A stretch of 64,000 bases of DNA from Myxococcus stipitatus (GTDB lineage Bacteria; Myxococcota; Myxococcia; Myxococcales; Myxococcaceae). The position numbers and the translations under genes are program-made. Shown here piece by piece: positions 1 to 64,000 of the stretch; the stretch's first letter is position 1, and each line of letters starts with the position of its first letter. Under the pieces are notes generated by a model, which saw only the letters and a list, made by a program, of their open reading frames with translations, was not told the origin of the DNA and ran no database searches. Location: contig NZ_JAKCFI010000009.1 in assembly GCF_021412625.1 (NCBI RefSeq), positions 62,001 to 126,000 on the forward strand, read 5' to 3'.

Positions 1-1174
1 GGGGCCCCAGGCCGTGCATCAGCTCGTGCATGAGGATGTGCGTGAAGAAGGCGTCGAAGGCCACGTCCTTCTGGTCCTGCGCGGACAGGGCGACCTTCGC
101 GATGGGCAGCAGCACGCGCTCGAACTTGGCCTCCTGCACGTTCTTCAACATGACGCGCTTGGAGCCCATGGCCTCCGTGACGCGCTCGTCGTTGGGCAGG
201 TTGTACGCGGCCGTCTGCACGCCCCGGTTCGCGTCGCCGGCGGAGAACAGGCTGTTGACGACGCGGATGGGCGCCAGCGCGCCCAGCTTGGGGTTGCGCA
301 GCTTCGCGTCGATGGGGAGGTGGTTCTCCAGGTCCTGGAGGTGGTCGCTGAACTTCGCCAGCTTCGCCGTCTCCGCGTCGTCACGCAGGCCCACGAAGGC
401 CTCGAAGGCGGCCTTGTAGTTGAACCAGCCGTCCTCGTAGACCTCGTAGGGCCCCACGGTGGGCTCGATGCTCGCGTCCAGCTTCATCCACGCCACCTCG
501 CTGGCGTAGTAGTCGTTGGACAGGAACGCGTCCGCGCGCGCGGTGAGGAACGCCTTGAGCGTGGGCTGCGTCGTCAGCGCCGCGGCCTCGCGGAACAGCG
601 CGGCGGCCTCCGCCAGCTCGCCCTGGTACTCCACGCTGTACGGCACGGAGATGAACTTGCCGTCCGTGCCCCGGCGGATGGTGGTGTAGAAGCCCGTGGC
701 CTCCTTCTGCTGCGCCTCCGGCAGCGACTTCACCCACGCCTCCACCTGCTCCTTGGTGGCGCCGGCCGGATAGAAGTTGCCCGCCTCCGGGCGCTCCGGC
801 ACGCCGGGCATGAACGGCCTGCCCTCGTCGAGGCTCAGCCACGGCCCCTTGTCCGTGACGAACGCGTGCAGGCGCGCGCGCCCCAGCGGCGTCTCGTCCT
901 GGACCAGGTCCAGCAGCAGCGTGGGGCCACCGGCCCAGCGCTGCCGGAGGAACAGCGCGTCCATGATCTGCGACGCCTCGACGATGCGCGCCAGCGCCTG
1001 ACGCTCGTTGGCGGGCAGCGCCTTCACATCCACGCGCAGCTCCACCGGCGCGAAGCGGGCGGTGAGCTTCTGCAGCGCGGCGGCGTCGGGGAACGAGGCG
1101 GGGGCCTGCTCCGCGGCGACCGCGGAGCCGGACAGCAGGGCCGCCCCGAACAGGGACAGGAGGGTTCGGTTCAT
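1..1174 (-). CDS. M49-like (dipeptidyl-peptidase III family) metallopeptidase, 3' end cut by window
   Basis: The minus strand reads from ATG at 1174 to the window edge without a stop, giving 391 residues. The first ~20 residues form a signal peptide (a hydrophobic stretch ending near AVAAEQA), so the enzyme is probably exported. Near the visible C-terminus is HELMHGLGP, a zinc-binding HExxH motif of the form found in bacterial dipeptidyl-peptidase 3 family proteins. Classical DPP III has HELLGH instead, with one extra residue. The family cleaves peptides from the N-terminus; substrate unknown here. The second half of the zinc site and the C-terminal region lie outside the window. It is divergent from the CBM21 gene, sharing a 168 bp spacer. 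Family assignment is from motif memory. Confidence 0.75.
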   Translation of the reverse strand, partial: MNRTLLSLFGAALLSGSAVAAEQAPASFPDAAALQKLTARFAPVELRVDVKALPANERQALARIVEASQIMDALFLRQRWAGGPTLLLDLVQDETPLGRARLHAFVTDKGPWLSLDEGRPFMPGVPERPEAGNFYPAGATKEQVEAWVKSLPEAQQKEATGFYTTIRRGTDGKFISVPYSVEYQGELAEAAALFREAAALTTQPTLKAFLTARADAFLSNDYYASEVAWMKLDASIEPTVGPYEVYEDGWFNYKAAFEAFVGLRDDAETAKLAKFSDHLQDLENHLPIDAKLRNPKLGALAPIRVVNSLFSAGDANRGVQTAAYNLPNDERVTEAMGSKRVMLKNVQEAKFERVLLPIAKVALSAQDQKDVAFDAFFTHILMHELMHGLGP

Positions 1175-1342
1175 GACCCCTCCCTACTCCAACCCCGCGC
1201 GCCCTCCCAGCGCGGCGTCGCTCGCGTACACGCCAGAACATTTCAACCAGGACGGTCCCCGAAGCCCGGGCGCGACGCGCGTCGGTGGGGGCTGACAACA
1301 TGCGCCAGCCTGGATTTCCCCAGGTTTCCTGGAGCACTGAGA

Positions 1343-2143
1343 ATGACGAACCGAATCCCTCTCCTGTCCCGTTGGCGCGCCGTGGTGTCCCTCCTGGCGG
1401 GGTTCGCCGTATGCCTTTCGGCCCCGGCCGCGCGGGCGGCGGACGAGGTCCGGCTGCTCGAGGCGGTGAGCACGCAGAGCAGCTACCATGGGCAGACGTG
1501 GCAGGACGTCACGTACCTCGTGGTGGTGAAGAACCTCGCCTATGACAAGCAGGTCGCCATCCACCACAAGCAGCCGGACGGCACGTGGGCGGACCTGGCG
1601 CTGGGCTACTTCGGGCCCGCGGGCGACGGCGCGGAGCTGTGGAAGGCGACGCGGCAGTATCAGAGCTGGGGCACGGACCCGCAGCCCACGCGCGACCTGG
1701 AGTTCGTGGCGAAGTACACGGTGAATGGCCAGACGTATTGGGACAACAACGGCGGGGCCAACTACACCCTGGGGCGCTTCGACGGGCCGCTGCTGACGCG
1801 GGAGAACGTGCTGGTGGCGGGCAGCTACTGGCAGGCCAGCGGCGACGTGGACATCAACATCGACGTGAGGAACCTGGCCTACGCCAAGAGCGTCACCGTC
1901 GTGTACAGCACGGACGGGTGGGCCACGACGAACCAGGTCGCGGCCTCGTTCGTGCCCGGCTACACGGTGGGCTACGCCTACGTCTCCAGCCCCAACGTCC
2001 AGGGCGTGGAGCGCTGGTTCGCCCGGATTCCGGCCGTCACGAGCGGCGCGCTGCGCTACTACGTGCGTTACGAGGTGAACGGACAGACGTACTGGGACAG
2101 CAACTTCGGCTACAACTACCCGCCCATCTACCCTCCCCTCTAA
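1343..2143 (+). CDS. Secreted protein with two tandem CBM21-type carbohydrate-binding modules
   Basis: 266 residues. Residues 1-31 are a signal peptide (arginine, hydrophobic core, cleavage after ARA). The rest is two copies of a ~100-residue beta-sandwich: roughly 36-135 and 150-262. Each ends in the same signature, YTVNGQTYWDNN and YEVNGQTYWDSN, followed by NY, which is the hallmark of CBM21 starch/glycogen-binding modules. Aromatic residues expected for sugar contact are present. There is no catalytic domain, so it is probably a secreted binding protein rather than an enzyme. Start chosen at ATG 1343 because it begins the signal peptide; the reading frame is open far upstream only because it runs antisense to the peptidase gene. 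Confidence 0.85.
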   Translation: MTNRIPLLSRWRAVVSLLAGFAVCLSAPAARAADEVRLLEAVSTQSSYHGQTWQDVTYLVVVKNLAYDKQVAIHHKQPDGTWADLALGYFGPAGDGAELWKATRQYQSWGTDPQPTRDLEFVAKYTVNGQTYWDNNGGANYTLGRFDGPLLTRENVLVAGSYWQASGDVDINIDVRNLAYAKSVTVVYSTDGWATTNQVAASFVPGYTVGYAYVSSPNVQGVERWFARIPAVTSGALRYYVRYEVNGQTYWDSNFGYNYPPIYPPL

Positions 2144-2273
2144 CCCCCCGAGGGGGAGCCCGGGGGCCCGGCCGGCGCGGGTCCGCCCCTCCGGCGTGCT
2201 TCCGGGCCCCCTCCCCTCGACAAGTCCCGGGACATGGTTATGGGAGACGACGCGAGGCGCCCACGGTGCGCCC

Positions 2274-2278
2274 GGAGG
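2274..2278 (+). promoter_or_regulatory. Ribosome binding site GGAGG deciding the htpG start
   Basis: GGAGG lies 10 bases before ATG 2289. It supports this ATG over upstream in-frame codons. Confidence 0.6.
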
Positions 2279-2288
2279 CCATTGCCAC

Positions 2289-4253
2289 ATGTCCGTCGAC
2301 CACGCCCCCCAGCGGGAAACCCATGCCTTCCAGGCGGAGATCAACCAGCTCCTGAGCCTGGTCATCAACTCGCTCTACAGCCACAAGGAGATCTTCCTGC
2401 GTGAGCTGGTGTCGAACGCGTCCGACGCGCTCGACAAGCTGCGCTTCCGTGCCATCACCGAGCCGGAGCTGCTGTCCGACGCGCCGGAGCTGGAGCTGCG
2501 CATCATCCCGGACGCGCGGAAGGGCACGCTCACCATCGAGGACACCGGCATCGGCATGAGCCACGACGAGCTGGTGAAGAACCTGGGCACCATCGCCCAC
2601 TCCGGCTCGCGCGAGTTCCTCCAGCAGGCGGCCCAGAAGGGCCAGAAGGACGTGCAGCTCATCGGCCAGTTCGGCGTGGGCTTCTACAGCGCTTACCTCG
2701 TCGCGGACCGGGTCGAGGTGGTCAGCCGCGCCGCCGGCAAGGACACCCCGGCGTTCCGCTGGACGTCGGAGGCGCACGGCACCTTCACCGTGGAGCCCGC
2801 CGAGCGCGCCGCCCGGGGCACCGCCGTCATCCTCCACCTCAAGGCGGACCAGAAGGAGTTCCTGGAGGAGTACCGCCTGCGCTCGCTCATCACCCAGTAC
2901 TCCGACTACGTCGGCCACCCCATCAAGCTCCAGGTGGAGAAGCACACCGGCACGGGCGACGACGCGAAGACGGAGACGGCGCTGGAGGTGGTGAACAAGG
3001 CCAGCGCGCTGTGGCAGCGCGCGAAGTCCGACGTCACCGACGAGCAGTACCAGGAGTTCTACAAGCACCTGACGCACGACTGGGAGCCGCCGCTGGCGTG
3101 GACGCACTTCAAGGCGGACGGCAACCAGCAGTTCACCGGGCTGCTCTTCGTCCCCAAGCACCCGCCGTTCGACCTGGACTCGCAGCAGCAGCGCGGGGTG
3201 CGGCTGTTCGTCAAGCGCGTGTTCATCATGGACCGCTGCGAGGACCTGGTGCCGCAGTGGCTGCGCTTCGTGCGTGGCGTCATCGACTCGGATGACCTGC
3301 CGCTCAACGTGTCGCGCGAGCTGCTCCAGGACTCGCAGGTGGTGCGCGCCATCCGCAAGCACGTGGTGAAGAAGTCGCTCGACCTGCTGGAGAAGCTGGC
3401 CAAGGACAAGCCCGAGGACTACACGACGTTCTGGAAGGCCTTCGGCACCGTGCTGAAGGAGGGCCTGGCCACCGAGGCGGAGCAGAAGGAGAAGCTGGGC
3501 GCGCTGTTGCGCTACGAGAGCACGCACGGCGAGGGCCTCACGTCGCTGGCCGACTACGTGTCGCGCATGAAGGAGGGCCAGGAGGCCCTCTATTACGTGT
3601 ACGGCGAGTCCCGGAAGGCGGTGGAGGACGGCCCCCACCTGGAGGCGCTCAAGCAGCGCGGCTACGAGGTCCTCTTCATGACGGACCCGGTGGACGAGTG
3701 GGCGGCGCAGGGCCTGCGGGAGTTCCAGGGCAAGCCCCTGGTCTCCGCGCTCCAGGCGGACCTGAAGCTGCAGTCGACGGACGAGCAGAAGAAGGAGCAG
3801 GAGCAGCGCGCCGAGGGCCTCAAGGGGCTGACGTCGAGGATGAAGGACGTGCTCCAGGCGTCCGTGCGCGAGGTGCGCGTGTCGGACCGGCTCACCGACT
3901 CGCCGGTGTGCCTCGTGGTGCCCGAGGGCGGCTCGCCCGCGTACCTGGAGCGGCTGCTGCAGCAGCGGGGCAAGGCGATGCCGCGCATGAAGCGCATCCT
4001 GGAGGTCAATCCCAGGCATCCCGTCATCGAGCACCTGAAGACGCTCCACGAGGCGAACCCCGCCGAGGCGCAGGTGTCCGAGTGGATCGAACTGCTCCAC
4101 GACCAGGCGCTGCTCACCGAGGGCAGCACCATCGCCGACCCGAACCGCTTCGCGCGGCGGATGACGACGCTGCTGACGCAGGTGGCGGGCCTGGCCGCGA
4201 AGGCGCCCGTCCCCGAGGCGAAAGCCACCCAGCCGGCGGCCTCCGCGAGCTGA
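2289..4253 (+). CDS. htpG: Molecular chaperone HtpG (bacterial Hsp90)
   Basis: 654 residues, the usual HtpG length. The N-terminal GHKL ATPase domain shows N43 in [14 protein letters not shown] (85-90), GTIAHSG (100-106) and [12 protein letters not shown] (127-138). The middle domain and C-terminal dimerisation domain follow in the normal order. The last ~20 residues are an Ala/Pro/Lys-rich tail beyond the conserved fold. It is a cytosolic ATP-dependent folding chaperone. It appears monocistronic: a strong hairpin follows the stop, and the next gene begins after a 100 bp gap. No heat-shock operator was recognised upstream. Confidence 0.97.
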
Positions 4254-4263
4254 CACGCGTCAC

Positions 4264-4286
4264 GGGGCCTGGGCATCCCGGGCCCC
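4264..4286 (+). terminator. Hairpin after htpG
   Basis: A 10-bp stem (one T-G wobble) with the 3-base loop cat, starting 11 bases after the htpG stop. No T run follows, so termination would not be of the classic intrinsic type. Confidence 0.55.
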
Positions 4287-4352
4287 GGCCTCCGGGCACA
4301 CCGTCCGGCAGGCCCATCGACAGAAATGTGAGTGATAGGGAATGATGGCCGG

Positions 4353-5327
4353 ATGGGCCATCAGACCTCCTTCGCGGCATTCACTTGCGACATCCTCCCG
4401 ACGGCGACTCCCTCCGAACGAGCCGCCATCCAGGGCGCGCTCCGAGCCGAGCTGAGCAAGCCCTATCGGCGGGCGCGGCAGTCGCTCGGCAACCAGTGGT
4501 TGGTGCGCTTCGATGACGGGGGCTTCAACGCCTTCGTCCTCGTGGTGAGCGCGATGCGCGCGAAGTACCCGGACGCGTTCCGCTACCTGCTGGTGGGCTG
4601 GCACGACATGGGGTCGGTGGCGGTGTATCCGCTGGGAGGCGCGGCCCCCACGACGCTGAGCCTGGTGACGGCCATGGCGGCGGTGGCCTCTGGCGCCGAC
4701 GAGCTGGCCGCCCCGCTGCTGCTGGCCGCCGGCCCCCTGACGAGCGAGGACTTCCCGCTCCAGTGGGAGGACGTCGGAGCGGAGGACGGCCCCGGCGTGG
4801 CTCGCGCCTCGCGTGGGCGGCCCCGGGGCCCGCGCGCGCCGGTCCGCGCCACCCGTCCCCGCGCGAAGGTGGCCCCCGCGAGGGCGGAGACCACCCCGGC
4901 GAGCCCCGTCGAGGCCCCGCCCCCGAGTCCGACCGTGAGCAGCGAGCCGGCACCCGAGGCCGTCGTCGCCCAGCCCCCGAGCGAGGGCACGGCCAGCGAG
5001 GCCGCCGAGTCCTCCTCGACGGGGACCGGTCGACGCGCTCGCGGCAAGCGCGCCCAGGGCCGGGCCTCCCGCAAGAGCGCGAAGGGCGCGGGGCGCAAGC
5101 AGGCGCGAGGCAAGACGGCGAGCAAGCGCGAGGAGGAGGCCGCGAGCCGCCGCAAGCCGACCGCGAGCCGCAAGCGGGCGGGAGGCGCCATCCGCCGCAA
5201 GCGCGAGGGCGTCGCCGCCAGCCAGAAGCGCTCGAGCGCGGCACGTGGGAAGGCGCGCACCGCCGCGAAGGCCGCGAAGAAGAAGACGGCGCGCGTGGCC
5301 CCGAAGAAGAAGGGCCGCTCCCGCTGA
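4353..5327 (+). CDS. Unknown protein with histone H1-like lysine/alanine/arginine tail
   Basis: 324 residues from ATG 4353; GTG 4332 would add 7 residues, and neither start has a clear ribosome binding site. Residues ~1-135 look like a compact globular domain that I do not recognise (FTCDILPTATPSERAAIQG near the start). Residues ~140-220 are Pro/Ala/Glu-rich and disordered. Residues ~225-324 are a long basic tail of Arg/Lys/Ala/Ser with AAK and KKK runs, resembling eukaryotic H1 tails and myxobacterial H1-like DNA-binding proteins. It probably binds nucleic acid through the tail; the N-domain role is unknown. A separate gene follows 91 bases downstream. Confidence 0.8.
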   Translation: MGHQTSFAAFTCDILPTATPSERAAIQGALRAELSKPYRRARQSLGNQWLVRFDDGGFNAFVLVVSAMRAKYPDAFRYLLVGWHDMGSVAVYPLGGAAPTTLSLVTAMAAVASGADELAAPLLLAAGPLTSEDFPLQWEDVGAEDGPGVARASRGRPRGPRAPVRATRPRAKVAPARAETTPASPVEAPPPSPTVSSEPAPEAVVAQPPSEGTASEAAESSSTGTGRRARGKRAQGRASRKSAKGAGRKQARGKTASKREEEAASRRKPTASRKRAGGAIRRKREGVAASQKRSSAARGKARTAAKAAKKKTARVAPKKKGRSR

Positions 5328-5418
5328 GCACGGAGCGCGACGCGTCCCGCGGCCTGCCCTGGGGTGGGGCCGCGGGACTTCCGCGCCCGTGGATTCGAGG
5401 GCGAGTCGCCGAGCCGCC

Positions 5419-5871
5419 ATGCTCCTGAAACATCTCTACGAGTTCAGCCTGGAGGAGCCACACCACTGGTTCTTCTTCATCGGCGCGGCCCCCGGAGCGG
5501 TCGACACGCGCGCGGGCCTTCGGGTCGATCGACTGGACGCGTACATCCATGGCTTCAGGGCCGCGCTGCGCGCGCAGTCGGACGACGACGCGGAGGCCGC
5601 GGCCTTCTTCACCTGGCTCATCGAGCGTGGGGAGTTTCCCAGCCAGGGCTGGGCCAAGAAGTTCATCGTCGACGAGGGCGGTGACGACGAGCGCGCCATC
5701 ACCCGGTTCTTCGGCTTGCTCCACGGCTACCTCCTCGAGAAGCGACCGCCCTGGTTCCTCGCCTTCAATCAGGAGCCCCGGCCCAGCCAGATTCGACGAG
5801 GCACCGGAGCGCCGGCGCGTCCCGACGTCCGCCTCCCACCGCACATCGAAGCGAGCCGCTCCGCGCGTTGA
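5419..5871 (+). CDS. Small hypothetical protein
   Basis: 150 residues, no family recognised. It has aromatic patches near the N-terminus (HHWFFFIG) and in the middle (AAAFFTWLIERGEFPSQGWA) and a basic, proline-rich C-terminus. No signal peptide or obvious membrane segment. Composition and aromatic content look like a real soluble protein. It ends 61 bases before the convergent oxidoreductase gene. Confidence 0.65.
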   Translation: MLLKHLYEFSLEEPHHWFFFIGAAPGAVDTRAGLRVDRLDAYIHGFRAALRAQSDDDAEAAAFFTWLIERGEFPSQGWAKKFIVDEGGDDERAITRFFGLLHGYLLEKRPPWFLAFNQEPRPSQIRRGTGAPARPDVRLPPHIEASRSAR

Positions 5872-5932
5872 AGACGCGCCCCCCCTGCTCGCCGTCGAGC
5901 GGGGCCTCGTCGGGTGGACTCGACGCCGTCCC

Positions 5933-7180
5933 TCAGGCCTCCAGGTCTCGCAGCACGGCCTCCGCCGCGCGCCGCCCCGACACCAGCGCGCCCTGGATGG
6001 AGGCGCTGTCGCGGTGGTCCCCGCAGACGAACAACCCCGGGGACAACCGCACGGGCCGGTGCGGCGGCTCCAGCGCGTCCACCGTCTGCGCGGGCAGCGC
6101 ATAGGGCAGCGAGTACGTGCGCAGGTGCCGCCACCGCGCCACCCGCGAGCCGAACCACTCCGTCAGCTCCGCGAGCACCTTCACGCGCAGCCCGTCCTCG
6201 TCCGTCGACACGCCCAGCACCGACACCGCGATGAGCGCCTGGCCCGGGGGCGCGTACGTGGCGGACACCTCGCTCATCACCGCCAGGTGGTTCACCACGC
6301 CACGCCCCTCGCCATTGAGCACCAGCCAGGGCCCCGACACCGGCGGCTCCGGCGCCGCGAAATACAGGCACGTCACCGCGTTCATCCGGGGCACCGGCAT
6401 GCCGGGCAGCAGCGCCGCCGCGCTCGTGGGCTCGGTGGCGACCACCACCGCCTTCGCCGCCACCTGCTCCCCGTCCGCCAACCGCACCCGGTGCCCCCAC
6501 ACGTCCGCGACGGGCGTGTGCATCCGCAACACGGCCGTGGGCAGCTTCGCCGCGAGCTGCGCGGGAATGGCCCGCATGCCCTGCTCCGGCACGCACGCGT
6601 CCCCCGTGGCGAACATCCGGAAGACGAACTCCAGGAAGCGGCTGGAGGTGGTGAGCGCCCGGTCCAGGAAGACGCCGGAGAGGAAGGGGCGGAGGAAGCC
6701 CTCCACCATCGACTCGGTGAAGCCCAGCTCCTCCAGGTAGCGCCGCGAGGTGCGCTGGGGCCGCAGCCACACGTCCTCGTCCTCGCCCGAGCGCGCCAGC
6801 TGCCGCAGCTCCAGCACCCGCAGCTTGTCGCCGAACGTCCCCACCGGCCCGAACAGCTGGCCCAGCCCCGCCAGCGGGCGACGCAGCGGGTCGGCCACCG
6901 TGTGCAGCCGTCCTCCCCGCCAGACCTTCGCCCCGGGCGCGAAGCGCCGCAGCCGCAGCGCCTTCAGGTCCAGCACCTGCCGCCCCTCCGGGTAGGCGGA
7001 CAGGTAGACCTGGAAGCCCCGATCCAGGAGGAAGCCCTCGCACACCTCCGTCCGCACCCGGCCCCCCGGCGCGTCCGCCGCCTCCAGCAGCAGCACCCGC
7101 ACCCGGGACTGGATGAGCGCCCGCGCGCAAGCCAGCCCCGCGAGCCCTGCCCCCACCACGATGACGTCCGGGTTCGACAC
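5933..7180 (-). CDS. NAD(P)/FAD-dependent amine oxidase/phytoene desaturase-like oxidoreductase
   Basis: 415 residues from GTG 7180. The N-terminus carries the Rossmann dinucleotide motif [13 protein letters not shown] (residues ~10-22) followed by the acidic strand end [16 protein letters not shown], typical of the amine oxidase/protoporphyrinogen oxidase/phytoene desaturase superfamily. The C-terminus carries the second FAD motif, [17 protein letters not shown]. The substrate cannot be told; members act on amines, carotenoids or porphyrinogens. GTG 7180 is preferred over ATG 7216 because the FAD motif would then begin near the N-terminus and GAGAGG precedes it by about 4 bases. It stands alone, divergent from aroF. 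Confidence 0.85.
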
Positions 7181-7308
7181 GCGACCTCTCCCACATCCAC
7201 GCTGGCTGGCCTCCATGCTGTGCGGCCCCCCTGTCCCACGGCAAGGCGGGGCTTCGGTCGGGGGTCCGGTTGCTCGCGAGCGGACAGTTGATGCAGAACG
7301 GAGTCAGC

Positions 7309-7352
7309 GGTCCCGGATACCTTCGGGACCTCGTCGCCGGATTTCCCGGCGA
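7309..7352 (+). promoter_or_regulatory. Two tandem stem-loops in the aroF-trp leader
   Basis: First hairpin: perfect 7-bp stem 7309-7315/7324-7330 with an 8-base loop. Second: perfect 7-bp stem 7334-7340/7346-7352 with a 5-base loop. Only three bases separate them. They end 49 bases before the aroF ATG and have no T run. They could be an attenuator, an mRNA-stability element or a protein-binding site. No Trp-rich leader peptide is visible. Confidence 0.5.
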
Positions 7353-7401
7353 CCCACCCACCCACCAGACGAACCGACGGACAGAGAGAGCGGGTATCCC
7401 C

Positions 7402-8427
7402 ATGTTGATCGTGATGCGACCAGACGCGACGGCCCAGGACATCGAGCGTGTGAACGACGAGATCCGCCGTCGTGGCTGGCAACCGCACGCGATTCCAGGA
7501 GGCACTCGCACCGCCATCGGCATCACCGGCAACCCGGGCGCGGTGGAGCCGGAGCCCTTCCGTGTCCTGCCTGGCGTCGCGGACGCCGTCGCCGTGTCCC
7601 AGCCGTTCAAGCTCGTCAGCCGCGAGGTGAAGCCGGACGACACCCAACTGCGCGTGGGCGACCTCACGCTCGGCGGCGCGGCCTTCCACGTCATCGCGGG
7701 CCCGTGCTCGGTGGAGTCGCGCGAGCAGATCCTCTCCACCGCCCACGCGGTGAAGAAGGCCGGCGCCACCATGCTGCGGGGGGGCGCGTTCAAGCCGCGC
7801 ACCAGCCCCTACGAGTTCCAGGGCCTCAAGGGCGACGGGCTGGCGCTGCTGGCCGAGGCGCGCAAGGAGACGGGCCTGCTCGTCACCACCGAGGTGAAGG
7901 ACACCGCCACGTTGGACGCGGTGGCCGAGGCCACGGACATCCTCCAGATTGGCGCGCGCAACATGCAGAACTTCAGCCTGCTGGAGGCCGTGGGCGAGCG
8001 CCGCAAGCCCGTGCTCCTCAAGCGCGGCATGAGCGCCACCATCAAGGAGCTGCTGATGGCGGCCGAGTACATCGTCGCCCGCGGCAACACCCAGGTCATC
8101 CTCTGCGAGCGCGGCATCCGCACCTTCGAGACGATGACGCGCAACACGCTGGACCTGAACGCGGTGCCCATGCTCAAGCAGCTGTCGCACCTGCCCGTCT
8201 TCGTGGACCCGTCGCACGGCATCGGCGTGCGCAAGGCGGTGCCGGCGATGATGCGGGCGGCCGTGGCGGTGGGGGCGGACGGCATCATCGTCGAGGTGCA
8301 CCCGGATCCGCCGCGCGCCAGGTCGGATGGCGCCCAGTCGTTGGACTTCCCGGAGTTCGACAAGGCCATGAACGAGGTGCGCGCGATTGCGCAGGCCATG
8401 GGCCGCGAAGTCGTGCGGCTGGGATAG
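7402..8427 (+). CDS. aroF: 3-deoxy-7-phosphoheptulonate (DAHP) synthase, first gene of the trp operon
   Basis: 341 residues. It condenses phosphoenolpyruvate and erythrose 4-phosphate, the first shikimate-pathway step. It is the type I-beta form with an N-terminal ferredoxin-like regulatory domain ([17 protein letters not shown], ~1-70) ahead of the TIM barrel, like the Thermotoga enzyme. Barrel motifs visible: [31 protein letters not shown] and [10 protein letters not shown]. The N-domain usually gives feedback control by Tyr or Phe. It stands 3 bases upstream of trpD, so it supplies chorismate precursor together with Trp enzymes. ATG 7402 starts the conserved N-domain; the frame is open upstream. 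Confidence 0.95.
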
Positions 8428-8430
8428 GCG

Positions 8431-9447
8431 ATGACACTCAAGGAAGCGCTGGGCAAGGTGGTGGGCCGGCGCGACCTCACCCGCGAGGAGATGGCCCGGG
8501 TCATGGGCCTGATGCTCGCGGGAGAGGCGTCGCCTGCCCAGGTGGGCGCGCTCGCGACCGCGCTCAAGATGAAGGGTGAGACGGAGGACGAAATCCTGGG
8601 GGCGGCGGAGGCCATGCGGGCCTGCGCCACGAAGCTGACGCCCCGGGCGCAGGTGGTGCTCGACACATGCGGCACGGGCGGTGACGGCGCGCACACCTTC
8701 AACATCTCCACCGCGGTGGCCTTCGTGGCCGCCGGGGCGGGGGTGACGGTGGCCAAGCACGGCAACCGCGCCGTCTCCAGCCGGTGTGGCAGCGCGGACG
8801 TGCTGGCCGCGCTGGGCGTGTCCATGGAGCGGCCTCACGAGCGCGTCGCGCTCGACATCGACGAGCACGGCGTGGGCTTCCTCTTCGCGCCCTCGCACCA
8901 CGGGGCCCTGCGCCACGTGGCGCAGGCGCGGCGGGACCTGGGCTTCCACAGCGTGTTCAACCTGCTGGGGCCGCTGACCAACCCCGCGGGCGCGCGCTAC
9001 CAGCTGCTGGGCACGTTCGACGGCAAGCGCGTGGAGCAGACGGCGCGCGTGCTGGGGCGGCTGGGGAGCCGCCGCGCCTGGGTGGTGCACGGCCACGACG
9101 GCCTGGACGAAATCTCGCCCTGCGCGCCCACGGAGGTCGCGGAGCTGCGCGAGGACGGCACGGTGCGCGTCTTCACCGTGCGGCCCGAGGACGCGGGGCT
9201 GGAGGTCGTGCCGCGCGAGTCCATCGCCGGCGGCGACGCGGACGAGAACGCGAAGCGGCTGCGCTCGCTGCTGGACGGCGAGCGCTCCGGACTGCGCACG
9301 GCGGTGCTGCTCAACGCCGCGGCGGCGCTGGTGGTGGTGGGCCAGGTGGACGACCTGCGCGAGGGCGTGCGCCGGGCCGAGTCCGCCATCGACTCGGGGG
9401 CCGCCTCGCGCAAGCTCGCCGCGCTCATCCAGGGGGCCCTGTCATGA
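8431..9447 (+). CDS. trpD: Anthranilate phosphoribosyltransferase
   Basis: 338 residues, normal length. It transfers phosphoribose from PRPP to anthranilate. The glycine-rich PRPP-binding motif DTCGTGGDGAHTFNIST is present (~residues 75-91), with KHGNRAVSSRCGSADVLAALG for anthranilate and PRPP contacts. The stand-alone form is not fused to TrpG. It begins 3 bases after aroF and overlaps trpC by ATGA, so translation is probably coupled. Confidence 0.97.
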   Translation: MTLKEALGKVVGRRDLTREEMARVMGLMLAGEASPAQVGALATALKMKGETEDEILGAAEAMRACATKLTPRAQVVLDTCGTGGDGAHTFNISTAVAFVAAGAGVTVAKHGNRAVSSRCGSADVLAALGVSMERPHERVALDIDEHGVGFLFAPSHHGALRHVAQARRDLGFHSVFNLLGPLTNPAGARYQLLGTFDGKRVEQTARVLGRLGSRRAWVVHGHDGLDEISPCAPTEVAELREDGTVRVFTVRPEDAGLEVVPRESIAGGDADENAKRLRSLLDGERSGLRTAVLLNAAAALVVVGQVDDLREGVRRAESAIDSGAASRKLAALIQGALS

Positions 9448-10265
9448 GCGGCCCCGGGAAGACAGGCGCCGGGTCCTCGGCCACGCCGGGGACGTTGGAC
9501 CTCATCATGGCGCGCAAGCGCCGGGAGCTGGCGGAGCGCCCCCCCATGGCGCCCCGTCCGCGACCGGAGCCACGGGACTTCGCGGGCGCGCTGTCGCGGC
9601 GCGCGCCGGGGCGGCCTGTGAGCGTCATCGCGGAGGTGAAGCGCAAGAGTCCGTCGGGGGGCGCGTTCCCGCACCCGGACGTGGTGGCGGTGGCCCGGGC
9701 CTACGAGGCCGCGGGGGCCAGCGCCATCAGCGTGCTGACGGACGGCCCCGACTTCGGCGGGCACCTGGACGACCTCGTCGCGGTGCGCGCGGCGGTGTCG
9801 TTGCCGGTGCTGCGCAAGGACTTCCTCGTCGCAGCGCGCGAGGTGGAGGAGAGCGCGCTGTGGGGCGCGGACGCGGTGCTGCTCATCGCGGACGCGCTGG
9901 AGGATGGTGAGCTGCGGGAGATGCTCGCCGCGGCGCGGGAGGCGCGGGTCGCCGCGCTGGTGGAGGCCCACACGGAGGCGCACGCCGAGCGGGCCCTGGC
10001 GGCGGGCGCGGAGCTGGTGGGCATCAACAACCGCGACCTCTCCACGCTGAAGACGGACGTGGCCACGGCGCTGCGGGTGATGCCCCGGCTGCGGAGCCGC
10101 GCCCGCGCGCTGGTGGCGGAGAGCGGGCTCAAGACGGTGGCGGAGCTGGTGGCGGCGCGCGACGCGGGCGCCGACGCGGTGCTCGTCGGCGAGTCGCTCC
10201 TGCGCGCCGCCGAGCCGGGCCGCGCGCTGCGGCGCCTGTTGGGCGAGGAGGAAGGTCCGCCGTGA
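9444..10265 (+). CDS. trpC: Indole-3-glycerol phosphate synthase
   Basis: 273 residues. TIM-barrel enzyme that closes the ring of carboxyphenylaminodeoxyribulose phosphate to indole-3-glycerol phosphate. Motifs: IAEVKRKSPSGG (catalytic lysine), LRKDFLV, LVEAHTEAHAERA, GINNRDLSTLK, ESGLKT and GADAVLVGESLL. The ATG overlaps the trpD stop by four bases, and its own stop overlaps the trpF GTG. It is monofunctional: TrpF is a separate protein, unlike the E. coli fusion. Confidence 0.97.
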   Translation: MSGPGKTGAGSSATPGTLDLIMARKRRELAERPPMAPRPRPEPRDFAGALSRRAPGRPVSVIAEVKRKSPSGGAFPHPDVVAVARAYEAAGASAISVLTDGPDFGGHLDDLVAVRAAVSLPVLRKDFLVAAREVEESALWGADAVLLIADALEDGELREMLAAAREARVAALVEAHTEAHAERALAAGAELVGINNRDLSTLKTDVATALRVMPRLRSRARALVAESGLKTVAELVAARDAGADAVLVGESLLRAAEPGRALRRLLGEEEGPP

Positions 10266-10900
10266 GCGTCAAGGTGAAGGTGTGCGGCGTCACGCGCCTG
10301 GAGGACGCGCGGGCGGCGTGGGAGGCCGGGGTGGACGCGCTCGGGCTCAACTTCTATCCGCGCTCGCCCCGCTGCGTGGACGTGGCCACGGCGGCGGCGC
10401 TCGCGCGCACCCGGCCTCCGCTGGGCGCGGTGGTGGGCGTGTTCGTCAACGCCGCGCCGGACGACATCCGCGCGAGGGTGCGCGAGTGCGGCCTCACGCT
10501 GGTGCAGCTGCACGGGGACGAGCCGCCGGAGGCCTGCTCGGGCTACGGCGTGCCCGTCATCAAGGCGCTGCGCGTGCAGGGGCCGGCGGACGTGGAGCGG
10601 GCGCGCGCCTACGTGGGCGTGGGCGACGTGGCCGGGCTGCTGTTGGACGGCGCGGCGCCTGGCTACGGCGGCGGCGGCGTGGGCTTCGACTGGTCGCTGG
10701 TGGCCAGGCTGGCGGGTGAAGGGGTGCCCGTGCTGGTGGCCGGCGGGCTGAAGCCCTCCAACGTCGCGGAGGCGGTGCGCGCGACGCGGCCCTACGGTGT
10801 GGACGTGGCCAGCGGGGTGGAGTCCGCCCCCGGCATCAAGGACCTGGACGCGGTGCGCGCCTTCGTGCGGGCCGCCAGGTCCCTCGACTTCAGGGAGTGA
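10262..10900 (+). CDS. trpF: Phosphoribosylanthranilate isomerase
   Basis: 212 residues. Amadori rearrangement of phosphoribosylanthranilate. VKVCGVT with the catalytic cysteine is at the N-terminus; [20 protein letters not shown] (catalytic Asp and phosphate loop), [12 protein letters not shown] and [10 protein letters not shown] follow in order. GTG start inside the trpC stop (GTGA). Five bases separate it from trpB. Confidence 0.97.
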
Positions 10901-10905
10901 CAGCC

Positions 10906-12111
10906 ATGAGTACGCAGACCGCCACCGGCCGCTTCGGGCGCTTCGGTGGCCGCTATGTGCCGGAGACGCTGGTCCCGGCGCTGCTGGAGCTGGAAGAGGC
11001 CTATTCGGCCGCGCGAGCGGACCCGACCTTCGACGCGGAGGTGGCGCGGGTGCTGCGCGAGTTCGTGGGGCGGCCCACGACGCTGACGCCCGCGCGCCGG
11101 CTCACCGAGGCGTGGGGGGGCGCGCAGGTGTGGCTCAAGCGCGAGGACCTGGCGCACACGGGCGCGCACAAGATCAACAACACCGTGGGGCAGGTGCTGC
11201 TCGCGCGGCGCATGGGCAAGAAGCGCATCATCGCGGAGACGGGCGCGGGACAGCACGGCGTGGCCACGGCGACGGCGTGCGCGCTGTTCGGCCTGCCCTG
11301 CGAGGTGTTCATGGGCGCGCTGGACGTGGAGCGGCAGGCGCTCAACGTCTTCCGCATGCGCGCGCTGGGCGCGGTGGTGCGGCCGGTGGAGTCGGGCTCG
11401 CGGACGTTGAAGGACGCGATGAACGAGGCCATGCGCTCGTGGGTGTCGCAGGTGTCGGACACGCACTACGTCATCGGCAGCGCGGCGGGGCCGCACCCCT
11501 ACCCCACGGTGGTCCGCGACTTCCAGTCCATCATCGGCAAGGAGCTGCGCGCGCAGGCGATGGCGGCCTTCGGGAGGTTGCCGGACGCGATTGTCGCGTG
11601 CGTGGGCGGCGGCTCGAACGCGATTGGCGTGTTGCATCCGTTCATCGGGGACGCGGGCGTGCGGCTCATCGGCGTGGAGGCCGGGGGCCATGGCCTGGAC
11701 TCCGGGCAGCATGGCGCGTCGCTGACGCTGGGGACGGAGGGCGTGTTGCACGGCTCGCGCTCGCTGGTGCTCCAGGACGCGGACGGGCAGATTCAAGAGG
11801 CGCACAGCATCTCCGCGGGCCTGGACTACCCGGGCGTCGGGCCGGAGCTGGCGCATCTGGCGAAGACGGGGCGCATGGAGGTGCGCACGGCGACGGATGA
11901 CGAGGCGCTCGCGGCCTTCTACGAGGTGGCGCGGATGGAGGGCATCCTCCCGGCGCTGGAGACATCGCACGCGTTCGCGCGCGGGCGGGAGCTGGCGCGG
12001 GAGCTGGGCGCCGGCAAGCACCTGGTCATCAACTGTTCGGGACGCGGGGACAAGGACGTGGCCACGATTTCGGCGCGAGGGGTTCCGCCGGCGGTGGGGG
12101 TGAAGGCGTGA
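10906..12111 (+). CDS. trpB: Tryptophan synthase beta chain
   Basis: 401 residues, the TrpB1 type. PLP enzyme joining indole and serine. HTGAHKINN carries the PLP lysine, [15 protein letters not shown] and the phosphate-cup loop GGGSNAIG are present, and the C-terminus has [13 protein letters not shown] 10906 is chosen over GTG 10897 because AGGGAG at 10892-10897 is well placed for it. Its stop overlaps the trpA GTG, fitting equal production of the alpha and beta subunits. Confidence 0.98.
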
Positions 12112-12899
12112 GCGGCGAAATCGCGAAGGCGTTCGCGCGGGCGAAGGCTCGCGGCGAGGGCGCGCTGGTGGCGTACGCCATGGCGGGGGACCCGGACCTG
12201 CCGCGCTCGGTGGACGTGTTCACCGCGCTGGTCGAGGGCGGCGCGGACGTGGTCGAGGTGGGCGTGGCGTTCAGCGACCCCATCGCGGACGGGCCCGTCA
12301 TCCAGGGCGCGGCGGAGCGGGCGTTGAAGGCGGGCTCCACGCTGAAGCGCGTGCTGGACGAAGTGGTGCCCGAGGTGCGCCGCAGGTGCCCGGAGACGCC
12401 GCTGGTCATCATGACGTACGTCAACGTCATCATGGCGTTCGGCGAGGAGCGCTTCGCGAAGCTGGCGCGGGAGCGCGGCGTGGCGGGCGCCATCCTCCCG
12501 GACCTGCCTCCCGAGGAGAGCGCGGACCTGCGCGCCACCTTCGACGCGGCGGGCGTGGACCTCGTGCCGCTGTGCGCGCCGACCACGCCGCGAGCGCGCG
12601 CGGAGGCCATCGCCCGTGATGCACGGGGCTTCGTCTACTGCGTGTCCGTGGCGGGCGTGACGGGCATGCGCGCGGAGCTACCGCCGGACCTGTCTCAGCG
12701 ACTGGACCTCGTGCGAGCGGCGGCGCCCGTGCCCGTGGTCGCCGGCTTCGGCATCTCCACCGCGGAGCAGGCGCGCACGCTGTCGGCGCACGCGGACGGT
12801 GTCGTGGTGGGCAGCGCGCTCGTCCGCGCGGCGCATGCCGATGGACCGGCCGCCGCCCGCGCGCTCTGCGCGGAGCTCAAGCGCGGCCTGAAGCGCTGA
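12108..12899 (+). CDS. trpA: Tryptophan synthase alpha chain
   Basis: 263 residues. Cleaves indole-3-glycerol phosphate and passes indole to TrpB. The catalytic Glu is in [11 protein letters not shown] and the Asp in [18 protein letters not shown] and [10 protein letters not shown] form the phosphate site. Final gene of the unit; a strong inverted repeat follows 14 bases after the stop. Confidence 0.98.
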
Positions 12900-12913
12900 G
12901 GCACTTCCTCCAC

Positions 12914-12946
12914 GACCGGCGCGTGCTCCCGACTCACGCGCCGGTC
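12914..12946 (+). terminator. 12-bp perfect hairpin after trpA
   Basis: Arms 12914-12925 and 12935-12946 are perfectly complementary with a 9-base loop. It begins 14 bases after the trpA stop. No T run follows, so a folded 3' end or Rho-assisted stop is as likely as intrinsic termination. Confidence 0.6.
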
Positions 12947-13136
12947 CTCCGCGCCTGGGGCGTTGCGCGCTGAACATCTCGCCGCTCGGCAACGCGCGAT
13001 GGAAGAACAACAGCGTCAACCCCAACGCCGCCCCCACGGGAACCCAGCAGCCGCGCCGGGATGACGGGGGAGTGCTCGCCAGCCGCCTCCCGGGGCTGGG
13101 AGGACGAGGCTTCTTCGGGTGGAGACGACGGGCGGG
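12947..13136 (-). other. Gene-poor gap with a possible broken or tiny membrane ORF
   Basis: No clear gene. On the minus strand one frame holds a hydrophobic stretch (GAALGLTLLFF, about 13037 downward) that could be a membrane segment, but it runs without a stop into antisense trpA. Another frame (ATG 13140 to TGA 12934) overlaps the preceding small ORF by ATGA and gives a 68-residue polar, Arg-rich peptide. Neither is convincing; a frameshift between them is possible. Confidence 0.25.
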
Positions 13137-13247
13137 TCATGGAGTCCGGGGCCGCCTCGGCTCGAGGAACCACACCAGGCAGCGGCCTTCCGCGAGCATC
13201 AGCGAGAGCCAGACGGCCCCGAACGCCAATCCTCCGGCCGTCCTCAC
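13137..13247 (-). CDS. Possible 36-residue membrane peptide coupled to the upstream secreted-protein gene
   Basis: GTG at 13247 overlaps the TGA of the 13244-13660 gene (GTGA). The product starts VRTAGGLAFGAVWLSLML and ends FLEPRRPRTP: a single hydrophobic segment followed by arginines. This is too short for a family match, but the overlap and TM-plus-basic-tail pattern are compatible with a real small protein. Low confidence. Confidence 0.3.
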   Translation of the reverse strand: MRTAGGLAFGAVWLSLMLAEGRCLVWFLEPRRPRTP

Positions 13248-13660
13248 GGTGCTCCCGCGCGCGTCTTCTCCCAGATGGGTCGGTAGTCGTACGTCGGGTA
13301 GAACTCCGTGCGGAACGCGCCCCAGGCGCCCTTCTCGAACGCGAGGTTCACGTCGCGCAGCTTCTCGGGAGGCAGGCGCACGGTGACCACCTGCCCCACG
13401 CCCATCATCACGTACCAGGACACCACCTCCACGCCCGGGGGCGGGAAGTTCTTGCGGAAGCCCGTGCGGTCCAGGTGGGCGTTGATCTCCTCCAGCGTCT
13501 TGCCCTGGTCATGTCGCATGAAGATGGTCAGCAGCATCGTGCCCTCCGTGCCGGCGGGCTTCTCCCCGGGAGGCCGCGCGTGCCCGGGCAGGGTCAGGGT
13601 GAGCGCGAACGTCACGGCGAGCGCGATGGAGACGGGGAAAGGCGAGCGGACCTGGCGCAT
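13244..13660 (-). CDS. Small secreted protein of unknown function
   Basis: 138 residues. N-terminal signal peptide (basic start, VSIALAVTFALTLTLPGHA). The mature part has a mixed alpha/beta pattern with a hydrophobic VVSWYVMMGVGQVVTVRLP strand region, probably a small periplasmic domain. No family recognised. It lies convergently to trpA, separated by 344 bases. Confidence 0.65.
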   Translation of the reverse strand: MRQVRSPFPVSIALAVTFALTLTLPGHARPPGEKPAGTEGTMLLTIFMRHDQGKTLEEINAHLDRTGFRKNFPPPGVEVVSWYVMMGVGQVVTVRLPPEKLRDVNLAFEKGAWGAFRTEFYPTYDYRPIWEKTRAGAP

Positions 13661-13682
13661 GGAGGATGGGCTCCTGGGTGGG

Positions 13683-13717
13683 CGTGGGGCGGCCCCACGG
13701 TGCGGCGCTCGCCGCAC
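13683..13717. repeat. Two adjacent short hairpins between divergent genes
   Basis: Stems 13683-13689/13693-13699 (7 bp, loop 3) and 13700-13706/13711-13717 (7 bp, loop 4) abut each other in the spacer between the minus secreted-protein gene and the plus phosphatase gene. Function unknown. Confidence 0.45.
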
Positions 13718-13847
13718 GGGCATGAGTGTCGCGCATCGGTGAGCCGGGGCGCGGCCTGTCACGCAGGAGGAAGACGGACTGTCGACTCACCATCGCGCCG
13801 CGCCGGGCCCAGGCGTCGCCGCGCGACGGGTGGCACAATCCCCGGCG

Positions 13848-14462
13848 ATGAAAGCGCGTGGACCTCATGTGGTGCTCGTCCGGCACGGCGAGACGGCGTG
13901 GAGCCAGAGTGGCCAGCACACCGGCCGCACGGACATCCCATTGCTGGAGGGTGGACGAGAGATGGCGGCGCTGCTCGGCGAGCCGCTCCACGCCTGGAAG
14001 TTCGCCCAGGTCTGGACCAGCCCGCTCAGCCGCGCGGCGGAGACCTGCGCGCTCGCGGGCTATGGGGATGTCGCCATCCGCCGGGACGACCTGATGGAGT
14101 GGGACTACGGCGACCACGAGGGGCGCACCAGCGCGGAGATTCGCGCGGAGCAATCGGACTGGACCATCTGGCGAAGCGGCGCTCCGCATGGAGAGACGGC
14201 GGACCAGATTGGCGCGCGGGCCGACCGGGTCATCGCGGACGCACGCGCCGTGGGAGGCGACGTCCTCATCTTCTCGCACGGCCACTTCCTGCGCGTGCTC
14301 GCGGCGCGCTGGCTGGGCCTCTCCCCCGCGGAAGGGCGGCTGTTCCTGCTGAGCACCGGCTCCATCAGCGCGCTCGGCCGCGAAGGCGAAGCGGCGCAGC
14401 CGGTCCTCGCGTGCTGGAACGACACCACGCACCTGCGGGGTGTCTCCAGTCGGAACCTGTGA
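13848..14462 (+). CDS. Histidine phosphatase superfamily protein (phosphoglycerate mutase-like)
   Basis: 204 residues. The catalytic RHG motif is in VVLVRHGETAWS (His ~13), followed by GQHTGRTDIPL, the acid residue in MEWDYGDHEGRT, and the second histidine in FSHGHFLRVLAARWLG. This fits broad-specificity phosphatases of the GpmB/CobC group better than true dPGM glycolytic enzymes, which are longer. ATG 13848 begins just before the first beta strand. It sits between the two trp units and is convergent with trpG. Confidence 0.88.
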   Translation: MKARGPHVVLVRHGETAWSQSGQHTGRTDIPLLEGGREMAALLGEPLHAWKFAQVWTSPLSRAAETCALAGYGDVAIRRDDLMEWDYGDHEGRTSAEIRAEQSDWTIWRSGAPHGETADQIGARADRVIADARAVGGDVLIFSHGHFLRVLAARWLGLSPAEGRLFLLSTGSISALGREGEAAQPVLACWNDTTHLRGVSSRNL

Positions 14463-14494
14463 GCGGGTGCCACGGGACGGCCCCGGGCACCCGC
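14463..14494. terminator. Bidirectional hairpin between phosphatase gene and trpG
   Basis: A 9-bp perfect stem, 14463-14471/14486-14494, fills most of the 39-base gap between convergent stops. It can act on both strands. No T run on either side. Confidence 0.55.
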
Positions 14495-14501
14495 GAGCAC
14501 G

Positions 14502-15065
14502 TCAGAGGCGCCCCTCGAGGAAGTTCTTCACCAGCGTGGGCCCCTCCGGCGTCAGCACGCTCTCCGGATGGAACTGGAAGCCCACCACCGGCCGCGTGCG
14601 GTGCCGCAGCGCCATGATGAGGCCGTCCTGGCTCCAGGCGGTGGCCTCCAGCTCGGACGGCAGCGAGGACGCCTCCACCACCAGCGAGTGGTAGCGCGCG
14701 GCCTGGAAGCCCTGGCTCGCGCCGGTGAACACGCCGGTACCGCCGTGCTGGATGCGCGCCGCCTTGCCGTGCACCGGCTCGGGCGCGCGAATCACGTTCC
14801 CCCCGAAGGCCGCGCCAATGGACTGGTGCCCCAGACACACGCCGAGCACCGGCACGCGGGCCTGGGCGATGGCCGCGACGCTGACGCCCGCCTCGTGGGG
14901 CGTGCAGGGCCCCGGGGAAATCACCAGGTGCGACGCCCCCTGCGCGGCGACGCCGGCCGCGTCCAGCGCGTCGTTGCGCACGACCTTCACCTCGGCGCCC
15001 AGCGTGTAGAGGAGCTGGACGAGGTTGAAGGTGAACGAGTCGTAGTTGTCGATGACGAGAATCAC
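14502..15065 (-). CDS. trpG: Anthranilate synthase glutamine amidotransferase subunit
   Basis: 187 residues. Class I amidotransferase delivering ammonia to TrpE. ILVIDNYDSFTFNLVQ at the N-terminus, the oxyanion motif ISPGPCTPHEAG, the nucleophile in GVCLGHQ and the catalytic HPES are all present. GTG 15065 overlaps the trpE TGA (GTGA). It could also serve para-aminobenzoate synthesis (PabA), as in many bacteria, but coupling to TrpE favours TrpG. Confidence 0.95.
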   Translation of the reverse strand: MILVIDNYDSFTFNLVQLLYTLGAEVKVVRNDALDAAGVAAQGASHLVISPGPCTPHEAGVSVAAIAQARVPVLGVCLGHQSIGAAFGGNVIRAPEPVHGKAARIQHGGTGVFTGASQGFQAARYHSLVVEASSLPSELEATAWSQDGLIMALRHRTRPVVGFQFHPESVLTPEGPTLVKNFLEGRL

Positions 15066-16561
15066 CGGCCACCTCCCTCGCGCGCCAGCCGGAGCGCGGC
15101 GGCCATGGCGCCCGCCTTGGCCTCCGTCTCGTCCGCCTCCTTCGAGGGCACGGAGTCCGCGACGAGCCCCGCGCCCGCGGTCCACATCGTCCGGTCCCCA
15201 TCCACGAAGAAGGTCCTCAGGGCGATGGCCACGTCCAGCGTGCCGCAGAAGGACAGGTAGCCCACCGCGCCCGAATAGGGGCCGCGCCGCTGCACCTCCA
15301 GCTCGTCGATGATCTGCATCGCGCGAATCTTCGGCGCGCCGGACACGGTCCCCGCGGGGAACGTGCTCGCCAGCGCGTCCAACGCGTCGAAGCGCGCGTC
15401 CAGCTTCCCTCGCACCTGGGAGACCAGGTGCATCACGTGGCTGTAGCGCTCGATGACCATCAGGTCCTCGACGCGCACCGTGCCCGGGGCGGCCACGCGG
15501 CCCACGTCGTTGCGGCCCAGGTCCACCAGCATGATGTGCTCGGCGCGCTCCTTCTCGTCCGCGAGCAGCTCCTTCTCCAGCGCCAGGTCCTGCGCCTCGG
15601 AGGCGCCACGCCGCCGCGTCCCCGCGATGGGGCGCACCACCACGTCACCGTCGCGCACCTGCACCAGCAGCTCCGGCGAGGCCCCCACCAGCGCTCGCGC
15701 CTCGCCCAGCTCCACCAGGAACAGGTAGGGCGAGGGGTTCACCCGCCGCAGCGCGCGGTAGAGCGACAACGGCGGCGGCGCCCCGCGCGACTCGAAGCGC
15801 CGGGCCAGCACCACCTGGAAGATGTCGCCCGCGCGGATGTACTCCTGCGCGCGCGCCACCGCCGCCTCGTAGCCTTCGCGATCCCAACAGGCCACCGGCG
15901 CCCCGTCGCCCTTCATCCGCGGCGCGGGCGCGTAGGCCTCCGGCGGAAGCGGCTGCTGGAGCCGGTCGGCCATCGCCTGCGCGCGCGCCTCCGCGTCCTT
16001 CAACGCCGCCGCCACGCTGGCGTGCAGGGACGGCCGGGCGATGGCGGTGACCTTCAGCGTCCCCGTGCGCGAGTCGTGGGTGACGAAGTCCTCGCACACC
16101 AGCCATTCCGAGTCGGGGAAGGACAGGTCGCGCGGGTGGCGGTCCGGGACGGTGGGCTCCATCCACGAGACGCAGTTGTAACCCATGTACCCCACCAGGC
16201 CGCCCAGGAAGGGCGCCTCGCCGGGGAGCCGGGCCACGGCCAGCTCGCGCCACAGCGCGCGGAGCACGTCCAGCGGAGGGCCCTCGCGTCGCTCCTCGCG
16301 CGAGCCACGCCACACCGTGGCGCCCCGCGCGTCCAGCCGCACGCGACCCGCCGCGTGCGCGCCCACGTGGCTGTAGCGCCCGAAGCGCTCGCCGCCGTAG
16401 CACGACTCGAGGATGAAGCCGCGCGAGCCTCCGCCCAGCTTCAGGTACGCCGACAGCGGGGTGTCGAGGTCCGCCGGCAGCTCCACCGACACCGGCACCG
16501 ACTCGCCCTGCTCCGCCCGCTGGCGGTACGCCGCCTTCCGCTCCTGTGCATCCATCGTCAT
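15062..16561 (-). CDS. trpE: Anthranilate synthase component I
   Basis: 499 residues. Converts chorismate to anthranilate. The N-terminal region has the LES motif in GFILESCYGG, associated with Trp feedback binding. The C-terminal chorismate-binding domain shows IFQVVLARRFE, PIAGTRRRG, ERAEHIMLVDLGRND and TFPAGTVSGAPKIRAMQIID in order. ATG 16561 is chosen because GGGAG lies about 7 bases upstream; GTG 16564 and ATG 16555 are alternatives. It forms its own unit with trpG, facing the aroF-trpDCFBA operon. Confidence 0.95.
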   Translation of the reverse strand: MTMDAQERKAAYRQRAEQGESVPVSVELPADLDTPLSAYLKLGGGSRGFILESCYGGERFGRYSHVGAHAAGRVRLDARGATVWRGSREERREGPPLDVLRALWRELAVARLPGEAPFLGGLVGYMGYNCVSWMEPTVPDRHPRDLSFPDSEWLVCEDFVTHDSRTGTLKVTAIARPSLHASVAAALKDAEARAQAMADRLQQPLPPEAYAPAPRMKGDGAPVACWDREGYEAAVARAQEYIRAGDIFQVVLARRFESRGAPPPLSLYRALRRVNPSPYLFLVELGEARALVGASPELLVQVRDGDVVVRPIAGTRRRGASEAQDLALEKELLADEKERAEHIMLVDLGRNDVGRVAAPGTVRVEDLMVIERYSHVMHLVSQVRGKLDARFDALDALASTFPAGTVSGAPKIRAMQIIDELEVQRRGPYSGAVGYLSFCGTLDVAIALRTFFVDGDRTMWTAGAGLVADSVPSKEADETEAKAGAMAAALRLAREGGGR

Positions 16562-16574
16562 CACCGCTCTCCCA

Positions 16575-17510
16575 CTACCGCATCGTCTCCGACCCCGCGA
16601 CGCCCGAGGGGACCTGCTCCATGTACACCCCCTCCGACAGGATGAAGGGTGTGCGCGTCGTCACCTCGTCCTTCACCCCGCCCTTCTCGTCGTCCTCGTA
16701 GGTCGTCTGCGCCACCGTGAGGCCCTTCGTCTTCGGCTGGAAGGAGACCTTGAAGTCCGAATGGCTGGGCGGGTCGGACAGGCCCGCCAGCTCCAGGGCG
16801 AGCTGAGCCTTGCCCAGCACGCCCTTCTTCTTCCCCGGCACCGTGTAGCTCACGAACGTGGTGCGGTAATCGCCGCAGGCCTCCGGGCTCGAATCGACCT
16901 GCACCAGCGCGATGCCCGCCGTCTTCGCGGAGACGAGCTTCGCCCGCGCGGGTCCGCCCTCCACGGAGAGGTACCCGCCTCCGGCGGGCGTGAGGTCCAC
17001 GCTGGACACCCTGCGCGGCGGCTTCACGCGGGGCTCCATCACCCGGACGCGAATCTTGAAGTCGCCGCTCATCACCACCGTGGCGACCTCCAGCTCCCCG
17101 TCGCCGTCGAAGTCGCTCTCGAAGCGGTAGGGCGTCAGCGTGTTGCCGAAGAGCCAGCCCACATGGCGCTGGTCGTCCCCCGTCGCGGCGGTGCCCTTCG
17201 TGTCGATGTACTCCACCGAGTACCAGTGGTTGACGTACTCCCCCACCTTCACCCGCTCCGCGCGCCGTTCGAGCACCCGCACGGCCGCGCCCAGGGGCAG
17301 CGTGGTGACGACGGCCGCGTCCGCCGAGGGCGTCTGTCGCAGGTTCGCCTCGTCCACGCCGACGTAGAGGTCCGCCTTGGCGGAGGGCTCCCATTCGCTC
17401 AGCTCGTAGGACTCCAACGTCCGCTGGGCCGCGTCCGAGGGCGCGGAATACTGCAGGTGGAGCGGCGGCGACTGGGTGAGCACGAGTGACATCAGCAGCA
17501 CGGGCGTCAT
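16575..17510 (-). CDS. Secreted SH3b-domain protein
   Basis: 311 residues. A short signal peptide (~1-15) is followed by an SH3b-like segment, DLYVGVDEANLRQTPSADA to RVKVG (~48-95), often used for cell-wall or ligand binding. The rest is beta-rich: the segment FDGDGELEVATV resembles a VCBS/FG-GAP-like Asp-rich calcium loop. Probably periplasmic or outer surface. It ends 14 bases before the trpE start and could share its transcript, though no functional tie is evident. Confidence 0.7.
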   Translation of the reverse strand: MTPVLLMSLVLTQSPPLHLQYSAPSDAAQRTLESYELSEWEPSAKADLYVGVDEANLRQTPSADAAVVTTLPLGAAVRVLERRAERVKVGEYVNHWYSVEYIDTKGTAATGDDQRHVGWLFGNTLTPYRFESDFDGDGELEVATVVMSGDFKIRVRVMEPRVKPPRRVSSVDLTPAGGGYLSVEGGPARAKLVSAKTAGIALVQVDSSPEACGDYRTTFVSYTVPGKKKGVLGKAQLALELAGLSDPPSHSDFKVSFQPKTKGLTVAQTTYEDDEKGGVKDEVTTRTPFILSEGVYMEQVPSGVAGSETMR

Positions 17511-17713
17511 GGAGCCATCCGGGCAGGAGGTGCCGGAGACTTAATCCCGCTCCCTCCTCAGCGTCCAAGGGGGCTCGATATTCCCTGGGCGTTGCTTAAG
17601 GAAAGGGTGGTCATGTCCGCGTGGCCATGGACCAGCCCGGGGGGCTCGCGTCCGCGACCCGCGCCGGGCCCCGGGTGGTCACCCCTGGAACCCCTCGTTA
17701 CCTCTAGGGAATC
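17511..17713. promoter_or_regulatory. Divergent promoter region of SH3b gene and DNA-repair operon
   Basis: About 200 bases between divergent genes. It holds a near-palindrome with arms GGGTG/CACCC at 17673-17684, 30 bases before the exonuclease GTG, and related half sites upstream. No confident -35/-10 boxes. A damage-responsive operator is possible but not shown. Confidence 0.3.
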
Positions 17714-18739
17714 GTGACCACGCTCGCGCCCTCACAGGTCTCCAGGCCGCTCGTCTCCGTGACGCCGCAGGGGCTCTTCTGCGAGGCCGGCGACTTCCAC
17801 ATCGACCCCTGGCGTCCCGTCCCGCGCGCCGTCATCACCCACGCCCACGGGGACCACGCGCGCGGAGGAAGCCAACGCTACCTGGGCGCCCGGGCGGGCG
17901 AGGCCCTGCTGCGCCGCCGGGTGGGGGCGGACGCCCGCATCGACTCGCTGGAGTATGGCGAACGGCGCACGCTGGGGGACGTCACCGTCAGCCTCCACCC
18001 CGCGGGCCACGTGCTGGGCAGCGCCCAGGTGCGCCTCGAACACCGAGGCGAGGTCTGGGTCGTCTCCGGGGACTACAAGCGCGCGCCGGACCCGACCTGC
18101 GCGCCCTTCGAGCCGGTGCGGTGCCACACGTTCATCACGGAGGCCACGTTCGGGCTGCCCATCTATCGCTGGGAGGACCCGCGCATCGTGGCCGAGGACG
18201 TGCTGCGGTGGTGGGACGCCAACCGCGCGCGAGGCCGGGCGGCGGTGCTGTTCTGCTACGCGCTGGGCAAGGCGCAGCGGGTCCTCGCGGAGCTCGCGCG
18301 GCTGACGGACCGGACGGTCCTCGTCCACGGCGCGGTGCATGGGCTGGTGGAGCTCTACCGCGACGCGGGCGTGGGGATGCTGCCCACGCAACGGGTGGCG
18401 GAGACACGGAAGGGGGCCTCCTTCGCGGGGGCGCTGGTGGTGGCGCCGCCGAGCGCCGGGGGGTCCACCTGGATGCGCCGCTTCGGCGAGGTGGAGACGG
18501 GCTTCGCGTCGGGCTGGATGCGCGTGCGCGGCAACCGGCGGCGGCGGGGATTCGACCGGGGCTTCGCGCTGTCGGACCACGCGGACTGGGCGGAGCTGCT
18601 GCGCACCGTGGAGGAGACGGGCGCCGAGCGCGTGCTGACGACCCACGGCCAGGCGGAGCCGCTGGCGCGCTATCTGCGCGAGCGCGGCCTGGACGCCTCT
18701 CCCCTGGCCACGCCCTTCGAGGGCGAGGCGGAGGACTGA
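17714..18739 (+). CDS. Ligase-associated DNA damage response exonuclease (metallo-beta-lactamase fold)
   Basis: 341 residues. It belongs to the MBL/beta-CASP-like nuclease group found next to bacterial ATP-dependent ligases. The metal-binding HAHGDHARGG lies near residue 40, GHVLGSAQV and the Asp of VSGDYKRAPDPT follow, and ALSDHADWAELL carries a late histidine. Predicted to trim DNA ends before ligation. GTG start at 17714. First gene of a four- or five-gene operon; the ligase starts 3 bases after its stop. Confidence 0.92.
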   Translation: MTTLAPSQVSRPLVSVTPQGLFCEAGDFHIDPWRPVPRAVITHAHGDHARGGSQRYLGARAGEALLRRRVGADARIDSLEYGERRTLGDVTVSLHPAGHVLGSAQVRLEHRGEVWVVSGDYKRAPDPTCAPFEPVRCHTFITEATFGLPIYRWEDPRIVAEDVLRWWDANRARGRAAVLFCYALGKAQRVLAELARLTDRTVLVHGAVHGLVELYRDAGVGMLPTQRVAETRKGASFAGALVVAPPSAGGSTWMRRFGEVETGFASGWMRVRGNRRRRGFDRGFALSDHADWAELLRTVEETGAERVLTTHGQAEPLARYLRERGLDASPLATPFEGEAED

Positions 18740-18742
18740 CGC

Positions 18743-20338
18743 GTGCGCCGGTTCGCGGACCTCTACGACACGCTGGACCAGACCACCTCCACCAACGCGA
18801 AGGTGGAGGCGCTGACGAACTACTTCCAGCAGGCGCCCCCCGAGGACGCGGCCTGGGCGCTGTACTTCCTGACGGGCCAGAAGCTGAAGCGGCTGCTCCC
18901 CACGAAGCTGCTCGTCGGCTGGACCCAGGAGCTGACCGGCATCCCGGACTGGCTCTTCGCCGAGGTCTACGCGTCCGTCGGTGATCTGGCGGAGGTGATC
19001 GCGCTGCTGCTCGACAACCTGGAGCGCCCCGCCGCCCCGGACGAGCTCCCCCTGTCGGTCTGGTTGGAGCAACGCCTGCTCCCCCTGCGCGCCATGTCCC
19101 CGGCCGAGCAGCGCGAGCAGGTGGTGTCCTGGTGGCGCGCCATGCCCCGCCGCGAGGTCTTCCTCCTCGACAAGATGCTCACCGGAGAGCTGCGCGTGGG
19201 CGTCTCGTCCACGCTGGTGGTCCGCGCGCTCGCGAAGGTCGTCGGCGTGCCCGCCCCGGACATGGCGCACCGGCTGATGGGGACCTGGACGCCGTCGCGC
19301 GCGTTCTTCGAGCAGCTCGTGTCGAAGGATGTCTCGGACACGGACCGCTCACGGCCCTATCCCTTCTATCTGGCGTCGCCCCTGGAGCAGCCGCCCGAGT
19401 CCCTGGGCGCGCTGGACGACTGGCTGGTCGAGTGGAAGTGGGATGGCATCCGGGGGCAGCTCATCCACCGGCACGCGGAGGTGTACCTGTGGAGTCGGGG
19501 CGAGGAGCTCGTCACCGACCGCTTCCCCGAAATCACCGAGGCCGCGGCCGCCCTGCCCGAGGGAACGGTGCTCGACGGCGAGGTGCTGGCCTACGCGGAG
19601 GGCGCCCCCCTGCCCTTCGCGCGACTCCAGCGCCGCATCGGCCGGCAGAAGCTCACGCCCAAGGTCCTGGCGGAGGCGCCCGTGGCCTTCGTCGCCTACG
19701 ACCTGCTGGAGCTGGACGGCGAGGACCAGCGCGCGCTGCCCCTGCGCGTCCGCCGCGCGAAGCTGGAGGCCTTGCTGGCGAACCACCCGCGCTTCCCCCT
19801 CTCTCCGGCGGTCCGGGCGACGGACTGGGAGCAGCTCGCCCGGACGCGCGACGAGGCCCGCGCGAGGAACGTGGAGGGCTTCATGCTCAAGCGCCTGGAG
19901 TCGACATACCAGTCCGGGCGGAAGCGCGGCGACTGGTGGAAGTGGAAGATCGACCCGTACACCGTCGACGCCGTGCTGCTCTATGCGCACCCGGGACACG
20001 GGCGGCGCTCCTCGCTCTACACGGACTACACCTTCGCGGTGTGGAATGGAGACGACCTGCTGCCGGTGACGAAGGCGTACTCGGGCCTCACCGACGAGGA
20101 GATTGGCCGGCTGGACCGCTGGATTCGCGCTCACACGCGAGAGAAGTTCGGGCCGGTGCGCTCGGTGGAACCCGAGCAGGTCTTCGAGCTGCACTTCGAG
20201 GCCATCCAGCCCTCGCCCCGCCACAAGTCGGGGCTCGCGCTGCGCTTCCCTCGCATCGCCCGCTGGCGGACGGACAAGAGGCCTCGCGACGCGGACACCC
20301 TCGCCTCGCTCGAGGAGCTGCTCCATGCCCGCACGTAG
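18743..20338 (+). CDS. ATP-dependent DNA ligase of the ligase-associated damage response cluster
   Basis: 531 residues. N-terminal DNA-binding domain (~1-200), then nucleotidyltransferase and OB-fold domains. The adenylated lysine is K232 in EWKWDGIRGQ (motif I). Motif III-like VLDGEVLAYAEG, motif IV in EGFMLKRLES and motif V in WWKWKIDPYTVDAVLL follow. This is the LigC/LigB-type enzyme called cisplatin-damage-response ligase in other genomes, not the NAD-dependent replicative ligase. GTG start; the 3' end overlaps the helicase gene by 14 bases. Confidence 0.95.
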   Translation: MRRFADLYDTLDQTTSTNAKVEALTNYFQQAPPEDAAWALYFLTGQKLKRLLPTKLLVGWTQELTGIPDWLFAEVYASVGDLAEVIALLLDNLERPAAPDELPLSVWLEQRLLPLRAMSPAEQREQVVSWWRAMPRREVFLLDKMLTGELRVGVSSTLVVRALAKVVGVPAPDMAHRLMGTWTPSRAFFEQLVSKDVSDTDRSRPYPFYLASPLEQPPESLGALDDWLVEWKWDGIRGQLIHRHAEVYLWSRGEELVTDRFPEITEAAAALPEGTVLDGEVLAYAEGAPLPFARLQRRIGRQKLTPKVLAEAPVAFVAYDLLELDGEDQRALPLRVRRAKLEALLANHPRFPLSPAVRATDWEQLARTRDEARARNVEGFMLKRLESTYQSGRKRGDWWKWKIDPYTVDAVLLYAHPGHGRRSSLYTDYTFAVWNGDDLLPVTKAYSGLTDEEIGRLDRWIRAHTREKFGPVRSVEPEQVFELHFEAIQPSPRHKSGLALRFPRIARWRTDKRPRDADTLASLEELLHART

Positions 20339-22892
20339 GCCCCGCTCGCTGCGCGCGCAAATCCAGGCGGCCCGCCGCGCCGCCCAGCCCGCTCCGTCCA
20401 CCGAGCCGCGACGTCGCGCGCCCCGCCCCCGTCGCCCGCCGGCGCCACCGACCGCCGGCACGCCCATGCAACGGCTGCGCGGCTGGTTCGCGTCGAAGGG
20501 CTGGACACCCTTCCCCTTCCAGGAGGAGGCCTGGGCCGCGTACGCGCGCGGCGACAGCGGCCTCATCCATGTCCCCACGGGCGCGGGGAAGACACATGCC
20601 GCGTACATCGCGCCGCTGGCGGAGGTCGCGGAGCACGGCCGCAAGGGACTCCAGATTCTGTACGTGACGCCCTTGCGCGCGGTGTCGCGCGACGTGGAGC
20701 GCGCGCTCGTCGAGCCCCTGGACCTGCTCGGCGGCGACATCGTCGTGGAGAGCCGGACGGGGGACACCGCCGCGTCGGTGCGACAGCGGCAACGGGAGTC
20801 CCTGCCGGAGGTGCTCATCACCACGCCGGAGTCCCTGTCGGTGATGCTGTCGAACGAGCGCGCCCCGGCGCTGTTCTCCTCGCTGCGCGCCGTCATCGTG
20901 GACGAGTGGCACGAGCTGCTGGGCACGAAGCGCGGCACCCAGACGGAGCTGGCGCTCGCGCGGCTGCGACGCTTCGCCCCCGGCCTGCGGACGTGGGCCC
21001 TGTCCGCCACGCTGGCGAACCTGGAGGAGGCGGCCCGGCACGCGGTGGGCACCGACGCGGCGCCCACGCTCGTCGGGGCGGACCTGGAGCGCCCGGTCGA
21101 GGTGGAGACGCTGCTCCCCGAGGAGGTGGACACCTTCCCCTGGGCCGGACACCTGGGCTACTCCATGCTCTCGCGCGTCGCCGCCCGGCTGGACCCGCGT
21201 GAGTCGACGCTCGTCTTCACCAACACGCGCGCCCAGGCCGAGCGCTGGTTCGAGGGCCTGCGCTTCGCCCGTCCGGAGTGGGGGCCCCTGCTCGCGCTGC
21301 ACCATGGCTCCATCGACCGCGACGAACGCGAGCGCGTGGAGCGGGGGCTCAAGGACGGCACGGTGCGCATCGTCGTGTGCACCTCGTCACTGGACCTGGG
21401 CGTGGACTTCGGCCCCGTGGAGCGGGTGGTGCAGGTGGGCAGCCCCAAGGGCATCGGCCGCACGCTCCAGCGCGCTGGACGCGGCGCGCACCGCCCGGGC
21501 GCCACCAGCCGGCTCCTCTTCGTCCCCACGCACGCGCTGGAGCTGGTGGAGATGGCCGCCGCGAGGGAGGCGCTCGCGCGCCGCGAGGTGGAGCCGCGCA
21601 CGCCTCCGTCGCGTCCCCTGGACGTGCTCGCCCAGCACCTGGTGACCTGCGCGCTCGGCGGAGGCTTCACCCGCCAGTCCCTGCGCGACGAGGTGCGCAC
21701 CGCCGCGGCCTACGCGCGCCTCACCGACGCGGAGTTCGACCAGGCGCTCACCCTCGTCACGGAGGGAGGGCCCACGCTGCGCGCCTACCCGGAGTTCCGC
21801 CGCGTGGTGGAGCACGAGGGCCGCTTCGTCGTCACCGACGCCCGCGTCGCGCGGCTGCACCGGCTCAACATCGGCACCATCGCGTCCGACGCGGCGGTGG
21901 AGCTGCGCTACTGGCGCGGCGGGGCCCGCCTCGGCAGCGTCGAGGAGTCCTATGTCAGCCGGCTGCGTCCCGGCGACACCTTCCTCTTCGCGGGCCGGAA
22001 GCTGGAGCTGGCGCGACTCCAGGGCCTGACGGCGTACGTGCGGCCCGCGCGCGCGAAGCCCACGTCCACTCCGCGCTGGACAGGGGGCCGCCTGCCCCTG
22101 TCCACCTCCCTGGCCACCGCGATGCGCCGCACGCTGGAGCAGGCCCGACGGGGCGACGTCACCTCGGACGAGCTCGCCGCCGCGTGGCCCGTGATGGAGG
22201 CGCAAGCGCGCCTGTCCCGCATCCCCGGCCTGGAGGCCGTGCTGGCCGAGACATGCCAGACGCGCGACGGCCACCACCTCTTCCTGTATCCCTTCGAGGG
22301 GCGCGGCGTGCACGAGGGGCTCGCCGCGCTGCTCGCCCTGCGCCTGACGCGACTCCAGAAGGCGACCTTCGCGCTCTCGGTGAATGACTACGGCCTGGAG
22401 CTGCTCACCCCCACGCCCTTCCCCTTCGAGGAGGCGCTGCGCCCGACCCTGTTCACCCGCGAGCACCTGGCGGAGGACGTGGACGAGAGCGTCAACGTGG
22501 GCGAGCTGGCGAAGCGTCGGTTCCGGGACATCGCCCGGGTGGCGGGCCTGGTGCTGCCGGGGTTGCCGGGAGCCCGCAAGTCCACGCGCCAGGTGCAGGC
22601 GAGCGCGTCCCTCCTCCACGACGTCTTCCAGCGCTACGAGCCCCACCACCCCCTGCTCGCCCAGGCCCGGCGGGAGGTCCTGGAGCAGCACTTCGAGGAG
22701 GCCCGCCTCGTGCGCGCGCTGGAGCGCCTGGAACAGGGCCCCCTCGAGTTCGTCGACGTGCGCCGGCCCACGCCCCTGGGCTTCCCGCTCGTCGTCGAGC
22801 GCATCAGCGCCAGCCTCTCCAACGAATCCCTCCTGGAGCGGGTGGAGCGCATGAAGGAGCGATGGACCCGGGACGACGCCAGGTCCGCGTAG
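20325..22892 (+). CDS. Ligase-associated DEXH-box helicase (Lhr-like)
   Basis: 855 residues. Superfamily 2 helicase of the Lhr type. Walker A VPTGAGKTHAAYI, motif II VDEWHELLG, motif III LSATLANLEEA, and the second RecA domain with VFTNTRAQAERW and motif VI QRAGRGAHRPGA. The C-terminal half (winged-helix and Lhr-specific domains) continues to the end. Its N-terminal ~45 residues are Arg/Pro/Ala-rich and disordered. ATG 20325 lies inside the ligase gene. Predicted to unwind or remodel damaged DNA for its operon partners. Confidence 0.94.
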   Translation: MPARRPRSLRAQIQAARRAAQPAPSTEPRRRAPRPRRPPAPPTAGTPMQRLRGWFASKGWTPFPFQEEAWAAYARGDSGLIHVPTGAGKTHAAYIAPLAEVAEHGRKGLQILYVTPLRAVSRDVERALVEPLDLLGGDIVVESRTGDTAASVRQRQRESLPEVLITTPESLSVMLSNERAPALFSSLRAVIVDEWHELLGTKRGTQTELALARLRRFAPGLRTWALSATLANLEEAARHAVGTDAAPTLVGADLERPVEVETLLPEEVDTFPWAGHLGYSMLSRVAARLDPRESTLVFTNTRAQAERWFEGLRFARPEWGPLLALHHGSIDRDERERVERGLKDGTVRIVVCTSSLDLGVDFGPVERVVQVGSPKGIGRTLQRAGRGAHRPGATSRLLFVPTHALELVEMAAAREALARREVEPRTPPSRPLDVLAQHLVTCALGGGFTRQSLRDEVRTAAAYARLTDAEFDQALTLVTEGGPTLRAYPEFRRVVEHEGRFVVTDARVARLHRLNIGTIASDAAVELRYWRGGARLGSVEESYVSRLRPGDTFLFAGRKLELARLQGLTAYVRPARAKPTSTPRWTGGRLPLSTSLATAMRRTLEQARRGDVTSDELAAAWPVMEAQARLSRIPGLEAVLAETCQTRDGHHLFLYPFEGRGVHEGLAALLALRLTRLQKATFALSVNDYGLELLTPTPFPFEEALRPTLFTREHLAEDVDESVNVGELAKRRFRDIARVAGLVLPGLPGARKSTRQVQASASLLHDVFQRYEPHHPLLAQARREVLEQHFEEARLVRALERLEQGPLEFVDVRRPTPLGFPLVVERISASLSNESLLERVERMKERWTRDDARSA

Positions 22893-23515
22893 GTGGCGCC
22901 GCCGTGGAGCTCCTCCCGGAGCGGGCCCTGTCCTGGCCGGAGGCCGGCCTGGTCGCGGTGGCGGACCTGCACTGGGGCAAGACGGAGAGCTTCCAGCGCC
23001 ATGGCATCCCCGTGCCCGCCGGAGTCCTGGAGGACGACCTCGCCCGGCTGTCGGCGGTCCTCCTCGCGACCGGCGCCCGGCGCCTGCTCCTGCTGGGCGA
23101 CCTCGTCCACTCGCGGGAGGGGCTGACACCCCCGCTCGTCCAACGGCTCGCGGCCTGGAGGCGCACCCACGCCGCCGTGGAGATGGTGCTCCTCCGGGGC
23201 AATCATGACCGCACCGCGGGCCCTCTCCCCCCGGCCTGGGAGCTGGACGTGCGCGAGGACACCCTGGACCTGGACCCGTTCCGCTTCACCCACCACCCCA
23301 CCCCCACCCCGGGCCGCTACGTGTGGGCGGGACACCTCCATCCCCAGGTGCGGCTGTCCAGCCGCGGCGAGCGCCTGCGTCTGCCGTGCTTCCATGTCGG
23401 GCGCGAGGTCGGGGTCCTCCCGGCCTTCAGCGCCTTCACCGGCGGACTCGACGTGGTCCGCCGGCCTGGCGAGCGCGTCTTCGCCCTCGCCGGCCCTTCC
23501 GTCATCGAGGTGTAG
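22862..23515 (+). CDS. pdeM: Ligase-associated DNA damage response endonuclease PdeM
   Basis: 217 residues. Calcineurin-like metallophosphoesterase. Metal-binding motifs in order: VADLHWGKTESFQRHG, LLGDLVHSR, LLRGNHDR and WAGHLHPQV. PdeM family members always sit with the ligase/helicase/exonuclease set, as here. Its start overlaps the helicase 3' end by 31 bases. Predicted nuclease step of the same repair pathway. Confidence 0.92.
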   Translation: MDPGRRQVRVGGAAVELLPERALSWPEAGLVAVADLHWGKTESFQRHGIPVPAGVLEDDLARLSAVLLATGARRLLLLGDLVHSREGLTPPLVQRLAAWRRTHAAVEMVLLRGNHDRTAGPLPPAWELDVREDTLDLDPFRFTHHPTPTPGRYVWAGHLHPQVRLSSRGERLRLPCFHVGREVGVLPAFSAFTGGLDVVRRPGERVFALAGPSVIEV

Positions 23516-23516
23516 G

Positions 23517-23885
23517 ATGAGCGGCTCCAAGCGGCGCAAGATTCTGGGCATCATCGCCACCGACGCCACCTTCGAGCGGACCGACCACCGGGGCCGCGAG
23601 GCCTGGGTGGGCAAGTGCCTGCACTGCAACGGCCACCTGCTGGTCGGGCTGGACGGCGAACCCATCAGCCGCGCCACCGTCGAGCACATCCTCCCCCGGA
23701 CCGCCGGCGGCACCGACACCCCGGAGAACCTCGCCCTGGCCTGCGCGCGCTGCAACCAGGGCAAGGGCTCCCGCCACGACCCCCACTATCCCCGCGACGC
23801 CCGGGCTCGGGAGCTGGTGGAGAAGCTGCTGACCCGCCGCCGCGAGCGCTGGCGCGCACCGGAGGGCGAGGAGGACTCCGAGTGA
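23517..23885 (+). CDS. HNH endonuclease
   Basis: 122 residues. Two zinc-binding CxxC pairs (CLHC and CARC) flank the HNH core: the VEHILPRTAGG histidine, ENLALAC asparagine and a final NQGKGSR. It starts one base after the pdeM stop, so it is transcribed with the repair cluster. HNH proteins of this size act as DNA nickases or endonucleases; target unknown. An HNH gene is not a standard member of the four-gene cluster, so its role is inferred from position only. Confidence 0.85.
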   Translation: MSGSKRRKILGIIATDATFERTDHRGREAWVGKCLHCNGHLLVGLDGEPISRATVEHILPRTAGGTDTPENLALACARCNQGKGSRHDPHYPRDARARELVEKLLTRRRERWRAPEGEEDSE

Positions 23886-24381
23886 GCCCCACCGCCGACC
23901 AGCCGACACTCGCCTCCCGTCTGTCGCGGGGTCGACCCGCCGCGCGCGTCCCGCACCTGTGGTGCGCATGGCGCCGCGAGCGCGGAACGCACGCGGGATG
24001 ATCCACCGACGGGAGGCGGGCTCAACGTCGCTTCCGTCCGCCAGAAGAGAGATTCATCCGCGCTCGCCCGCGATTTCCCGCCTCCGCGCGAGGAAGTGGT
24101 ATCCGAGTGCCACAACATCAGAATGGTTGACACTGCGGTGTCGATGGTCGATGGTCCCGCGCCGCGTTGGGTTGGGACAGGAGGAGGGACCCGCCCGCGG
24201 CAACATCCATAGAGGTTTCGTTGGACGTGACTGCTTCGCCTTCCGCGCGCATGGAGCCGCCGCCCCCCCGCCCCGCCGGGGCCGGGATCGGTTCGTTGCT
24301 CCCCGCATCCGGCCACGTCCGGACCTCTTCCTCCTCTCCTGTCACCGCAGTCGTTGAAGCCCCCTTGCCCATGGTCCTGGT
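23886..24381 (+). promoter_or_regulatory. 496-bp intergenic region with candidate promoter of the respiratory operon
   Basis: No gene seen. At 24127-24132 is an exact TTGACA; 17 bases on is GATGGT, a poor -10 box. The -35 overlaps a small inverted repeat, GACAC-tgcg-GTGTC (24129-24142), and is followed by a short direct repeat TCGATGG twice. No ribosome binding site is evident before the actA ATG. Confidence 0.35.
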
Positions 24382-25044
24382 ATGAGCGGCCCTCTGTTTC
24401 CACGCTGGACGAACACGGTGTCGCGGCTGTCCGCCGCGGCGCTTCTTGCCGTGCCCGCCATCGGTATCGGCGGCCTCATGGCGTACGTGCGTTCGCCGTA
24501 CGTCACGAACCAGCAGATGCCGGTTGAACAGCCGATCGAATTCGACCACCGCCACCACGCGGGTGACGAGAAGATCGACTGTCAGTACTGCCACTTCACG
24601 GTGGACAAGGCGCCCTCGGCGGGCATCCCCTCCACCACGGTGTGCATGTCCTGCCACGCCCAGGTGTGGAACAAGAGCCCGTACCTCACCGAGGTGCGCA
24701 AGGCCTTCTTCGCCGACGAGCCCATCCGCTGGGTGCGCGTGCACAACCTGCCGGACTTCGTCTACTTCAACCACGCCATCCACGTGAACAAGGGCGTGGG
24801 CTGCGCCACCTGCCACGGCCGCGTCGACCAGATGGCCGCCATCGAGCAGACGGCGTCCCTGACCATGGGGTGGTGCCTGGAGTGCCACCGCAACCCCGAG
24901 CCCAACTTGCGGCCGCCGGAGTTCATCACGTCGATGACGTGGACCCCGCCGACCGACAAGGCCGAGGCCGCCGCGCTCGGCAAGAAGCTGAAGATTGAGT
25001 ACGACGTCCACTCGCGCGAGAGCTGCTCCACATGCCACCGATGA
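24382..25044 (+). CDS. actA: Alternative complex III subunit A, pentaheme cytochrome c
   Basis: 220 residues. An N-terminal membrane anchor (~15-36) is followed by a periplasmic domain with exactly five CxxCH heme c motifs: CQYCH, CMSCH, CATCH, CLECH and CSTCH. This is the diagnostic ActA pattern (cytochrome c7/c3-like). It passes electrons from the iron-sulfur protein ActB to ActE or directly to the oxidase. First gene of an operon running to 37188; it overlaps actB by ATGA. Confidence 0.95.
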   Translation: MSGPLFPRWTNTVSRLSAAALLAVPAIGIGGLMAYVRSPYVTNQQMPVEQPIEFDHRHHAGDEKIDCQYCHFTVDKAPSAGIPSTTVCMSCHAQVWNKSPYLTEVRKAFFADEPIRWVRVHNLPDFVYFNHAIHVNKGVGCATCHGRVDQMAAIEQTASLTMGWCLECHRNPEPNLRPPEFITSMTWTPPTDKAEAAALGKKLKIEYDVHSRESCSTCHR

Positions 25045-28000
25045 ACACGAAGCGCGACACGCCCCCGTCGCAGGACTCCTCCTCCTTCGCGCTCCCGGTC
25101 GTCTCGGACCGACCCGCCGCGGCGCCTGACGCCGTGGGCGAGGCCCTGGAGCACGCCGCCGCGAACGCCAACTCCTCCGAGCACGGCTACGGCCAGTCCT
25201 ACTGGCGCAGCCTCGAGGAGAAGCTGGGGTCCTCCGAGTACATGGAGGAGACCCGCCCCGAGTTCCCCGTGGGCGCGGACCTGCCCCCCACCGGCTTCGT
25301 GCGCCGCGAGTTCATGCAGCTGCTCGGCGCGTCGCTGGCCCTGGCCGGCGCCACCGCGTGCAGCACCCGCCCGGAGAACGAGCGGCTCGTCGCGTACACC
25401 AAGACGCCGCCGGAGGTCGCCCCGGGCAACCCCCTGCACTACGCGTCCGCGATGACGCTGTCGGGCCACACCTCCGGCCTGCTCGTCACCGCCCGCGAGG
25501 GTCGCCCCGTGAAGATCGAGGGCAACCCCGAGCACCCCATCAACCAGGGCGCCGCCTCCACCTTCGAGCAGGCGTGGCTGCTGTCGCTCTACGACCCGAA
25601 CCGCGCGCGCGTGCTGCGCCAGGGCAAGCTGCCCCGCTCCGTGCGCACGCTGAACGAGTCGCTGACGTCGCTGTCCAGCAAGGCCGCGACGGACAACGGC
25701 GGCTCGCGCGTCCGGTTCCTCACGGACGCGGTCGGCTCGCCGCTCACCGGCGACCTGCGCACCCGCATCCTCAAGAAGCTGCCCAACGCGCGCTTCTACG
25801 GCACGTCCTCCGGCCAGGACACCCAGTCGGAGACGCTGCGCGCGCTGTTCGGCGGCCAGGCCGTCTCCGCGCTGTACGACTTCACCCAGGCGGACATCGT
25901 CCTGTCGCTGGACGCGGACTTCCTGGAGAGCTGCCCGGGCAACCTGCTGCACATCCGCCAGTTCGCGGACCGCCGCGACCCGCGCAAGGGCAAGCTCAAC
26001 CGCCTCTACATGGCGGAGGCCCGCTTCTCCGTGACGGGCGGCATGGCGGACCACCGCCTGCGCATGAAGTCGGCGGACGTGCTCGGCCTGGCCGTCGCGG
26101 TGGCGCAGGCCATCGGCGGTTCGGCGGGCTCGCTGGCGGGCGCCGCGGCCGGCAAGTCGCAGCTGGACGCCAAGCACGCCAACTGGGTGCAGGCGGTCGT
26201 CTCCGACCTGCGCGCCGCGGGCGCTGGCAAGTCGCTGGTCATCGCGGGTGAGCGTCAGCCCCCGGCGGTCCACGCGCTGGCCCACGCCATCAACGCGGAG
26301 CTGGGCAACGCCAACAAGACGGTGCGCTACGTCCAGTCCCCCATCGCCGAGGCCACGGGCATCGCCCAGGCGCGCGCGCTGGTGGAGGAGATCGAGGCGG
26401 GCCGCGTCGACACCCTGGTCATCACCGCCTACAACCCGGTCTACACGCTGCCGGACGACGTGGGCCTGGCCAAGGTGCTGAGCAAGGACCACCCCAACCG
26501 CGCCAAGCTCAACGTCATCTACACGGGCCTCTACGAGGACGAGACCAGCGCGCACGCCGACTGGTTCGTCCCCGCGGCGCACCCGCTGGAGACGTGGGGC
26601 GACGGCCGCTCGGTGGACGGCACGGTCTCCATCGCCCAGCCGCTCATCCAGCCGCTGTTCAGTGGCGTGCCGGAGTCGGAGCTGCTCGCGCTGTTCCTGG
26701 ACGAGCCCCTCAAGCCCGCATACGAGCTCTTGCGCACCTACTGGCGCGGCCAGTCCGCCAACGCGGCGGACTTCGAGGCCCGCTGGGAGTCGTGGGTCGC
26801 CCAGGGCTTCATCGAGAACACGGCCTCCCCGGCCATCACCGCCGCCCCGGACTTCGGCGCCGCCACCGCCCTGGTGTCCGGCTACACGCCGCCGGCCGCC
26901 GGTGAGCTCGAGCTCAACTTCGTCCTGGACTACAAGGTCTACGACGGCCGCTTCGCCAACAACTCCTGGCTGCAGGAGCTGCCCGAGCCCATCACCAAGA
27001 TGGTCTGGGACAACGCCGCGCTGCTGGGCCCGGACACGGCCAAGAAGCTCAACCTGTCGCCCGGCGACATGGCGGAGCTGTCCTACGGCGGCCAGAAGCT
27101 GACCGTCCCGGTGTGGATCGTCCCCGGCCACGCGGACGACACCGTCACCATCGCGCTGGGCTACGGCCGCACCGGCCTGCACGAGCAGGTCGCCAAGGGC
27201 GTGGGCTTCGACGTCAAGCCGCTGCGCAGCATGAAGGCGCCCTGGTTCGACGGCGGCGCCACGCTCACCAAGGTGCGCGGCAGCTACAAGTTCAGCCTGA
27301 CCCAGACGCACTGGCGCATGGAGAACCGCCCCATCGCGCTGGACATGCCCATCAGCGAGCTGGAGCACCCCTCCGAGCACACGGAGTTCATCCTCCACCG
27401 CGTCAAGGGCGAGCTGAAGCCCACCATCCAGGACAACCTGGTGGCCAACGAGGACACGCCCTTCTTCGACTACTCGAAGGGCTACAAGTGGGGCATGGCC
27501 ATCGACCTGTCGCGCTGCACGGGCTGCAGCGCGTGCGTGGTGGCCTGCCAGGCGGAGAACAACATCCCCGTCGTGGGCAAGGCGCAGGTGGCCGTCAGCC
27601 GCGAGATGAACTGGCTGCGCATCGACCGGTACTTCGAGGGTCCGGAGAGCGACCCGAAGATGGTCATGCAGCCGGTCATGTGCGTGCACTGCGAGAAGGC
27701 CCCCTGCGAGTACGTGTGCCCGGTGAACGCCACCGTGCACTCGGACGAGGGCCTGAACGACATGGTGTACAACCGCTGCGTCGGCACGCGGTACTGCTCC
27801 AACAACTGCCCCTACAAGGTCCGCCGCTTCAACTACCTGCACTACACCGCGGGCAAGACGGCCACCGAGAAGATGCTGATGAACCCGGACGTCACGGTGC
27901 GCAACCGCGGCGTCATGGAGAAGTGCACGTACTGCGTGCAGCGCATCGAGCGCGCCCGCATCGACGCGCGCGTCCACAAGCACGTCATCAAGGAAGCGGA

Positions 28001-28226
28001 CCTCAAGACGGCGTGCCAGCAGACCTGCGCGGCGCAGGCCATCGTCTTCGGGTCGCTCAACGACAAGCAGCAGCTGGTCACGCAGCTGCATGAGGACGTC
28101 CGCGCCTACAAGCTGCTCCACGAGCTGGGCACCCGTCCGCGCACTTCGCACCTCATCCGCGTGCGCAACCCCAATACCGCCCTCGAGCCGGCGAAGCACG
28201 CCGAGTCGAAGGAAGGGAGCCACTAG
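25041..28226 (+). CDS. actB: Alternative complex III subunit B, molybdopterin-like/iron-sulfur protein
   Basis: 1061 residues. A long N-terminal leader carries a Tat-type motif [20 protein letters not shown] (88-107). The middle is the molybdopterin-oxidoreductase-like B1 domain, which lacks cofactor in characterised homologues. The C-terminal ~240 residues are the B2 ferredoxin-like domain with cysteine clusters [11 protein letters not shown] (~825), [24 protein letters not shown] and CTYC...CQQTC, enough for three to four Fe-S clusters. ATG 25041 (ATGA with actA) is preferred over ATG 25032. Confidence 0.95.
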
Positions 28227-28228
28227 TC

Positions 28229-29632
<1,404 letters not shown>

Positions 29633-29636
29633 AGTC

Positions 29637-30182
29637 ATGGAAGCCACTGTCCTCGATTCCTGGGTGCTGGCCGAGTTCGAGACGCCAGACATCCTCGTGG
29701 ATGCCACCCGCCAGATGCGGGAGAAGGGCTTCCAGGGGATGGACACCTACTCGCCCTACCCGCTGCACGGCGGCTCGGAGGCCCTGGGCCTCCCCCCCTC
29801 GAAGGTGCCCTTCATCGCCCTGTGCGGCGGCCTGACGGGCATGACGACGGCGCTCGCCATGCAGACGTGGATGAACACCTACGACTACCCGCTCAACATC
29901 GGCGGTCGTCCGCTGCTGTCGCTGCCGGCGTGGGTGCCCATCACCTTCGAGCTGAGCGTGCTGTTCGCCGCGTTCGGCATCTTCTTCGGTCTTCTGGGGC
30001 TGAGCCGGCTGCCGCAGCCGTACCACCCCGTCTTCGAGTCCGAGGCCTTCCGCACCGCGTCCACGCACGGCTACTGGCTGAGCGTGCCGCACGCGACGGG
30101 CCAGGACGCCACGGCCGTCATCGACCAGCTCAAGGCCCTGGGTGCCACCCAGGTGACCGTCGTCACGGGAGAGAAGGAATGA
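29637..30182 (+). CDS. actD: Alternative complex III subunit D (DUF3341)
   Basis: 181 residues. A cytoplasmic N-terminal segment, VLAEFETPDILVDATRQMRE, is followed by two membrane helices (~62-82 and ~98-122) and a C-terminal soluble tail. The DUF3341/ActD family forms a peripheral-plus-membrane subunit of the complex. Its stop overlaps actE by ATGA. Confidence 0.92.
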   Translation: MEATVLDSWVLAEFETPDILVDATRQMREKGFQGMDTYSPYPLHGGSEALGLPPSKVPFIALCGGLTGMTTALAMQTWMNTYDYPLNIGGRPLLSLPAWVPITFELSVLFAAFGIFFGLLGLSRLPQPYHPVFESEAFRTASTHGYWLSVPHATGQDATAVIDQLKALGATQVTVVTGEKE

Positions 30183-30768
30183 GGTGGCTCATCCCCGCCG
30201 CCGGCCTCGTCGCGCTGTCGTCCGGCTGCGACGTCCCCTCGGAGTTCCTCCAGCGCATGGAGGTCCAGGCCAAGTACGAGTACTACGAGGAGTCCGACTT
30301 CTGGGCGGACGGCCGCGCCATGCGCACGCCCCCCACCGGGACGATTCCGCGTGAGCGCTTCTCCAAGCTCCCGGAGCTCAAGGACCCCGTCGCGCGCCAG
30401 GTGGCCCTCACCGGCCGCGCCAACGGCCAGCCCACGCCCCACATCCCCGTGACGGTGGACCGCGAGCTGCTGACCCTGGGTCAGAAGAAGTACAACATCG
30501 TCTGCTCGCAGTGTCACGGCGTGCTCGGCGACGGCAACAGCGTGGTGGCGGAGAACATGGCGCTGCGCCTGCCGCCGTCACTGCTGGAGCTGGAGAGCAA
30601 GCCCGCGGGCCACTTCTACACGGCCATCAACGAGGGCTACGGCGTCATGCCGTCCTTCTCCGGTGAGCTCGACGTGCGCGAGCGCTGGGCCGTGGTCGCC
30701 TATGTGCGGACCCTTCAGGAGGCCCGCAACACCCGTACGGCCGGGCAGCCCGTGCCGCAGGAGAACCG

Positions 30769-30772
<4 letters not shown>
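30179..30772 (+). CDS. actE: Alternative complex III subunit E, monoheme cytochrome c lipoprotein
   Basis: 197 residues. Lipobox LSSGC at ~13-17, so the mature protein is lipid-anchored on the periplasmic side. One heme c motif, CSQCH, is followed by GVLGDGNSVVAENM, with a probable Met ligand in YGVMPSFSG. It carries electrons toward the caa3 oxidase encoded downstream. ATGA overlaps on both sides. Confidence 0.94.
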
Positions 30773-31991
<1,219 letters not shown>

Positions 31992-31995
<4 letters not shown>

Positions 31996-32453
31996 AGAAG
32001 ACCCAGTCGGAGCTCGAGTCGCGCGTCATCGTGGGCGCGCATGGTGTGGCGGCGGAAGAAGACCACATCGTCATGAGCAAGGTGCTGGCCATCGGCTTCG
32101 GCTCGCTCGCCATCTTCGCCGTGGGAATCGTCTGGGCCTACAGCATCCAGGTGCGGACCATGCACGAGGCCCAGCCGGACGGGCCGCCTCCGCGTCCCGC
32201 GGCCATGGGGCAGTACGAGGTCGGCATCGTCAACCAGCGCCTGTTCGAGCAGGACTGGCACGCCGAGGAGAAGATTGGCGGCCAGCAGCAGACGCTGGGT
32301 GCGGGTTGGGGTGACCAGCCGGGTGTGAAGGCGCACCCGACGCTGGACCAGGCCATGGAGTCCGTCATCGCCAAGTCCAAGGCGCAGGCGCCCCAGACTC
32401 CTGCTTCTGCCCCCCAGCAGGCGCCGGAACCCACCCCGGCGCCGCAGCAGTAG
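31992..32453 (+). CDS. Small single-pass membrane protein within the act-cox operon
   Basis: 153 residues. One membrane helix (~28-50, MSKVLAIGFGSLAIFAVGIVWAY segment) with the N-terminus inside, then a polar periplasmic part and a Gln/Pro/Ala-rich disordered tail. Position and topology suggest an accessory subunit or assembly factor linking complex III and the oxidase (an ActG/ActH-like role has been named for small subunits elsewhere). I cannot assign a subunit letter. It overlaps actF by ATGA; the SCO1 gene begins 35 bases later. Confidence 0.8.
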
Positions 32454-32488
32454 CTTTGGCGCGAAGTCTCGCGTAAGAGCCGCCTGCC

Positions 32489-33370
32489 ATGATGTCCCCT
32501 TTCTCCCACACCTCCCCGCACGCACGCCGTACGGGGATGCTCGTCGCGGCGGCGCTGGTCCTGGCCGTCGCGGTGCCGGCCTCGGCGCTGCCGGGTGGCG
32601 GCAAGACGCCGCGCTCCATCGTCGAGGCGCAGCAGGACACGCCGCCCCAGCTCAAGGGCGTGGACGTGGAGGAGCACCTGGGGGACATCGTCCCCTCGGA
32701 GGCGGTCTTCACGGACGCGCACGGTGAGCAGGTGAAGCTGGGCTCGGTGCTGTCCAAGACGCGCCCCACCCTGCTGACGCTCGTGTATTACAACTGCCCC
32801 ATGCTCTGTAACCTGGTGCTCAACGCCCAGGTGAAGTCGATGCGCGAGCTGGGCCTGGAGCTGGGCAAGGACTACGAGGCCCTGACCATCAGCGTGGACC
32901 CCGAGGACACCCCGGCGATGAGCAACGAGCGCCGGCGCAAGCACCTCCAGTCCATGGGCAAGCCGGAGAGCGCGCCCTGGCACTTCCTCACCGGGACGGA
33001 GGCGGAGATCCGCCGCGTCGCGGACGCGGTGGGGTTCAAGTACACCTACGACGCGAGCACCCGGCAGTACGCCCACCCCGCGGTGGTGATGGTGCTCACG
33101 CCCGAGGGGAGCATCTCCCGGTACCTCTACGGGACGGACTTCCCCGCCAAGGACATGAAGCTGGCGTTGCTGGAGGCGGCCGGTGGCCGCGTGGGCACCA
33201 GCTTCGACCGCGTCGTGATGTCCTGCTTCAAGTATGACACCGCCACCCGGCGGTATGGCTTCTACATCTTCGGGTTCATCCGCCTGGGCGCACTGGCCGT
33301 CTTCTTCGCCCTGGCGACGATGCTGATCTACTTCTGGAGGCGCGAGCTGAAGAAAGGCGCGGCGGCATGA
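32489..33370 (+). CDS. SCO1/SenC-type copper chaperone
   Basis: 293 residues. Signal peptide (~1-33), thioredoxin-like domain with the copper-binding CPMLC (CxxxC) motif and a later histidine in QYAHPAVVMV, then a C-terminal membrane anchor (~262-282). SCO proteins load copper into the CuA centre of oxidase subunit II, and the next gene, coxB, has that centre. It overlaps coxB by ATGA. Confidence 0.92.
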   Translation: MMSPFSHTSPHARRTGMLVAAALVLAVAVPASALPGGGKTPRSIVEAQQDTPPQLKGVDVEEHLGDIVPSEAVFTDAHGEQVKLGSVLSKTRPTLLTLVYYNCPMLCNLVLNAQVKSMRELGLELGKDYEALTISVDPEDTPAMSNERRRKHLQSMGKPESAPWHFLTGTEAEIRRVADAVGFKYTYDASTRQYAHPAVVMVLTPEGSISRYLYGTDFPAKDMKLALLEAAGGRVGTSFDRVVMSCFKYDTATRRYGFYIFGFIRLGALAVFFALATMLIYFWRRELKKGAAA

Positions 33371-34413
33371 GCGAGTTCCTCAACAACCTTCTGTTCCTCC
33401 CGGAGAGCGCGTCCACGTTCGCGGAACGGGTCGACTTCCTGCACCACTTCGTCGTGGGTACGACGATGGTCATGTCGACCGCCGTCGGCCTCGCGGCGCT
33501 GTTCATGTTCTTCCGGTACCGCCGGCGGGTGCCGGCGCAGACGACGGAGTACGTCGTCCCCACGCTGGCGACGGAGTTCATCTTCGTCTCCGTGCCGCTG
33601 GTGTTCTTCCTGGCCTGGTTCGGCATCGGCTTCCGGGACTTCACCTGGGTCACCACGCCGCCCAAGGACGCGATGGACGTCTACGTCATGGGCAAGCAGT
33701 GGATGTGGAAGTTCTCCTACCCGGAGGGCCCCAACGGCGTGAACGTGCTGCACGTGCCGGCCAACCGCCCGGTGCGCCTGCTCATCACCTCGCGTGACGT
33801 GCTGCACTCGTTCTACGTCCCGTCCTTCCGCATCAAGATGGACGCGCTGCCGGGTCGCTATACGCAGATCTGGTTCGAGGCGACCAAGCCCGGCACGTAC
33901 CAGGTGCTCTGCACCGAGTACTGCGGCCTGTCGCACTCGAAGATGCTCGCCGAGGTCGTCGTGCTCCCGGAAGAGGAGTACGACAACTGGATCAAGGACC
34001 AGCGCCGCGGCCGCCTGCAGGACCGCCAGGACGCGCTGGCGGACACCTCGCTGGTGCCGCCGGTGGCGCGCATGGTGGAGCAGGGCCAGGTGCTGGCCGG
34101 CACCCAGGGCTGCCTCAAGTGCCACTCGGTGGACGGCTCGCAGCACATCGGCCCCACCTTCCTGGGCATGTACGACCGCATGGAGAAGCTGGACGACGGC
34201 CAGAGCATCCGCGTGGACGAGGCCTACATCACCCAGTCGATGATGGACCCGGGCGCCCACCTCGTGTCGGGCTACCAGAACGTGATGCCGACCTACCAGG
34301 GCAAGCTGCAGGGCCCGGAGACGGCCGCCATCGTCGAGTACATCAAGTCGCTTCGCACTCCGAACGTCCGCGAGGGCGCCTCCGAGGGACCCGCCTATGA
34401 CCCCATCCAGTAG
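33367..34413 (+). CDS. coxB: Cytochrome c oxidase subunit II with fused heme c domain (caa3 type)
   Basis: 348 residues. Two N-terminal membrane helices, then the cupredoxin CuA domain with CTEYCGLSHSKM (Cys, Cys, His, Met ligands), then a C-terminal cytochrome c domain with CLKCH (~residue 253) and a probable Met ligand in YQNVMPTYQG. The fused heme c makes it caa3 type: electrons can come straight from ActE/ActA. Its 3' end overlaps coxA by 17 bases. Confidence 0.96.
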   Translation: MSEFLNNLLFLPESASTFAERVDFLHHFVVGTTMVMSTAVGLAALFMFFRYRRRVPAQTTEYVVPTLATEFIFVSVPLVFFLAWFGIGFRDFTWVTTPPKDAMDVYVMGKQWMWKFSYPEGPNGVNVLHVPANRPVRLLITSRDVLHSFYVPSFRIKMDALPGRYTQIWFEATKPGTYQVLCTEYCGLSHSKMLAEVVVLPEEEYDNWIKDQRRGRLQDRQDALADTSLVPPVARMVEQGQVLAGTQGCLKCHSVDGSQHIGPTFLGMYDRMEKLDDGQSIRVDEAYITQSMMDPGAHLVSGYQNVMPTYQGKLQGPETAAIVEYIKSLRTPNVREGASEGPAYDPIQ

Positions 34414-36064
34414 CATCGACACGGCGGGGGCCGCCCCGCACGACGAGCACCACGACCACCACCCGAGCTATCTGGTGGATGGCACCACCATCAAGTCGTG
34501 GATCTTGACGGTGGACCACAAGCGCATCGGCCTGATGTTCTTGTTCTTCGTCCTGCTCTTCTTCTTGGTGGGCGGCATCTTCGCGCTGCTCATCCGGCTG
34601 GAGCTGCTGACGCCGGGCCCGACCATCATGGACGCGATGACGTACAACCGTACGTTCACGCTCCATGGCCTGGTGATGATCTTCCTGTTCATGATTCCGG
34701 CGATTCCGGCCGTCTTCGGCAACTTCATGTTGCCGCTGATGCTGGGCGCCAAGGACGTGGCCTTCCCCCGGCTGAACCTCGCCTCGCTCTACATCTACCT
34801 GACGGGCGCGGTGTTCATGCTGTGGGGCATGCTCAACGGCGGCCTGGACACCGGCTGGACATTCTACACGCCGTACAGCACGCACACGACGACCACGGTG
34901 GCGCCGGTGATGTTCGGCGCGTTCATCATCGGGTTCAGCTCCATCGCCACGGGCATCAACTTCATCGTCACGTGCCACACGATGCGCGCCCCCGGCATCA
35001 CCTGGTTCAAGATGCCCCTGTTCGTGTGGGCCATCTACGCGACCAGCTGCATCCAGGTGCTCGCCACGCCGGTCATCGGTCTGCTCACCGTGCTGGTCGC
35101 GGTGGAGAACCTGTTCAGCTTCGGCATGTTCGACCCGGCGCGCGGCGGCGACCCGGTGCTCTTCCAGCACCTGTTCTGGTTCTACAGCCACCCGGCCGTG
35201 TACATCATGGTGCTGCCCGCCTTCGGCGTGATGAGCGAGATCGTCAGCACGTACAGCCGCAAGAACATCTTCGGCTACCGCGCGGTGGCGTACTCCAGCC
35301 TCGGCATCGCCTTCGTCGGCTTCTTCGCCTGGGGCCACCACATGTTCGTGTCCGGTCAGTCGACCTTCGACGCGGGCGTGTTCGGCGTGCTCACCATGCT
35401 GGTGGGCGTGTTCACCGCCATCAAGGTCTTCAACTGGGTGGGCACCGTCTACAAGGGCGCCGTCGACTTCAAGACGCCGTTCGCCTACTTCTGCGGCTTC
35501 CTGTTCTTCACCGTGTTCGGTGGCATGACGGGCATCGCGCTGGGCACGGTGTCGCTGGACGTGGCGTGGCACGACACCTACTTCGTGGTGGCGCACTTCC
35601 ACTTCATCATGGTGGGCGCGACCATCATGGCGTTCCTGGCCGCCCTGCACTACTGGTTCCCCAAGATGTTCGGGCGCACCTACCACGAGGGTTGGGGTCT
35701 GGTGTCCGCGGCCCTCATCATCCTGGGCTTCAACGCCACGTTCATCCCCCAGTTCCTCCTGGGCAACAACGGCATGCCGCGCCGGTACTATGACTACCCG
35801 GAGCGGTTCCAGGCGCTGAACGTCGCCTCCACCGCCGGCGCGACGCTCCTGGCGTTCGGCTTCATCATCATCGCCATGTACCTGACGTACTCGCTGGTGT
35901 ACGGCAAGGTCGCTGGGAAGAACCCCTGGCGCAGCAAGGGCTACGAGTGGCTGAGCGAGTCTCCTCCGCCCACCCACAACTTCGTGGGCCCGCAGCCGAC
36001 GTTCCCCGAGGAGCCCCACTTCTACGTCGACCCGAAGAAGGCCGAGGTCCCCGATGCAGTCTAG
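34397..36064 (+). CDS. coxA: Cytochrome c oxidase subunit I, A2-type heme-copper oxidase
   Basis: 555 residues, about 12 membrane helices. Heme and CuB ligands: LHGLVMIF, the HPAVYI histidine, WGHHMF and YFVVAHFHFIM. The usual glutamate of HPEVY is absent: the sequence is FYSHPAVYIMVLPAFG, the YSHPxV signature of A2 proton-pumping oxidases such as that of Rhodothermus marinus. The N-terminus is His-rich (DEHHDHHP) before the first helix. Overlaps coxB and coxC. Confidence 0.97.
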   Translation: MTPSSSIDTAGAAPHDEHHDHHPSYLVDGTTIKSWILTVDHKRIGLMFLFFVLLFFLVGGIFALLIRLELLTPGPTIMDAMTYNRTFTLHGLVMIFLFMIPAIPAVFGNFMLPLMLGAKDVAFPRLNLASLYIYLTGAVFMLWGMLNGGLDTGWTFYTPYSTHTTTTVAPVMFGAFIIGFSSIATGINFIVTCHTMRAPGITWFKMPLFVWAIYATSCIQVLATPVIGLLTVLVAVENLFSFGMFDPARGGDPVLFQHLFWFYSHPAVYIMVLPAFGVMSEIVSTYSRKNIFGYRAVAYSSLGIAFVGFFAWGHHMFVSGQSTFDAGVFGVLTMLVGVFTAIKVFNWVGTVYKGAVDFKTPFAYFCGFLFFTVFGGMTGIALGTVSLDVAWHDTYFVVAHFHFIMVGATIMAFLAALHYWFPKMFGRTYHEGWGLVSAALIILGFNATFIPQFLLGNNGMPRRYYDYPERFQALNVASTAGATLLAFGFIIIAMYLTYSLVYGKVAGKNPWRSKGYEWLSESPPPTHNFVGPQPTFPEEPHFYVDPKKAEVPDAV

Positions 36065-36719
36065 CGCTCACACCGCCGACGGCGCGGCGAACCTGCCGCG
36101 CCTGGCCGGCCATTTCGCCTCGCTCGAGGTGCAGAACCACGCCGCCCGCCTGGGCATGTGGCTGTTCCTCGCCACCGAAATCCTGCTCTTCGCGGGCCTG
36201 TTCGTCTGCTACGGCTGCTACCGCTTCCTCTATCCGGAGGCGTGGGCGGCGGGCAGCCGCAGCCTGGACCTGACGATGGGCACGGTGAACACCGTCGTCC
36301 TCATCACGTCCTCGCTGACCGCGGCGCTCGCGGTGCACTACGCGAAGGCGGGCGAGAACAAGAAGGTGGGCGTGATGTTCGTGCTCACCCTCCTGATGGC
36401 GGTGGGCTTCCTCGTCATCAAGTACTTCGAGTACGCGCACAAGTTCCACATCGGGACCCTGCCCGGCCGGTACTACCACTACGAGGGCATCCAGGTTACG
36501 GGCATCCCGCTGTACTTCACGGTCTACTTCTGCTCGACGGCGCTCCACGCGTTCCACGTCATCATCGGCATGGCGGTCCTGTCCGTGGCGATGGTGCGTG
36601 CGTTCCGCAAGAAGGACTTCGGCCCCAACAACTACACCATGGTCGAGCTGGGCAGCATGTACTGGCACCTCGTCGACCTGGTGTGGATCTTCCTTTTCCC
36701 GATGCTGTACCTGGTCTGA
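36054..36719 (+). CDS. coxC: Cytochrome c oxidase subunit III
   Basis: 221 residues with five membrane helices (about 36-58, 78-98, 105-130, 150-178 and 202-221), the short form of subunit III. LGMWLFLATEILLFAGLF at the first helix and HAFHVIIGMAVL near the end are typical. It overlaps coxA by 11 bases. Confidence 0.95.
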   Translation: MQSSAHTADGAANLPRLAGHFASLEVQNHAARLGMWLFLATEILLFAGLFVCYGCYRFLYPEAWAAGSRSLDLTMGTVNTVVLITSSLTAALAVHYAKAGENKKVGVMFVLTLLMAVGFLVIKYFEYAHKFHIGTLPGRYYHYEGIQVTGIPLYFTVYFCSTALHAFHVIIGMAVLSVAMVRAFRKKDFGPNNYTMVELGSMYWHLVDLVWIFLFPMLYLV

Positions 36720-36732
36720 GGGCGACACCACC

Positions 36733-37188
36733 ATGGCCATCGCCAACGAATCCCATCAGGAAGAGCAGAACATGGAAGCGCACCACGGCGCGGGCCGCTA
36801 CTGGCTCATCTGGGGTGTGCTGCTCGTGCTGACCATCGTCACCGTCGTCACGGGCCGCATGCACCTGCCGAGCTTCGGCCTGCTGCTGGCGCTCGTCATC
36901 GCCACGGTGAAGGGCACGCTGGTGACGCTGTACTTCATGCACCTGGCGGAGCACCGGGGCGCCAACCGACTGGTGTTCGGCGTCTCCATCCTCTTCGTGG
37001 TGCTGATGCTCGTCATCCCCATGGCGGACCTGGGCACGCGCTTCCGCGCCGCCAACCCGCCGGGTTCGCAGTACAGCGACCTGCAGCCGGCCGACATCGG
37101 CACCGGCACGCAGCGCGGGCGCTTCGGAGGCGGCCTCAAGCCGCACGAGGCGAAGGGCACGCCGGAGACTCCGGCCCCGCACCACTGA
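36733..37188 (+). CDS. coxD: Cytochrome c oxidase subunit IV-like protein
   Basis: 151 residues. Three hydrophobic helices (about 26-44, 48-68 and 80-98) and a cytosolic Pro/Gly-rich tail. The pattern YWLIWGVLLVLTIVTV plus VKGTLVTLYFMHL is typical of bacterial subunit IV (COX4_pro). Last gene of the 12.8 kb act-cox operon. ATG 36733 is chosen; the frame is open upstream inside coxC. Confidence 0.9.
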   Translation: MAIANESHQEEQNMEAHHGAGRYWLIWGVLLVLTIVTVVTGRMHLPSFGLLLALVIATVKGTLVTLYFMHLAEHRGANRLVFGVSILFVVLMLVIPMADLGTRFRAANPPGSQYSDLQPADIGTGTQRGRFGGGLKPHEAKGTPETPAPHH

Positions 37189-37194
37189 TTCGGA

Positions 37195-37214
37195 GGAGGG
37201 CCTCTGAGCCCTCC
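37195..37214 (+). terminator. First hairpin after coxD
   Basis: 7-bp perfect stem with a 6-base loop, 7 bases after the coxD stop. Confidence 0.5.
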
Positions 37215-37229
37215 CCCCTGCTTCATCCG

Positions 37230-37268
37230 CGCGGCGCCAGGGAGCCTCCCCGGCGCCGCGTCGCTTTT
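37230..37268 (+). terminator. Intrinsic terminator of the act-cox operon
   Basis: 9-bp perfect stem (37230-37238/37252-37260) followed within 4 bases by TTTT: the clearest intrinsic terminator in the window. The same stem may also serve the convergent gene at 37274. Confidence 0.75.
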
Positions 37269-37273
37269 GCGGG

Positions 37274-38269
37274 CTACAGCGCGACCTCGAGGTTGAACGC
37301 CAGCGCGGTGTCCGTGGGCACCTTGCCCTCGGGCGGGACGCTGTCGTACTTCACCAGGAAGCTGATGCCCAGCGACAGGGCCTCCGTCAGCTTCACCGCG
37401 AGCTGCGTCTGGCTGTTCACCAGCACGCGCGAGTCACTGATGACGCTCAGGAGCACCTCCGCGTCCTCCTTGAAGAGCACGTCCTTGGTGACGCCGTAGC
37501 GGAAGGCCACGCCGAAGCGAGGGCCCCCCAGGTCCACGTCGGGCAGGTTCAGCCGCGAGGGGAAGTACTGGAAGCGCGTCTCGCGCGCGTAGCGGAAGGC
37601 GGCGTCGGTGCGCAGGTAGGACTCGCGCTCGTCCTTCTTCTTCTCGTCCCACCACAGCACGCCCAGACCGCCCTCACCGCTGGTCCGCGACTCCACGCTC
37701 TTCACGTGGTCCGTCTCCGCGCCGGCCAGCAGGTAGCCGCTGAGCATCTTCGTGAAGCGCCTGTCACCGCGCAGCTCCAGGCCCGCGTTGAGGGCCACCA
37801 GCTGCGACTCCTGCTCCTCGCCCTCCACCTCTGGCGGACGGCTGCGGCCATAGTTGCCGTAGGCCTTCACGGAGTAGATCCAATGCTCCGTCGTGCGCTG
37901 GGCGCTGGCCAGGCCGCTGAAGGTGAGCGTGGAGGCGTTACCCGTCAGCGAGATGAAGCCCAGGCCGATGGTGACGTCCCACTCGCCTGACTTCTTCGCG
38001 GGCGCGGGCGCGGCGGCCTCGGGCGCGCCGGCCTCGGGCGCGGTCCCGGCCGCGACGTTGGCGGCGCGCTCGGCGGCCTCTGCGGCCCGGGCGCTGGCCT
38101 CCGCGGCGCGTTCGGCGGCGGCGGCGGCGCGCTCGGCGGCGGCGGCGGCGCGCTCCTCGGCGGACGCCGGGGTGGTGGCCGCGGGCGCGGGCGCGTCCTG
38201 GGGAGACGGGGTGGGCGCAGGCGTCTGGGCCTGCAGACTGGTTGCAATCAAGAGCGCGGCGGAAAGCAT
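37274..38269 (-). CDS. DUF481-like outer-membrane protein with Ala/Glu/Arg coiled-coil segment
   Basis: 331 residues from ATG 38269, preceded by GGAG at a spacing of about 5. Signal peptide ~1-15. A Pro/Ala linker is followed by a heptad-like helix of repeated AERAAAA units (~35-75), then an alternating-residue beta-barrel domain starting WDVTIGLGFISLTGNASTL, as in DUF481 proteins. Probably a 10- to 12-strand outer-membrane barrel with a periplasmic coiled-coil. Function unknown. Confidence 0.75.
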   Translation of the reverse strand: MLSAALLIATSLQAQTPAPTPSPQDAPAPAATTPASAEERAAAAAERAAAAAERAAEASARAAEAAERAANVAAGTAPEAGAPEAAAPAPAKKSGEWDVTIGLGFISLTGNASTLTFSGLASAQRTTEHWIYSVKAYGNYGRSRPPEVEGEEQESQLVALNAGLELRGDRRFTKMLSGYLLAGAETDHVKSVESRTSGEGGLGVLWWDEKKKDERESYLRTDAAFRYARETRFQYFPSRLNLPDVDLGGPRFGVAFRYGVTKDVLFKEDAEVLLSVISDSRVLVNSQTQLAVKLTEALSLGISFLVKYDSVPPEGKVPTDTALAFNLEVAL

Positions 38270-38444
38270 CGAATCTCCAAGGCTGCGGCGTCGGCGGACA
38301 TGGTCCCGTGTCGAAGGGCCTCGAGCCCCCCTGGGGCCAACGCGGCCTCCTTCCTGCTCCAAACACGTCGCGTGCGGCAATGGTTGATTGGTGGACTGTG
38401 CTTAATTCCCGGGAGGGGCAAGGAGCACCCAGGAGGCCCGCACC

Positions 38445-39110
38445 ATGAGAATTCCGCGTCTGGCGCTGCTGTGTGCCGCGCTGTTGCCGTCGCTGGCGTG
38501 GGCCCAGCGGGTCGACGTGCCGGTGGACGTGGGCGTGGGGCCGGCGGCCTTCCTCTTCTTCGGCCCCGTGTTCGAGGACCAGCCCCTGCACACCGGGCTG
38601 AAGCTCTCCGTCGAGGCGGTGCTGGACAAGGAGTGGTTGCGCAAGAACGCGCGCGCCATCCCCACGCGCTACCGGAAGTACGCGCGCTCGTTGGACGAGG
38701 TGCGCATCTCCCCCTCCCTCCTCATCCCCGACGCGCTCATCCTCTCCCCCAAGCTGCGCGACACCGGCATGTACGGCGCCACGTGGAAGCCGCTCGCGCT
38801 GACGCTGCCCCTGTCCTCGGGCGACGCGCGGCTCGCCGTGGGCACGGGGCTGCTGCTGACGTACGCCTACCTGCACTCGGACACGCTGCCCGCCACGCAC
38901 CTGCTGCGGCCGGGCGCGGAGCTGGGACTGGAGCTGGAGGTCGCCCTCTCCAGGACGGTCCTGGTGAGCCTGGGCTGGGAGTCCGCGCTCTACATCCCCC
39001 AGGAGCTGGGCGGGCTGGGCCTGCCGGACCGGCTGCGCGACGGCATCTTCCACGTCGGGCAGGCGTACCTGCAGTTGCACGTGCGCTTCCCCTACACCAC
39101 GCGGCTGTGA
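38445..39110 (+). CDS. Secreted outer-membrane-like protein, unknown
   Basis: 221 residues. Clear signal peptide ending LAWAQ (~20). The mature protein is rich in amphipathic beta strands and ends with an aromatic-poor TRL, so the barrel assignment is tentative. No family recognised. A separate gene; the acetyltransferase starts 61 bases downstream. Confidence 0.65.
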   Translation: MRIPRLALLCAALLPSLAWAQRVDVPVDVGVGPAAFLFFGPVFEDQPLHTGLKLSVEAVLDKEWLRKNARAIPTRYRKYARSLDEVRISPSLLIPDALILSPKLRDTGMYGATWKPLALTLPLSSGDARLAVGTGLLLTYAYLHSDTLPATHLLRPGAELGLELEVALSRTVLVSLGWESALYIPQELGGLGLPDRLRDGIFHVGQAYLQLHVRFPYTTRL

Positions 39111-39171
39111 GCCCCCGTCGACGCGCCGCGCGGTTGTCGACCGCGGAGGGCGATGGGATACCTGGGTGCAC

Positions 39172-40125
39172 ATGGAACTGGTTCTCGCCACCGACGCACA
39201 GAAGGCCGAACGGGATCGCGTCACCCACGCCGCCTGGGGCTCGCCGCTCACCGTGGAGCAATTCCAGCAACGCGAAGCGAGGCTGCGCGCCCATCCCTGG
39301 TGCCGCGAGGGCATGCGCACCTGGCTGCTCATGGACGGCGGACGGGTGCTGGCCTCGTGCGAGACGCTGGCGATGGACAGCTACCTGCGCGGGCCGGACG
39401 GCGCGCACGTGAAGGGCACCAGCGAGGGCATCGCCAGCGTCTTCACGGAGGAGGCGCTGCGAGGCCACGGGTACGCCACGCGGCTGATGGACCTGGTGGC
39501 CGCGCGAATGGAGGCCGAATCTCCAGCCCCCCACTCCCTCCTCCTCTTCTCCGACGTGGGCGCGCCGCTGTACCGGCGCTCGGGCTACCACGAGGCCCCG
39601 GCGTGGGACTGGCGCCTGCCGGCCGCGGGAGGCCTGTCCACGCACGCCGTGGACGCGCTGCTGTGCGACGGGGACGTCCCCCTCATGCTCGAGCAGATGC
39701 GGCGGCCGGACGTGCCCTTCTTCCTCTGGCCGAGCGCCGCGCAGGTGGACTGGCACCTGGAGCGCGAACGCGCCTACGCCCAGTTGCTGAACCGGCCCCG
39801 GCCGGAGGCCTGCGGCGCGGTGGTGGGGAGCTCCTGCGTGCTGTGGGCGATGATGGCGCGCTACGACGAGCTGGTGGTGCTGCTGATGGACGCCGGGTCG
39901 CTCGAGGACGCCGTCGCGTTGCTGGAGGCGGCGCGCGGGGTGGCGCACCGGGCGGGGCTGTCGAAGGTGGTCATCTGGGAGGAGCCCGGCACGCTGCCCT
40001 GGGTGGCGCGCGTGAGCGGGGCCGTGCGGGTGGCTCGGGACGGAGCGCTGCCCATGCTGCGGCCCCTGCGCCCGGGCCTGCCGCCGGCCACCCGGGTTGA
40101 CTTCCCACGGGCACTCTGGGTTTGA
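39172..40125 (+). CDS. GNAT N-acetyltransferase, LYC1-like
   Basis: 317 residues. The acetyl-CoA motif region is GIASVFTEEALRGHGYATRLMDL (RGHGYA, ~100-105) followed by LFSDVGAPLYRRSGY. This arrangement (ASCET, then GIASVFT, then SDVG.LY.R.GY) resembles fungal lysine N-acetyltransferase LYC1 more than ordinary bacterial GNATs. The C-terminal half has no second obvious acetyl-CoA site. Substrate unknown. ATG 39172 chosen; GTG 39166 would add two residues. Confidence 0.75.
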   Translation: MELVLATDAQKAERDRVTHAAWGSPLTVEQFQQREARLRAHPWCREGMRTWLLMDGGRVLASCETLAMDSYLRGPDGAHVKGTSEGIASVFTEEALRGHGYATRLMDLVAARMEAESPAPHSLLLFSDVGAPLYRRSGYHEAPAWDWRLPAAGGLSTHAVDALLCDGDVPLMLEQMRRPDVPFFLWPSAAQVDWHLERERAYAQLLNRPRPEACGAVVGSSCVLWAMMARYDELVVLLMDAGSLEDAVALLEAARGVAHRAGLSKVVIWEEPGTLPWVARVSGAVRVARDGALPMLRPLRPGLPPATRVDFPRALWV

Positions 40126-40146
40126 CGACGGGAGCGAGGACGGGCC

Positions 40147-41289
40147 ATGACCAAGCGCACGCGCATCATCGAAGGCACCTGGAACTGCACGTCGTGCGAC
40201 ACGCGAGACATCCTCGCCCGTCACAAGCGCTGCCCCACCTGCAACAACCCTCGGGAGCTGACCGGCCAGGAGTCGGAGTTCGACTTCGGCGACGTCGACG
40301 CGGAGAGCGGCAGGTCGCTGCGCGAGGGCGTGACGGACGAGAAGGTGCTGGAGATCGCCGCCGCGGGCGAGGACTGGTTCTGCGCGTACTGCGGCGCGGC
40401 CAACCGGGGAGACACGCCCAAGTGCAAGCACTGCGGAGGCGAGCGCACCCCGGACGCGAAGAAGGCGACGCTCCAGGACCTGGAGCGGGACGAGGCGCGG
40501 CTCCCGCCAGAAGTGCCCGTGAAGCCGCCCCCTCCGAAGCGCCGGCTGGCGACGGCCGTGGTGGTCGCCGTCTTCTTCGGCATCATCGCGTTCGCCGTCT
40601 GGGCCACCCGCACGCGGGAGCTCGAGGGCGAGGTGACGGGGACGTCCTGGGAGCGCGCCGTGGTGCAGGAGCGCTTCGCGCCGGTGACGAAGACGGGCTG
40701 GGAGGATGAGCTCCGCGTCGTCAACACGCGCATGCCCGTCAACGGCGGCGGAGAGGTCGCTGGGGTGGGCAACGTCCGCGACTGCGTGTCGCGGCAGCGC
40801 GGCACGCGCAAGGTGGCGGACGGCACGGAGCGGGTGTGCCGGACGAAGTCGCGGCGGGTGGCCTGCGGCACCGAGGAGAAGTGCCGTCGCAGGGACCGGG
40901 GCAACGGCTTCGCGGAGGAGACCTGCGAGAGCGTGACGAAGTACTGCAGCGAGAGCTACGAGGACTGCCAGAACGAGACGCGCTACCGCAACGAGCCGGT
41001 CTACGCGCGGCAGTGCTCGTATGACACCTACGAGTGGAAGCCGGTGGACCGGCGCGAGGCCCGAGGCCAGGATGACGCGCCCCGCTGGCCGGAACTGGTG
41101 GTGGGCCCGCAGGACCGGCAGCGGCGCGAGGAGAAGTACGCGGTGCGCATCCACTACCAGCGCAAGGGCGACCAGGAGCACGTCCACCAGCCGACGAACG
41201 AGCGTGACTTCCTGTCGTGGAGGAAGGGCCAGGGCGTGAGGCTGACCGTGACGAACATGGGCACGGTGAAGAAGGTCGCGCCGCGCTGA
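40147..41289 (+). CDS. RanBP2-type zinc-finger membrane protein with Cys-rich exterior
   Basis: 380 residues. Two zinc-ribbon/RanBP2-like fingers at the N-terminus: WNCTSCDTRDILARHKRCPTC (~12-32) and WFCAYCGAANRGDTPKCKHC (~78-97). A Pro-rich linker and one membrane helix (~135-157) follow. The remaining ~220 residues are hydrophilic with many regularly spaced cysteines (CVSRQRG, VCRTKSRR, ACGTEEKC, TCESVTKYC, CSESYEDC) likely forming disulfides outside the cytoplasm. A eukaryote-like finger inside and Cys-rich domain outside is an unusual layout. Function unknown. Confidence 0.8.
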   Translation: MTKRTRIIEGTWNCTSCDTRDILARHKRCPTCNNPRELTGQESEFDFGDVDAESGRSLREGVTDEKVLEIAAAGEDWFCAYCGAANRGDTPKCKHCGGERTPDAKKATLQDLERDEARLPPEVPVKPPPPKRRLATAVVVAVFFGIIAFAVWATRTRELEGEVTGTSWERAVVQERFAPVTKTGWEDELRVVNTRMPVNGGGEVAGVGNVRDCVSRQRGTRKVADGTERVCRTKSRRVACGTEEKCRRRDRGNGFAEETCESVTKYCSESYEDCQNETRYRNEPVYARQCSYDTYEWKPVDRREARGQDDAPRWPELVVGPQDRQRREEKYAVRIHYQRKGDQEHVHQPTNERDFLSWRKGQGVRLTVTNMGTVKKVAPR

Positions 41290-41300
41290 ACGGAGACGAG

Positions 41301-41642
41301 GTGTCGACGACGATGGAATGCACCCGCTGTGGCGCCTGCTGCGTGGCGCCGGACATCGCGGCGCTGGACAAGCCCCTGGGCCTGCGCTGCCCGCATCTGG
41401 GTGAGGACAACCTCTGCACCATGTACGAGCGGAGGCCCGCCATCTGCCGCGACTACCAGCCGGACGAGGTATGCCGGCTCATCGAGGCCCCCACGCTGGA
41501 GGAGCGCGTCCACAAGTACCTGGCGCTCTTCGACCTCACCGCCGAGGCGCGCGCGGTGAAGGAGCGGGCCTGCCCCTCCATGAAGCTGGCGCGGAAGCTG
41601 GCGCCCCCGCCATCACCGACGGGTGGCGGACGTCGCGAGTAG
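41301..41642 (+). CDS. YkgJ-family cysteine-cluster protein
   Basis: 113 residues. The conserved cysteine pattern CTRCGACCVAP, RCPHL, CTMYERRPAICRDY matches the YkgJ/UPF0153 family, which binds metal, probably zinc or an iron-sulfur cluster. GTG 41301 is preferred because GGAG lies 5 bases upstream; ATG 41313 would be 17 bases away from it. It begins 11 bases after the zinc-finger gene. Confidence 0.85.
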   Translation: MSTTMECTRCGACCVAPDIAALDKPLGLRCPHLGEDNLCTMYERRPAICRDYQPDEVCRLIEAPTLEERVHKYLALFDLTAEARAVKERACPSMKLARKLAPPPSPTGGGRRE

Positions 41643-41697
41643 CCCGTCGCGGCCGAGCCCCTTGTCCCACCTCCCATCGGGGCGATATCCCCGGGGC

Positions 41698-42666
41698 GTG
41701 CCCTACCAGCCCTCCGAGCCCTTCCGTCCGGCGCCGGGTCTCGCGAACGAGCATGCGCAGACCATCTACGCGAACTTCGTGCGTCCCCGGCATGCGCCCC
41801 CGCTGAAGCGCGAACGCCGCGAGCTGCCCGACGGGGACTTCATCGACCTGGACACGTTCGACGGGCCTGTGGGCGCGCCGCACGTGGTGGCGCTGCACGG
41901 GTTGGAGAGCTCGTCCCAGGCGGGCTACATCACCGCCATCCTGAGAGGGGCGGCCCGGCGCGGCTGGGGCGCCACCGCGGTCAACTTCCGCTCGTGCAGC
42001 GGCGAGCCCAACCGGCTGGCGCGCTCGTATCACTCGGGTGACATCGGGGACACGCTCGTCGTGCTGCGCGAGTTGAAGGCACGCGTCACCGGCCCGCTGT
42101 TCGCGGTGGGCTTCTCGCTGGGCGCCAACGTGTTGTGTCGCGTGCTGGAGGACCAGGGGGACGCCGCGCCGGTGCACGCCGCCGCATCCGTCAGCGCGCC
42201 CTACGACCTGGATGCGTGCTGCCGCAAGCTGGACGGCCCGGGGCCCTTCCACTTCGTGTACCGGGAGCGCTTCCTGCGCACGTTGAAGCAGAAGGCGCGT
42301 GAGAAGCTCGCGCGCTTCCCCGCTGCCTTCGACGGCCGCGCCATGGAGGCCGCGCGCACGGTACGCGCCTTCGACCACGCCGTCACCGCGCCCCTCAACG
42401 GCTTCCGGAGCGCGGAGCACTACTATGCCGAGTCGTCCTCCGGTCCCCACCTGGGCGCCATCCGCCGCCCCACGCTGTTGTTGAGCGCGGCCGACGACCC
42501 CATGCTGGAGTCACCGGTCATCCCGCCGAGCGCGAGGGACAATCCCCAGCTGAGCGTGGTGCTCACGCCGCGCGGCGGCCACGTGGGCTTCGTCGGCGGC
42601 ACGGCCTTCCGCCCGACGTTCTGGGCCGAGGACGAAGTGCTCGCGTTCTTCGACTCCACCCTCTAG
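41698..42666 (+). CDS. YheT-family alpha/beta hydrolase
   Basis: 322 residues. Nucleophile elbow GFSLGAN (Ser), acid in SAADDPML and histidine in RGGHVGF: a full catalytic triad. VVALHGLESSSQAGYI carries the oxyanion-hole HG and NFRSCSGEPNR is a YheT-family signature. Probable carboxylesterase. GTG start at 41698. Its stop codon is shared with the convergent gene in a CTAG palindrome. Confidence 0.85.
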   Translation: MPYQPSEPFRPAPGLANEHAQTIYANFVRPRHAPPLKRERRELPDGDFIDLDTFDGPVGAPHVVALHGLESSSQAGYITAILRGAARRGWGATAVNFRSCSGEPNRLARSYHSGDIGDTLVVLRELKARVTGPLFAVGFSLGANVLCRVLEDQGDAAPVHAAASVSAPYDLDACCRKLDGPGPFHFVYRERFLRTLKQKAREKLARFPAAFDGRAMEAARTVRAFDHAVTAPLNGFRSAEHYYAESSSGPHLGAIRRPTLLLSAADDPMLESPVIPPSARDNPQLSVVLTPRGGHVGFVGGTAFRPTFWAEDEVLAFFDSTL

Positions 42667-43277
42667 CCGAAGGACAACAGGAAGCCGAGCTTCGCCGTGG
42701 GCCGGATGAGCCGCAGCGTCCACGGCTTCTCCTCCACGGGGGAGATGGCCTGCCGGAACGGCTCGTCCAGGTCGTCCATGCCGGGGCCGTTGAGCTCCAG
42801 GAAGCTCAGCCCGCCGCGCACGAAGAAGGTGATTCGCGAGGGCAGGCTCACCTCCAACCCGACGAGCGCGCTGACGTAGGTGTAGCCGACGCGCTCCAGC
42901 GAGGGCACGGGAGGTTGGGACAGGTCCGCCAGCCTGCGCTCCAACCGCCGCTCGTCCGCGGGCTGCGCGTGACCGAAGTCGAGGCTGAAGGCGGGTGTCA
43001 GCCACCCACGCATCGGCAGGAGCGTCAGCCCCGCGCGGCCTCCTCCACGGATGCCATTGTGGGTCCCACCCAGGTGCAGGCGCACGAGCCGCGTGGGACG
43101 GAACGCGACGGACAGGCCCGCGCCCTCCGGGATGCCCGCGTCCAGCATCAGGCCGAACGGCGCGATGCGCTCCGGGTCCTGCGTGGCGCGCCGCCGCGAC
43201 TCCAACCGCTCCACCGCCAGCGCGAGCGGAGCGAACAACAGGACGAACAACACCGTGAGCGTGGACACCCTCCCCAT
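42663..43277 (-). CDS. Secreted beta-barrel-like protein, unknown
   Basis: 204 residues. Signal peptide ~1-21 (LTVLFVLLFAPLALA). Alternating hydrophobic residues and the final FLLSFG, ending in glycine after an aromatic, fit an outer-membrane barrel. ATG 43277 begins the signal peptide. It faces the hydrolase gene and shares its stop. Confidence 0.7.
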   Translation of the reverse strand: MGRVSTLTVLFVLLFAPLALAVERLESRRRATQDPERIAPFGLMLDAGIPEGAGLSVAFRPTRLVRLHLGGTHNGIRGGGRAGLTLLPMRGWLTPAFSLDFGHAQPADERRLERRLADLSQPPVPSLERVGYTYVSALVGLEVSLPSRITFFVRGGLSFLELNGPGMDDLDEPFRQAISPVEEKPWTLRLIRPTAKLGFLLSFG

Positions 43278-43528
43278 CGACCGACTCCCCCACCCCAGCC
43301 CGCCGCCAAGCCTCGCGGCTCCTGACGTTTCCACCGGAGCACCCGATGGCCCTTCGCCTCACCGCGCTCCACGCCCGCCCGACATCCTCACCCTCGCGCT
43401 CCCGATGCCACACACGATGGTGATTCCCCCCCGCAACCGCCAACACCCCTTCATGAGCCAGGCTCCGGCGCCAACCGTTCACCGGAGCCCATCCCTCGCG
43501 CCCACGTGGCACCTGCTCGCGGACTCAC
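43278..43528. other. Left part of a ~1 kb gene desert
   Basis: Non-coding by appearance; the spacer upstream of the barrel gene, Cys/Pro-rich in every reading frame because of C-rich sequence. No promoter boxes confidently recognised. Confidence 0.5.
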
Positions 43529-44010
43529 GTGCCGCTCCCTCACCGTCCAACCGTCCGAACCACGACGCACGCACGCCGCACTACTTGCTCGCTGCGGCCT
43601 CGCGTGTCGTCCCTGCCTCGCCCGCCCCGCCCAACCGCGACACACGCTCGCGACTCCATCTGCTCGCTGCGGCCTCGCGTGTCGTTCCCGCCCCGCCGAA
43701 CCACGACACACGCCCGCGCCTCGATCTCCTCGCTCCGGCCTCGTGTGTCGTGCCCGACCTGCCCGCCCCGCCCAACCGCGACACACGCCCACGCCGCCAC
43801 CTCGCCCGACGTGACCTCGCGTGTCCTCCCCCTCCCGCCGCCCATCCGCGACACACGCCCGCGTCCCCACCGACTCGACGCGCCCCGTGTGCCCACCCTC
43901 CCCGCCCGCGACACACGCCCGCGTCTCCACATCGACGCGCCCCGTGTGCCCTCCCACCGTCCCCGCCCTCCCCACCCCGCGACACGCGCATGACCTCGCG
44001 TGCCGTCCCC
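43529..44010. repeat. Degenerate ~60-75 bp tandem repeat array with inverted-repeat units
   Basis: CGACRCACGC-like cores recur at 43563, 43638, 43704, 43779, 43849, 43909 and 43980: seven copies at spacings 75, 66, 75, 70, 60 and 71. Each is preceded by a C-rich stretch and, in four units, by CTCGCGTGTCG or a close variant, whose GTGTCG can pair with the CGACAC of the same unit. In the third unit the pairing is a perfect 9 bp (43742-43750/43779-43787). Two units also share CTCGCTGCGGCCTCGCGTGTCGT (split: positions 43587-43609 and 43661-43685). Units degrade to the right. Long frames open across it in several phases look like by-products. Confidence 0.75.
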
Positions 44011-44347
44011 CTCCCCACTCCACCCGCTCCGTCCCGGACGAGACCTGCCTCCCCACTCCAGGCACCGTCCCGCCCTCGCCGCCGCCCCTCGACGCGACCA
44101 CCCTCGCCCGCCCTCATCCCTCTCGTGGCCCGCGTCGTCCCCGCCGCGGAGAGAGGCGACAGCATTTGCCGTGCCGAGCACCGCCCGCTGTCGAAAACCC
44201 AGTGTTGCCATGGGCTTGCGGGGCCTCCCGCGTGCCGCGCGGACAACATCCGCCCCCAGCGGCCGGAAAAATCTCCGGGCTTGTCCGACAGCCGACCTAA
44301 CGTGCGGCGCCCGTCGTTCGCGTCGTCGACGAGAAGGAGTTCCCCCC
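44011..44347. other. Right part of the gene desert, upstream of lipoprotein gene
   Basis: C-rich, pyrimidine-heavy plus strand to about 44130, then ordinary sequence. GGAG at 44337-44340 serves the ATG at 44348. No gene seen. Confidence 0.5.
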
Positions 44348-45202
44348 ATGCGTCGGTCCGCGCTCAGCGCCACCTTGTTCGCCCTGTCCGCGTGCTCCGG
44401 CGACACCGAGGGCCCGGTCCCAGCGGTCGAACGCGTCCTCAACCCCCGCACCCCCGAGGCGCAGGTGACCCGCCTGTGCAACGCCCAGGGCGTGTTCAGC
44501 AACGGAGCCCTCCAGGGCTGGACGCTCACGTTGAAGGGGAAGCGCTTCTCGCCGGTGCCCGGCGGCGTGCTCACCGACTCGCCCTTCACCGAACTCCCCG
44601 AGGTCACCCTGCGCGGCCCCACCACGTACACGCTGCCCCGTGACCACGTCTTCTTCGTCGACGCGGAGACGCTGAAGGTCCACGTGCCCACGTCCTCCAC
44701 CCAGCCCGCCGTGGAGCTGACGCCAGGCAGCTACGCGGTGGAGGTCACCAATCCCCTGGGAGGCACCGGCGCGCTCGAGAACGCGCTGCTCGTGGGGCCA
44801 CCCGCCACGCTGACGCGGGTGGTGCCGCCGCCGGGCGGCTTCCGGTATGGCGAGGCCGCCACGCTCGTCGTGGAAGGCGAGGGCTTCCAGCCCGGCACGC
44901 TGCCGACCCTCGTCCTGACCGGGCCGGCGAATGACGGAGGGCTCCCGGACTCCGAGCCGCTCTCCATCATCGCCGTGGAGTCCCCCACGCGCATCGAGGC
45001 CCAGACGCGGCCCTTCGCCTTCGAGGGACATTACGACCTCGTCATCAGCCTGCCCGAGGGCTGCCAATCTCGCCTCGAGGGAGCGGTGGACATCGCCTAC
45101 CCGCGCCTGAGCGCGCTGTCCCTGTCACCCCTCACCCGCATGGGAGCGCGACAGGTCGCGCCCGACGTGGAGCACATCGAACCGGAGACGCACGCGCCAT
45201 GA
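44348..45202 (+). CDS. Lipoprotein with IPT/TIG-like repeats
   Basis: 284 residues. Lipobox ALSAC gives a lipid-anchored mature protein. Two or three beta-rich segments of IPT/TIG type follow: GWTLTLKGKRFSP, TYTLPRDHV and GEAATLVVEGEGFQPGTLP, each with the G..F motif of these Ig-like folds. It overlaps the next barrel gene by ATGA, so the two probably work as a pair at the outer membrane. Confidence 0.75.
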   Translation: MRRSALSATLFALSACSGDTEGPVPAVERVLNPRTPEAQVTRLCNAQGVFSNGALQGWTLTLKGKRFSPVPGGVLTDSPFTELPEVTLRGPTTYTLPRDHVFFVDAETLKVHVPTSSTQPAVELTPGSYAVEVTNPLGGTGALENALLVGPPATLTRVVPPPGGFRYGEAATLVVEGEGFQPGTLPTLVLTGPANDGGLPDSEPLSIIAVESPTRIEAQTRPFAFEGHYDLVISLPEGCQSRLEGAVDIAYPRLSALSLSPLTRMGARQVAPDVEHIEPETHAP

Positions 45203-45816
45203 ACGGGCTGCTCGTCATCGCGCTCGCCACGCTCGCCTCCGCCAGGCCCGCCGCCCGCGCCGCGGAGCCCTCCCCGTCCACCAGCAACGTGTGGCTGGCC
45301 CCCAAGGTGGGCTTCTTCAAGTCCACGGCGGCGCTGGATGGCGACCTCTACCTGGCCATGGAGCTGGGCTACGTCGCCCCCGTGTTGAAGCGCCGGCTCG
45401 CGGTGACGCTGGAGGTGGGCTACCACCGGCCGCAGAAGACAGGGACGCTCCAGGGCCCACGACTCGACGCCGAGGCCCCTCCGGTCGAGTACACCCTCGC
45501 CGTCCGCGAGGTGGCCCTCCTCCTCTGCGCCGTCTACCGCTTCGAGCGCGCGGTGGGCACGCTGACGCCCTACGCGGGCGCGGGCCCGGGCCTCTACCTG
45601 CACCGCGCCACGTCCGATGTCCTCGGGGAGACCGCCTCGGAGAGCGGAACCCGCCTGGGTTTCCAGGCCATCGTGGGCGTGGAGCTGCCGGTGGGCACGG
45701 GCGGCGCCTTCCTGGAGGCCCACTACCACTTCGCCCCGCTGGACCTCGTCACCACCGGGAGCGTGAACGTCGGCGGGTTCCTCGCGGGGGCGCTCGGCTA
45801 CCGGCTGCGGCTGTGA
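45199..45816 (+). CDS. Outer-membrane beta-barrel-like partner of the lipoprotein
   Basis: 205 residues. Signal peptide ends ARAAEP (~22). Eight or so amphipathic strands separated by short loops; ends GYRLRL. Its start is inside the lipoprotein stop (ATGA), so the pair is translationally coupled. Confidence 0.75.
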   Translation: MNGLLVIALATLASARPAARAAEPSPSTSNVWLAPKVGFFKSTAALDGDLYLAMELGYVAPVLKRRLAVTLEVGYHRPQKTGTLQGPRLDAEAPPVEYTLAVREVALLLCAVYRFERAVGTLTPYAGAGPGLYLHRATSDVLGETASESGTRLGFQAIVGVELPVGTGGAFLEAHYHFAPLDLVTTGSVNVGGFLAGALGYRLRL

Positions 45817-45835
45817 CGCGGTCGACGGCCCTGCC

Positions 45836-46249
45836 TCAGGCCCGCCCCACCGGCGTGCGGAACACCTTGAGCCAGTCCTGGGCCACCAGGTCGCGCACCG
45901 CCACCTTGAGCGTCCCCAACAGCTGGTGCAGGGACTCGGCGCTGTCGCCCGGCGCCTCGTGGACCCGCTCGCGCTGACCGTCGAACACGCGCACCTTGCC
46001 CGGCACCAGCGCGATGACCGGTTGTGTCGGGTGGCGCTTGCGCAACAGCCCGAGGAACAGCGGATGGTCCTCGTCCGGCCGCCGCAGGTCCACCACCACC
46101 ACCGCGGGCGCGGAGGCGGCGATGGAGGCCAGCGCGTCATCCGTGTCGGCGGTGGCGGAGATGGTGAGCCCCAGCTCGTCGGCAGCGAGGACGCGACGCA
46201 ACAGCTCGAGGGACGCGGAGTGGGGACTGGTGACGAGGACGCGGCGCAT
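45836..46249 (-). CDS. Receiver-domain protein with altered acidic pocket
   Basis: 137 residues, a single REC domain with no output domain. The phosphoacceptor is retained (VVVVDLRRP, Asp four residues before Pro), but the acidic pair normally after beta-1 is replaced: MRRVLVTSPHSAS. So magnesium binding and phosphorylation may be reduced. It may be a single-domain partner protein. Its neighbour at 46261 begins 12 bases upstream in the same direction. Confidence 0.8.
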   Translation of the reverse strand: MRRVLVTSPHSASLELLRRVLAADELGLTISATADTDDALASIAASAPAVVVVDLRRPDEDHPLFLGLLRKRHPTQPVIALVPGKVRVFDGQRERVHEAPGDSAESLHQLLGTLKVAVRDLVAQDWLKVFRTPVGRA

Positions 46250-46260
46250 CAAGATGGAAT

Positions 46261-46707
46261 CTAGCCCTTCCACACCGCGATGGCCGCCCCCGTGAACGCC
46301 ATGGCCGAGCCCACCACCCGAGCCACCGTGGCCGGCCGCCCCTCCACCAGGGCGTCCCAGACCAGGCTGGTGACGAGCTGGGCGGCCATGAGCAGCAGCA
46401 CGGACTGGACGGCGCCCAGCCGACCGATGGCCAGGGGCATCCCCAGCACGATGACGACGCCACACAGCCCGGGCACCAGGTGCCACGGCGTGAAGCCGGA
46501 GAAGCGCCCCTCGGCGCTCGCGCCGGGCCACAACCCGGGCATCGAGCGCGCGGCCGCGAACACGGCGATGACGACCACCGTGGCGACCACCATGTTCAAC
46601 AGCACCGCGCCCAGCAGGCCCCACTGGCTGGCGAAGCGACGGTTGAGACCGCCCTGGGCGACGACCGCCAGACCACACAGCAGGGGAACGAGCGAGAACA
46701 GGCGCAT
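46261..46707 (-). CDS. YdcZ/DUF606-like small membrane transporter
   Basis: 148 residues with about five membrane helices. SLVPLLCGLAVVAQGGLNRR, AVLLNMVVATVVVIAVF, HLVPGLCGVVIVLGMPLA and LLMAAQLVTSLVWDAL match the DMT-type YdcZ family. Exact substrate unknown. It starts at ATG 46707 and is divergent from the helicase gene. Confidence 0.8.
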   Translation of the reverse strand: MRLFSLVPLLCGLAVVAQGGLNRRFASQWGLLGAVLLNMVVATVVVIAVFAAARSMPGLWPGASAEGRFSGFTPWHLVPGLCGVVIVLGMPLAIGRLGAVQSVLLLMAAQLVTSLVWDALVEGRPATVARVVGSAMAFTGAAIAVWKG

Positions 46708-46831
46708 GCGCGCGGGCCAGTACCCCGAACGCGGGGCCCCTGCAAGGAGCCATGCGCGCCCCCGCCCCCCGGCGGAGTGCGCAACATGCTGGCGAATCGC
46801 GGGTCGACCGGCTAGGTCCCAGGGCTCGACC

Positions 46832-48211
46832 ATGGCCGGCCCCCTCGAACTGCACTTCGACTGCGGCACGCTGGTGGCGCCCACGCTGCCCGAGGACCCG
46901 CGTCTGCTCGGGCTCTTCCAGAAGGACGGGCGCACGGGGGTGTACCGCGCGCCGGCCTGGCACTACCGCGAGGTGGTGCTGCGGCTGCGCGAGCTGGGCG
47001 TGGCGTACGAGGACCGCGCCAGACGCTTCGAGCCGCTCGACGTCACCCTCGCCGCGCCCATCCAGCCCTTCCCCCACCAGCAACAGGCGCTCGACGCGTG
47101 GACGAAGGCGGGAGGCCGGGGGCTGGTGGAGCTGCCCACCGGCGCGGGCAAGACGCTGCTGGCGGTGCTGGCCATCGCGCACGTCAAGCGCCCCACCCTC
47201 GTGGTGGTGCCGACGCTCGACCTGATGGCGCAGTGGCAGGGCGTGCTGTCGCGCCACTTCGCGCGGCCGGTGGGGATGCTGGGCGGCGGCGTCAACGACC
47301 GGCAGCCGCTGACGGTGACGACGTACGACTCGGCCGCGTTGCAGACGGAGTTCCACGGCAACCGCTTCGGCCTGCTGGTGTGCGACGAGTGCCACCACCT
47401 GCCGGCGCCCAGCTACCGCTTCATCGCCGAGGGCTCGCTGGCGCCCTACCGGCTGGGGCTCACCGCGACGCTGGAGCGCACCGACGGCGGCGAGCGCGTG
47501 TGCGAGGAGCTGCTCGGCCCGCGCGTGCACCGCTCGGACATCCGCGAGCTGCAGGGCGAATACCTGGCGCCCTACGAGGTGAAGCGCGTGGAGGTCCCCC
47601 TGACGGAGCACGAGAAGGCGCGCTACGACGCGGCGCGGGCGCGCTACCTCGACTTCGTGCGCAAGCTGGGCGTGCGGCTGTCCGCGCCGGACGGGTGGGC
47701 GCGCTTCCTGGCGCAGAGCCAGCGCAGCGACGAGGGCCGGGCGGCGTACCGGGCCTACCGCGAGCAGCGCCGCATCGCGCTCACCTCCAGCGCCAAGCAG
47801 CAGGTGCTCTGGCGCATCCTCCTGGAGCACCGCGAGGACCGGGTGCTGGTGTTCACCGACGACAACGAGACGGTGTACACGCTGGCGCGGCGCTTCTTCC
47901 TCCCGGCCCTCACGCACCACACGCCGGTGCCGGAGCGCAAGGCGCTGCTGGCCGCCTTCGCCTCCGGGGAGCTGCCGGTGCTGCTCACCTCGCGGGTGTT
48001 GAACGAGGGCGTGGACGTGCCGGACGCGCGCGTGGGCGTGGTGCTCAGCGGCAGCGGCAGCGTGCGCGAGCACGTGCAGCGGCTGGGGCGCATCCTCCGC
48101 AAGCGCCCCGGCAAGCGGGCCCTCCTGTACGAGGTGTGCTCGGCGCAGACGGCGGAGAGCGGCATCAGCGAGCGGCGCCGCCAGCACGGCGCCTACCAGG
48201 AGGAGGGGTGA
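46832..48211 (+). CDS. XPB-type superfamily 2 helicase
   Basis: 459 residues. It is compact like archaeal XPB. N-terminal damage-recognition-like domain (~1-65), Walker A ELPTGAGKT (~95), DECHH (motif II), LTATLERTDG (motif III) and the second RecA domain with VLLTSRVLNEGVDVPDA and VREHVQRLGRILRKR (motif VI). Archaeal XPB works with the nuclease Bax1, and a DUF790/Bax1 gene begins one base later. Likely DNA repair. ATG 46832 chosen. Confidence 0.9.
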   Translation: MAGPLELHFDCGTLVAPTLPEDPRLLGLFQKDGRTGVYRAPAWHYREVVLRLRELGVAYEDRARRFEPLDVTLAAPIQPFPHQQQALDAWTKAGGRGLVELPTGAGKTLLAVLAIAHVKRPTLVVVPTLDLMAQWQGVLSRHFARPVGMLGGGVNDRQPLTVTTYDSAALQTEFHGNRFGLLVCDECHHLPAPSYRFIAEGSLAPYRLGLTATLERTDGGERVCEELLGPRVHRSDIRELQGEYLAPYEVKRVEVPLTEHEKARYDAARARYLDFVRKLGVRLSAPDGWARFLAQSQRSDEGRAAYRAYREQRRIALTSSAKQQVLWRILLEHREDRVLVFTDDNETVYTLARRFFLPALTHHTPVPERKALLAAFASGELPVLLTSRVLNEGVDVPDARVGVVLSGSGSVREHVQRLGRILRKRPGKRALLYEVCSAQTAESGISERRRQHGAYQEEG

Positions 48212-48212
48212 G

Positions 48213-49421
48213 ATGCTGACGCGCGAGCTGCTCGCCTTCCGCGTGCGGGAGGGCGTGCTGCGCCCCGCCTTCGTCAAGCGCGACGACGCGGCGCTGCTCG
48301 CGCTCGCCGCGGACCTGCTCGCGACGGTGGAGGACTCCATCGGCGCGTCGTGCGACGACGTGGAGGAGACGCTGGGCCTGGCGGCCGGAGCCTTCTCCAA
48401 GCCCAAGGTGGCCCGGGGCCTGGTGAAGCTGCTGCTCGACCGGCTCGTCTTCGCCCACCCCGCGGAGGGCATCTCCGAGCAGCGCTGGGAGCGCTTCCGG
48501 ACCGCGGGCCGCGTGCTGCGCGCGCTCCCCCCGGACGCCACGGCGGAGCAATACGAGGCGCGCCTGGGCGAGGCCCTGCCCCTGCCGCTGACGGACGCGC
48601 GCGCGACGCTGTACGCGGACCTCCCCGGCCACCGCGAGCTGGAGGGCTGGGACGGCGACGCGCCGACGCCCCAGTCCCTGGTGGATCGCTACAACCTGGC
48701 GCTCGCGCAGGGGCCCCTGCTGTCGGCGCGGCGGCTGACGCTGCGGACACGCGCGCCGGAGCTGTTGCGCGTGCGCAAGGCGCTGCGGTGGCTGAAGTTC
48801 TGCCGCCTCGTCGCGGAGGTGCGGCGCGACGGTGACGACTGGGAGCTGGAGGTGGAGGGGCCCGGCGCCATGCTCGCGATGCAGAAGAAGTACGGCCTGC
48901 AGCTCGCCTCGTTCCTGTCGGTGGTGCCGGTGCTGGAGCGCTGGGAGCTGAAGGCCACGGTGGAGCCGGCGCGCAGGCCGGTGACGCTCGTGCTCGGCGA
49001 CAAGGACCCGCTCGTCTCGCCCCTGCCCGCCGCGCTGGGGCACGTGCCGGAGGAGGTGGCCGCGCTGGCGACGGGCTTCGAGGACGACGCGTGGGAGCTG
49101 GACCTCACGCCGCTGCCGCGCCACGTGGGCGCCGCGGGGCTGTGCGTGCCGGACCTGCTCTTCCGCCACCGGGAGTCGCGCCGCGAGGTGGCGCTGGAGC
49201 TGTTCCACGCGTGGCACGCGGGGCCGCTGACGCGGCGGCTGGAGGAGCTGCGCACGCGCCCGGACGCGGGGCTCCTGCTGGGAGTGGACCGCGCGCTGGC
49301 GAAGGAGTCCGCGGAGCGCGAGGCGCTGGAGGCCCACCCGCAGGTGGTGCTCTTCCACGGCTTCCCGTCCGCGCGGAAGGTGCGCGAGCGGCTGGCGAAG
49401 CTTGCGGCCCCCGCGCGGTGA
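48213..49421 (+). CDS. Bax1-like DUF790 nuclease, partner of XPB
   Basis: 402 residues. The N-terminus LTRELLAFRVREGVLRPAFV is the DUF790 signature region. The C-terminal part has a PD-(D/E)xK-type nuclease core: LCVPDLLFRHRESRREVALELFH, with the Asp, then a Glu-x-Leu-Phe strand, as in archaeal Bax1. In archaea XPB and Bax1 form a helicase-nuclease that opens and cuts damaged DNA, so the 1-base spacing here strongly suggests the same pairing. Confidence 0.88.
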   Translation: MLTRELLAFRVREGVLRPAFVKRDDAALLALAADLLATVEDSIGASCDDVEETLGLAAGAFSKPKVARGLVKLLLDRLVFAHPAEGISEQRWERFRTAGRVLRALPPDATAEQYEARLGEALPLPLTDARATLYADLPGHRELEGWDGDAPTPQSLVDRYNLALAQGPLLSARRLTLRTRAPELLRVRKALRWLKFCRLVAEVRRDGDDWELEVEGPGAMLAMQKKYGLQLASFLSVVPVLERWELKATVEPARRPVTLVLGDKDPLVSPLPAALGHVPEEVAALATGFEDDAWELDLTPLPRHVGAAGLCVPDLLFRHRESRREVALELFHAWHAGPLTRRLEELRTRPDAGLLLGVDRALAKESAEREALEAHPQVVLFHGFPSARKVRERLAKLAAPAR

Positions 49422-49440
49422 GCGCGGCGGCGGCGCGGGC

Positions 49441-49809
49441 TCAGGCGCCCTTGGGGCGGAACTGCGCGGCGAGGACGCTGAGCAACCGGATGGCGGTGCG
49501 GTCGAGCTGCTTGGCGCGGCGCAGGAGCCGGCGCAGCTCGGCGGACTCGCCGTAGTCGCTGGGGGGCTCCGCGGCCCACTTCACCTCTTGCGACGGCTTG
49601 AGGCCCAGCGCCTCGTCCGCGGAGATGGAGAGCACCACGCACAACCGCCGGAAGGTCTGGATGCTCGGCAGCATGTGCCCGCGCTCCAGGCGCCCGTAGA
49701 CCTCGCTCGCGATGCCGATGCGCTCGGCGACGTCGGCCTGCGTCAGGTTCAGACGGGTCCGGGCGATGCGCGCGGCGCCTCCGAGACGGGATGCGAGGGT
49801 CTTTTCCAT
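49441..49809 (-). CDS. XRE-family transcriptional regulator
   Basis: 122 residues. An HTH at ~10-65: LNLTQADVAERIGIASEVYGRLERGHMLPS with typical helix-turn-helix spacing. The C-terminal ~50 residues are a short helical extension. It faces the Bax1 gene (convergent). A perfect palindrome lies right before its start, so autoregulation is likely. A helicase-repair target is possible but unproven. Confidence 0.88.
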   Translation of the reverse strand: MEKTLASRLGGAARIARTRLNLTQADVAERIGIASEVYGRLERGHMLPSIQTFRRLCVVLSISADEALGLKPSQEVKWAAEPPSDYGESAELRRLLRRAKQLDRTAIRLLSVLAAQFRPKGA

Positions 49810-49812
49810 GTT

Positions 49813-49825
49813 CGTTAACCTAACG
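49813..49825 (-). promoter_or_regulatory. Palindrome abutting the XRE gene start
   Basis: CGTTA-acc-TAACG, a perfect inverted repeat ending 3 bases from the start codon. Placement means bound protein would block the ribosome site or promoter. It is the only clear AT-containing palindrome nearby. Confidence 0.5.
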
Positions 49826-49929
49826 GGTCCGCCCATGTCGATATGACTTGAGAGGTTGGCATCCAAGAACTTCCCGGGTAGTCTCATGGGAGCAGGACTC
49901 CCTGCGTCTTCCCGAGTGAAGCCTCCGCA

Positions 49930-50301
49930 GTGACGCCTCCGCCGCCCATGCCCACCTTCCTGTTCGTCGATGAAGACCCGCTCGCGCTCGCCGCGCTGCG
50001 ACGGCTCGCGAGGGACCTCCCGGGTTGCAAGCGCTTCGCGCGCGGCATGGGGGAAGCGCTCGCGCTCGTCCGGGACGCGCCGCCGCGGGTGCTGGTGAGC
50101 GGAGACCTGCTGCCGGATGGCGACGGGCTGGGGTTGCTGGAGCACGTGGGCGCGTGTCACCCGCGCACCGTCTGCGCGCTGCACGCGGTGCTGCCTCCGG
50201 CGCGGACGTGCTCGCGGCCCATCACCTGGATGGACCGCGCCGCGTCGCCCGCGGAGGTGCACGCGCTCCTGCGGCGGCTGGGCGCGGACCGCCCCGCGTG
50301 A
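49930..50301 (+). CDS. Atypical receiver-domain protein lacking the phosphoacceptor Asp
   Basis: 123 residues (GTG 49930; ATG 49948 also possible). An N-terminal receiver start, FLFVDEDPLALAALRRL, keeps the acidic pair. At the phosphoacceptor position, four residues before the conserved Pro, there is Gly (VLVSGDLLPDG), with an Asp one residue later. The conserved lysine is Arg (CSRPI). Probably a pseudo-receiver used for protein-protein contact. No output domain. Confidence 0.7.
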   Translation: MTPPPPMPTFLFVDEDPLALAALRRLARDLPGCKRFARGMGEALALVRDAPPRVLVSGDLLPDGDGLGLLEHVGACHPRTVCALHAVLPPARTCSRPITWMDRAASPAEVHALLRRLGADRPA

Positions 50302-50387
50302 GGTGACGGCGGGCGACCCGTGACGTCGGGCCGGCGCCCGCCGCCTGCGATGGACGGGGGGGCGCGTTAAGGTGCCCGGGCCACGCC

Positions 50388-51221
50388 ATGAAGCTCTACG
50401 CCATCAGCGACCTGCACCTGCGCCACGCCGACAACCGGAGCGCGCTCGAGCGCCTGCCCTCCTTCCCGGACGACTGGCTCATCGTCGCCGGGGACGTGGG
50501 AGAGACGCTGGCGGAGCTGGACCTGCTGCTCACGGCGCTGACGGCCCGCTTCCAGCAGGTCATCTGGGTGCCGGGCAACCACGAGCTGTGGACGATGCCC
50601 TCCGAGCAGCCGCCGCTGAGGGGCGAGGCCCGCTACCAGCGGCTGGTGCGGCGCTGCCGCGAGCAGGGCGTGCTCACCCCGGAGGACCCGTACCCGCGCT
50701 GGCCGGGAGCGGGCCCCCACCGCGTCATCGTCCCCATGTTCCTGGGCTACGACTACTCGTTCCGTCCGGAGGACGTGCCGGAGCACCAGGCGCTGGCGTG
50801 GGCGGCGGAGCACGACCTGCTGTGCACGGACGAGGTGCTGCTGCATCCGGACCCCTACCCGAGCCGCGCCGCGTGGTGCGCCGCGCGCGTGGAGCACACC
50901 CAGGCGCGGCTGGCGACACTCCCCCCGGACTGCGCCACCATCCTGGTCAACCACTACCCGCTGCGCCACGAGCACGCGTGGCTGCCGCGCATCCCCCGCT
51001 TCTCCATCTGGTGCGGGACCAAGCGCACGGAGGACTGGCACCTGCGCTACCGCGCCGAGGTCGTCGTGTCCGGCCACCTGCACATCCCGCTGACGCGCTG
51101 GCGCGACGGCGTGCGCTTCGAGGAAGTGTCGCTCGGCTACCCGCAGCAGTGGCGGCACCGGGGCGCGCTGGTGGACTGCCTGCGCGAAATCCTCCCCGGC
51201 CCCGCGCCGCGCGTCCCCTGA
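50388..51221 (+). CDS. Calcineurin-like metallophosphoesterase
   Basis: 277 residues. Metal motifs: AISDLHLRHAD at the N-terminus, VAGDVGETLAE, PGNHEL, a late NHYPL and VSGHLHIP. Similar to the DNA or nucleotide phosphoesterase group. Substrate unknown. ATG 50388 is the first Met before the fold. Confidence 0.88.
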   Translation: MKLYAISDLHLRHADNRSALERLPSFPDDWLIVAGDVGETLAELDLLLTALTARFQQVIWVPGNHELWTMPSEQPPLRGEARYQRLVRRCREQGVLTPEDPYPRWPGAGPHRVIVPMFLGYDYSFRPEDVPEHQALAWAAEHDLLCTDEVLLHPDPYPSRAAWCAARVEHTQARLATLPPDCATILVNHYPLRHEHAWLPRIPRFSIWCGTKRTEDWHLRYRAEVVVSGHLHIPLTRWRDGVRFEEVSLGYPQQWRHRGALVDCLREILPGPAPRVP

Positions 51222-51253
51222 CGCGGGCCACGTCGCGCCCCCGCAAAGACGAA

Positions 51254-51292
51254 GCCCCGGGGAGTCCGTGAGGAGACGGACGCACCCGGGGC
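51254..51292 (-). terminator. Nested hairpin terminating the M4 protease gene
   Basis: 8-bp outer stem (51254-51261/51285-51292) enclosing a 5-bp inner stem. On the minus strand a T-rich stretch follows, so it suits the gene ending at 51344. Confidence 0.6.
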
Positions 51293-51343
51293 CTGCCCGG
51301 CGCGACCCGCGAGGGCCGCGCCGTCACTGCTCACCTCGGTCGA

Positions 51344-53584
51344 CTACTTGTGGGACGCGATGAACGCGATGCCCGCGTAGCCGCCCTTGGCGCCGAAGAC
51401 CTCGATGTAGTACTTGCCGGCCGGCACGTTCAGGAGGTTGCACACCTCGGACTGGTGCTCCTTCACGCTGCGGCAGTCGTAGTCGAACTTCGACGGCGCC
51501 GAGCCCAGCTTGACGTAGATGTCCGGGTTGCCCTCGCCCTCGCCCGTCTGGACGTAGAGGCTGTTGATGCCGCTGCCAGGACGACGCTCCGGGACCTCGA
51601 TGGTGAACACGGTGGAGGAGCCCGCCGCGCCGGAGAGGTTCTTCACCGCCACGCCGCTCTGCACGGGGATGTAGCCGCCCTTCCAGGTCACCTTCAGCGT
51701 CACGCCCGAGAAGGCGCTGTAGCCGTTGAGCATCACGAACCACTTGCCGTGGCTCGGCGCGGCGAAGAGGCAGGTCTCCTCGTTGCCGGACTTGTACGGA
51801 CGGCAGTCGTACAGGCTGGTCGTCGGGGCGTTGTTGTAGCGGACGTACATGTCCGCGTCGCCCGTGCCACCGGTGATGGTGAAGTTCAGGTCGTACGCGC
51901 CCTCGGGAACCTGGATGGCGTAGTACTTCTTCTCACCCTTGGTGCCGGTGATGTTGATGACGGGGACGTCCTTCTCGATGTCCTCGGCGTCCACGATGAT
52001 GGGCACGCCCACGCCCACGGCCTTCCAGGCGTTGCTCACCGAGGTGACGGTGGCGGCGTCGTAGCCCAGCTGCGCGGCGGCCTGCTCGGTCGCCGTCTTG
52101 GCCGCCTCGAAGTTCGAGGTGGCGACGAGGATGTCCGTGTTGGCCTTGTAGAAGATGCGCGCGGCCTTCTCGATGCCGATGCCCTCGACCACGGTGGGCG
52201 TCTTGTTACGCGGGTGCGTGCCGCCCTGCGACAGCAGGTAGAACGCCAGGTTGGAGATACCGGAGCTGTAGTGGACGTCCACGCCGGAGCTGTAGTCCGG
52301 GTAGTAGTCCAGCGAGTCGCCGTCCTGCGTGGGGTTCGCCATGTAGCGCAGGGCGTCGTTCGGGATGGACGGCGTCCAGATGTCGTCGCCGACCAGCCAC
52401 GTGCGGGCGCTGACGATCTTGCCGTCGCCGTACCACTCGCAGACCGCGCCGAAGATGTCGGAGTAGGACTCGTTCAGACCGCCGGACTCGCCCGAGTAGA
52501 TGAGCTCGGACTCGTAGTCGGTCACGGCGTGGGTCAGCTCGTGCGCCGTCACGTCCAGCGAGTTCGCCAGGTTGCTGGCGTTCACGCCGTCACCGTCGCC
52601 GTACACCATCTGGGTACCGTCCCAGAAGGCGTTCACGTAGGCGACGCGGTGGTGCACGGTGCTGATGAGCGTCGCGCCGGCGTTGTCGATGGAGTCACGA
52701 CCGAACAGCTCGTTGTAGCAGTCGTACACCGTGCCCAGGTGGTCGTAGTTGGTGTTGACGACCGGGTCGGCGTGCTCCGGCTGGCCCTCGGTGCGCACCA
52801 GCGTGCCGGGGAGCGAGGAGGTGTTGTTGCCGTTGTACATGCGGCGGTTGAGCGCCGTGTGCACGTTGTGCAGCCGCTCGATGAGGTCGCCGTTCTTGGC
52901 GTTCACCAGCACGTCGTCGTCGACCTTCAGGCCGTCCGCCGTCTCGCCCGTCTGCTTGATCTTGTAGACCAGCACGAGCTCGGCGCCGTCACGCCAATAG
53001 ACCAGCTGCGCGTCCTTGTGGGTGGTCAGACCCTCGTGGTTGCTGCGGTCCGCGAGGACGGAGGCCACGGCGTCCTCGGCGGAGACCGTCGGCTTCAGGT
53101 CCGCCTTCAGGTCGCTGCGGGTGTTCGTGTTCGCCGCGATGATCTGCCCGGCGCGGGTGTTGATGACCAGCTCGCCCTTGTGGACGACGAAGCCATTGAC
53201 GGTGACGCCAAAGCGGAAGTGGCTGTCGCCCTGGCGGTCCGTGTAGGCCTTCTTCAGGAACAGGTCACCCGCGTTCAGGTTGAAGTGCGGGGCAACCGCG
53301 GCCAGCGCCGTGGTCAGCTCCGCCTTGCCCAGGGCGGCGACGCCCGCGGGAGGCAGCGTCAGCGAGGGCAGCCCGCTGGCGGCGCCGAACGTCTTGAAGC
53401 TCGCGACCTCGCCCGGGCCCGTCTTGTCGACGGCGATGGTCCGGGTCCCGGCGGAGTCCAGCGCCGCCGTCTTGCTGGCGGTCTCCTGGGGCTTCGCCTC
53501 GGGGGCAGGGGTGGACTCGTTGCAACCAACCAGGAACGACAACGCTGCTACGCCCAGCGCACTGCGCACTCGGTGATTCGCCAT
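51344..53584 (-). CDS. M4-family (thermolysin-type) metalloprotease lipoprotein with two PPC domains
   Basis: 746 residues. Lipobox LVGC at ~18-21, so the protein is lipid-anchored or secreted by the lipoprotein route. An FTP/PepSY propeptide region follows (~75-250). The catalytic domain has HELTH at 348-352 and the third zinc ligand E372 in LNESYSDIFG, giving HExxH-19-E, the M4 spacing. Two C-terminal PPC beta-sandwich domains (~535-630 and ~640-746). A strong AGGAGG is 5 bases before the ATG. It is a lone gene behind an AT-rich leader. Confidence 0.93.
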   Translation of the reverse strand: MANHRVRSALGVAALSFLVGCNESTPAPEAKPQETASKTAALDSAGTRTIAVDKTGPGEVASFKTFGAASGLPSLTLPPAGVAALGKAELTTALAAVAPHFNLNAGDLFLKKAYTDRQGDSHFRFGVTVNGFVVHKGELVINTRAGQIIAANTNTRSDLKADLKPTVSAEDAVASVLADRSNHEGLTTHKDAQLVYWRDGAELVLVYKIKQTGETADGLKVDDDVLVNAKNGDLIERLHNVHTALNRRMYNGNNTSSLPGTLVRTEGQPEHADPVVNTNYDHLGTVYDCYNELFGRDSIDNAGATLISTVHHRVAYVNAFWDGTQMVYGDGDGVNASNLANSLDVTAHELTHAVTDYESELIYSGESGGLNESYSDIFGAVCEWYGDGKIVSARTWLVGDDIWTPSIPNDALRYMANPTQDGDSLDYYPDYSSGVDVHYSSGISNLAFYLLSQGGTHPRNKTPTVVEGIGIEKAARIFYKANTDILVATSNFEAAKTATEQAAAQLGYDAATVTSVSNAWKAVGVGVPIIVDAEDIEKDVPVINITGTKGEKKYYAIQVPEGAYDLNFTITGGTGDADMYVRYNNAPTTSLYDCRPYKSGNEETCLFAAPSHGKWFVMLNGYSAFSGVTLKVTWKGGYIPVQSGVAVKNLSGAAGSSTVFTIEVPERRPGSGINSLYVQTGEGEGNPDIYVKLGSAPSKFDYDCRSVKEHQSEVCNLLNVPAGKYYIEVFGAKGGYAGIAFIASHK

Positions 53585-53800
53585 GTAATCCTCCTAAGCG
53601 GAAAGATTAGGAAGCACAGTGTCACAGGATGTTCGACTATTTCAAGGTTGCGCGATATTTTTACTAAGTAGCCTATTCTTACTTTACGAGTCTTGCTGAA
53701 TTTCCGCTGATATTTCAATGCCTTATGGCACCCCAACCCAGCGCTTCAGCAGATGCATGTGACGTAGTGGGTAACCCCAGGTTGCGCTGATTTTCACGAA
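53585..53800 (-). promoter_or_regulatory. AT-rich promoter island of the M4 protease
   Basis: About 150-200 bases unusually rich in A and T for this genome, ending in the AGGAGG Shine-Dalgarno at 53590-53595. It contains repeated GATATTT and several A/T runs. Candidate -10 and -35 boxes can be proposed but not decided by eye. Such islands often mark strong or regulated promoters in GC-rich genomes. Confidence 0.5.
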
Positions 53801-53977
53801 AAAGTCGTGGCCACTGCCAAGCAGGAAGGGTCCGCGCGCGAGGGAACACGCATTTTCCCGCGCATTTCCCAGGCATGCGCTGCGGGCTTCTCGAGGGGAG
53901 AAAGCAGCGAGCGCGCGCGCGTCGCGCTTTGCGTGATGGAGGGGCTGCGCGAGGCTTCGCGCCCGGGAGGAAGGGAC
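53801..53977. other. Short spacer before the quinone oxidoreductase gene
   Basis: No clear gene or terminator; ordinary GC-rich sequence. The Shine-Dalgarno GGGAGGAAGGG lies just before ATG 53978. Confidence 0.4.
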
Positions 53978-54955
53978 ATGCGCGCACTGCAGCTGCAGCG
54001 ACTCGACGGGCCCGACGGGCTCGCGTTGGTGGACATGCCGGAGCCCGAGGCCGCGGACGCGGTGCTCATCGACGTGGTGGCCGCGGGGGTGAGCTTCCCG
54101 GACCTGTTGCTGACGCGCGGGCAGTACCAGATGAAGCCGCCGGTGCCGTTCGTGCCGGGCGTGGAGGTGGCGGGCGTGGTGCGCGCGGCGCCCGCGGGCG
54201 CGAGCGTGAGGGCGGGCGACCGGGTGATGGCGTTCAGCTTCGGGCTGGGCGGCTTCGCGGAGGTGGTGGCGATTCCCGCGGAGATGGTGTTCCGCATCCC
54301 CTCGCGGTGGAGCTTCGAGGCCGCCGCGGGCGTGGTGATGAACTACCACACGGCGCACTTCGCGCTGCACCGGCGCGGGCGGCTGAGGGCGGGGGAGACG
54401 GTGGTCGTCCATGGCGCGGCGGGTGGCGTGGGCACGGCCTGCGTGCAGGTGGCGCGGGGCGCGGGGGCGCGCGTGCTCGCGGTGGTGAGCGACGAGCGCA
54501 AGGCGCAGGTGGCCCGGCGGGCCGGCGCGCACGAGGTGCTGCTGTCCAGCGGGGACTGGGCCGCGCAGGTGAAGGAGAAGACGGGCGGGCTGGGCGCCAA
54601 CGTGGTCATGGACCCGGTGGGCGGAGACATCTTCGACAAGAGCCTCAAGGTGCTCGCGCCGGAGGGGCGCCTGCTGGTGGTGGGCTTCGCGGGCGGGCGC
54701 ATCCCGGAGGTGGCGGTGAACCGGCTGCTGCTGCGCAACATCGACGTGGTGGGCGTGGCGTGGGGCGGCTTCCTCATGCACGAGCCGTCGCTGACGGCCA
54801 CCATCGCCAAGGACCTGGAGGCCATGGCCGACCAGGGCGTGCTCGAGCCGGTGGTGGGCGCCGTCTTCCCGCTGGAGCAGGGAGCGCAGGCGCTGCGCGA
54901 GCTGGAGGCGCGACGCGCCACCGGCAAGGTCGTGCTGCGCGTCAGGCCGGGCTGA
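53978..54955 (+). CDS. Zinc-independent MDR quinone oxidoreductase/crotonyl-CoA-reductase-like protein
   Basis: 325 residues. N-terminal GroES-like domain (SFPDLLLTRGQYQ; PFVPGVEVAGVV) and the NADPH-binding Rossmann motif HGAAGGVGTACVQVA (~150). No zinc-binding cysteines. Matches NADPH:quinone oxidoreductase/zeta-crystallin-type reductases. Substrate unknown. Confidence 0.88.
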   Translation: MRALQLQRLDGPDGLALVDMPEPEAADAVLIDVVAAGVSFPDLLLTRGQYQMKPPVPFVPGVEVAGVVRAAPAGASVRAGDRVMAFSFGLGGFAEVVAIPAEMVFRIPSRWSFEAAAGVVMNYHTAHFALHRRGRLRAGETVVVHGAAGGVGTACVQVARGAGARVLAVVSDERKAQVARRAGAHEVLLSSGDWAAQVKEKTGGLGANVVMDPVGGDIFDKSLKVLAPEGRLLVVGFAGGRIPEVAVNRLLLRNIDVVGVAWGGFLMHEPSLTATIAKDLEAMADQGVLEPVVGAVFPLEQGAQALRELEARRATGKVVLRVRPG

Positions 54956-55060
54956 GCGAGCGGGCCGCCCACCGGCCATGCGACCTGGCACGCCCTCCAC
55001 GCCGTCGCGCTGTCCCCGGCGGCGTGGCGTCCGCATCTTGTCCGTGGAGGAGCCGGCACC

Positions 55061-55360
55061 ATGGCGGACGAGACCCTGGACAGGAAGCACCAGCAGGAGC
55101 GCGAGCAGGAGCGACGGCGCCTGCGCGAGCAGGAGGAGAAGGACCTGGAGGTCGAGGCCCATCGCGGTCCGCGTCCCCTGGAGGGTTACGCGGGGGGCCA
55201 CACGACGTGGGTGAGCACCCAGGATGACAAGGCCGCGGCGCGCGTCCACGCGCACGACGCGGAGGCGTCCTGGGAGGCCAGCGAGCGCCAGGCCCGCCTG
55301 GAGCCCGAGCCCGAGGACACCGACGCGCGGGAGCCCCGGCCGGACTCCGAGCGCGACTGA
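55061..55360 (+). CDS. Small highly charged hypothetical protein
   Basis: 99 residues, dominated by Glu, Arg, Asp and His, likely coiled-coil in the first 35 residues (QQEREQERRRLREQEEKD). No membrane part or known family. May bind nucleic acid or protein. Confidence 0.5.
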   Translation: MADETLDRKHQQEREQERRRLREQEEKDLEVEAHRGPRPLEGYAGGHTTWVSTQDDKAAARVHAHDAEASWEASERQARLEPEPEDTDAREPRPDSERD

Positions 55361-55431
55361 GGCCACACGCGGACTCGCGGGCGCGGCGCGCGCACCGCGC
55401 CGGGACGGGGTGCGCCTGTTAACGTCGCCGG

Positions 55432-56610
55432 GTGCCTTCGTCCTCGATTTCCTCCGTCACGTTGAAGCCCGACGAGGCGCGGCGCTTCCTCGTCGGCCAG
55501 CTGGGGCTCACCGCTCCGCAACCACGCTCCGGCGCCCTGGGTGTCCGGGCCCTGCTCAAGGCGCTGCGCTGCATCCAGTTGGACCCGCTGGACGTCATCG
55601 GCACCAACGCGGACCTGGTGGCGCTGGCGCGCGTGGACGGGTTGGAGCGCGGAGACGTGTACCGCCACCTGCTCCCCGGACATGCCTTCGAGCACTTCGC
55701 GAAGGAGCGCTGTCTGCTGCCCGCCAGCGCCTTTCCCTACTACCGCGAGCAGGCCGCCGCGCGGGTGCCCTGGAAGAGCCTGGAGGAGCGCCTGCGGCGC
55801 GTGCCGGAGCCGGTGCTGCGCGCGGTCCTCGCGGAGGTGACGGCGCGGGGACCGTCGTCGCCCCGCGATCTGACGGACCACGGCGCGGTGGTGCCCATCG
55901 ACTGGAGCGGCTGGAAGGGCACCGCGCGCGCCACGGCCATGGCGCTGGAGGTGCTGTGGGCCCGCTGCGAGGTGGTGGTGTGCGGGCGCGTCCAGGGCGG
56001 CAAGCTCTACGACGTGCCCCACCGCGCGCTGCCGCGCATGGCGGGCGCCGCGACGAAGCACGCCTTCGAGCGTTGGGCGCTGCTGGAACGCGTGGAGGCG
56101 GCGGGCCTGCTCAGCCGGGCCAGCGGGCCACACTGGTCCACGCTGTCCCGGGTCCGCACGTCGACGCTGCCGGACGAGCTGGTGCGAGAGGGCGCGCTGG
56201 AGGAGGTGGCCGTTTCCGGCTCGCCCCGGCGCTACCTGGCCCCTCGCGGCTTCCTCCGGCGGGAGTTCCCGGAGCCCGACGCACGCATGCGCATCCTCGG
56301 GCCGCTGGACCCGGTGCTGTGGGACCGGGAGCTGGTGCGGGTGGCCTTCGGGTTCGACTACATCTGGGAGGTCTACAAGCCCCCCGCCCTGCGCAAGTGG
56401 GGTTGGTACGTGTGTCCCCTGCTCCACCGTGGCCAGCTCGTCGGGCGGCTGGAGGCGCGGGTCCGCGACGGGGAGCTGCGGGTGGACAATCTCTGGCGCG
56501 AGCCGGGCGTGAAGCTGGATGACGCCGCGCTGGACGAGGCCCTCGCGCGCCACGCGGTGGCGTGTGGCGCCCGGCTGGCCAGGCGGCCCCGGGCCCGCGT
56601 CGCGTCGTGA
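55432..56610 (+). CDS. YcaQ/AlkZ-like DNA glycosylase (HTH_42, winged-helix)
   Basis: 392 residues. Three winged-helix-like modules and a beta-barrel, as in the HTH_42 family. The catalytic motif is CIQLDPLDVI, QxD in place of AlkZ's QxQ. In this family the QxD form belongs to YcaQ, which removes crosslinked bases. GTG start. Intracellular repair protein; not in an operon. Confidence 0.8.
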   Translation: MPSSSISSVTLKPDEARRFLVGQLGLTAPQPRSGALGVRALLKALRCIQLDPLDVIGTNADLVALARVDGLERGDVYRHLLPGHAFEHFAKERCLLPASAFPYYREQAAARVPWKSLEERLRRVPEPVLRAVLAEVTARGPSSPRDLTDHGAVVPIDWSGWKGTARATAMALEVLWARCEVVVCGRVQGGKLYDVPHRALPRMAGAATKHAFERWALLERVEAAGLLSRASGPHWSTLSRVRTSTLPDELVREGALEEVAVSGSPRRYLAPRGFLRREFPEPDARMRILGPLDPVLWDRELVRVAFGFDYIWEVYKPPALRKWGWYVCPLLHRGQLVGRLEARVRDGELRVDNLWREPGVKLDDAALDEALARHAVACGARLARRPRARVAS

Positions 56611-56634
56611 GCGACCGTCAAGCGGGGCGACGGC

Positions 56635-57033
56635 TCAGTGCGTCGGCAGCTCGCGCTCCAGCGCCTCCGCGGCGCCCGCGTCGCGTAGCACGCCGAAGCG
56701 CTGGCGCGAGCACGCCAGCAGCTGCCCCGCGTAGACGGTGTCCGACAGCGCCGCGGAGTAGTCGCCGTGCTCCGCGAGCACCCGCGCCCGTTCGTCCACC
56801 AGGTGGGCGAGGATGCGGGCCTGCTCGGCGTGGGCGAACAGCCGGACCACGGAGCGCGCGTCGAACAGCAACAGCGTCTCGAACTCCATCCCGAGCGTGA
56901 CGAGGCACGCCTCCCGCAGTCCCTGGAGACACTCGTCCAGCGACCGCTCCGCCCGCATGCGGGCGAGATTCGGGGCCAGCCGGCCGAGCTCGCGGAGAGC
57001 CTGGAGGGTGAGGACCTGGCGCAGAAGAGGCAT
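56635..57033 (-). CDS. Helical hypothetical protein
   Basis: 132 residues, all-alpha in appearance: repeated Leu/Ala/Arg heptads (LRELGRLAPNLARMRAE; LAHLVDERARVLAE). No signal peptide. No family recognised. Divergent from the beta-helix gene. Confidence 0.6.
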   Translation of the reverse strand: MPLLRQVLTLQALRELGRLAPNLARMRAERSLDECLQGLREACLVTLGMEFETLLLFDARSVVRLFAHAEQARILAHLVDERARVLAEHGDYSAALSDTVYAGQLLACSRQRFGVLRDAGAAEALERELPTH

Positions 57034-57141
57034 GCGAGACAGGAGTACACCCCGGCCGCGTGGAATCATCCAGTCCCACCGTCGCCGTCCCTCCCTTGCC
57101 ATGAGTGGACCTGTCGCCCCCGGGCGCGACACACTCGGTGG

Positions 57142-58764
57142 ATGCGCTCGTCCCGCCTCCTGCTCCTCTTCGTCGTGCTCCAGTCGCTCGCCGCCCAGGC
57201 TACCGAGTACCGCGTCGGTCCGGGTCAGACCTACACCAGCATTGGCGCGGTGCCCTGGGAATCCCTCCAGCCTGGCGACACGGTGTTCATCCATGCGCGG
57301 CCCTCGCCCTACGTGGAGAAGTGGGTCCTGGGCCGGCGTGGCACGGCGAGCGCGCCCATCACGGTGCGCGGCGTGCGGGACGCCCAGGGCAACCTGCCGG
57401 TCATCGTCGGGGAGAGCGCGACGACGCGCTCGCAGCTCAACTTCTGGAACGAGGCGCGCGGCATCCTCAAGATTGGAGGCGCCAACACGCCCGCGGACAC
57501 GCTGCCGGCCTACCTCGTGGTGGAGGACCTGCACCTGACCCGCGCGCGCGGCACCTTCACCGGTCGCGCGGGGCTGACGGCGTACGAGGCCAACGCCGCG
57601 GGCATCTTCATCGAGAAAGGCGAGCACATCACCATCCGGGGCTGCATCCTGGAGGACAACGGCAACGGCCTGTTCATCGCCAACGAGACGACGGATGTCC
57701 TCGTCGAGCGCAACGCGTTCCGAGGCAACGGCAACTCCGGCAGCATCCTGGAGCACAACGCGTACACCGAGGCGCTGGGCATCACCTTCCAGTTCAACCA
57801 CTTCGGCCCGCCGTGCGACGGCTGCGAGGGCAACAACCTGAAGGACCGCTCCGCGGGCACCGTGGTGCGCTACAACTGGATCGAAGGCGGCAACCGGCAG
57901 CTCGACCTCGTCGACTCCGGCAGCGCGAAGCTGCGCGCCGACGCGTCGTACGGGCGCACGTTCGTCTACGGCAACGTCCTCGTGGAGCCCGAGGGCGCCG
58001 GCAACCGGCAGATCATCCACTTCGGTGGAGACAGCGGGACGACGGCGAACTACCGCTCCCAGCTCTATCTCTTCCACAACACCATCGTCTCCACGCGCAC
58101 GGACCGCACCACGCTGCTGCGGCTGTCCGACAACGCGCAGACCGCGCACGTCACGGGCAACGTCGTCCTGGTGGCCGCGGCCGGGGGCAACACGTTGTCG
58201 CTGACGGACTCGGCCGGGACGCTGCGCCACGGAGGCAACTGGTATCGCCCGGGCTATGTCTCCACCTTCGGCACGCTCAACGGCGCCGTGGTCGACATGG
58301 GCGGGAACCTCACGGGCAGCGACCCGGGCTTCGTGGACCTGGCCGGCCAGGACTTCCACCTGACGTCTGGATCCGCGTTGCGGAGCAAGGCCATCGCGCC
58401 ACCCTCCGAGACCAGTGGCTTCCCCCTGGACCAGCAGTACGTGAAGCACCTCGGCGGCGAGACGCGCGAGGCGAGCACCCCCGCGCATATCGGCGCCTTC
58501 GGTGACGGCCGTCCCAACCCGGGCACGCCGGACTCCGGTACCCCTGACGCGGGGCCTGGCACGCCCGACGCGGGGCCCGGTACGCCGGACTCCGGCACGC
58601 CCGACGCGGGCCCAGGGGCGCCGGACTCCGGTACGGGGAACCCCGGCGGTCCCAGGAACGATGATGATGGTGGGTGCGGCGCGGTGGGCGGCGGACTCGT
58701 CGGTCCGCTCGGGGTCCTCGCGCTCATGGCGCTCGCGCTCCGCCGCCGGCGCCCCCAGGGCTGA
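57142..58764 (+). CDS. MYXO-CTERM-sorted right-handed beta-helix protein
   Basis: 540 residues. Signal peptide ~1-23. Beta-helix turns follow, with stretches such as ITIRGCILEDNGNGLFI and VLVERNAFRGNGN, typical of pectate-lyase-like parallel helices. Residues ~450-505 are a PDSG/PDAG-rich linker. The C-terminus GGCGAVGGG, hydrophobic helix, then RRRR is a MYXO-CTERM sorting signal that anchors proteins at the myxobacterial surface. Possible sugar-polymer binding or lyase activity; catalytic residues not identified. Confidence 0.88.
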   Translation: MRSSRLLLLFVVLQSLAAQATEYRVGPGQTYTSIGAVPWESLQPGDTVFIHARPSPYVEKWVLGRRGTASAPITVRGVRDAQGNLPVIVGESATTRSQLNFWNEARGILKIGGANTPADTLPAYLVVEDLHLTRARGTFTGRAGLTAYEANAAGIFIEKGEHITIRGCILEDNGNGLFIANETTDVLVERNAFRGNGNSGSILEHNAYTEALGITFQFNHFGPPCDGCEGNNLKDRSAGTVVRYNWIEGGNRQLDLVDSGSAKLRADASYGRTFVYGNVLVEPEGAGNRQIIHFGGDSGTTANYRSQLYLFHNTIVSTRTDRTTLLRLSDNAQTAHVTGNVVLVAAAGGNTLSLTDSAGTLRHGGNWYRPGYVSTFGTLNGAVVDMGGNLTGSDPGFVDLAGQDFHLTSGSALRSKAIAPPSETSGFPLDQQYVKHLGGETREASTPAHIGAFGDGRPNPGTPDSGTPDAGPGTPDAGPGTPDSGTPDAGPGAPDSGTGNPGGPRNDDDGGCGAVGGGLVGPLGVLALMALALRRRRPQG

Positions 58765-58903
58765 GGTCGCGCGCACCGACCGACACGCCCACCCGAGGAG
58801 CTGACACGCCGGGAGGGGCTCGCGGAATCCGGGCCCCGCCCCCATCGGAGCCCTGGGCCCCCTCTGTACGACGCACCGGGGAGACTGCGAGACTCGCGCG
58901 CCG

Positions 58904-60316
58904 GTGGTCCTCCCCGCTCCTCACGCCTCGCCCACGCCCACGAGTCCCGCGCCACACGCGCCAGGCTGGCGTGGGACGCTCGCCGTCTTCACCACGGCCT
59001 TCCTGTTCCTCCTCTCGCTGGAGGCGCTCCTGCGCCGCCATGCGCCGGGGGCATGGCGATTCCAGGCCTGGGACTCCGAGCGGATGATGCAGACGCTGTC
59101 GCTGCGCGAGCTGCGCGACGAGCCCCTCCGCTCGCTCTGGTACCTCCACATCCAACCGCCCCTGTTGGATGTGTTCCGCGCCACCCTCGCCCAGCTCCAC
59201 CGCTCGCTGGACGGCGCGGCGCTCGTGGACGCGGTGGACCGCTGGACCTACGTCGCCTGGGCAGGTCTCTTCGCGCTGACGACCACGCTCGTCTATCGCT
59301 GGCTCCACCAGCTCGCGGGGCGGACGACGGCCCTCGTCGGCGCGGGCGTGAGCGCGCTGCACCCCGGCGCGCTCGCCTTCGCCACGTTGCTGGACGGCAC
59401 GCTCGCCAGCGCCGCCGCGTTCCTCTGGTTCTGCCACGAGCTGTGGCGCTTCCATCGGAACCAGGGCTCCATCGCCCGGCTCGCCGCCGCGTCACTCGTC
59501 CTCTTCTACCTGCGCTCCATCTTCCAGTGGCCCTTCTTCCCACTGGTGGCCCTGTCGCTGCTCCTCATGCGCGTCCCGCTCCGGCAGGTCGCGCGCTACC
59601 TCGCGCTGGCGGCGCTGCTCGCGGGGCCCTACGTCCTCAAGCAACAGGTGCTCTTCGGCACGCCGATGACCTCCACCTTCGACGGGCTCAACTTCTGCCG
59701 CGCCATCGGCCTGGGCGAGCCCGACCTGGGCGCGGTGAAGCTGCCTCCCGGCGTGCTCCCCACGTCGCTGCCTCCGCCCGAGCGCGCCGCCGTGCTGAGG
59801 GTGGAGGAGAAGCTCGGGGGACACTTCAACTACAACCAGCTGGACTACCTTCGGTACTCGGTGGGGTTGAAGTACGTCTGCCGCCAGGCGCTGCTCACGC
59901 GCCCCCTCTCCGCGACCCTGGCCTCGTTCGTGGAGAACGCGGCCCTCTACGGGCAGCCCTCCAGCCGCTATCAACCCAACGCCCTCGTGGACGCCCTGCC
60001 CTGGCGGGCGCCGCTCGACACCGTGTTCTCGTGGCCGGTGCTCGCCGTGCTGCTGTTCGCGGTGGGCCTCGGCGCCGCCCGGAGGGTGAAGGGCCGCGAC
60101 GCGTGGCTCGGCACGGCGGGGCTCGCGCTGCCCGCGCTCTTCGTCCTCGCGGTGAGCATCGTGTTCGAGAAGGGCGAGAACATGCGGTTCAAGTACTTCC
60201 TCGAGCCGGTCCTCATCGTCTTCCTCTGCTCGGAGTGCTCGCGACTGGCCGCGCGCGTCCTGGCCCGCCCTTCCGCATCCGCGTCCGCCGCGCCTGACGG
60301 GCCGCTCGCCCGCTGA
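58904..60316 (+). CDS. Polytopic membrane glycosyltransferase-like protein
   Basis: 470 residues, about 9-11 membrane helices. A conserved-looking lumenal segment, WDSERMMQTLSLRELRDEPL, with an Asp near the first helix resembles the GT-C (PMT/ArnT-like) fold. No lipid-linked sugar specificity can be given. GTG start at 58904; a short Pro-rich N-tail precedes helix 1. Confidence 0.55.
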   Translation: MVLPAPHASPTPTSPAPHAPGWRGTLAVFTTAFLFLLSLEALLRRHAPGAWRFQAWDSERMMQTLSLRELRDEPLRSLWYLHIQPPLLDVFRATLAQLHRSLDGAALVDAVDRWTYVAWAGLFALTTTLVYRWLHQLAGRTTALVGAGVSALHPGALAFATLLDGTLASAAAFLWFCHELWRFHRNQGSIARLAAASLVLFYLRSIFQWPFFPLVALSLLLMRVPLRQVARYLALAALLAGPYVLKQQVLFGTPMTSTFDGLNFCRAIGLGEPDLGAVKLPPGVLPTSLPPPERAAVLRVEEKLGGHFNYNQLDYLRYSVGLKYVCRQALLTRPLSATLASFVENAALYGQPSSRYQPNALVDALPWRAPLDTVFSWPVLAVLLFAVGLGAARRVKGRDAWLGTAGLALPALFVLAVSIVFEKGENMRFKYFLEPVLIVFLCSECSRLAARVLARPSASASAAPDGPLAR

Positions 60317-60438
60317 CACTCTCCGCGACGCCTCGAGCCCTCCCGTCCGCCGGGTTGCTCACTGCGTGGCAGGAGCCGCACGCGCCGTCCGCGCCATGCG
60401 CGAGGACACGGCCCCGGTGTTACGATGCCCGGCTGGAT

Positions 60439-61551
60439 ATGAAGGACCTCGATGCCATTCTCCGCGCCCGTGAGCGCAGCCGGGGCCCGTGGGTCCTGGC
60501 CACCGTGGTCTCCGTCTCCGGCTCCTCCTATCGCAAGCCCGGCGCGCGGATGCTGTTGAACGAGGAGGGCTGGCTCGCCGGTGGCGTGAGCGGTGGCTGC
60601 CTGGAGGCGGACATCGTCCGCAAGGCGTTCTTCTGGACGAGCAGCGGCCCGCGCGTGCTGCGTTACGACTCCACCGGAGAAGGCCCCGAGGACGAGGGCG
60701 GGCTGTCCTTCGCGCTCGGCTGCAACGGCGTGGTGGACGTGATGCTGGAGCGCTGCGAGCCAGGCCCCTGGGACGCGCTCGCCTTCGCGGACGAGGCCCG
60801 GCGTCTGGGGCGGCGCGCGGTGGTGGCCACCGTGTACGGCGGCCCCACCCATGCACTGGGCGCGCGCTGGCTGCTCCGCGACGACGGTCTTGAGTCCGGC
60901 AACCTGTCCGGAGTTCTGGGCGACGCCGTGCGCGAGGCGGCCCGCGAGGCGCTCGCGGTGGGTCACACCTGGAGCGGCCCCTGTGGAGGCGCCGACGTGC
61001 TGGTGGAGGTCGTGGAGCCCCCCCACCCCCTGGTCATCTTCGGCAGCGGCTTCGACGTGGCCCCGGTGGTGACGCAGGCGGCCGGGCTGGGCTGGCACGT
61101 CACCGTCGTGGCGGACCGGCCCGCGGGGACGCTGCGCAACCGCTTCCCGCTCGCGCACGCGACGGTGTCCGCGAAGGCGGCCGGCGCCGCCGACGCCGTG
61201 CACCTGTCCCCGCGAACGCTGGCGGTGTTGATGACCCACAGCCTGCCCCAGGACCGGGAGCTGCTCGCGGCGCTGCTCCCCTTCAAGCTGCGCTATCTCG
61301 GCGTGCTGGGCCCGCGCTCTCGCACGGAGCGGCTGCTGGAGGGCCTGTCCTTCGTCCCCACGACCGCGCAGCTCGAGAAGCTGCACGCGCCGGTGGGATT
61401 GGACCTGGGCGCGGAGGGCGCGGAGGAGATTGCCCTCTCCATCGTCGCGGAGCTCCAGGCCGTGGTGGCGGACCGCGGCGGCGGGAAGCTGAGGGACCGT
61501 CGCGCGCCCATCCACACGCTGTCCCCGCCTCCCACGCGGAGACTGGCGTGA
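60439..61551 (+). CDS. XdhC-family molybdenum-enzyme maturation protein
   Basis: 370 residues. Carries VVSVSGSSYRKPGARML and GGVSGGCLEADI near the N-terminus, then a Rossmann-like C-domain with VIFGSGFDVAPVVTQA and VLGPRSR. XdhC proteins bind molybdenum cofactor and insert the sulfurated form into xanthine dehydrogenase-type enzymes. ATG 60439 chosen. Its stop overlaps the next gene by GTGA. No molybdo-enzyme gene is visible in this window. Confidence 0.88.
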   Translation: MKDLDAILRARERSRGPWVLATVVSVSGSSYRKPGARMLLNEEGWLAGGVSGGCLEADIVRKAFFWTSSGPRVLRYDSTGEGPEDEGGLSFALGCNGVVDVMLERCEPGPWDALAFADEARRLGRRAVVATVYGGPTHALGARWLLRDDGLESGNLSGVLGDAVREAAREALAVGHTWSGPCGGADVLVEVVEPPHPLVIFGSGFDVAPVVTQAAGLGWHVTVVADRPAGTLRNRFPLAHATVSAKAAGAADAVHLSPRTLAVLMTHSLPQDRELLAALLPFKLRYLGVLGPRSRTERLLEGLSFVPTTAQLEKLHAPVGLDLGAEGAEEIALSIVAELQAVVADRGGGKLRDRRAPIHTLSPPPTRRLA

Positions 61552-62135
61552 CGGTGGGAGTGGTGCTGCTCGCCGCGGGGGGCTCGTCGCGGCTGGGCCA
61601 ACCCAAGCAGCTCGTCATCCACCAGGGGCAGAGCCTCGTGCGCCGCGCCGCCCGGGTCGCGGTGGCGCTCGACGCGGGGCCGGTGCTCGTCGTGCTCGGC
61701 GCGCGCCACGAAGCCGTCTCGGCGGAGCTCGAGGACCTCCCCGTGCGCCGCGTGGAGAACCCAGACTGGGCGCGGGGGCCGGGCGGCTCGCTGCGCGCGG
61801 GGCTCGAGGCGCTGCTCGCGCTCGACGACGCGCCCCCGGTCGAGGCGGTGCTCGTCATGCTGTGCGACCAGGTCCGCGTGGAGACCTCGCACCTGCGCGC
61901 CCTCGTCGAAGCCTGGCGGACGACGGGCAGACCGGTGGTGGCCTCCGGGTACGAGGGGACGCGCGGCGTGCCCGCGCTGTTCGGCCGCGAGGTGTTCGAG
62001 GAGCTGCGAGCCCTGTCCCCCGAGCAGGGCGCGCGCGGGGTGATTGCCCGCGAGCCCTCGCGTGTCGCCACCGTGCCGCTTCCGCACGGTGGCGAGGACG
62101 TGGACACGCCCCAGGACCTGCGCCGGCTCCGATGA
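61548..62135 (+). CDS. mocA: MocA/MobA-like molybdenum cofactor cytidylyltransferase
   Basis: 195 residues. Nucleotidyltransferase signature VVLLAAGGSSRLGQPKQ at the N-terminus and metal-binding VMLCDQVRVE. The GTG start lies in the xdhC stop. In E. coli MocA adds CMP to molybdopterin for xanthine dehydrogenase-type enzymes, which fits the XdhC neighbour. Confidence 0.85.
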   Translation: MTVGVVLLAAGGSSRLGQPKQLVIHQGQSLVRRAARVAVALDAGPVLVVLGARHEAVSAELEDLPVRRVENPDWARGPGGSLRAGLEALLALDDAPPVEAVLVMLCDQVRVETSHLRALVEAWRTTGRPVVASGYEGTRGVPALFGREVFEELRALSPEQGARGVIAREPSRVATVPLPHGGEDVDTPQDLRRLR

Positions 62136-62252
62136 CGCGCGACGCCCGGGCGTGACGCGGGCCGACTTCGCGGGCACCTATCAGCCCGGAGGCATCCGCC
62201 TTATGCTCCACCCAGGCGCGCGACGAAGCGCGACGAAGGGGGACGACGTTCC

Positions 62253-62660
62253 ATGGAACACGACCGGCCCATCCTCACCCACAAGGAGAAGGGAACCCTG
62301 CTCAAGGTGTTCCTGGGCATCCTCGCCTTCAAGTGGGTGTCGGCGGAGCTCTTCGTCATCGGGGCCGTGGGCGTCCTCGCCCTCATCATCGCGATAGGCG
62401 TCATCGCCTCGCTCGCGACGTGGCTCTTGAAGTACAGCCTCATCGCGCTGGGCATCTACGTCGTGTTCGTGCTGACGCTGCGCTGGCTCCATGGCGACAA
62501 GAAGTCGCGCCCGCCGGAAGAAGGCCTCGCGGACCTCGACGCGCTCGAGGCCGCGACGAAGGGCCGGAGCCAGGAGCAGCTCGAGCTCGACGCCCAGCTC
62601 ACGCTGGCGCGCTTCAAGGCGGAGCACGCGGAAGAGCTCGCGCGGTCGAAGAAGCCGTGA
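62253..62660 (+). CDS. Small membrane protein, unknown
   Basis: 135 residues. Three hydrophobic segments (~20-68 and 60-75 region), then a charged cytosolic C-terminal helix (~85-135). Not recognised. Its stop overlaps the AlgH-like gene by GTGA, so the two are coupled. Confidence 0.6.
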   Translation: MEHDRPILTHKEKGTLLKVFLGILAFKWVSAELFVIGAVGVLALIIAIGVIASLATWLLKYSLIALGIYVVFVLTLRWLHGDKKSRPPEEGLADLDALEAATKGRSQEQLELDAQLTLARFKAEHAEELARSKKP

Positions 62661-63244
62661 GCGGTCCGGACGGGAGGTCGTTCGCCCGTCGGCATCCCGT
62701 GGCCCCGTGGCTGGTCCTCGGGGTGTCGGTGCTGGTCCTCTTCCCCCGGCTCATCACGTCCCTGAAGGACCACGAACACGTCCCCGCAGACCTCCGGCCC
62801 GGCGTCCTGCTCATCGCCCGTCCGGGGCGTGTCAGCGGCGCCTTCGACGAAACCGTGGTGCTGCTGCTGGAGACGGGCCGGGAGCGCACCTGGGGCGTCG
62901 TGCTCAACCGCGTGCGCCCCACGCCCGACGCGAGCCCGCCCCCCGACGTGGACCGCTGGGGTGGCCCCGTGCAGCCGGAGAACCACGTCACCATCACCCT
63001 CGAGGAGCCCCCGCCGGAGGGCGCCATCCCGTTGCTGGCGGGCCTGTCATGGCACCTGGGACGGCGCGAGGCCCGGACGCCCCTGGGCCGCGCCCTCACG
63101 TTCGAGGGCCTGTCCGTCTGGGGCCCCGGTCAGCTCGAATCGGAGGTTGCCCGGGGCGCCTGGTGGGTGACGCCGGCGAAGGCCGCGGATGTCTTCACCG
63201 CGCCCGGCTCGCTGTGGGTGGAGCGCGCCCTCCAGTACCTGTGA
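62657..63244 (+). CDS. YqgE/AlgH-like protein with N-terminal membrane anchor
   Basis: 195 residues. The AlgH fold segment LRPGVLLIARPGRVSGAFDE is followed by a conserved GVVLNRVRP and WGGPV. Ordinary AlgH proteins are cytosolic, ~185 residues; this one has an added membrane segment at ~15-35 (PWLVLGVSVLVLFPRLI) and a shorter core. It may place the AlgH domain at the membrane. GTG start overlaps the upstream stop. Confidence 0.75.
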   Translation: MSGPDGRSFARRHPVAPWLVLGVSVLVLFPRLITSLKDHEHVPADLRPGVLLIARPGRVSGAFDETVVLLLETGRERTWGVVLNRVRPTPDASPPPDVDRWGGPVQPENHVTITLEEPPPEGAIPLLAGLSWHLGRREARTPLGRALTFEGLSVWGPGQLESEVARGAWWVTPAKAADVFTAPGSLWVERALQYL

Positions 63245-63434
63245 CACCGACGCCCACCCAGCCCGTCCACCCGCTCGCGGGAGCCCGCCTGCCCACCGCG
63301 CGAGGAGACGGGCCGGAGTCGCGAGCGTCCGCTGGCTGACACCCGTGGGATGGCGCGACGTGGATTCGCGTTGGAAGCCACCGCGCGGTGGCTACTACCC
63401 GGAAACCACCACGCCTGCTCCTGGACGAATCACC

Positions 63435-64000
63435 ATGCGCCCACGTCTTGCCCGCACCCCGACCCACCTCCTCCTGGCCTTCCTGATGACACCGCTGCTG
63501 TTGACCTCCGTGGCCCACGCCCAGGCCGCCGCGACGCCGTTGGAGGACAACCAGCGCATCACCGAGGGCTACATCGCCATCGCCTACGAGCTGGGCGCGG
63601 TGCTGGACCCCGCGCTGACGCCGGGAGGCAGCAGCGCGGTACGCCCCACCTGGTTCACCTTCGCGCCCCACGCGTCGCGCACCGGCGGCGAGGGCATGCT
63701 CGCGGCGGCCATCGCCAAACGCATCATCGCCGCCGCGCGGCTCCAGCCCTCGCTCACGGTGCCCCAGGCGCTCCAGCGCGCGGGGCTCGGGCTCGAGCTG
63801 CGCGCGTCCCCCGAGCAGCTGGGCCTGGAGCTGGTGCTGCAGGGCCTGCCGCCGGACGCCGCCGCGTCGCTCGGCGCGCTCATCACCTCGATGAACGGCG
63901 CGGCGCTGCTGGACGTGCGCACGCTGACGGCCACCGTCGCGCGCCTCGCGGCGCTCTACTGGAGCGCCCCGGGCTTCTGGCCGCTCGACAAGGCACAGAG
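63435..64000 (+). CDS. Secreted hypothetical protein, cut at the right window edge
   Basis: At least 188 residues, no stop before the edge. Signal peptide ~1-30 ending SVAHAQ. The mature part is helix-rich and repeats short ALxRAGLGLELR-like stretches. No family recognised; the missing C-terminus prevents assignment. Confidence 0.6.
   Translation, partial: MRPRLARTPTHLLLAFLMTPLLLTSVAHAQAAATPLEDNQRITEGYIAIAYELGAVLDPALTPGGSSAVRPTWFTFAPHASRTGGEGMLAAAIAKRIIAAARLQPSLTVPQALQRAGLGLELRASPEQLGLELVLQGLPPDAAASLGALITSMNGAALLDVRTLTATVARLAALYWSAPGFWPLDKAQ

Follow-up and report, generated by a model that had tools for sequence, protein, structure and literature searches.

A degenerate tandem array within a putative G-rich, sigma54-type leader RNA of Myxococcus stipitatus

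What is the role of a tandem array that occupies the gap between two divergent genes and has next to no counterpart elsewhere in its own genome? The array (43529..44010) lies in a window of 64,000 nucleotides, the whole stretch of Myxococcus stipitatus DNA that was analysed (genome G000), and consists of about seven degenerate units that are G-rich on the minus strand, the strand on which the array is better read. Judging from the comparison of genome sequences, we consider it moderately probable that the array forms the hypervariable central part of a long leader RNA, G-rich and of the sigma54 type, ahead of the gene to its left. Behind this reading stand a promoter-like site conserved in sequence and spacing, a strand asymmetry that begins at this site, a strand-specific hairpin (H2), turnover of the repeats in place and a recurrence of this layout in two further gene contexts, all of them observed in the genomes compared.

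The array and its neighbours

A degenerate tandem array had been proposed at this position in an earlier, sequence-only reading, and its existence was confirmed by TRF, which reported 43586-43863 (period 75, 3.9 copies, score 297) and 43830-43966 (period 57, score 186), as against a highest score of 88 among 300 dinucleotide shuffles of 43280-44152. The roughly seven units with a shared core were recovered as well, their length being corrected to 57-75 bp. Six copies of the core CCGCGACACACGC (plus-strand reading) are 92-100% identical, with start-to-start distances of 66, 75, 70, 60 and 71, and a seventh, degenerate copy lies near 43564. This 13-nt core is the only constant part of the units; compared over 56 nt, the remaining whole units are 64-79% like their reference. 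Start-to-start distances of 60-75 bp and a constant part confined to the core agree with the earlier statement that the array does not fit CRISPR spacing, and the decay described toward the right also fits, right being the direction of the promoter-like site. Hairpin formation by the units was borne out for two of the seven cores: that of unit 3 pairs perfectly over at most 11 bp with the arm that follows it, and that of unit 4 over 9 bp with the arm before it, whereas in the other five only 5-6 bp pair perfectly. The fold check that had been suggested placed the array region only slightly ahead of its shuffles (z -1.6 on the minus strand and -2.1 on the plus strand, 20 shuffles each). Since the unit spacings are not all multiples of three, no reading frame is kept through the array, and a coding repeat was rejected. 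No Rfam family scored above its gathering cut-off in the window (best sub-threshold score 18.3 bits, cut-off 44), and no tRNA was found in the array region.

The suggested search of the array unit in its own and in related genomes was also run. Array DNA was found in a single place of the 10.1 Mb genome, together with one 34-bp match (E 6e-4). One of the 60 relatives searched, the nearest one (G016), matched the array part at length, and it carries about two degenerate units at the corresponding position; as each species is represented by one genome, array variation is seen between species only.

The surroundings had been called a gene desert, which is inexact, the array lying in a gap of about 1.07 kb between two divergently oriented genes. 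The left gene (42663..43277, minus strand), downstream of the array, encodes a protein of 204 aa with a signal peptide recognized by eye and is a probable outer-membrane beta-barrel according to its predicted structure. The model, built from a 4-row alignment, is barrel-like at low confidence (pLDDT 69); the protein has no Pfam or NCBIfam match, and Foldseek gave no match at E <= 0.001, the best one (E 6e-3) being to a barrel domain. Homologues with 56-85% identity occur in 25 other Myxococcus genomes, and G015 has only a distant paralogue. The divergent gene (44348..45202, plus strand), present in 20 of 27 Myxococcus genomes as far as it was found, encodes a protein that by eye is lipoprotein-like and TIG/IPT-like, with no Pfam match and one weak NCBIfam domain match. 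Its C-terminus looks shorter by eye than that of several relatives, and in G001 the homologue of this gene (L081) sits away from the focal locus, without a promoter-like site. Upstream of the divergent gene, at 44263-44305, CCGGAAAAATCTCCGG ... CCTAACGTGC is conserved in form and resembles an ECF-type promoter; parts of it remain in genomes for which the search returned no divergent gene.

A promoter-like site and the G-rich strand

To the right of the array, a sigma54 (-24/-12)-like site, GGCACG-GCAA-ATGCT (44161..44175, minus strand), points left into the repeats, with a predicted start at about 44150. In the form GGCAYG-N4-ATGCT it occurs with no mismatch in all 24 Myxococcus genomes whose sequence reaches the site, 18 of them reached from the side of the left gene and six from the right; outside these 24 are G001 and G023, where contig ends cut the locus, and G015, which is without the locus. 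The distance between the site and the divergent gene is nearly constant, at about 175-190 bp (13 complete loci), and that to the beginning of the aligned part of the left gene, a point not identical with its start codon, is 81-841 nt in Myxococcus. Because it lies 81-148 nt from the left gene in the five genomes that lack the H2 module described below (G008, G009, G013, G014 and G019), the site resembles the promoter of that gene. Searching 25 other genomes of the family, we found 23 with a left-gene homologue, 14 of which were taken as orthologues by their high score. Nine of these 14 have the site when any base is allowed before TGC (seven ATGCT, two CTGCT), and the loci of the remaining five are cut by contig ends. 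The promoter-like site was found at none of the 20 paralogue loci examined, and paralogues of the left gene were rejected as carriers of this layout.

The sigma54 consensus is TGGCACG-N4-TTGC(T/A) in the parts available of two published accounts (PMC7910581; PMC4641369). Measured against it, the focal site lacks two T's, one at -26, a position that varies, and one at -15, where TTGC reads ATGC; the invariant GG-N10-GC and the GGCAYG are retained in all 24 Myxococcus genomes whose sequence extends that far. By itself the pattern is unspecific, with 28 matches in the window's genome (17 of them inside called coding sequence) against three for the reversed control, and a narrower pattern gave 10 matches in G076 against 10 for its control. 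A G-rich stretch (300-nt skew >0.3) follows a single one of the 28 sites in the window's genome, the focal one, and two of the 10 in G076, both at array loci. Of 14 genomes, 10 matched a stricter 19-base form of the site, 11 times in all; ten of these matches are at the focal locus, and the window's genome has no match to this form.

Upstream of the -24 element, at near-fixed spacing, lies an IHF-like site (44206..44218, minus strand) with three of nine mismatches. Over 38 loci the offsets -43 and -42 from the GG rank first and second among all offsets and strands tested, with means of 4.1 and 4.5 mismatches of nine, the mean of all offsets being 6.4 (sd 0.54). When the best of 20 offsets is taken for each locus, 23 of the 38 have 0-2 mismatches (three are perfect) and 15 have 3-5; the latter include L235-L237, second array loci where no IHF-like match was found at the fixed offset. 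IHF sites of delta-proteobacterial sigma54 promoters have been studied at -42, -43 and -79, according to the available part of one report (PMC3897727). An upstream IHF site is frequent at sigma54-dependent promoters but does not occur at all of them.

The putative leader region (43280..44150, minus strand) has 53% G and 22% C on the minus strand in this genome. On the transcript strand, the GC skew of all 18 Myxococcus genomes compared is +0.30 to +0.50 downstream of the site and -0.20 to +0.09 upstream of it, and in nine relatives the values are +0.30 to +0.47 and +0.03 to +0.20, respectively. All 27 genomes are G-rich on the transcript strand over the stretch from the site to the left gene, which is 0.1-1.3 kb long; in 22 of these leaders that strand carries quadruplex patterns, and the opposite strand has them in none of the 27. 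The focal leader has the highest skew among 96 gene-upstream gaps of its genome (mean -0.007, sd 0.117; gaps of at least 150 bp from crude calls over 464 kb, divergent gaps counted once per strand). Within 400 kb of sequence, an absolute skew of 0.38 over 400 bp was reached in one other region of the window's genome, at a 99-bp array, and in G076 at the focal locus and one long gene. Contig breaks fall inside this stretch in 8 of 26 Myxococcus left-gene loci and in 5 of 14 other orthologous loci, as would be expected of assemblies if, as we suggest, they break here because the DNA is G-rich and fold-prone; draft genomes may under-represent it.

Hairpins beside the array and turnover of the repeats

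The earlier suggestion of a structured RNA held in an altered form, since the conserved hairpins (H1, H2 and H3) belong to the minus strand and lie next to the repeats, not inside them. H2 (44036..44075, minus strand) has an inner stem UGCCU/AGGCA, the loop GGAGUGGGG and an outer stem of up to 9 bp. In an alignment of 15 phylogenetically linked rows and 14 pairs, 90% of the 210 cells are paired, as against at most 54% in slid-partner controls, and 21 cells show double changes; none of 500 shuffles reached this number or the covariation score. Three of five covariation measures beat all 500 shuffles, the counts of double-change pairs and of pair types being not clearly above them (281 and 50 of 500). 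The loop is identical in 13 of the 15 rows, with one substitution in G021 and one extra G in G020. In a 13-pair model the cells comprise 158 Watson-Crick pairs, 29 G.U, one A.C and seven others; the 29 G.U against one A.C make the minus strand the likelier RNA, and a plus-strand RNA with C-rich, anti-Shine-Dalgarno-like loops was rejected on the same count. As judged from this alignment, H2 behaves as a covarying, strand-specific structured RNA element beyond the controls. It appears to be undescribed: Rfam gave no match to H2, and our searches of the open-licence literature found no H2-like element and no report of this locus, the latter being weak evidence.

In 16 of the 96 family genomes a covariance model of H2 scores 56-67 bits; these 16 are Myxococcus without exception, and each match is at the focal locus, 15 of the 16 loci being the model's own rows and G005 alone independent; each genome has one strong match, and the next best match among the 96 genomes, under stricter filters, reaches 31.7 bits. 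H2 is present in 16 of 21 judgeable Myxococcus genomes. The other five lack the whole module, and since four of them (G008, G009, G013 and G014) form a clade nested within the carriers in a tree of the left protein, loss of the module is likelier than late gain. Nearer to the promoter-like site, H1 (44090..44137, minus strand; CGACGCGGGC...GGTCGCGTCG) consists of a stem whose loop, rich in G and poor in C, fits a quadruplex pattern; in an uncontrolled best-stem search, the best stem begins 27-44 nt from the GG in 12 of 13 leaders, that of G016 being different. On the side of the left gene lies H3 (GGCTCCGG/CCGGAGCC; 43461..43489, minus strand), at whose position the stems vary by clade with pairing retained, as seen in an uncontrolled comparison by eye. 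The 22 leaders of at least 300 nt contain 18 strong short-loop hairpins, as against a shuffled mean of 3.4 and a maximum of 8 in 100 rounds; nine of these leaders lack such hairpins, and G080 and G073 have one of another kind.

Outside the conserved parts, the sequence of the leader is completely replaced between species and between genera. UGGGGG-loop hairpins occupy the array position in G021, where the units differ by paired changes, and in G018, G007 and G006; another UGGGGG hairpin occupies it in G002 and G010. Relatives in g31, perhaps Corallococcus, and in g33 carry arrays such as GGGCGGGACGGGGCAGCA in leaders of 510-1298 nt, and two g30 genomes have shorter G-rich leaders. Simple decayed sequence, the fallback named in the sequence-only reading, covers one side of this picture, as the unit sequence varies freely across species; it is not the whole story, because composition, position, the promoter-like site and, in most Myxococcus, H2 stay constant.

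Five genomes each carry the G076 array repeat at one further locus, and at the edge of the array in every one of these five second loci lies a sigma54-like site that points inward. In three of them a GGCACGGCAGTTGCT site precedes a small gene and a PLD-domain gene, and in the other two a TGGCACGCGTGATGCT site precedes a helix-turn-helix gene (domains determined for one locus of each); these are two gene contexts and not five independent events. At the PLD locus of Myxococcus the canonical site was found in 26 of 27 genomes by a wider regular expression and in 22 by a narrower one, the missing genome being cut by a contig end. This locus has no array, and in 22 genomes its leader skew is 0.16-0.30 and its upstream skew 0.02-0.37, with no step at the site, which limits any general rule.

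Some further observations were made at these and other places. In the Myxococcus PLD loci (L287; L278-L304) a small basic protein, of 79 aa in the window's genome, is encoded between the canonical sigma54-like site and the PLD-domain gene. Two other tandem arrays outside genes were found in 400 kb of the window's genome. One (L172:17701-18227, G000:C9; 67 bp x 7.9) extends between an acyltransferase gene and a gene for an RlmL-like methyltransferase. The other (L189:16983-17276, G000:C6; 99 bp x 3) is strongly C-rich on the plus strand and directly precedes a lipoprotein-like gene, the probable start of which was set by eye; its surroundings showed no sigma54-like site.

A leader RNA, its alternatives and known systems

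According to the reading that we favour, a sigma54-type promoter with its IHF-like site (44161-44218, minus strand) would drive leftward transcription to 42663-43277; transcription from sigma54-dependent promoters requires RpoN and an enhancer-binding protein. The first ~115 nt of the leader would fold as H1 and H2, followed by the array, H3 and the gene, and the leader RNA would be continuous with the mRNA of the left gene. We conjecture that the length of the array and its G-tracts may tune the downstream gene at the level of stability, translation or transcription. Slippage and recombination in G-rich, hairpin-prone DNA probably give rise to the repeats, whose exact sequence would matter little, and the repeat part of the leader would evolve through expansion and loss. 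If this proposal is correct, the position, strand and composition of a leader are conserved across a bacterial family despite wholesale replacement of its sequence, and in these predatory, multicellular bacteria repeat turnover would be linked in a testable way with RNA structure and cell-surface gene expression.

Slippage in GC-rich DNA might instead have left a neutral intergenic minisatellite without any role, which the conserved site and H2 merely flank. Such a minisatellite would account for the poor representation of the array, the nearest relative having no more than about two degenerate units and a single one of the 60 relatives searched matching at length, as well as for the other arrays outside genes in this genome and for core and arm changes that, by eye, do not compensate each other within units. 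We nevertheless regard it as rather unlikely, as unrelated G-rich arrays occupy this position across genera, all 27 genomes are G-rich on one and the same strand, and opposite-strand quadruplex motifs occur in none of them.

An independent noncoding RNA that starts at the promoter-like site and ends before the gene, acting as a CsrB-type titrating decoy or regulator with repeated G-rich loops, seems improbable to us. No terminator was seen on inspection by eye, the five module-free genomes retain the promoter-like site beside the gene, and a strong short-loop hairpin is missing in 9 of the 22 leaders of at least 300 nt. Points that such an RNA would explain are the strand-specific H2 with its near-invariant loop, the UGGGGG-loop hairpins in six other Myxococcus leaders and the retention of the module in genomes that yielded no divergent gene.

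The GGCAYG-N4-ATGCT site might also be the operator of a dyad-binding regulator and not a sigma54 promoter, as its GCA-N7-TGC dyad character and the two missing T's of the consensus would allow, but the GG-N10-GC layout with an IHF-like site at near-fixed spacing gives this interpretation a low probability. Against an operator also speaks the canonical TTGCT at another array locus, whose Myxococcus counterpart has it in 26 of 27 genomes. An NmpR operator was rejected, since NmpR-type sites require GCA-N5-TGC, as stated in the available part of their description (PMC11841059), and the spacing here is N7.

A dispersed REP/MITE-like family, considered in the sequence-only reading, or a CRISPR-like one is very improbable: the core is short and partly palindromic and similar units occur at two loci in five relatives from two other genera, but the array occupies one place in its own genome, its spacing is irregular, its repeat is not constant and H2 has one strong match per genome.

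The putative leader RNA could belong to a class of G-rich repeat RNAs with sigma54/IHF promoters that the Myxococcaceae would carry in three or more unrelated gene contexts, composition and fold potential being selected and array length setting the output; we put this generalization forward very tentatively and consider it doubtful. If it were true, a short folded head (H1/H2 in Myxococcus) could precede a tandem G-tract array built anew in every genus, selection would keep strand composition and quadruplex or hairpin potential and not sequence, and the length of the array would control the output of a downstream surface or regulatory gene.

Some parts of the proposed layout are known from other systems. 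CsrB/RsmZ-type titrating RNAs carry repeated hairpins with ANGGA loops; repeated hairpins that share a loop motif are likewise seen in some Myxococcus species, whose loops, in contrast, are UGGGG(G) and irregular in this window. We know of no protein that binds UGGGG(G) loops. Further likenesses come from within the myxobacteria and from other bacteria. The Pxr small RNA of Myxococcus xanthus is a stem-loop RNA with a sigma54 promoter in myxobacteria; it differs in being a 108-nt gene between nla19 and Mxan_1080, with no repeat array mentioned in the available part of its description, and was rejected as the focal RNA on account of its different locus (PMC5568312). The orp operons of Desulfovibrio vulgaris share GG-N10-GC with an IHF-like sequence upstream, and the focal site differs from such sigma54/IHF promoters, as far as the available parts of their descriptions go, by the two missing consensus T's (PMC3897727; PMC4641369). 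A length-variable, G-rich leader repeat that tunes downstream genes is described, in the part of the account available, for tlpB of Helicobacter pylori, which is controlled through this repeat by the sRNA RepG (PMC8295292). In tlpB the repeat is a homopolymer, tested with 6-16 G (PMC8295292); at the focal locus its place would be taken by 0.1-1.3 kb of complex G-rich sequence together with conserved hairpins.
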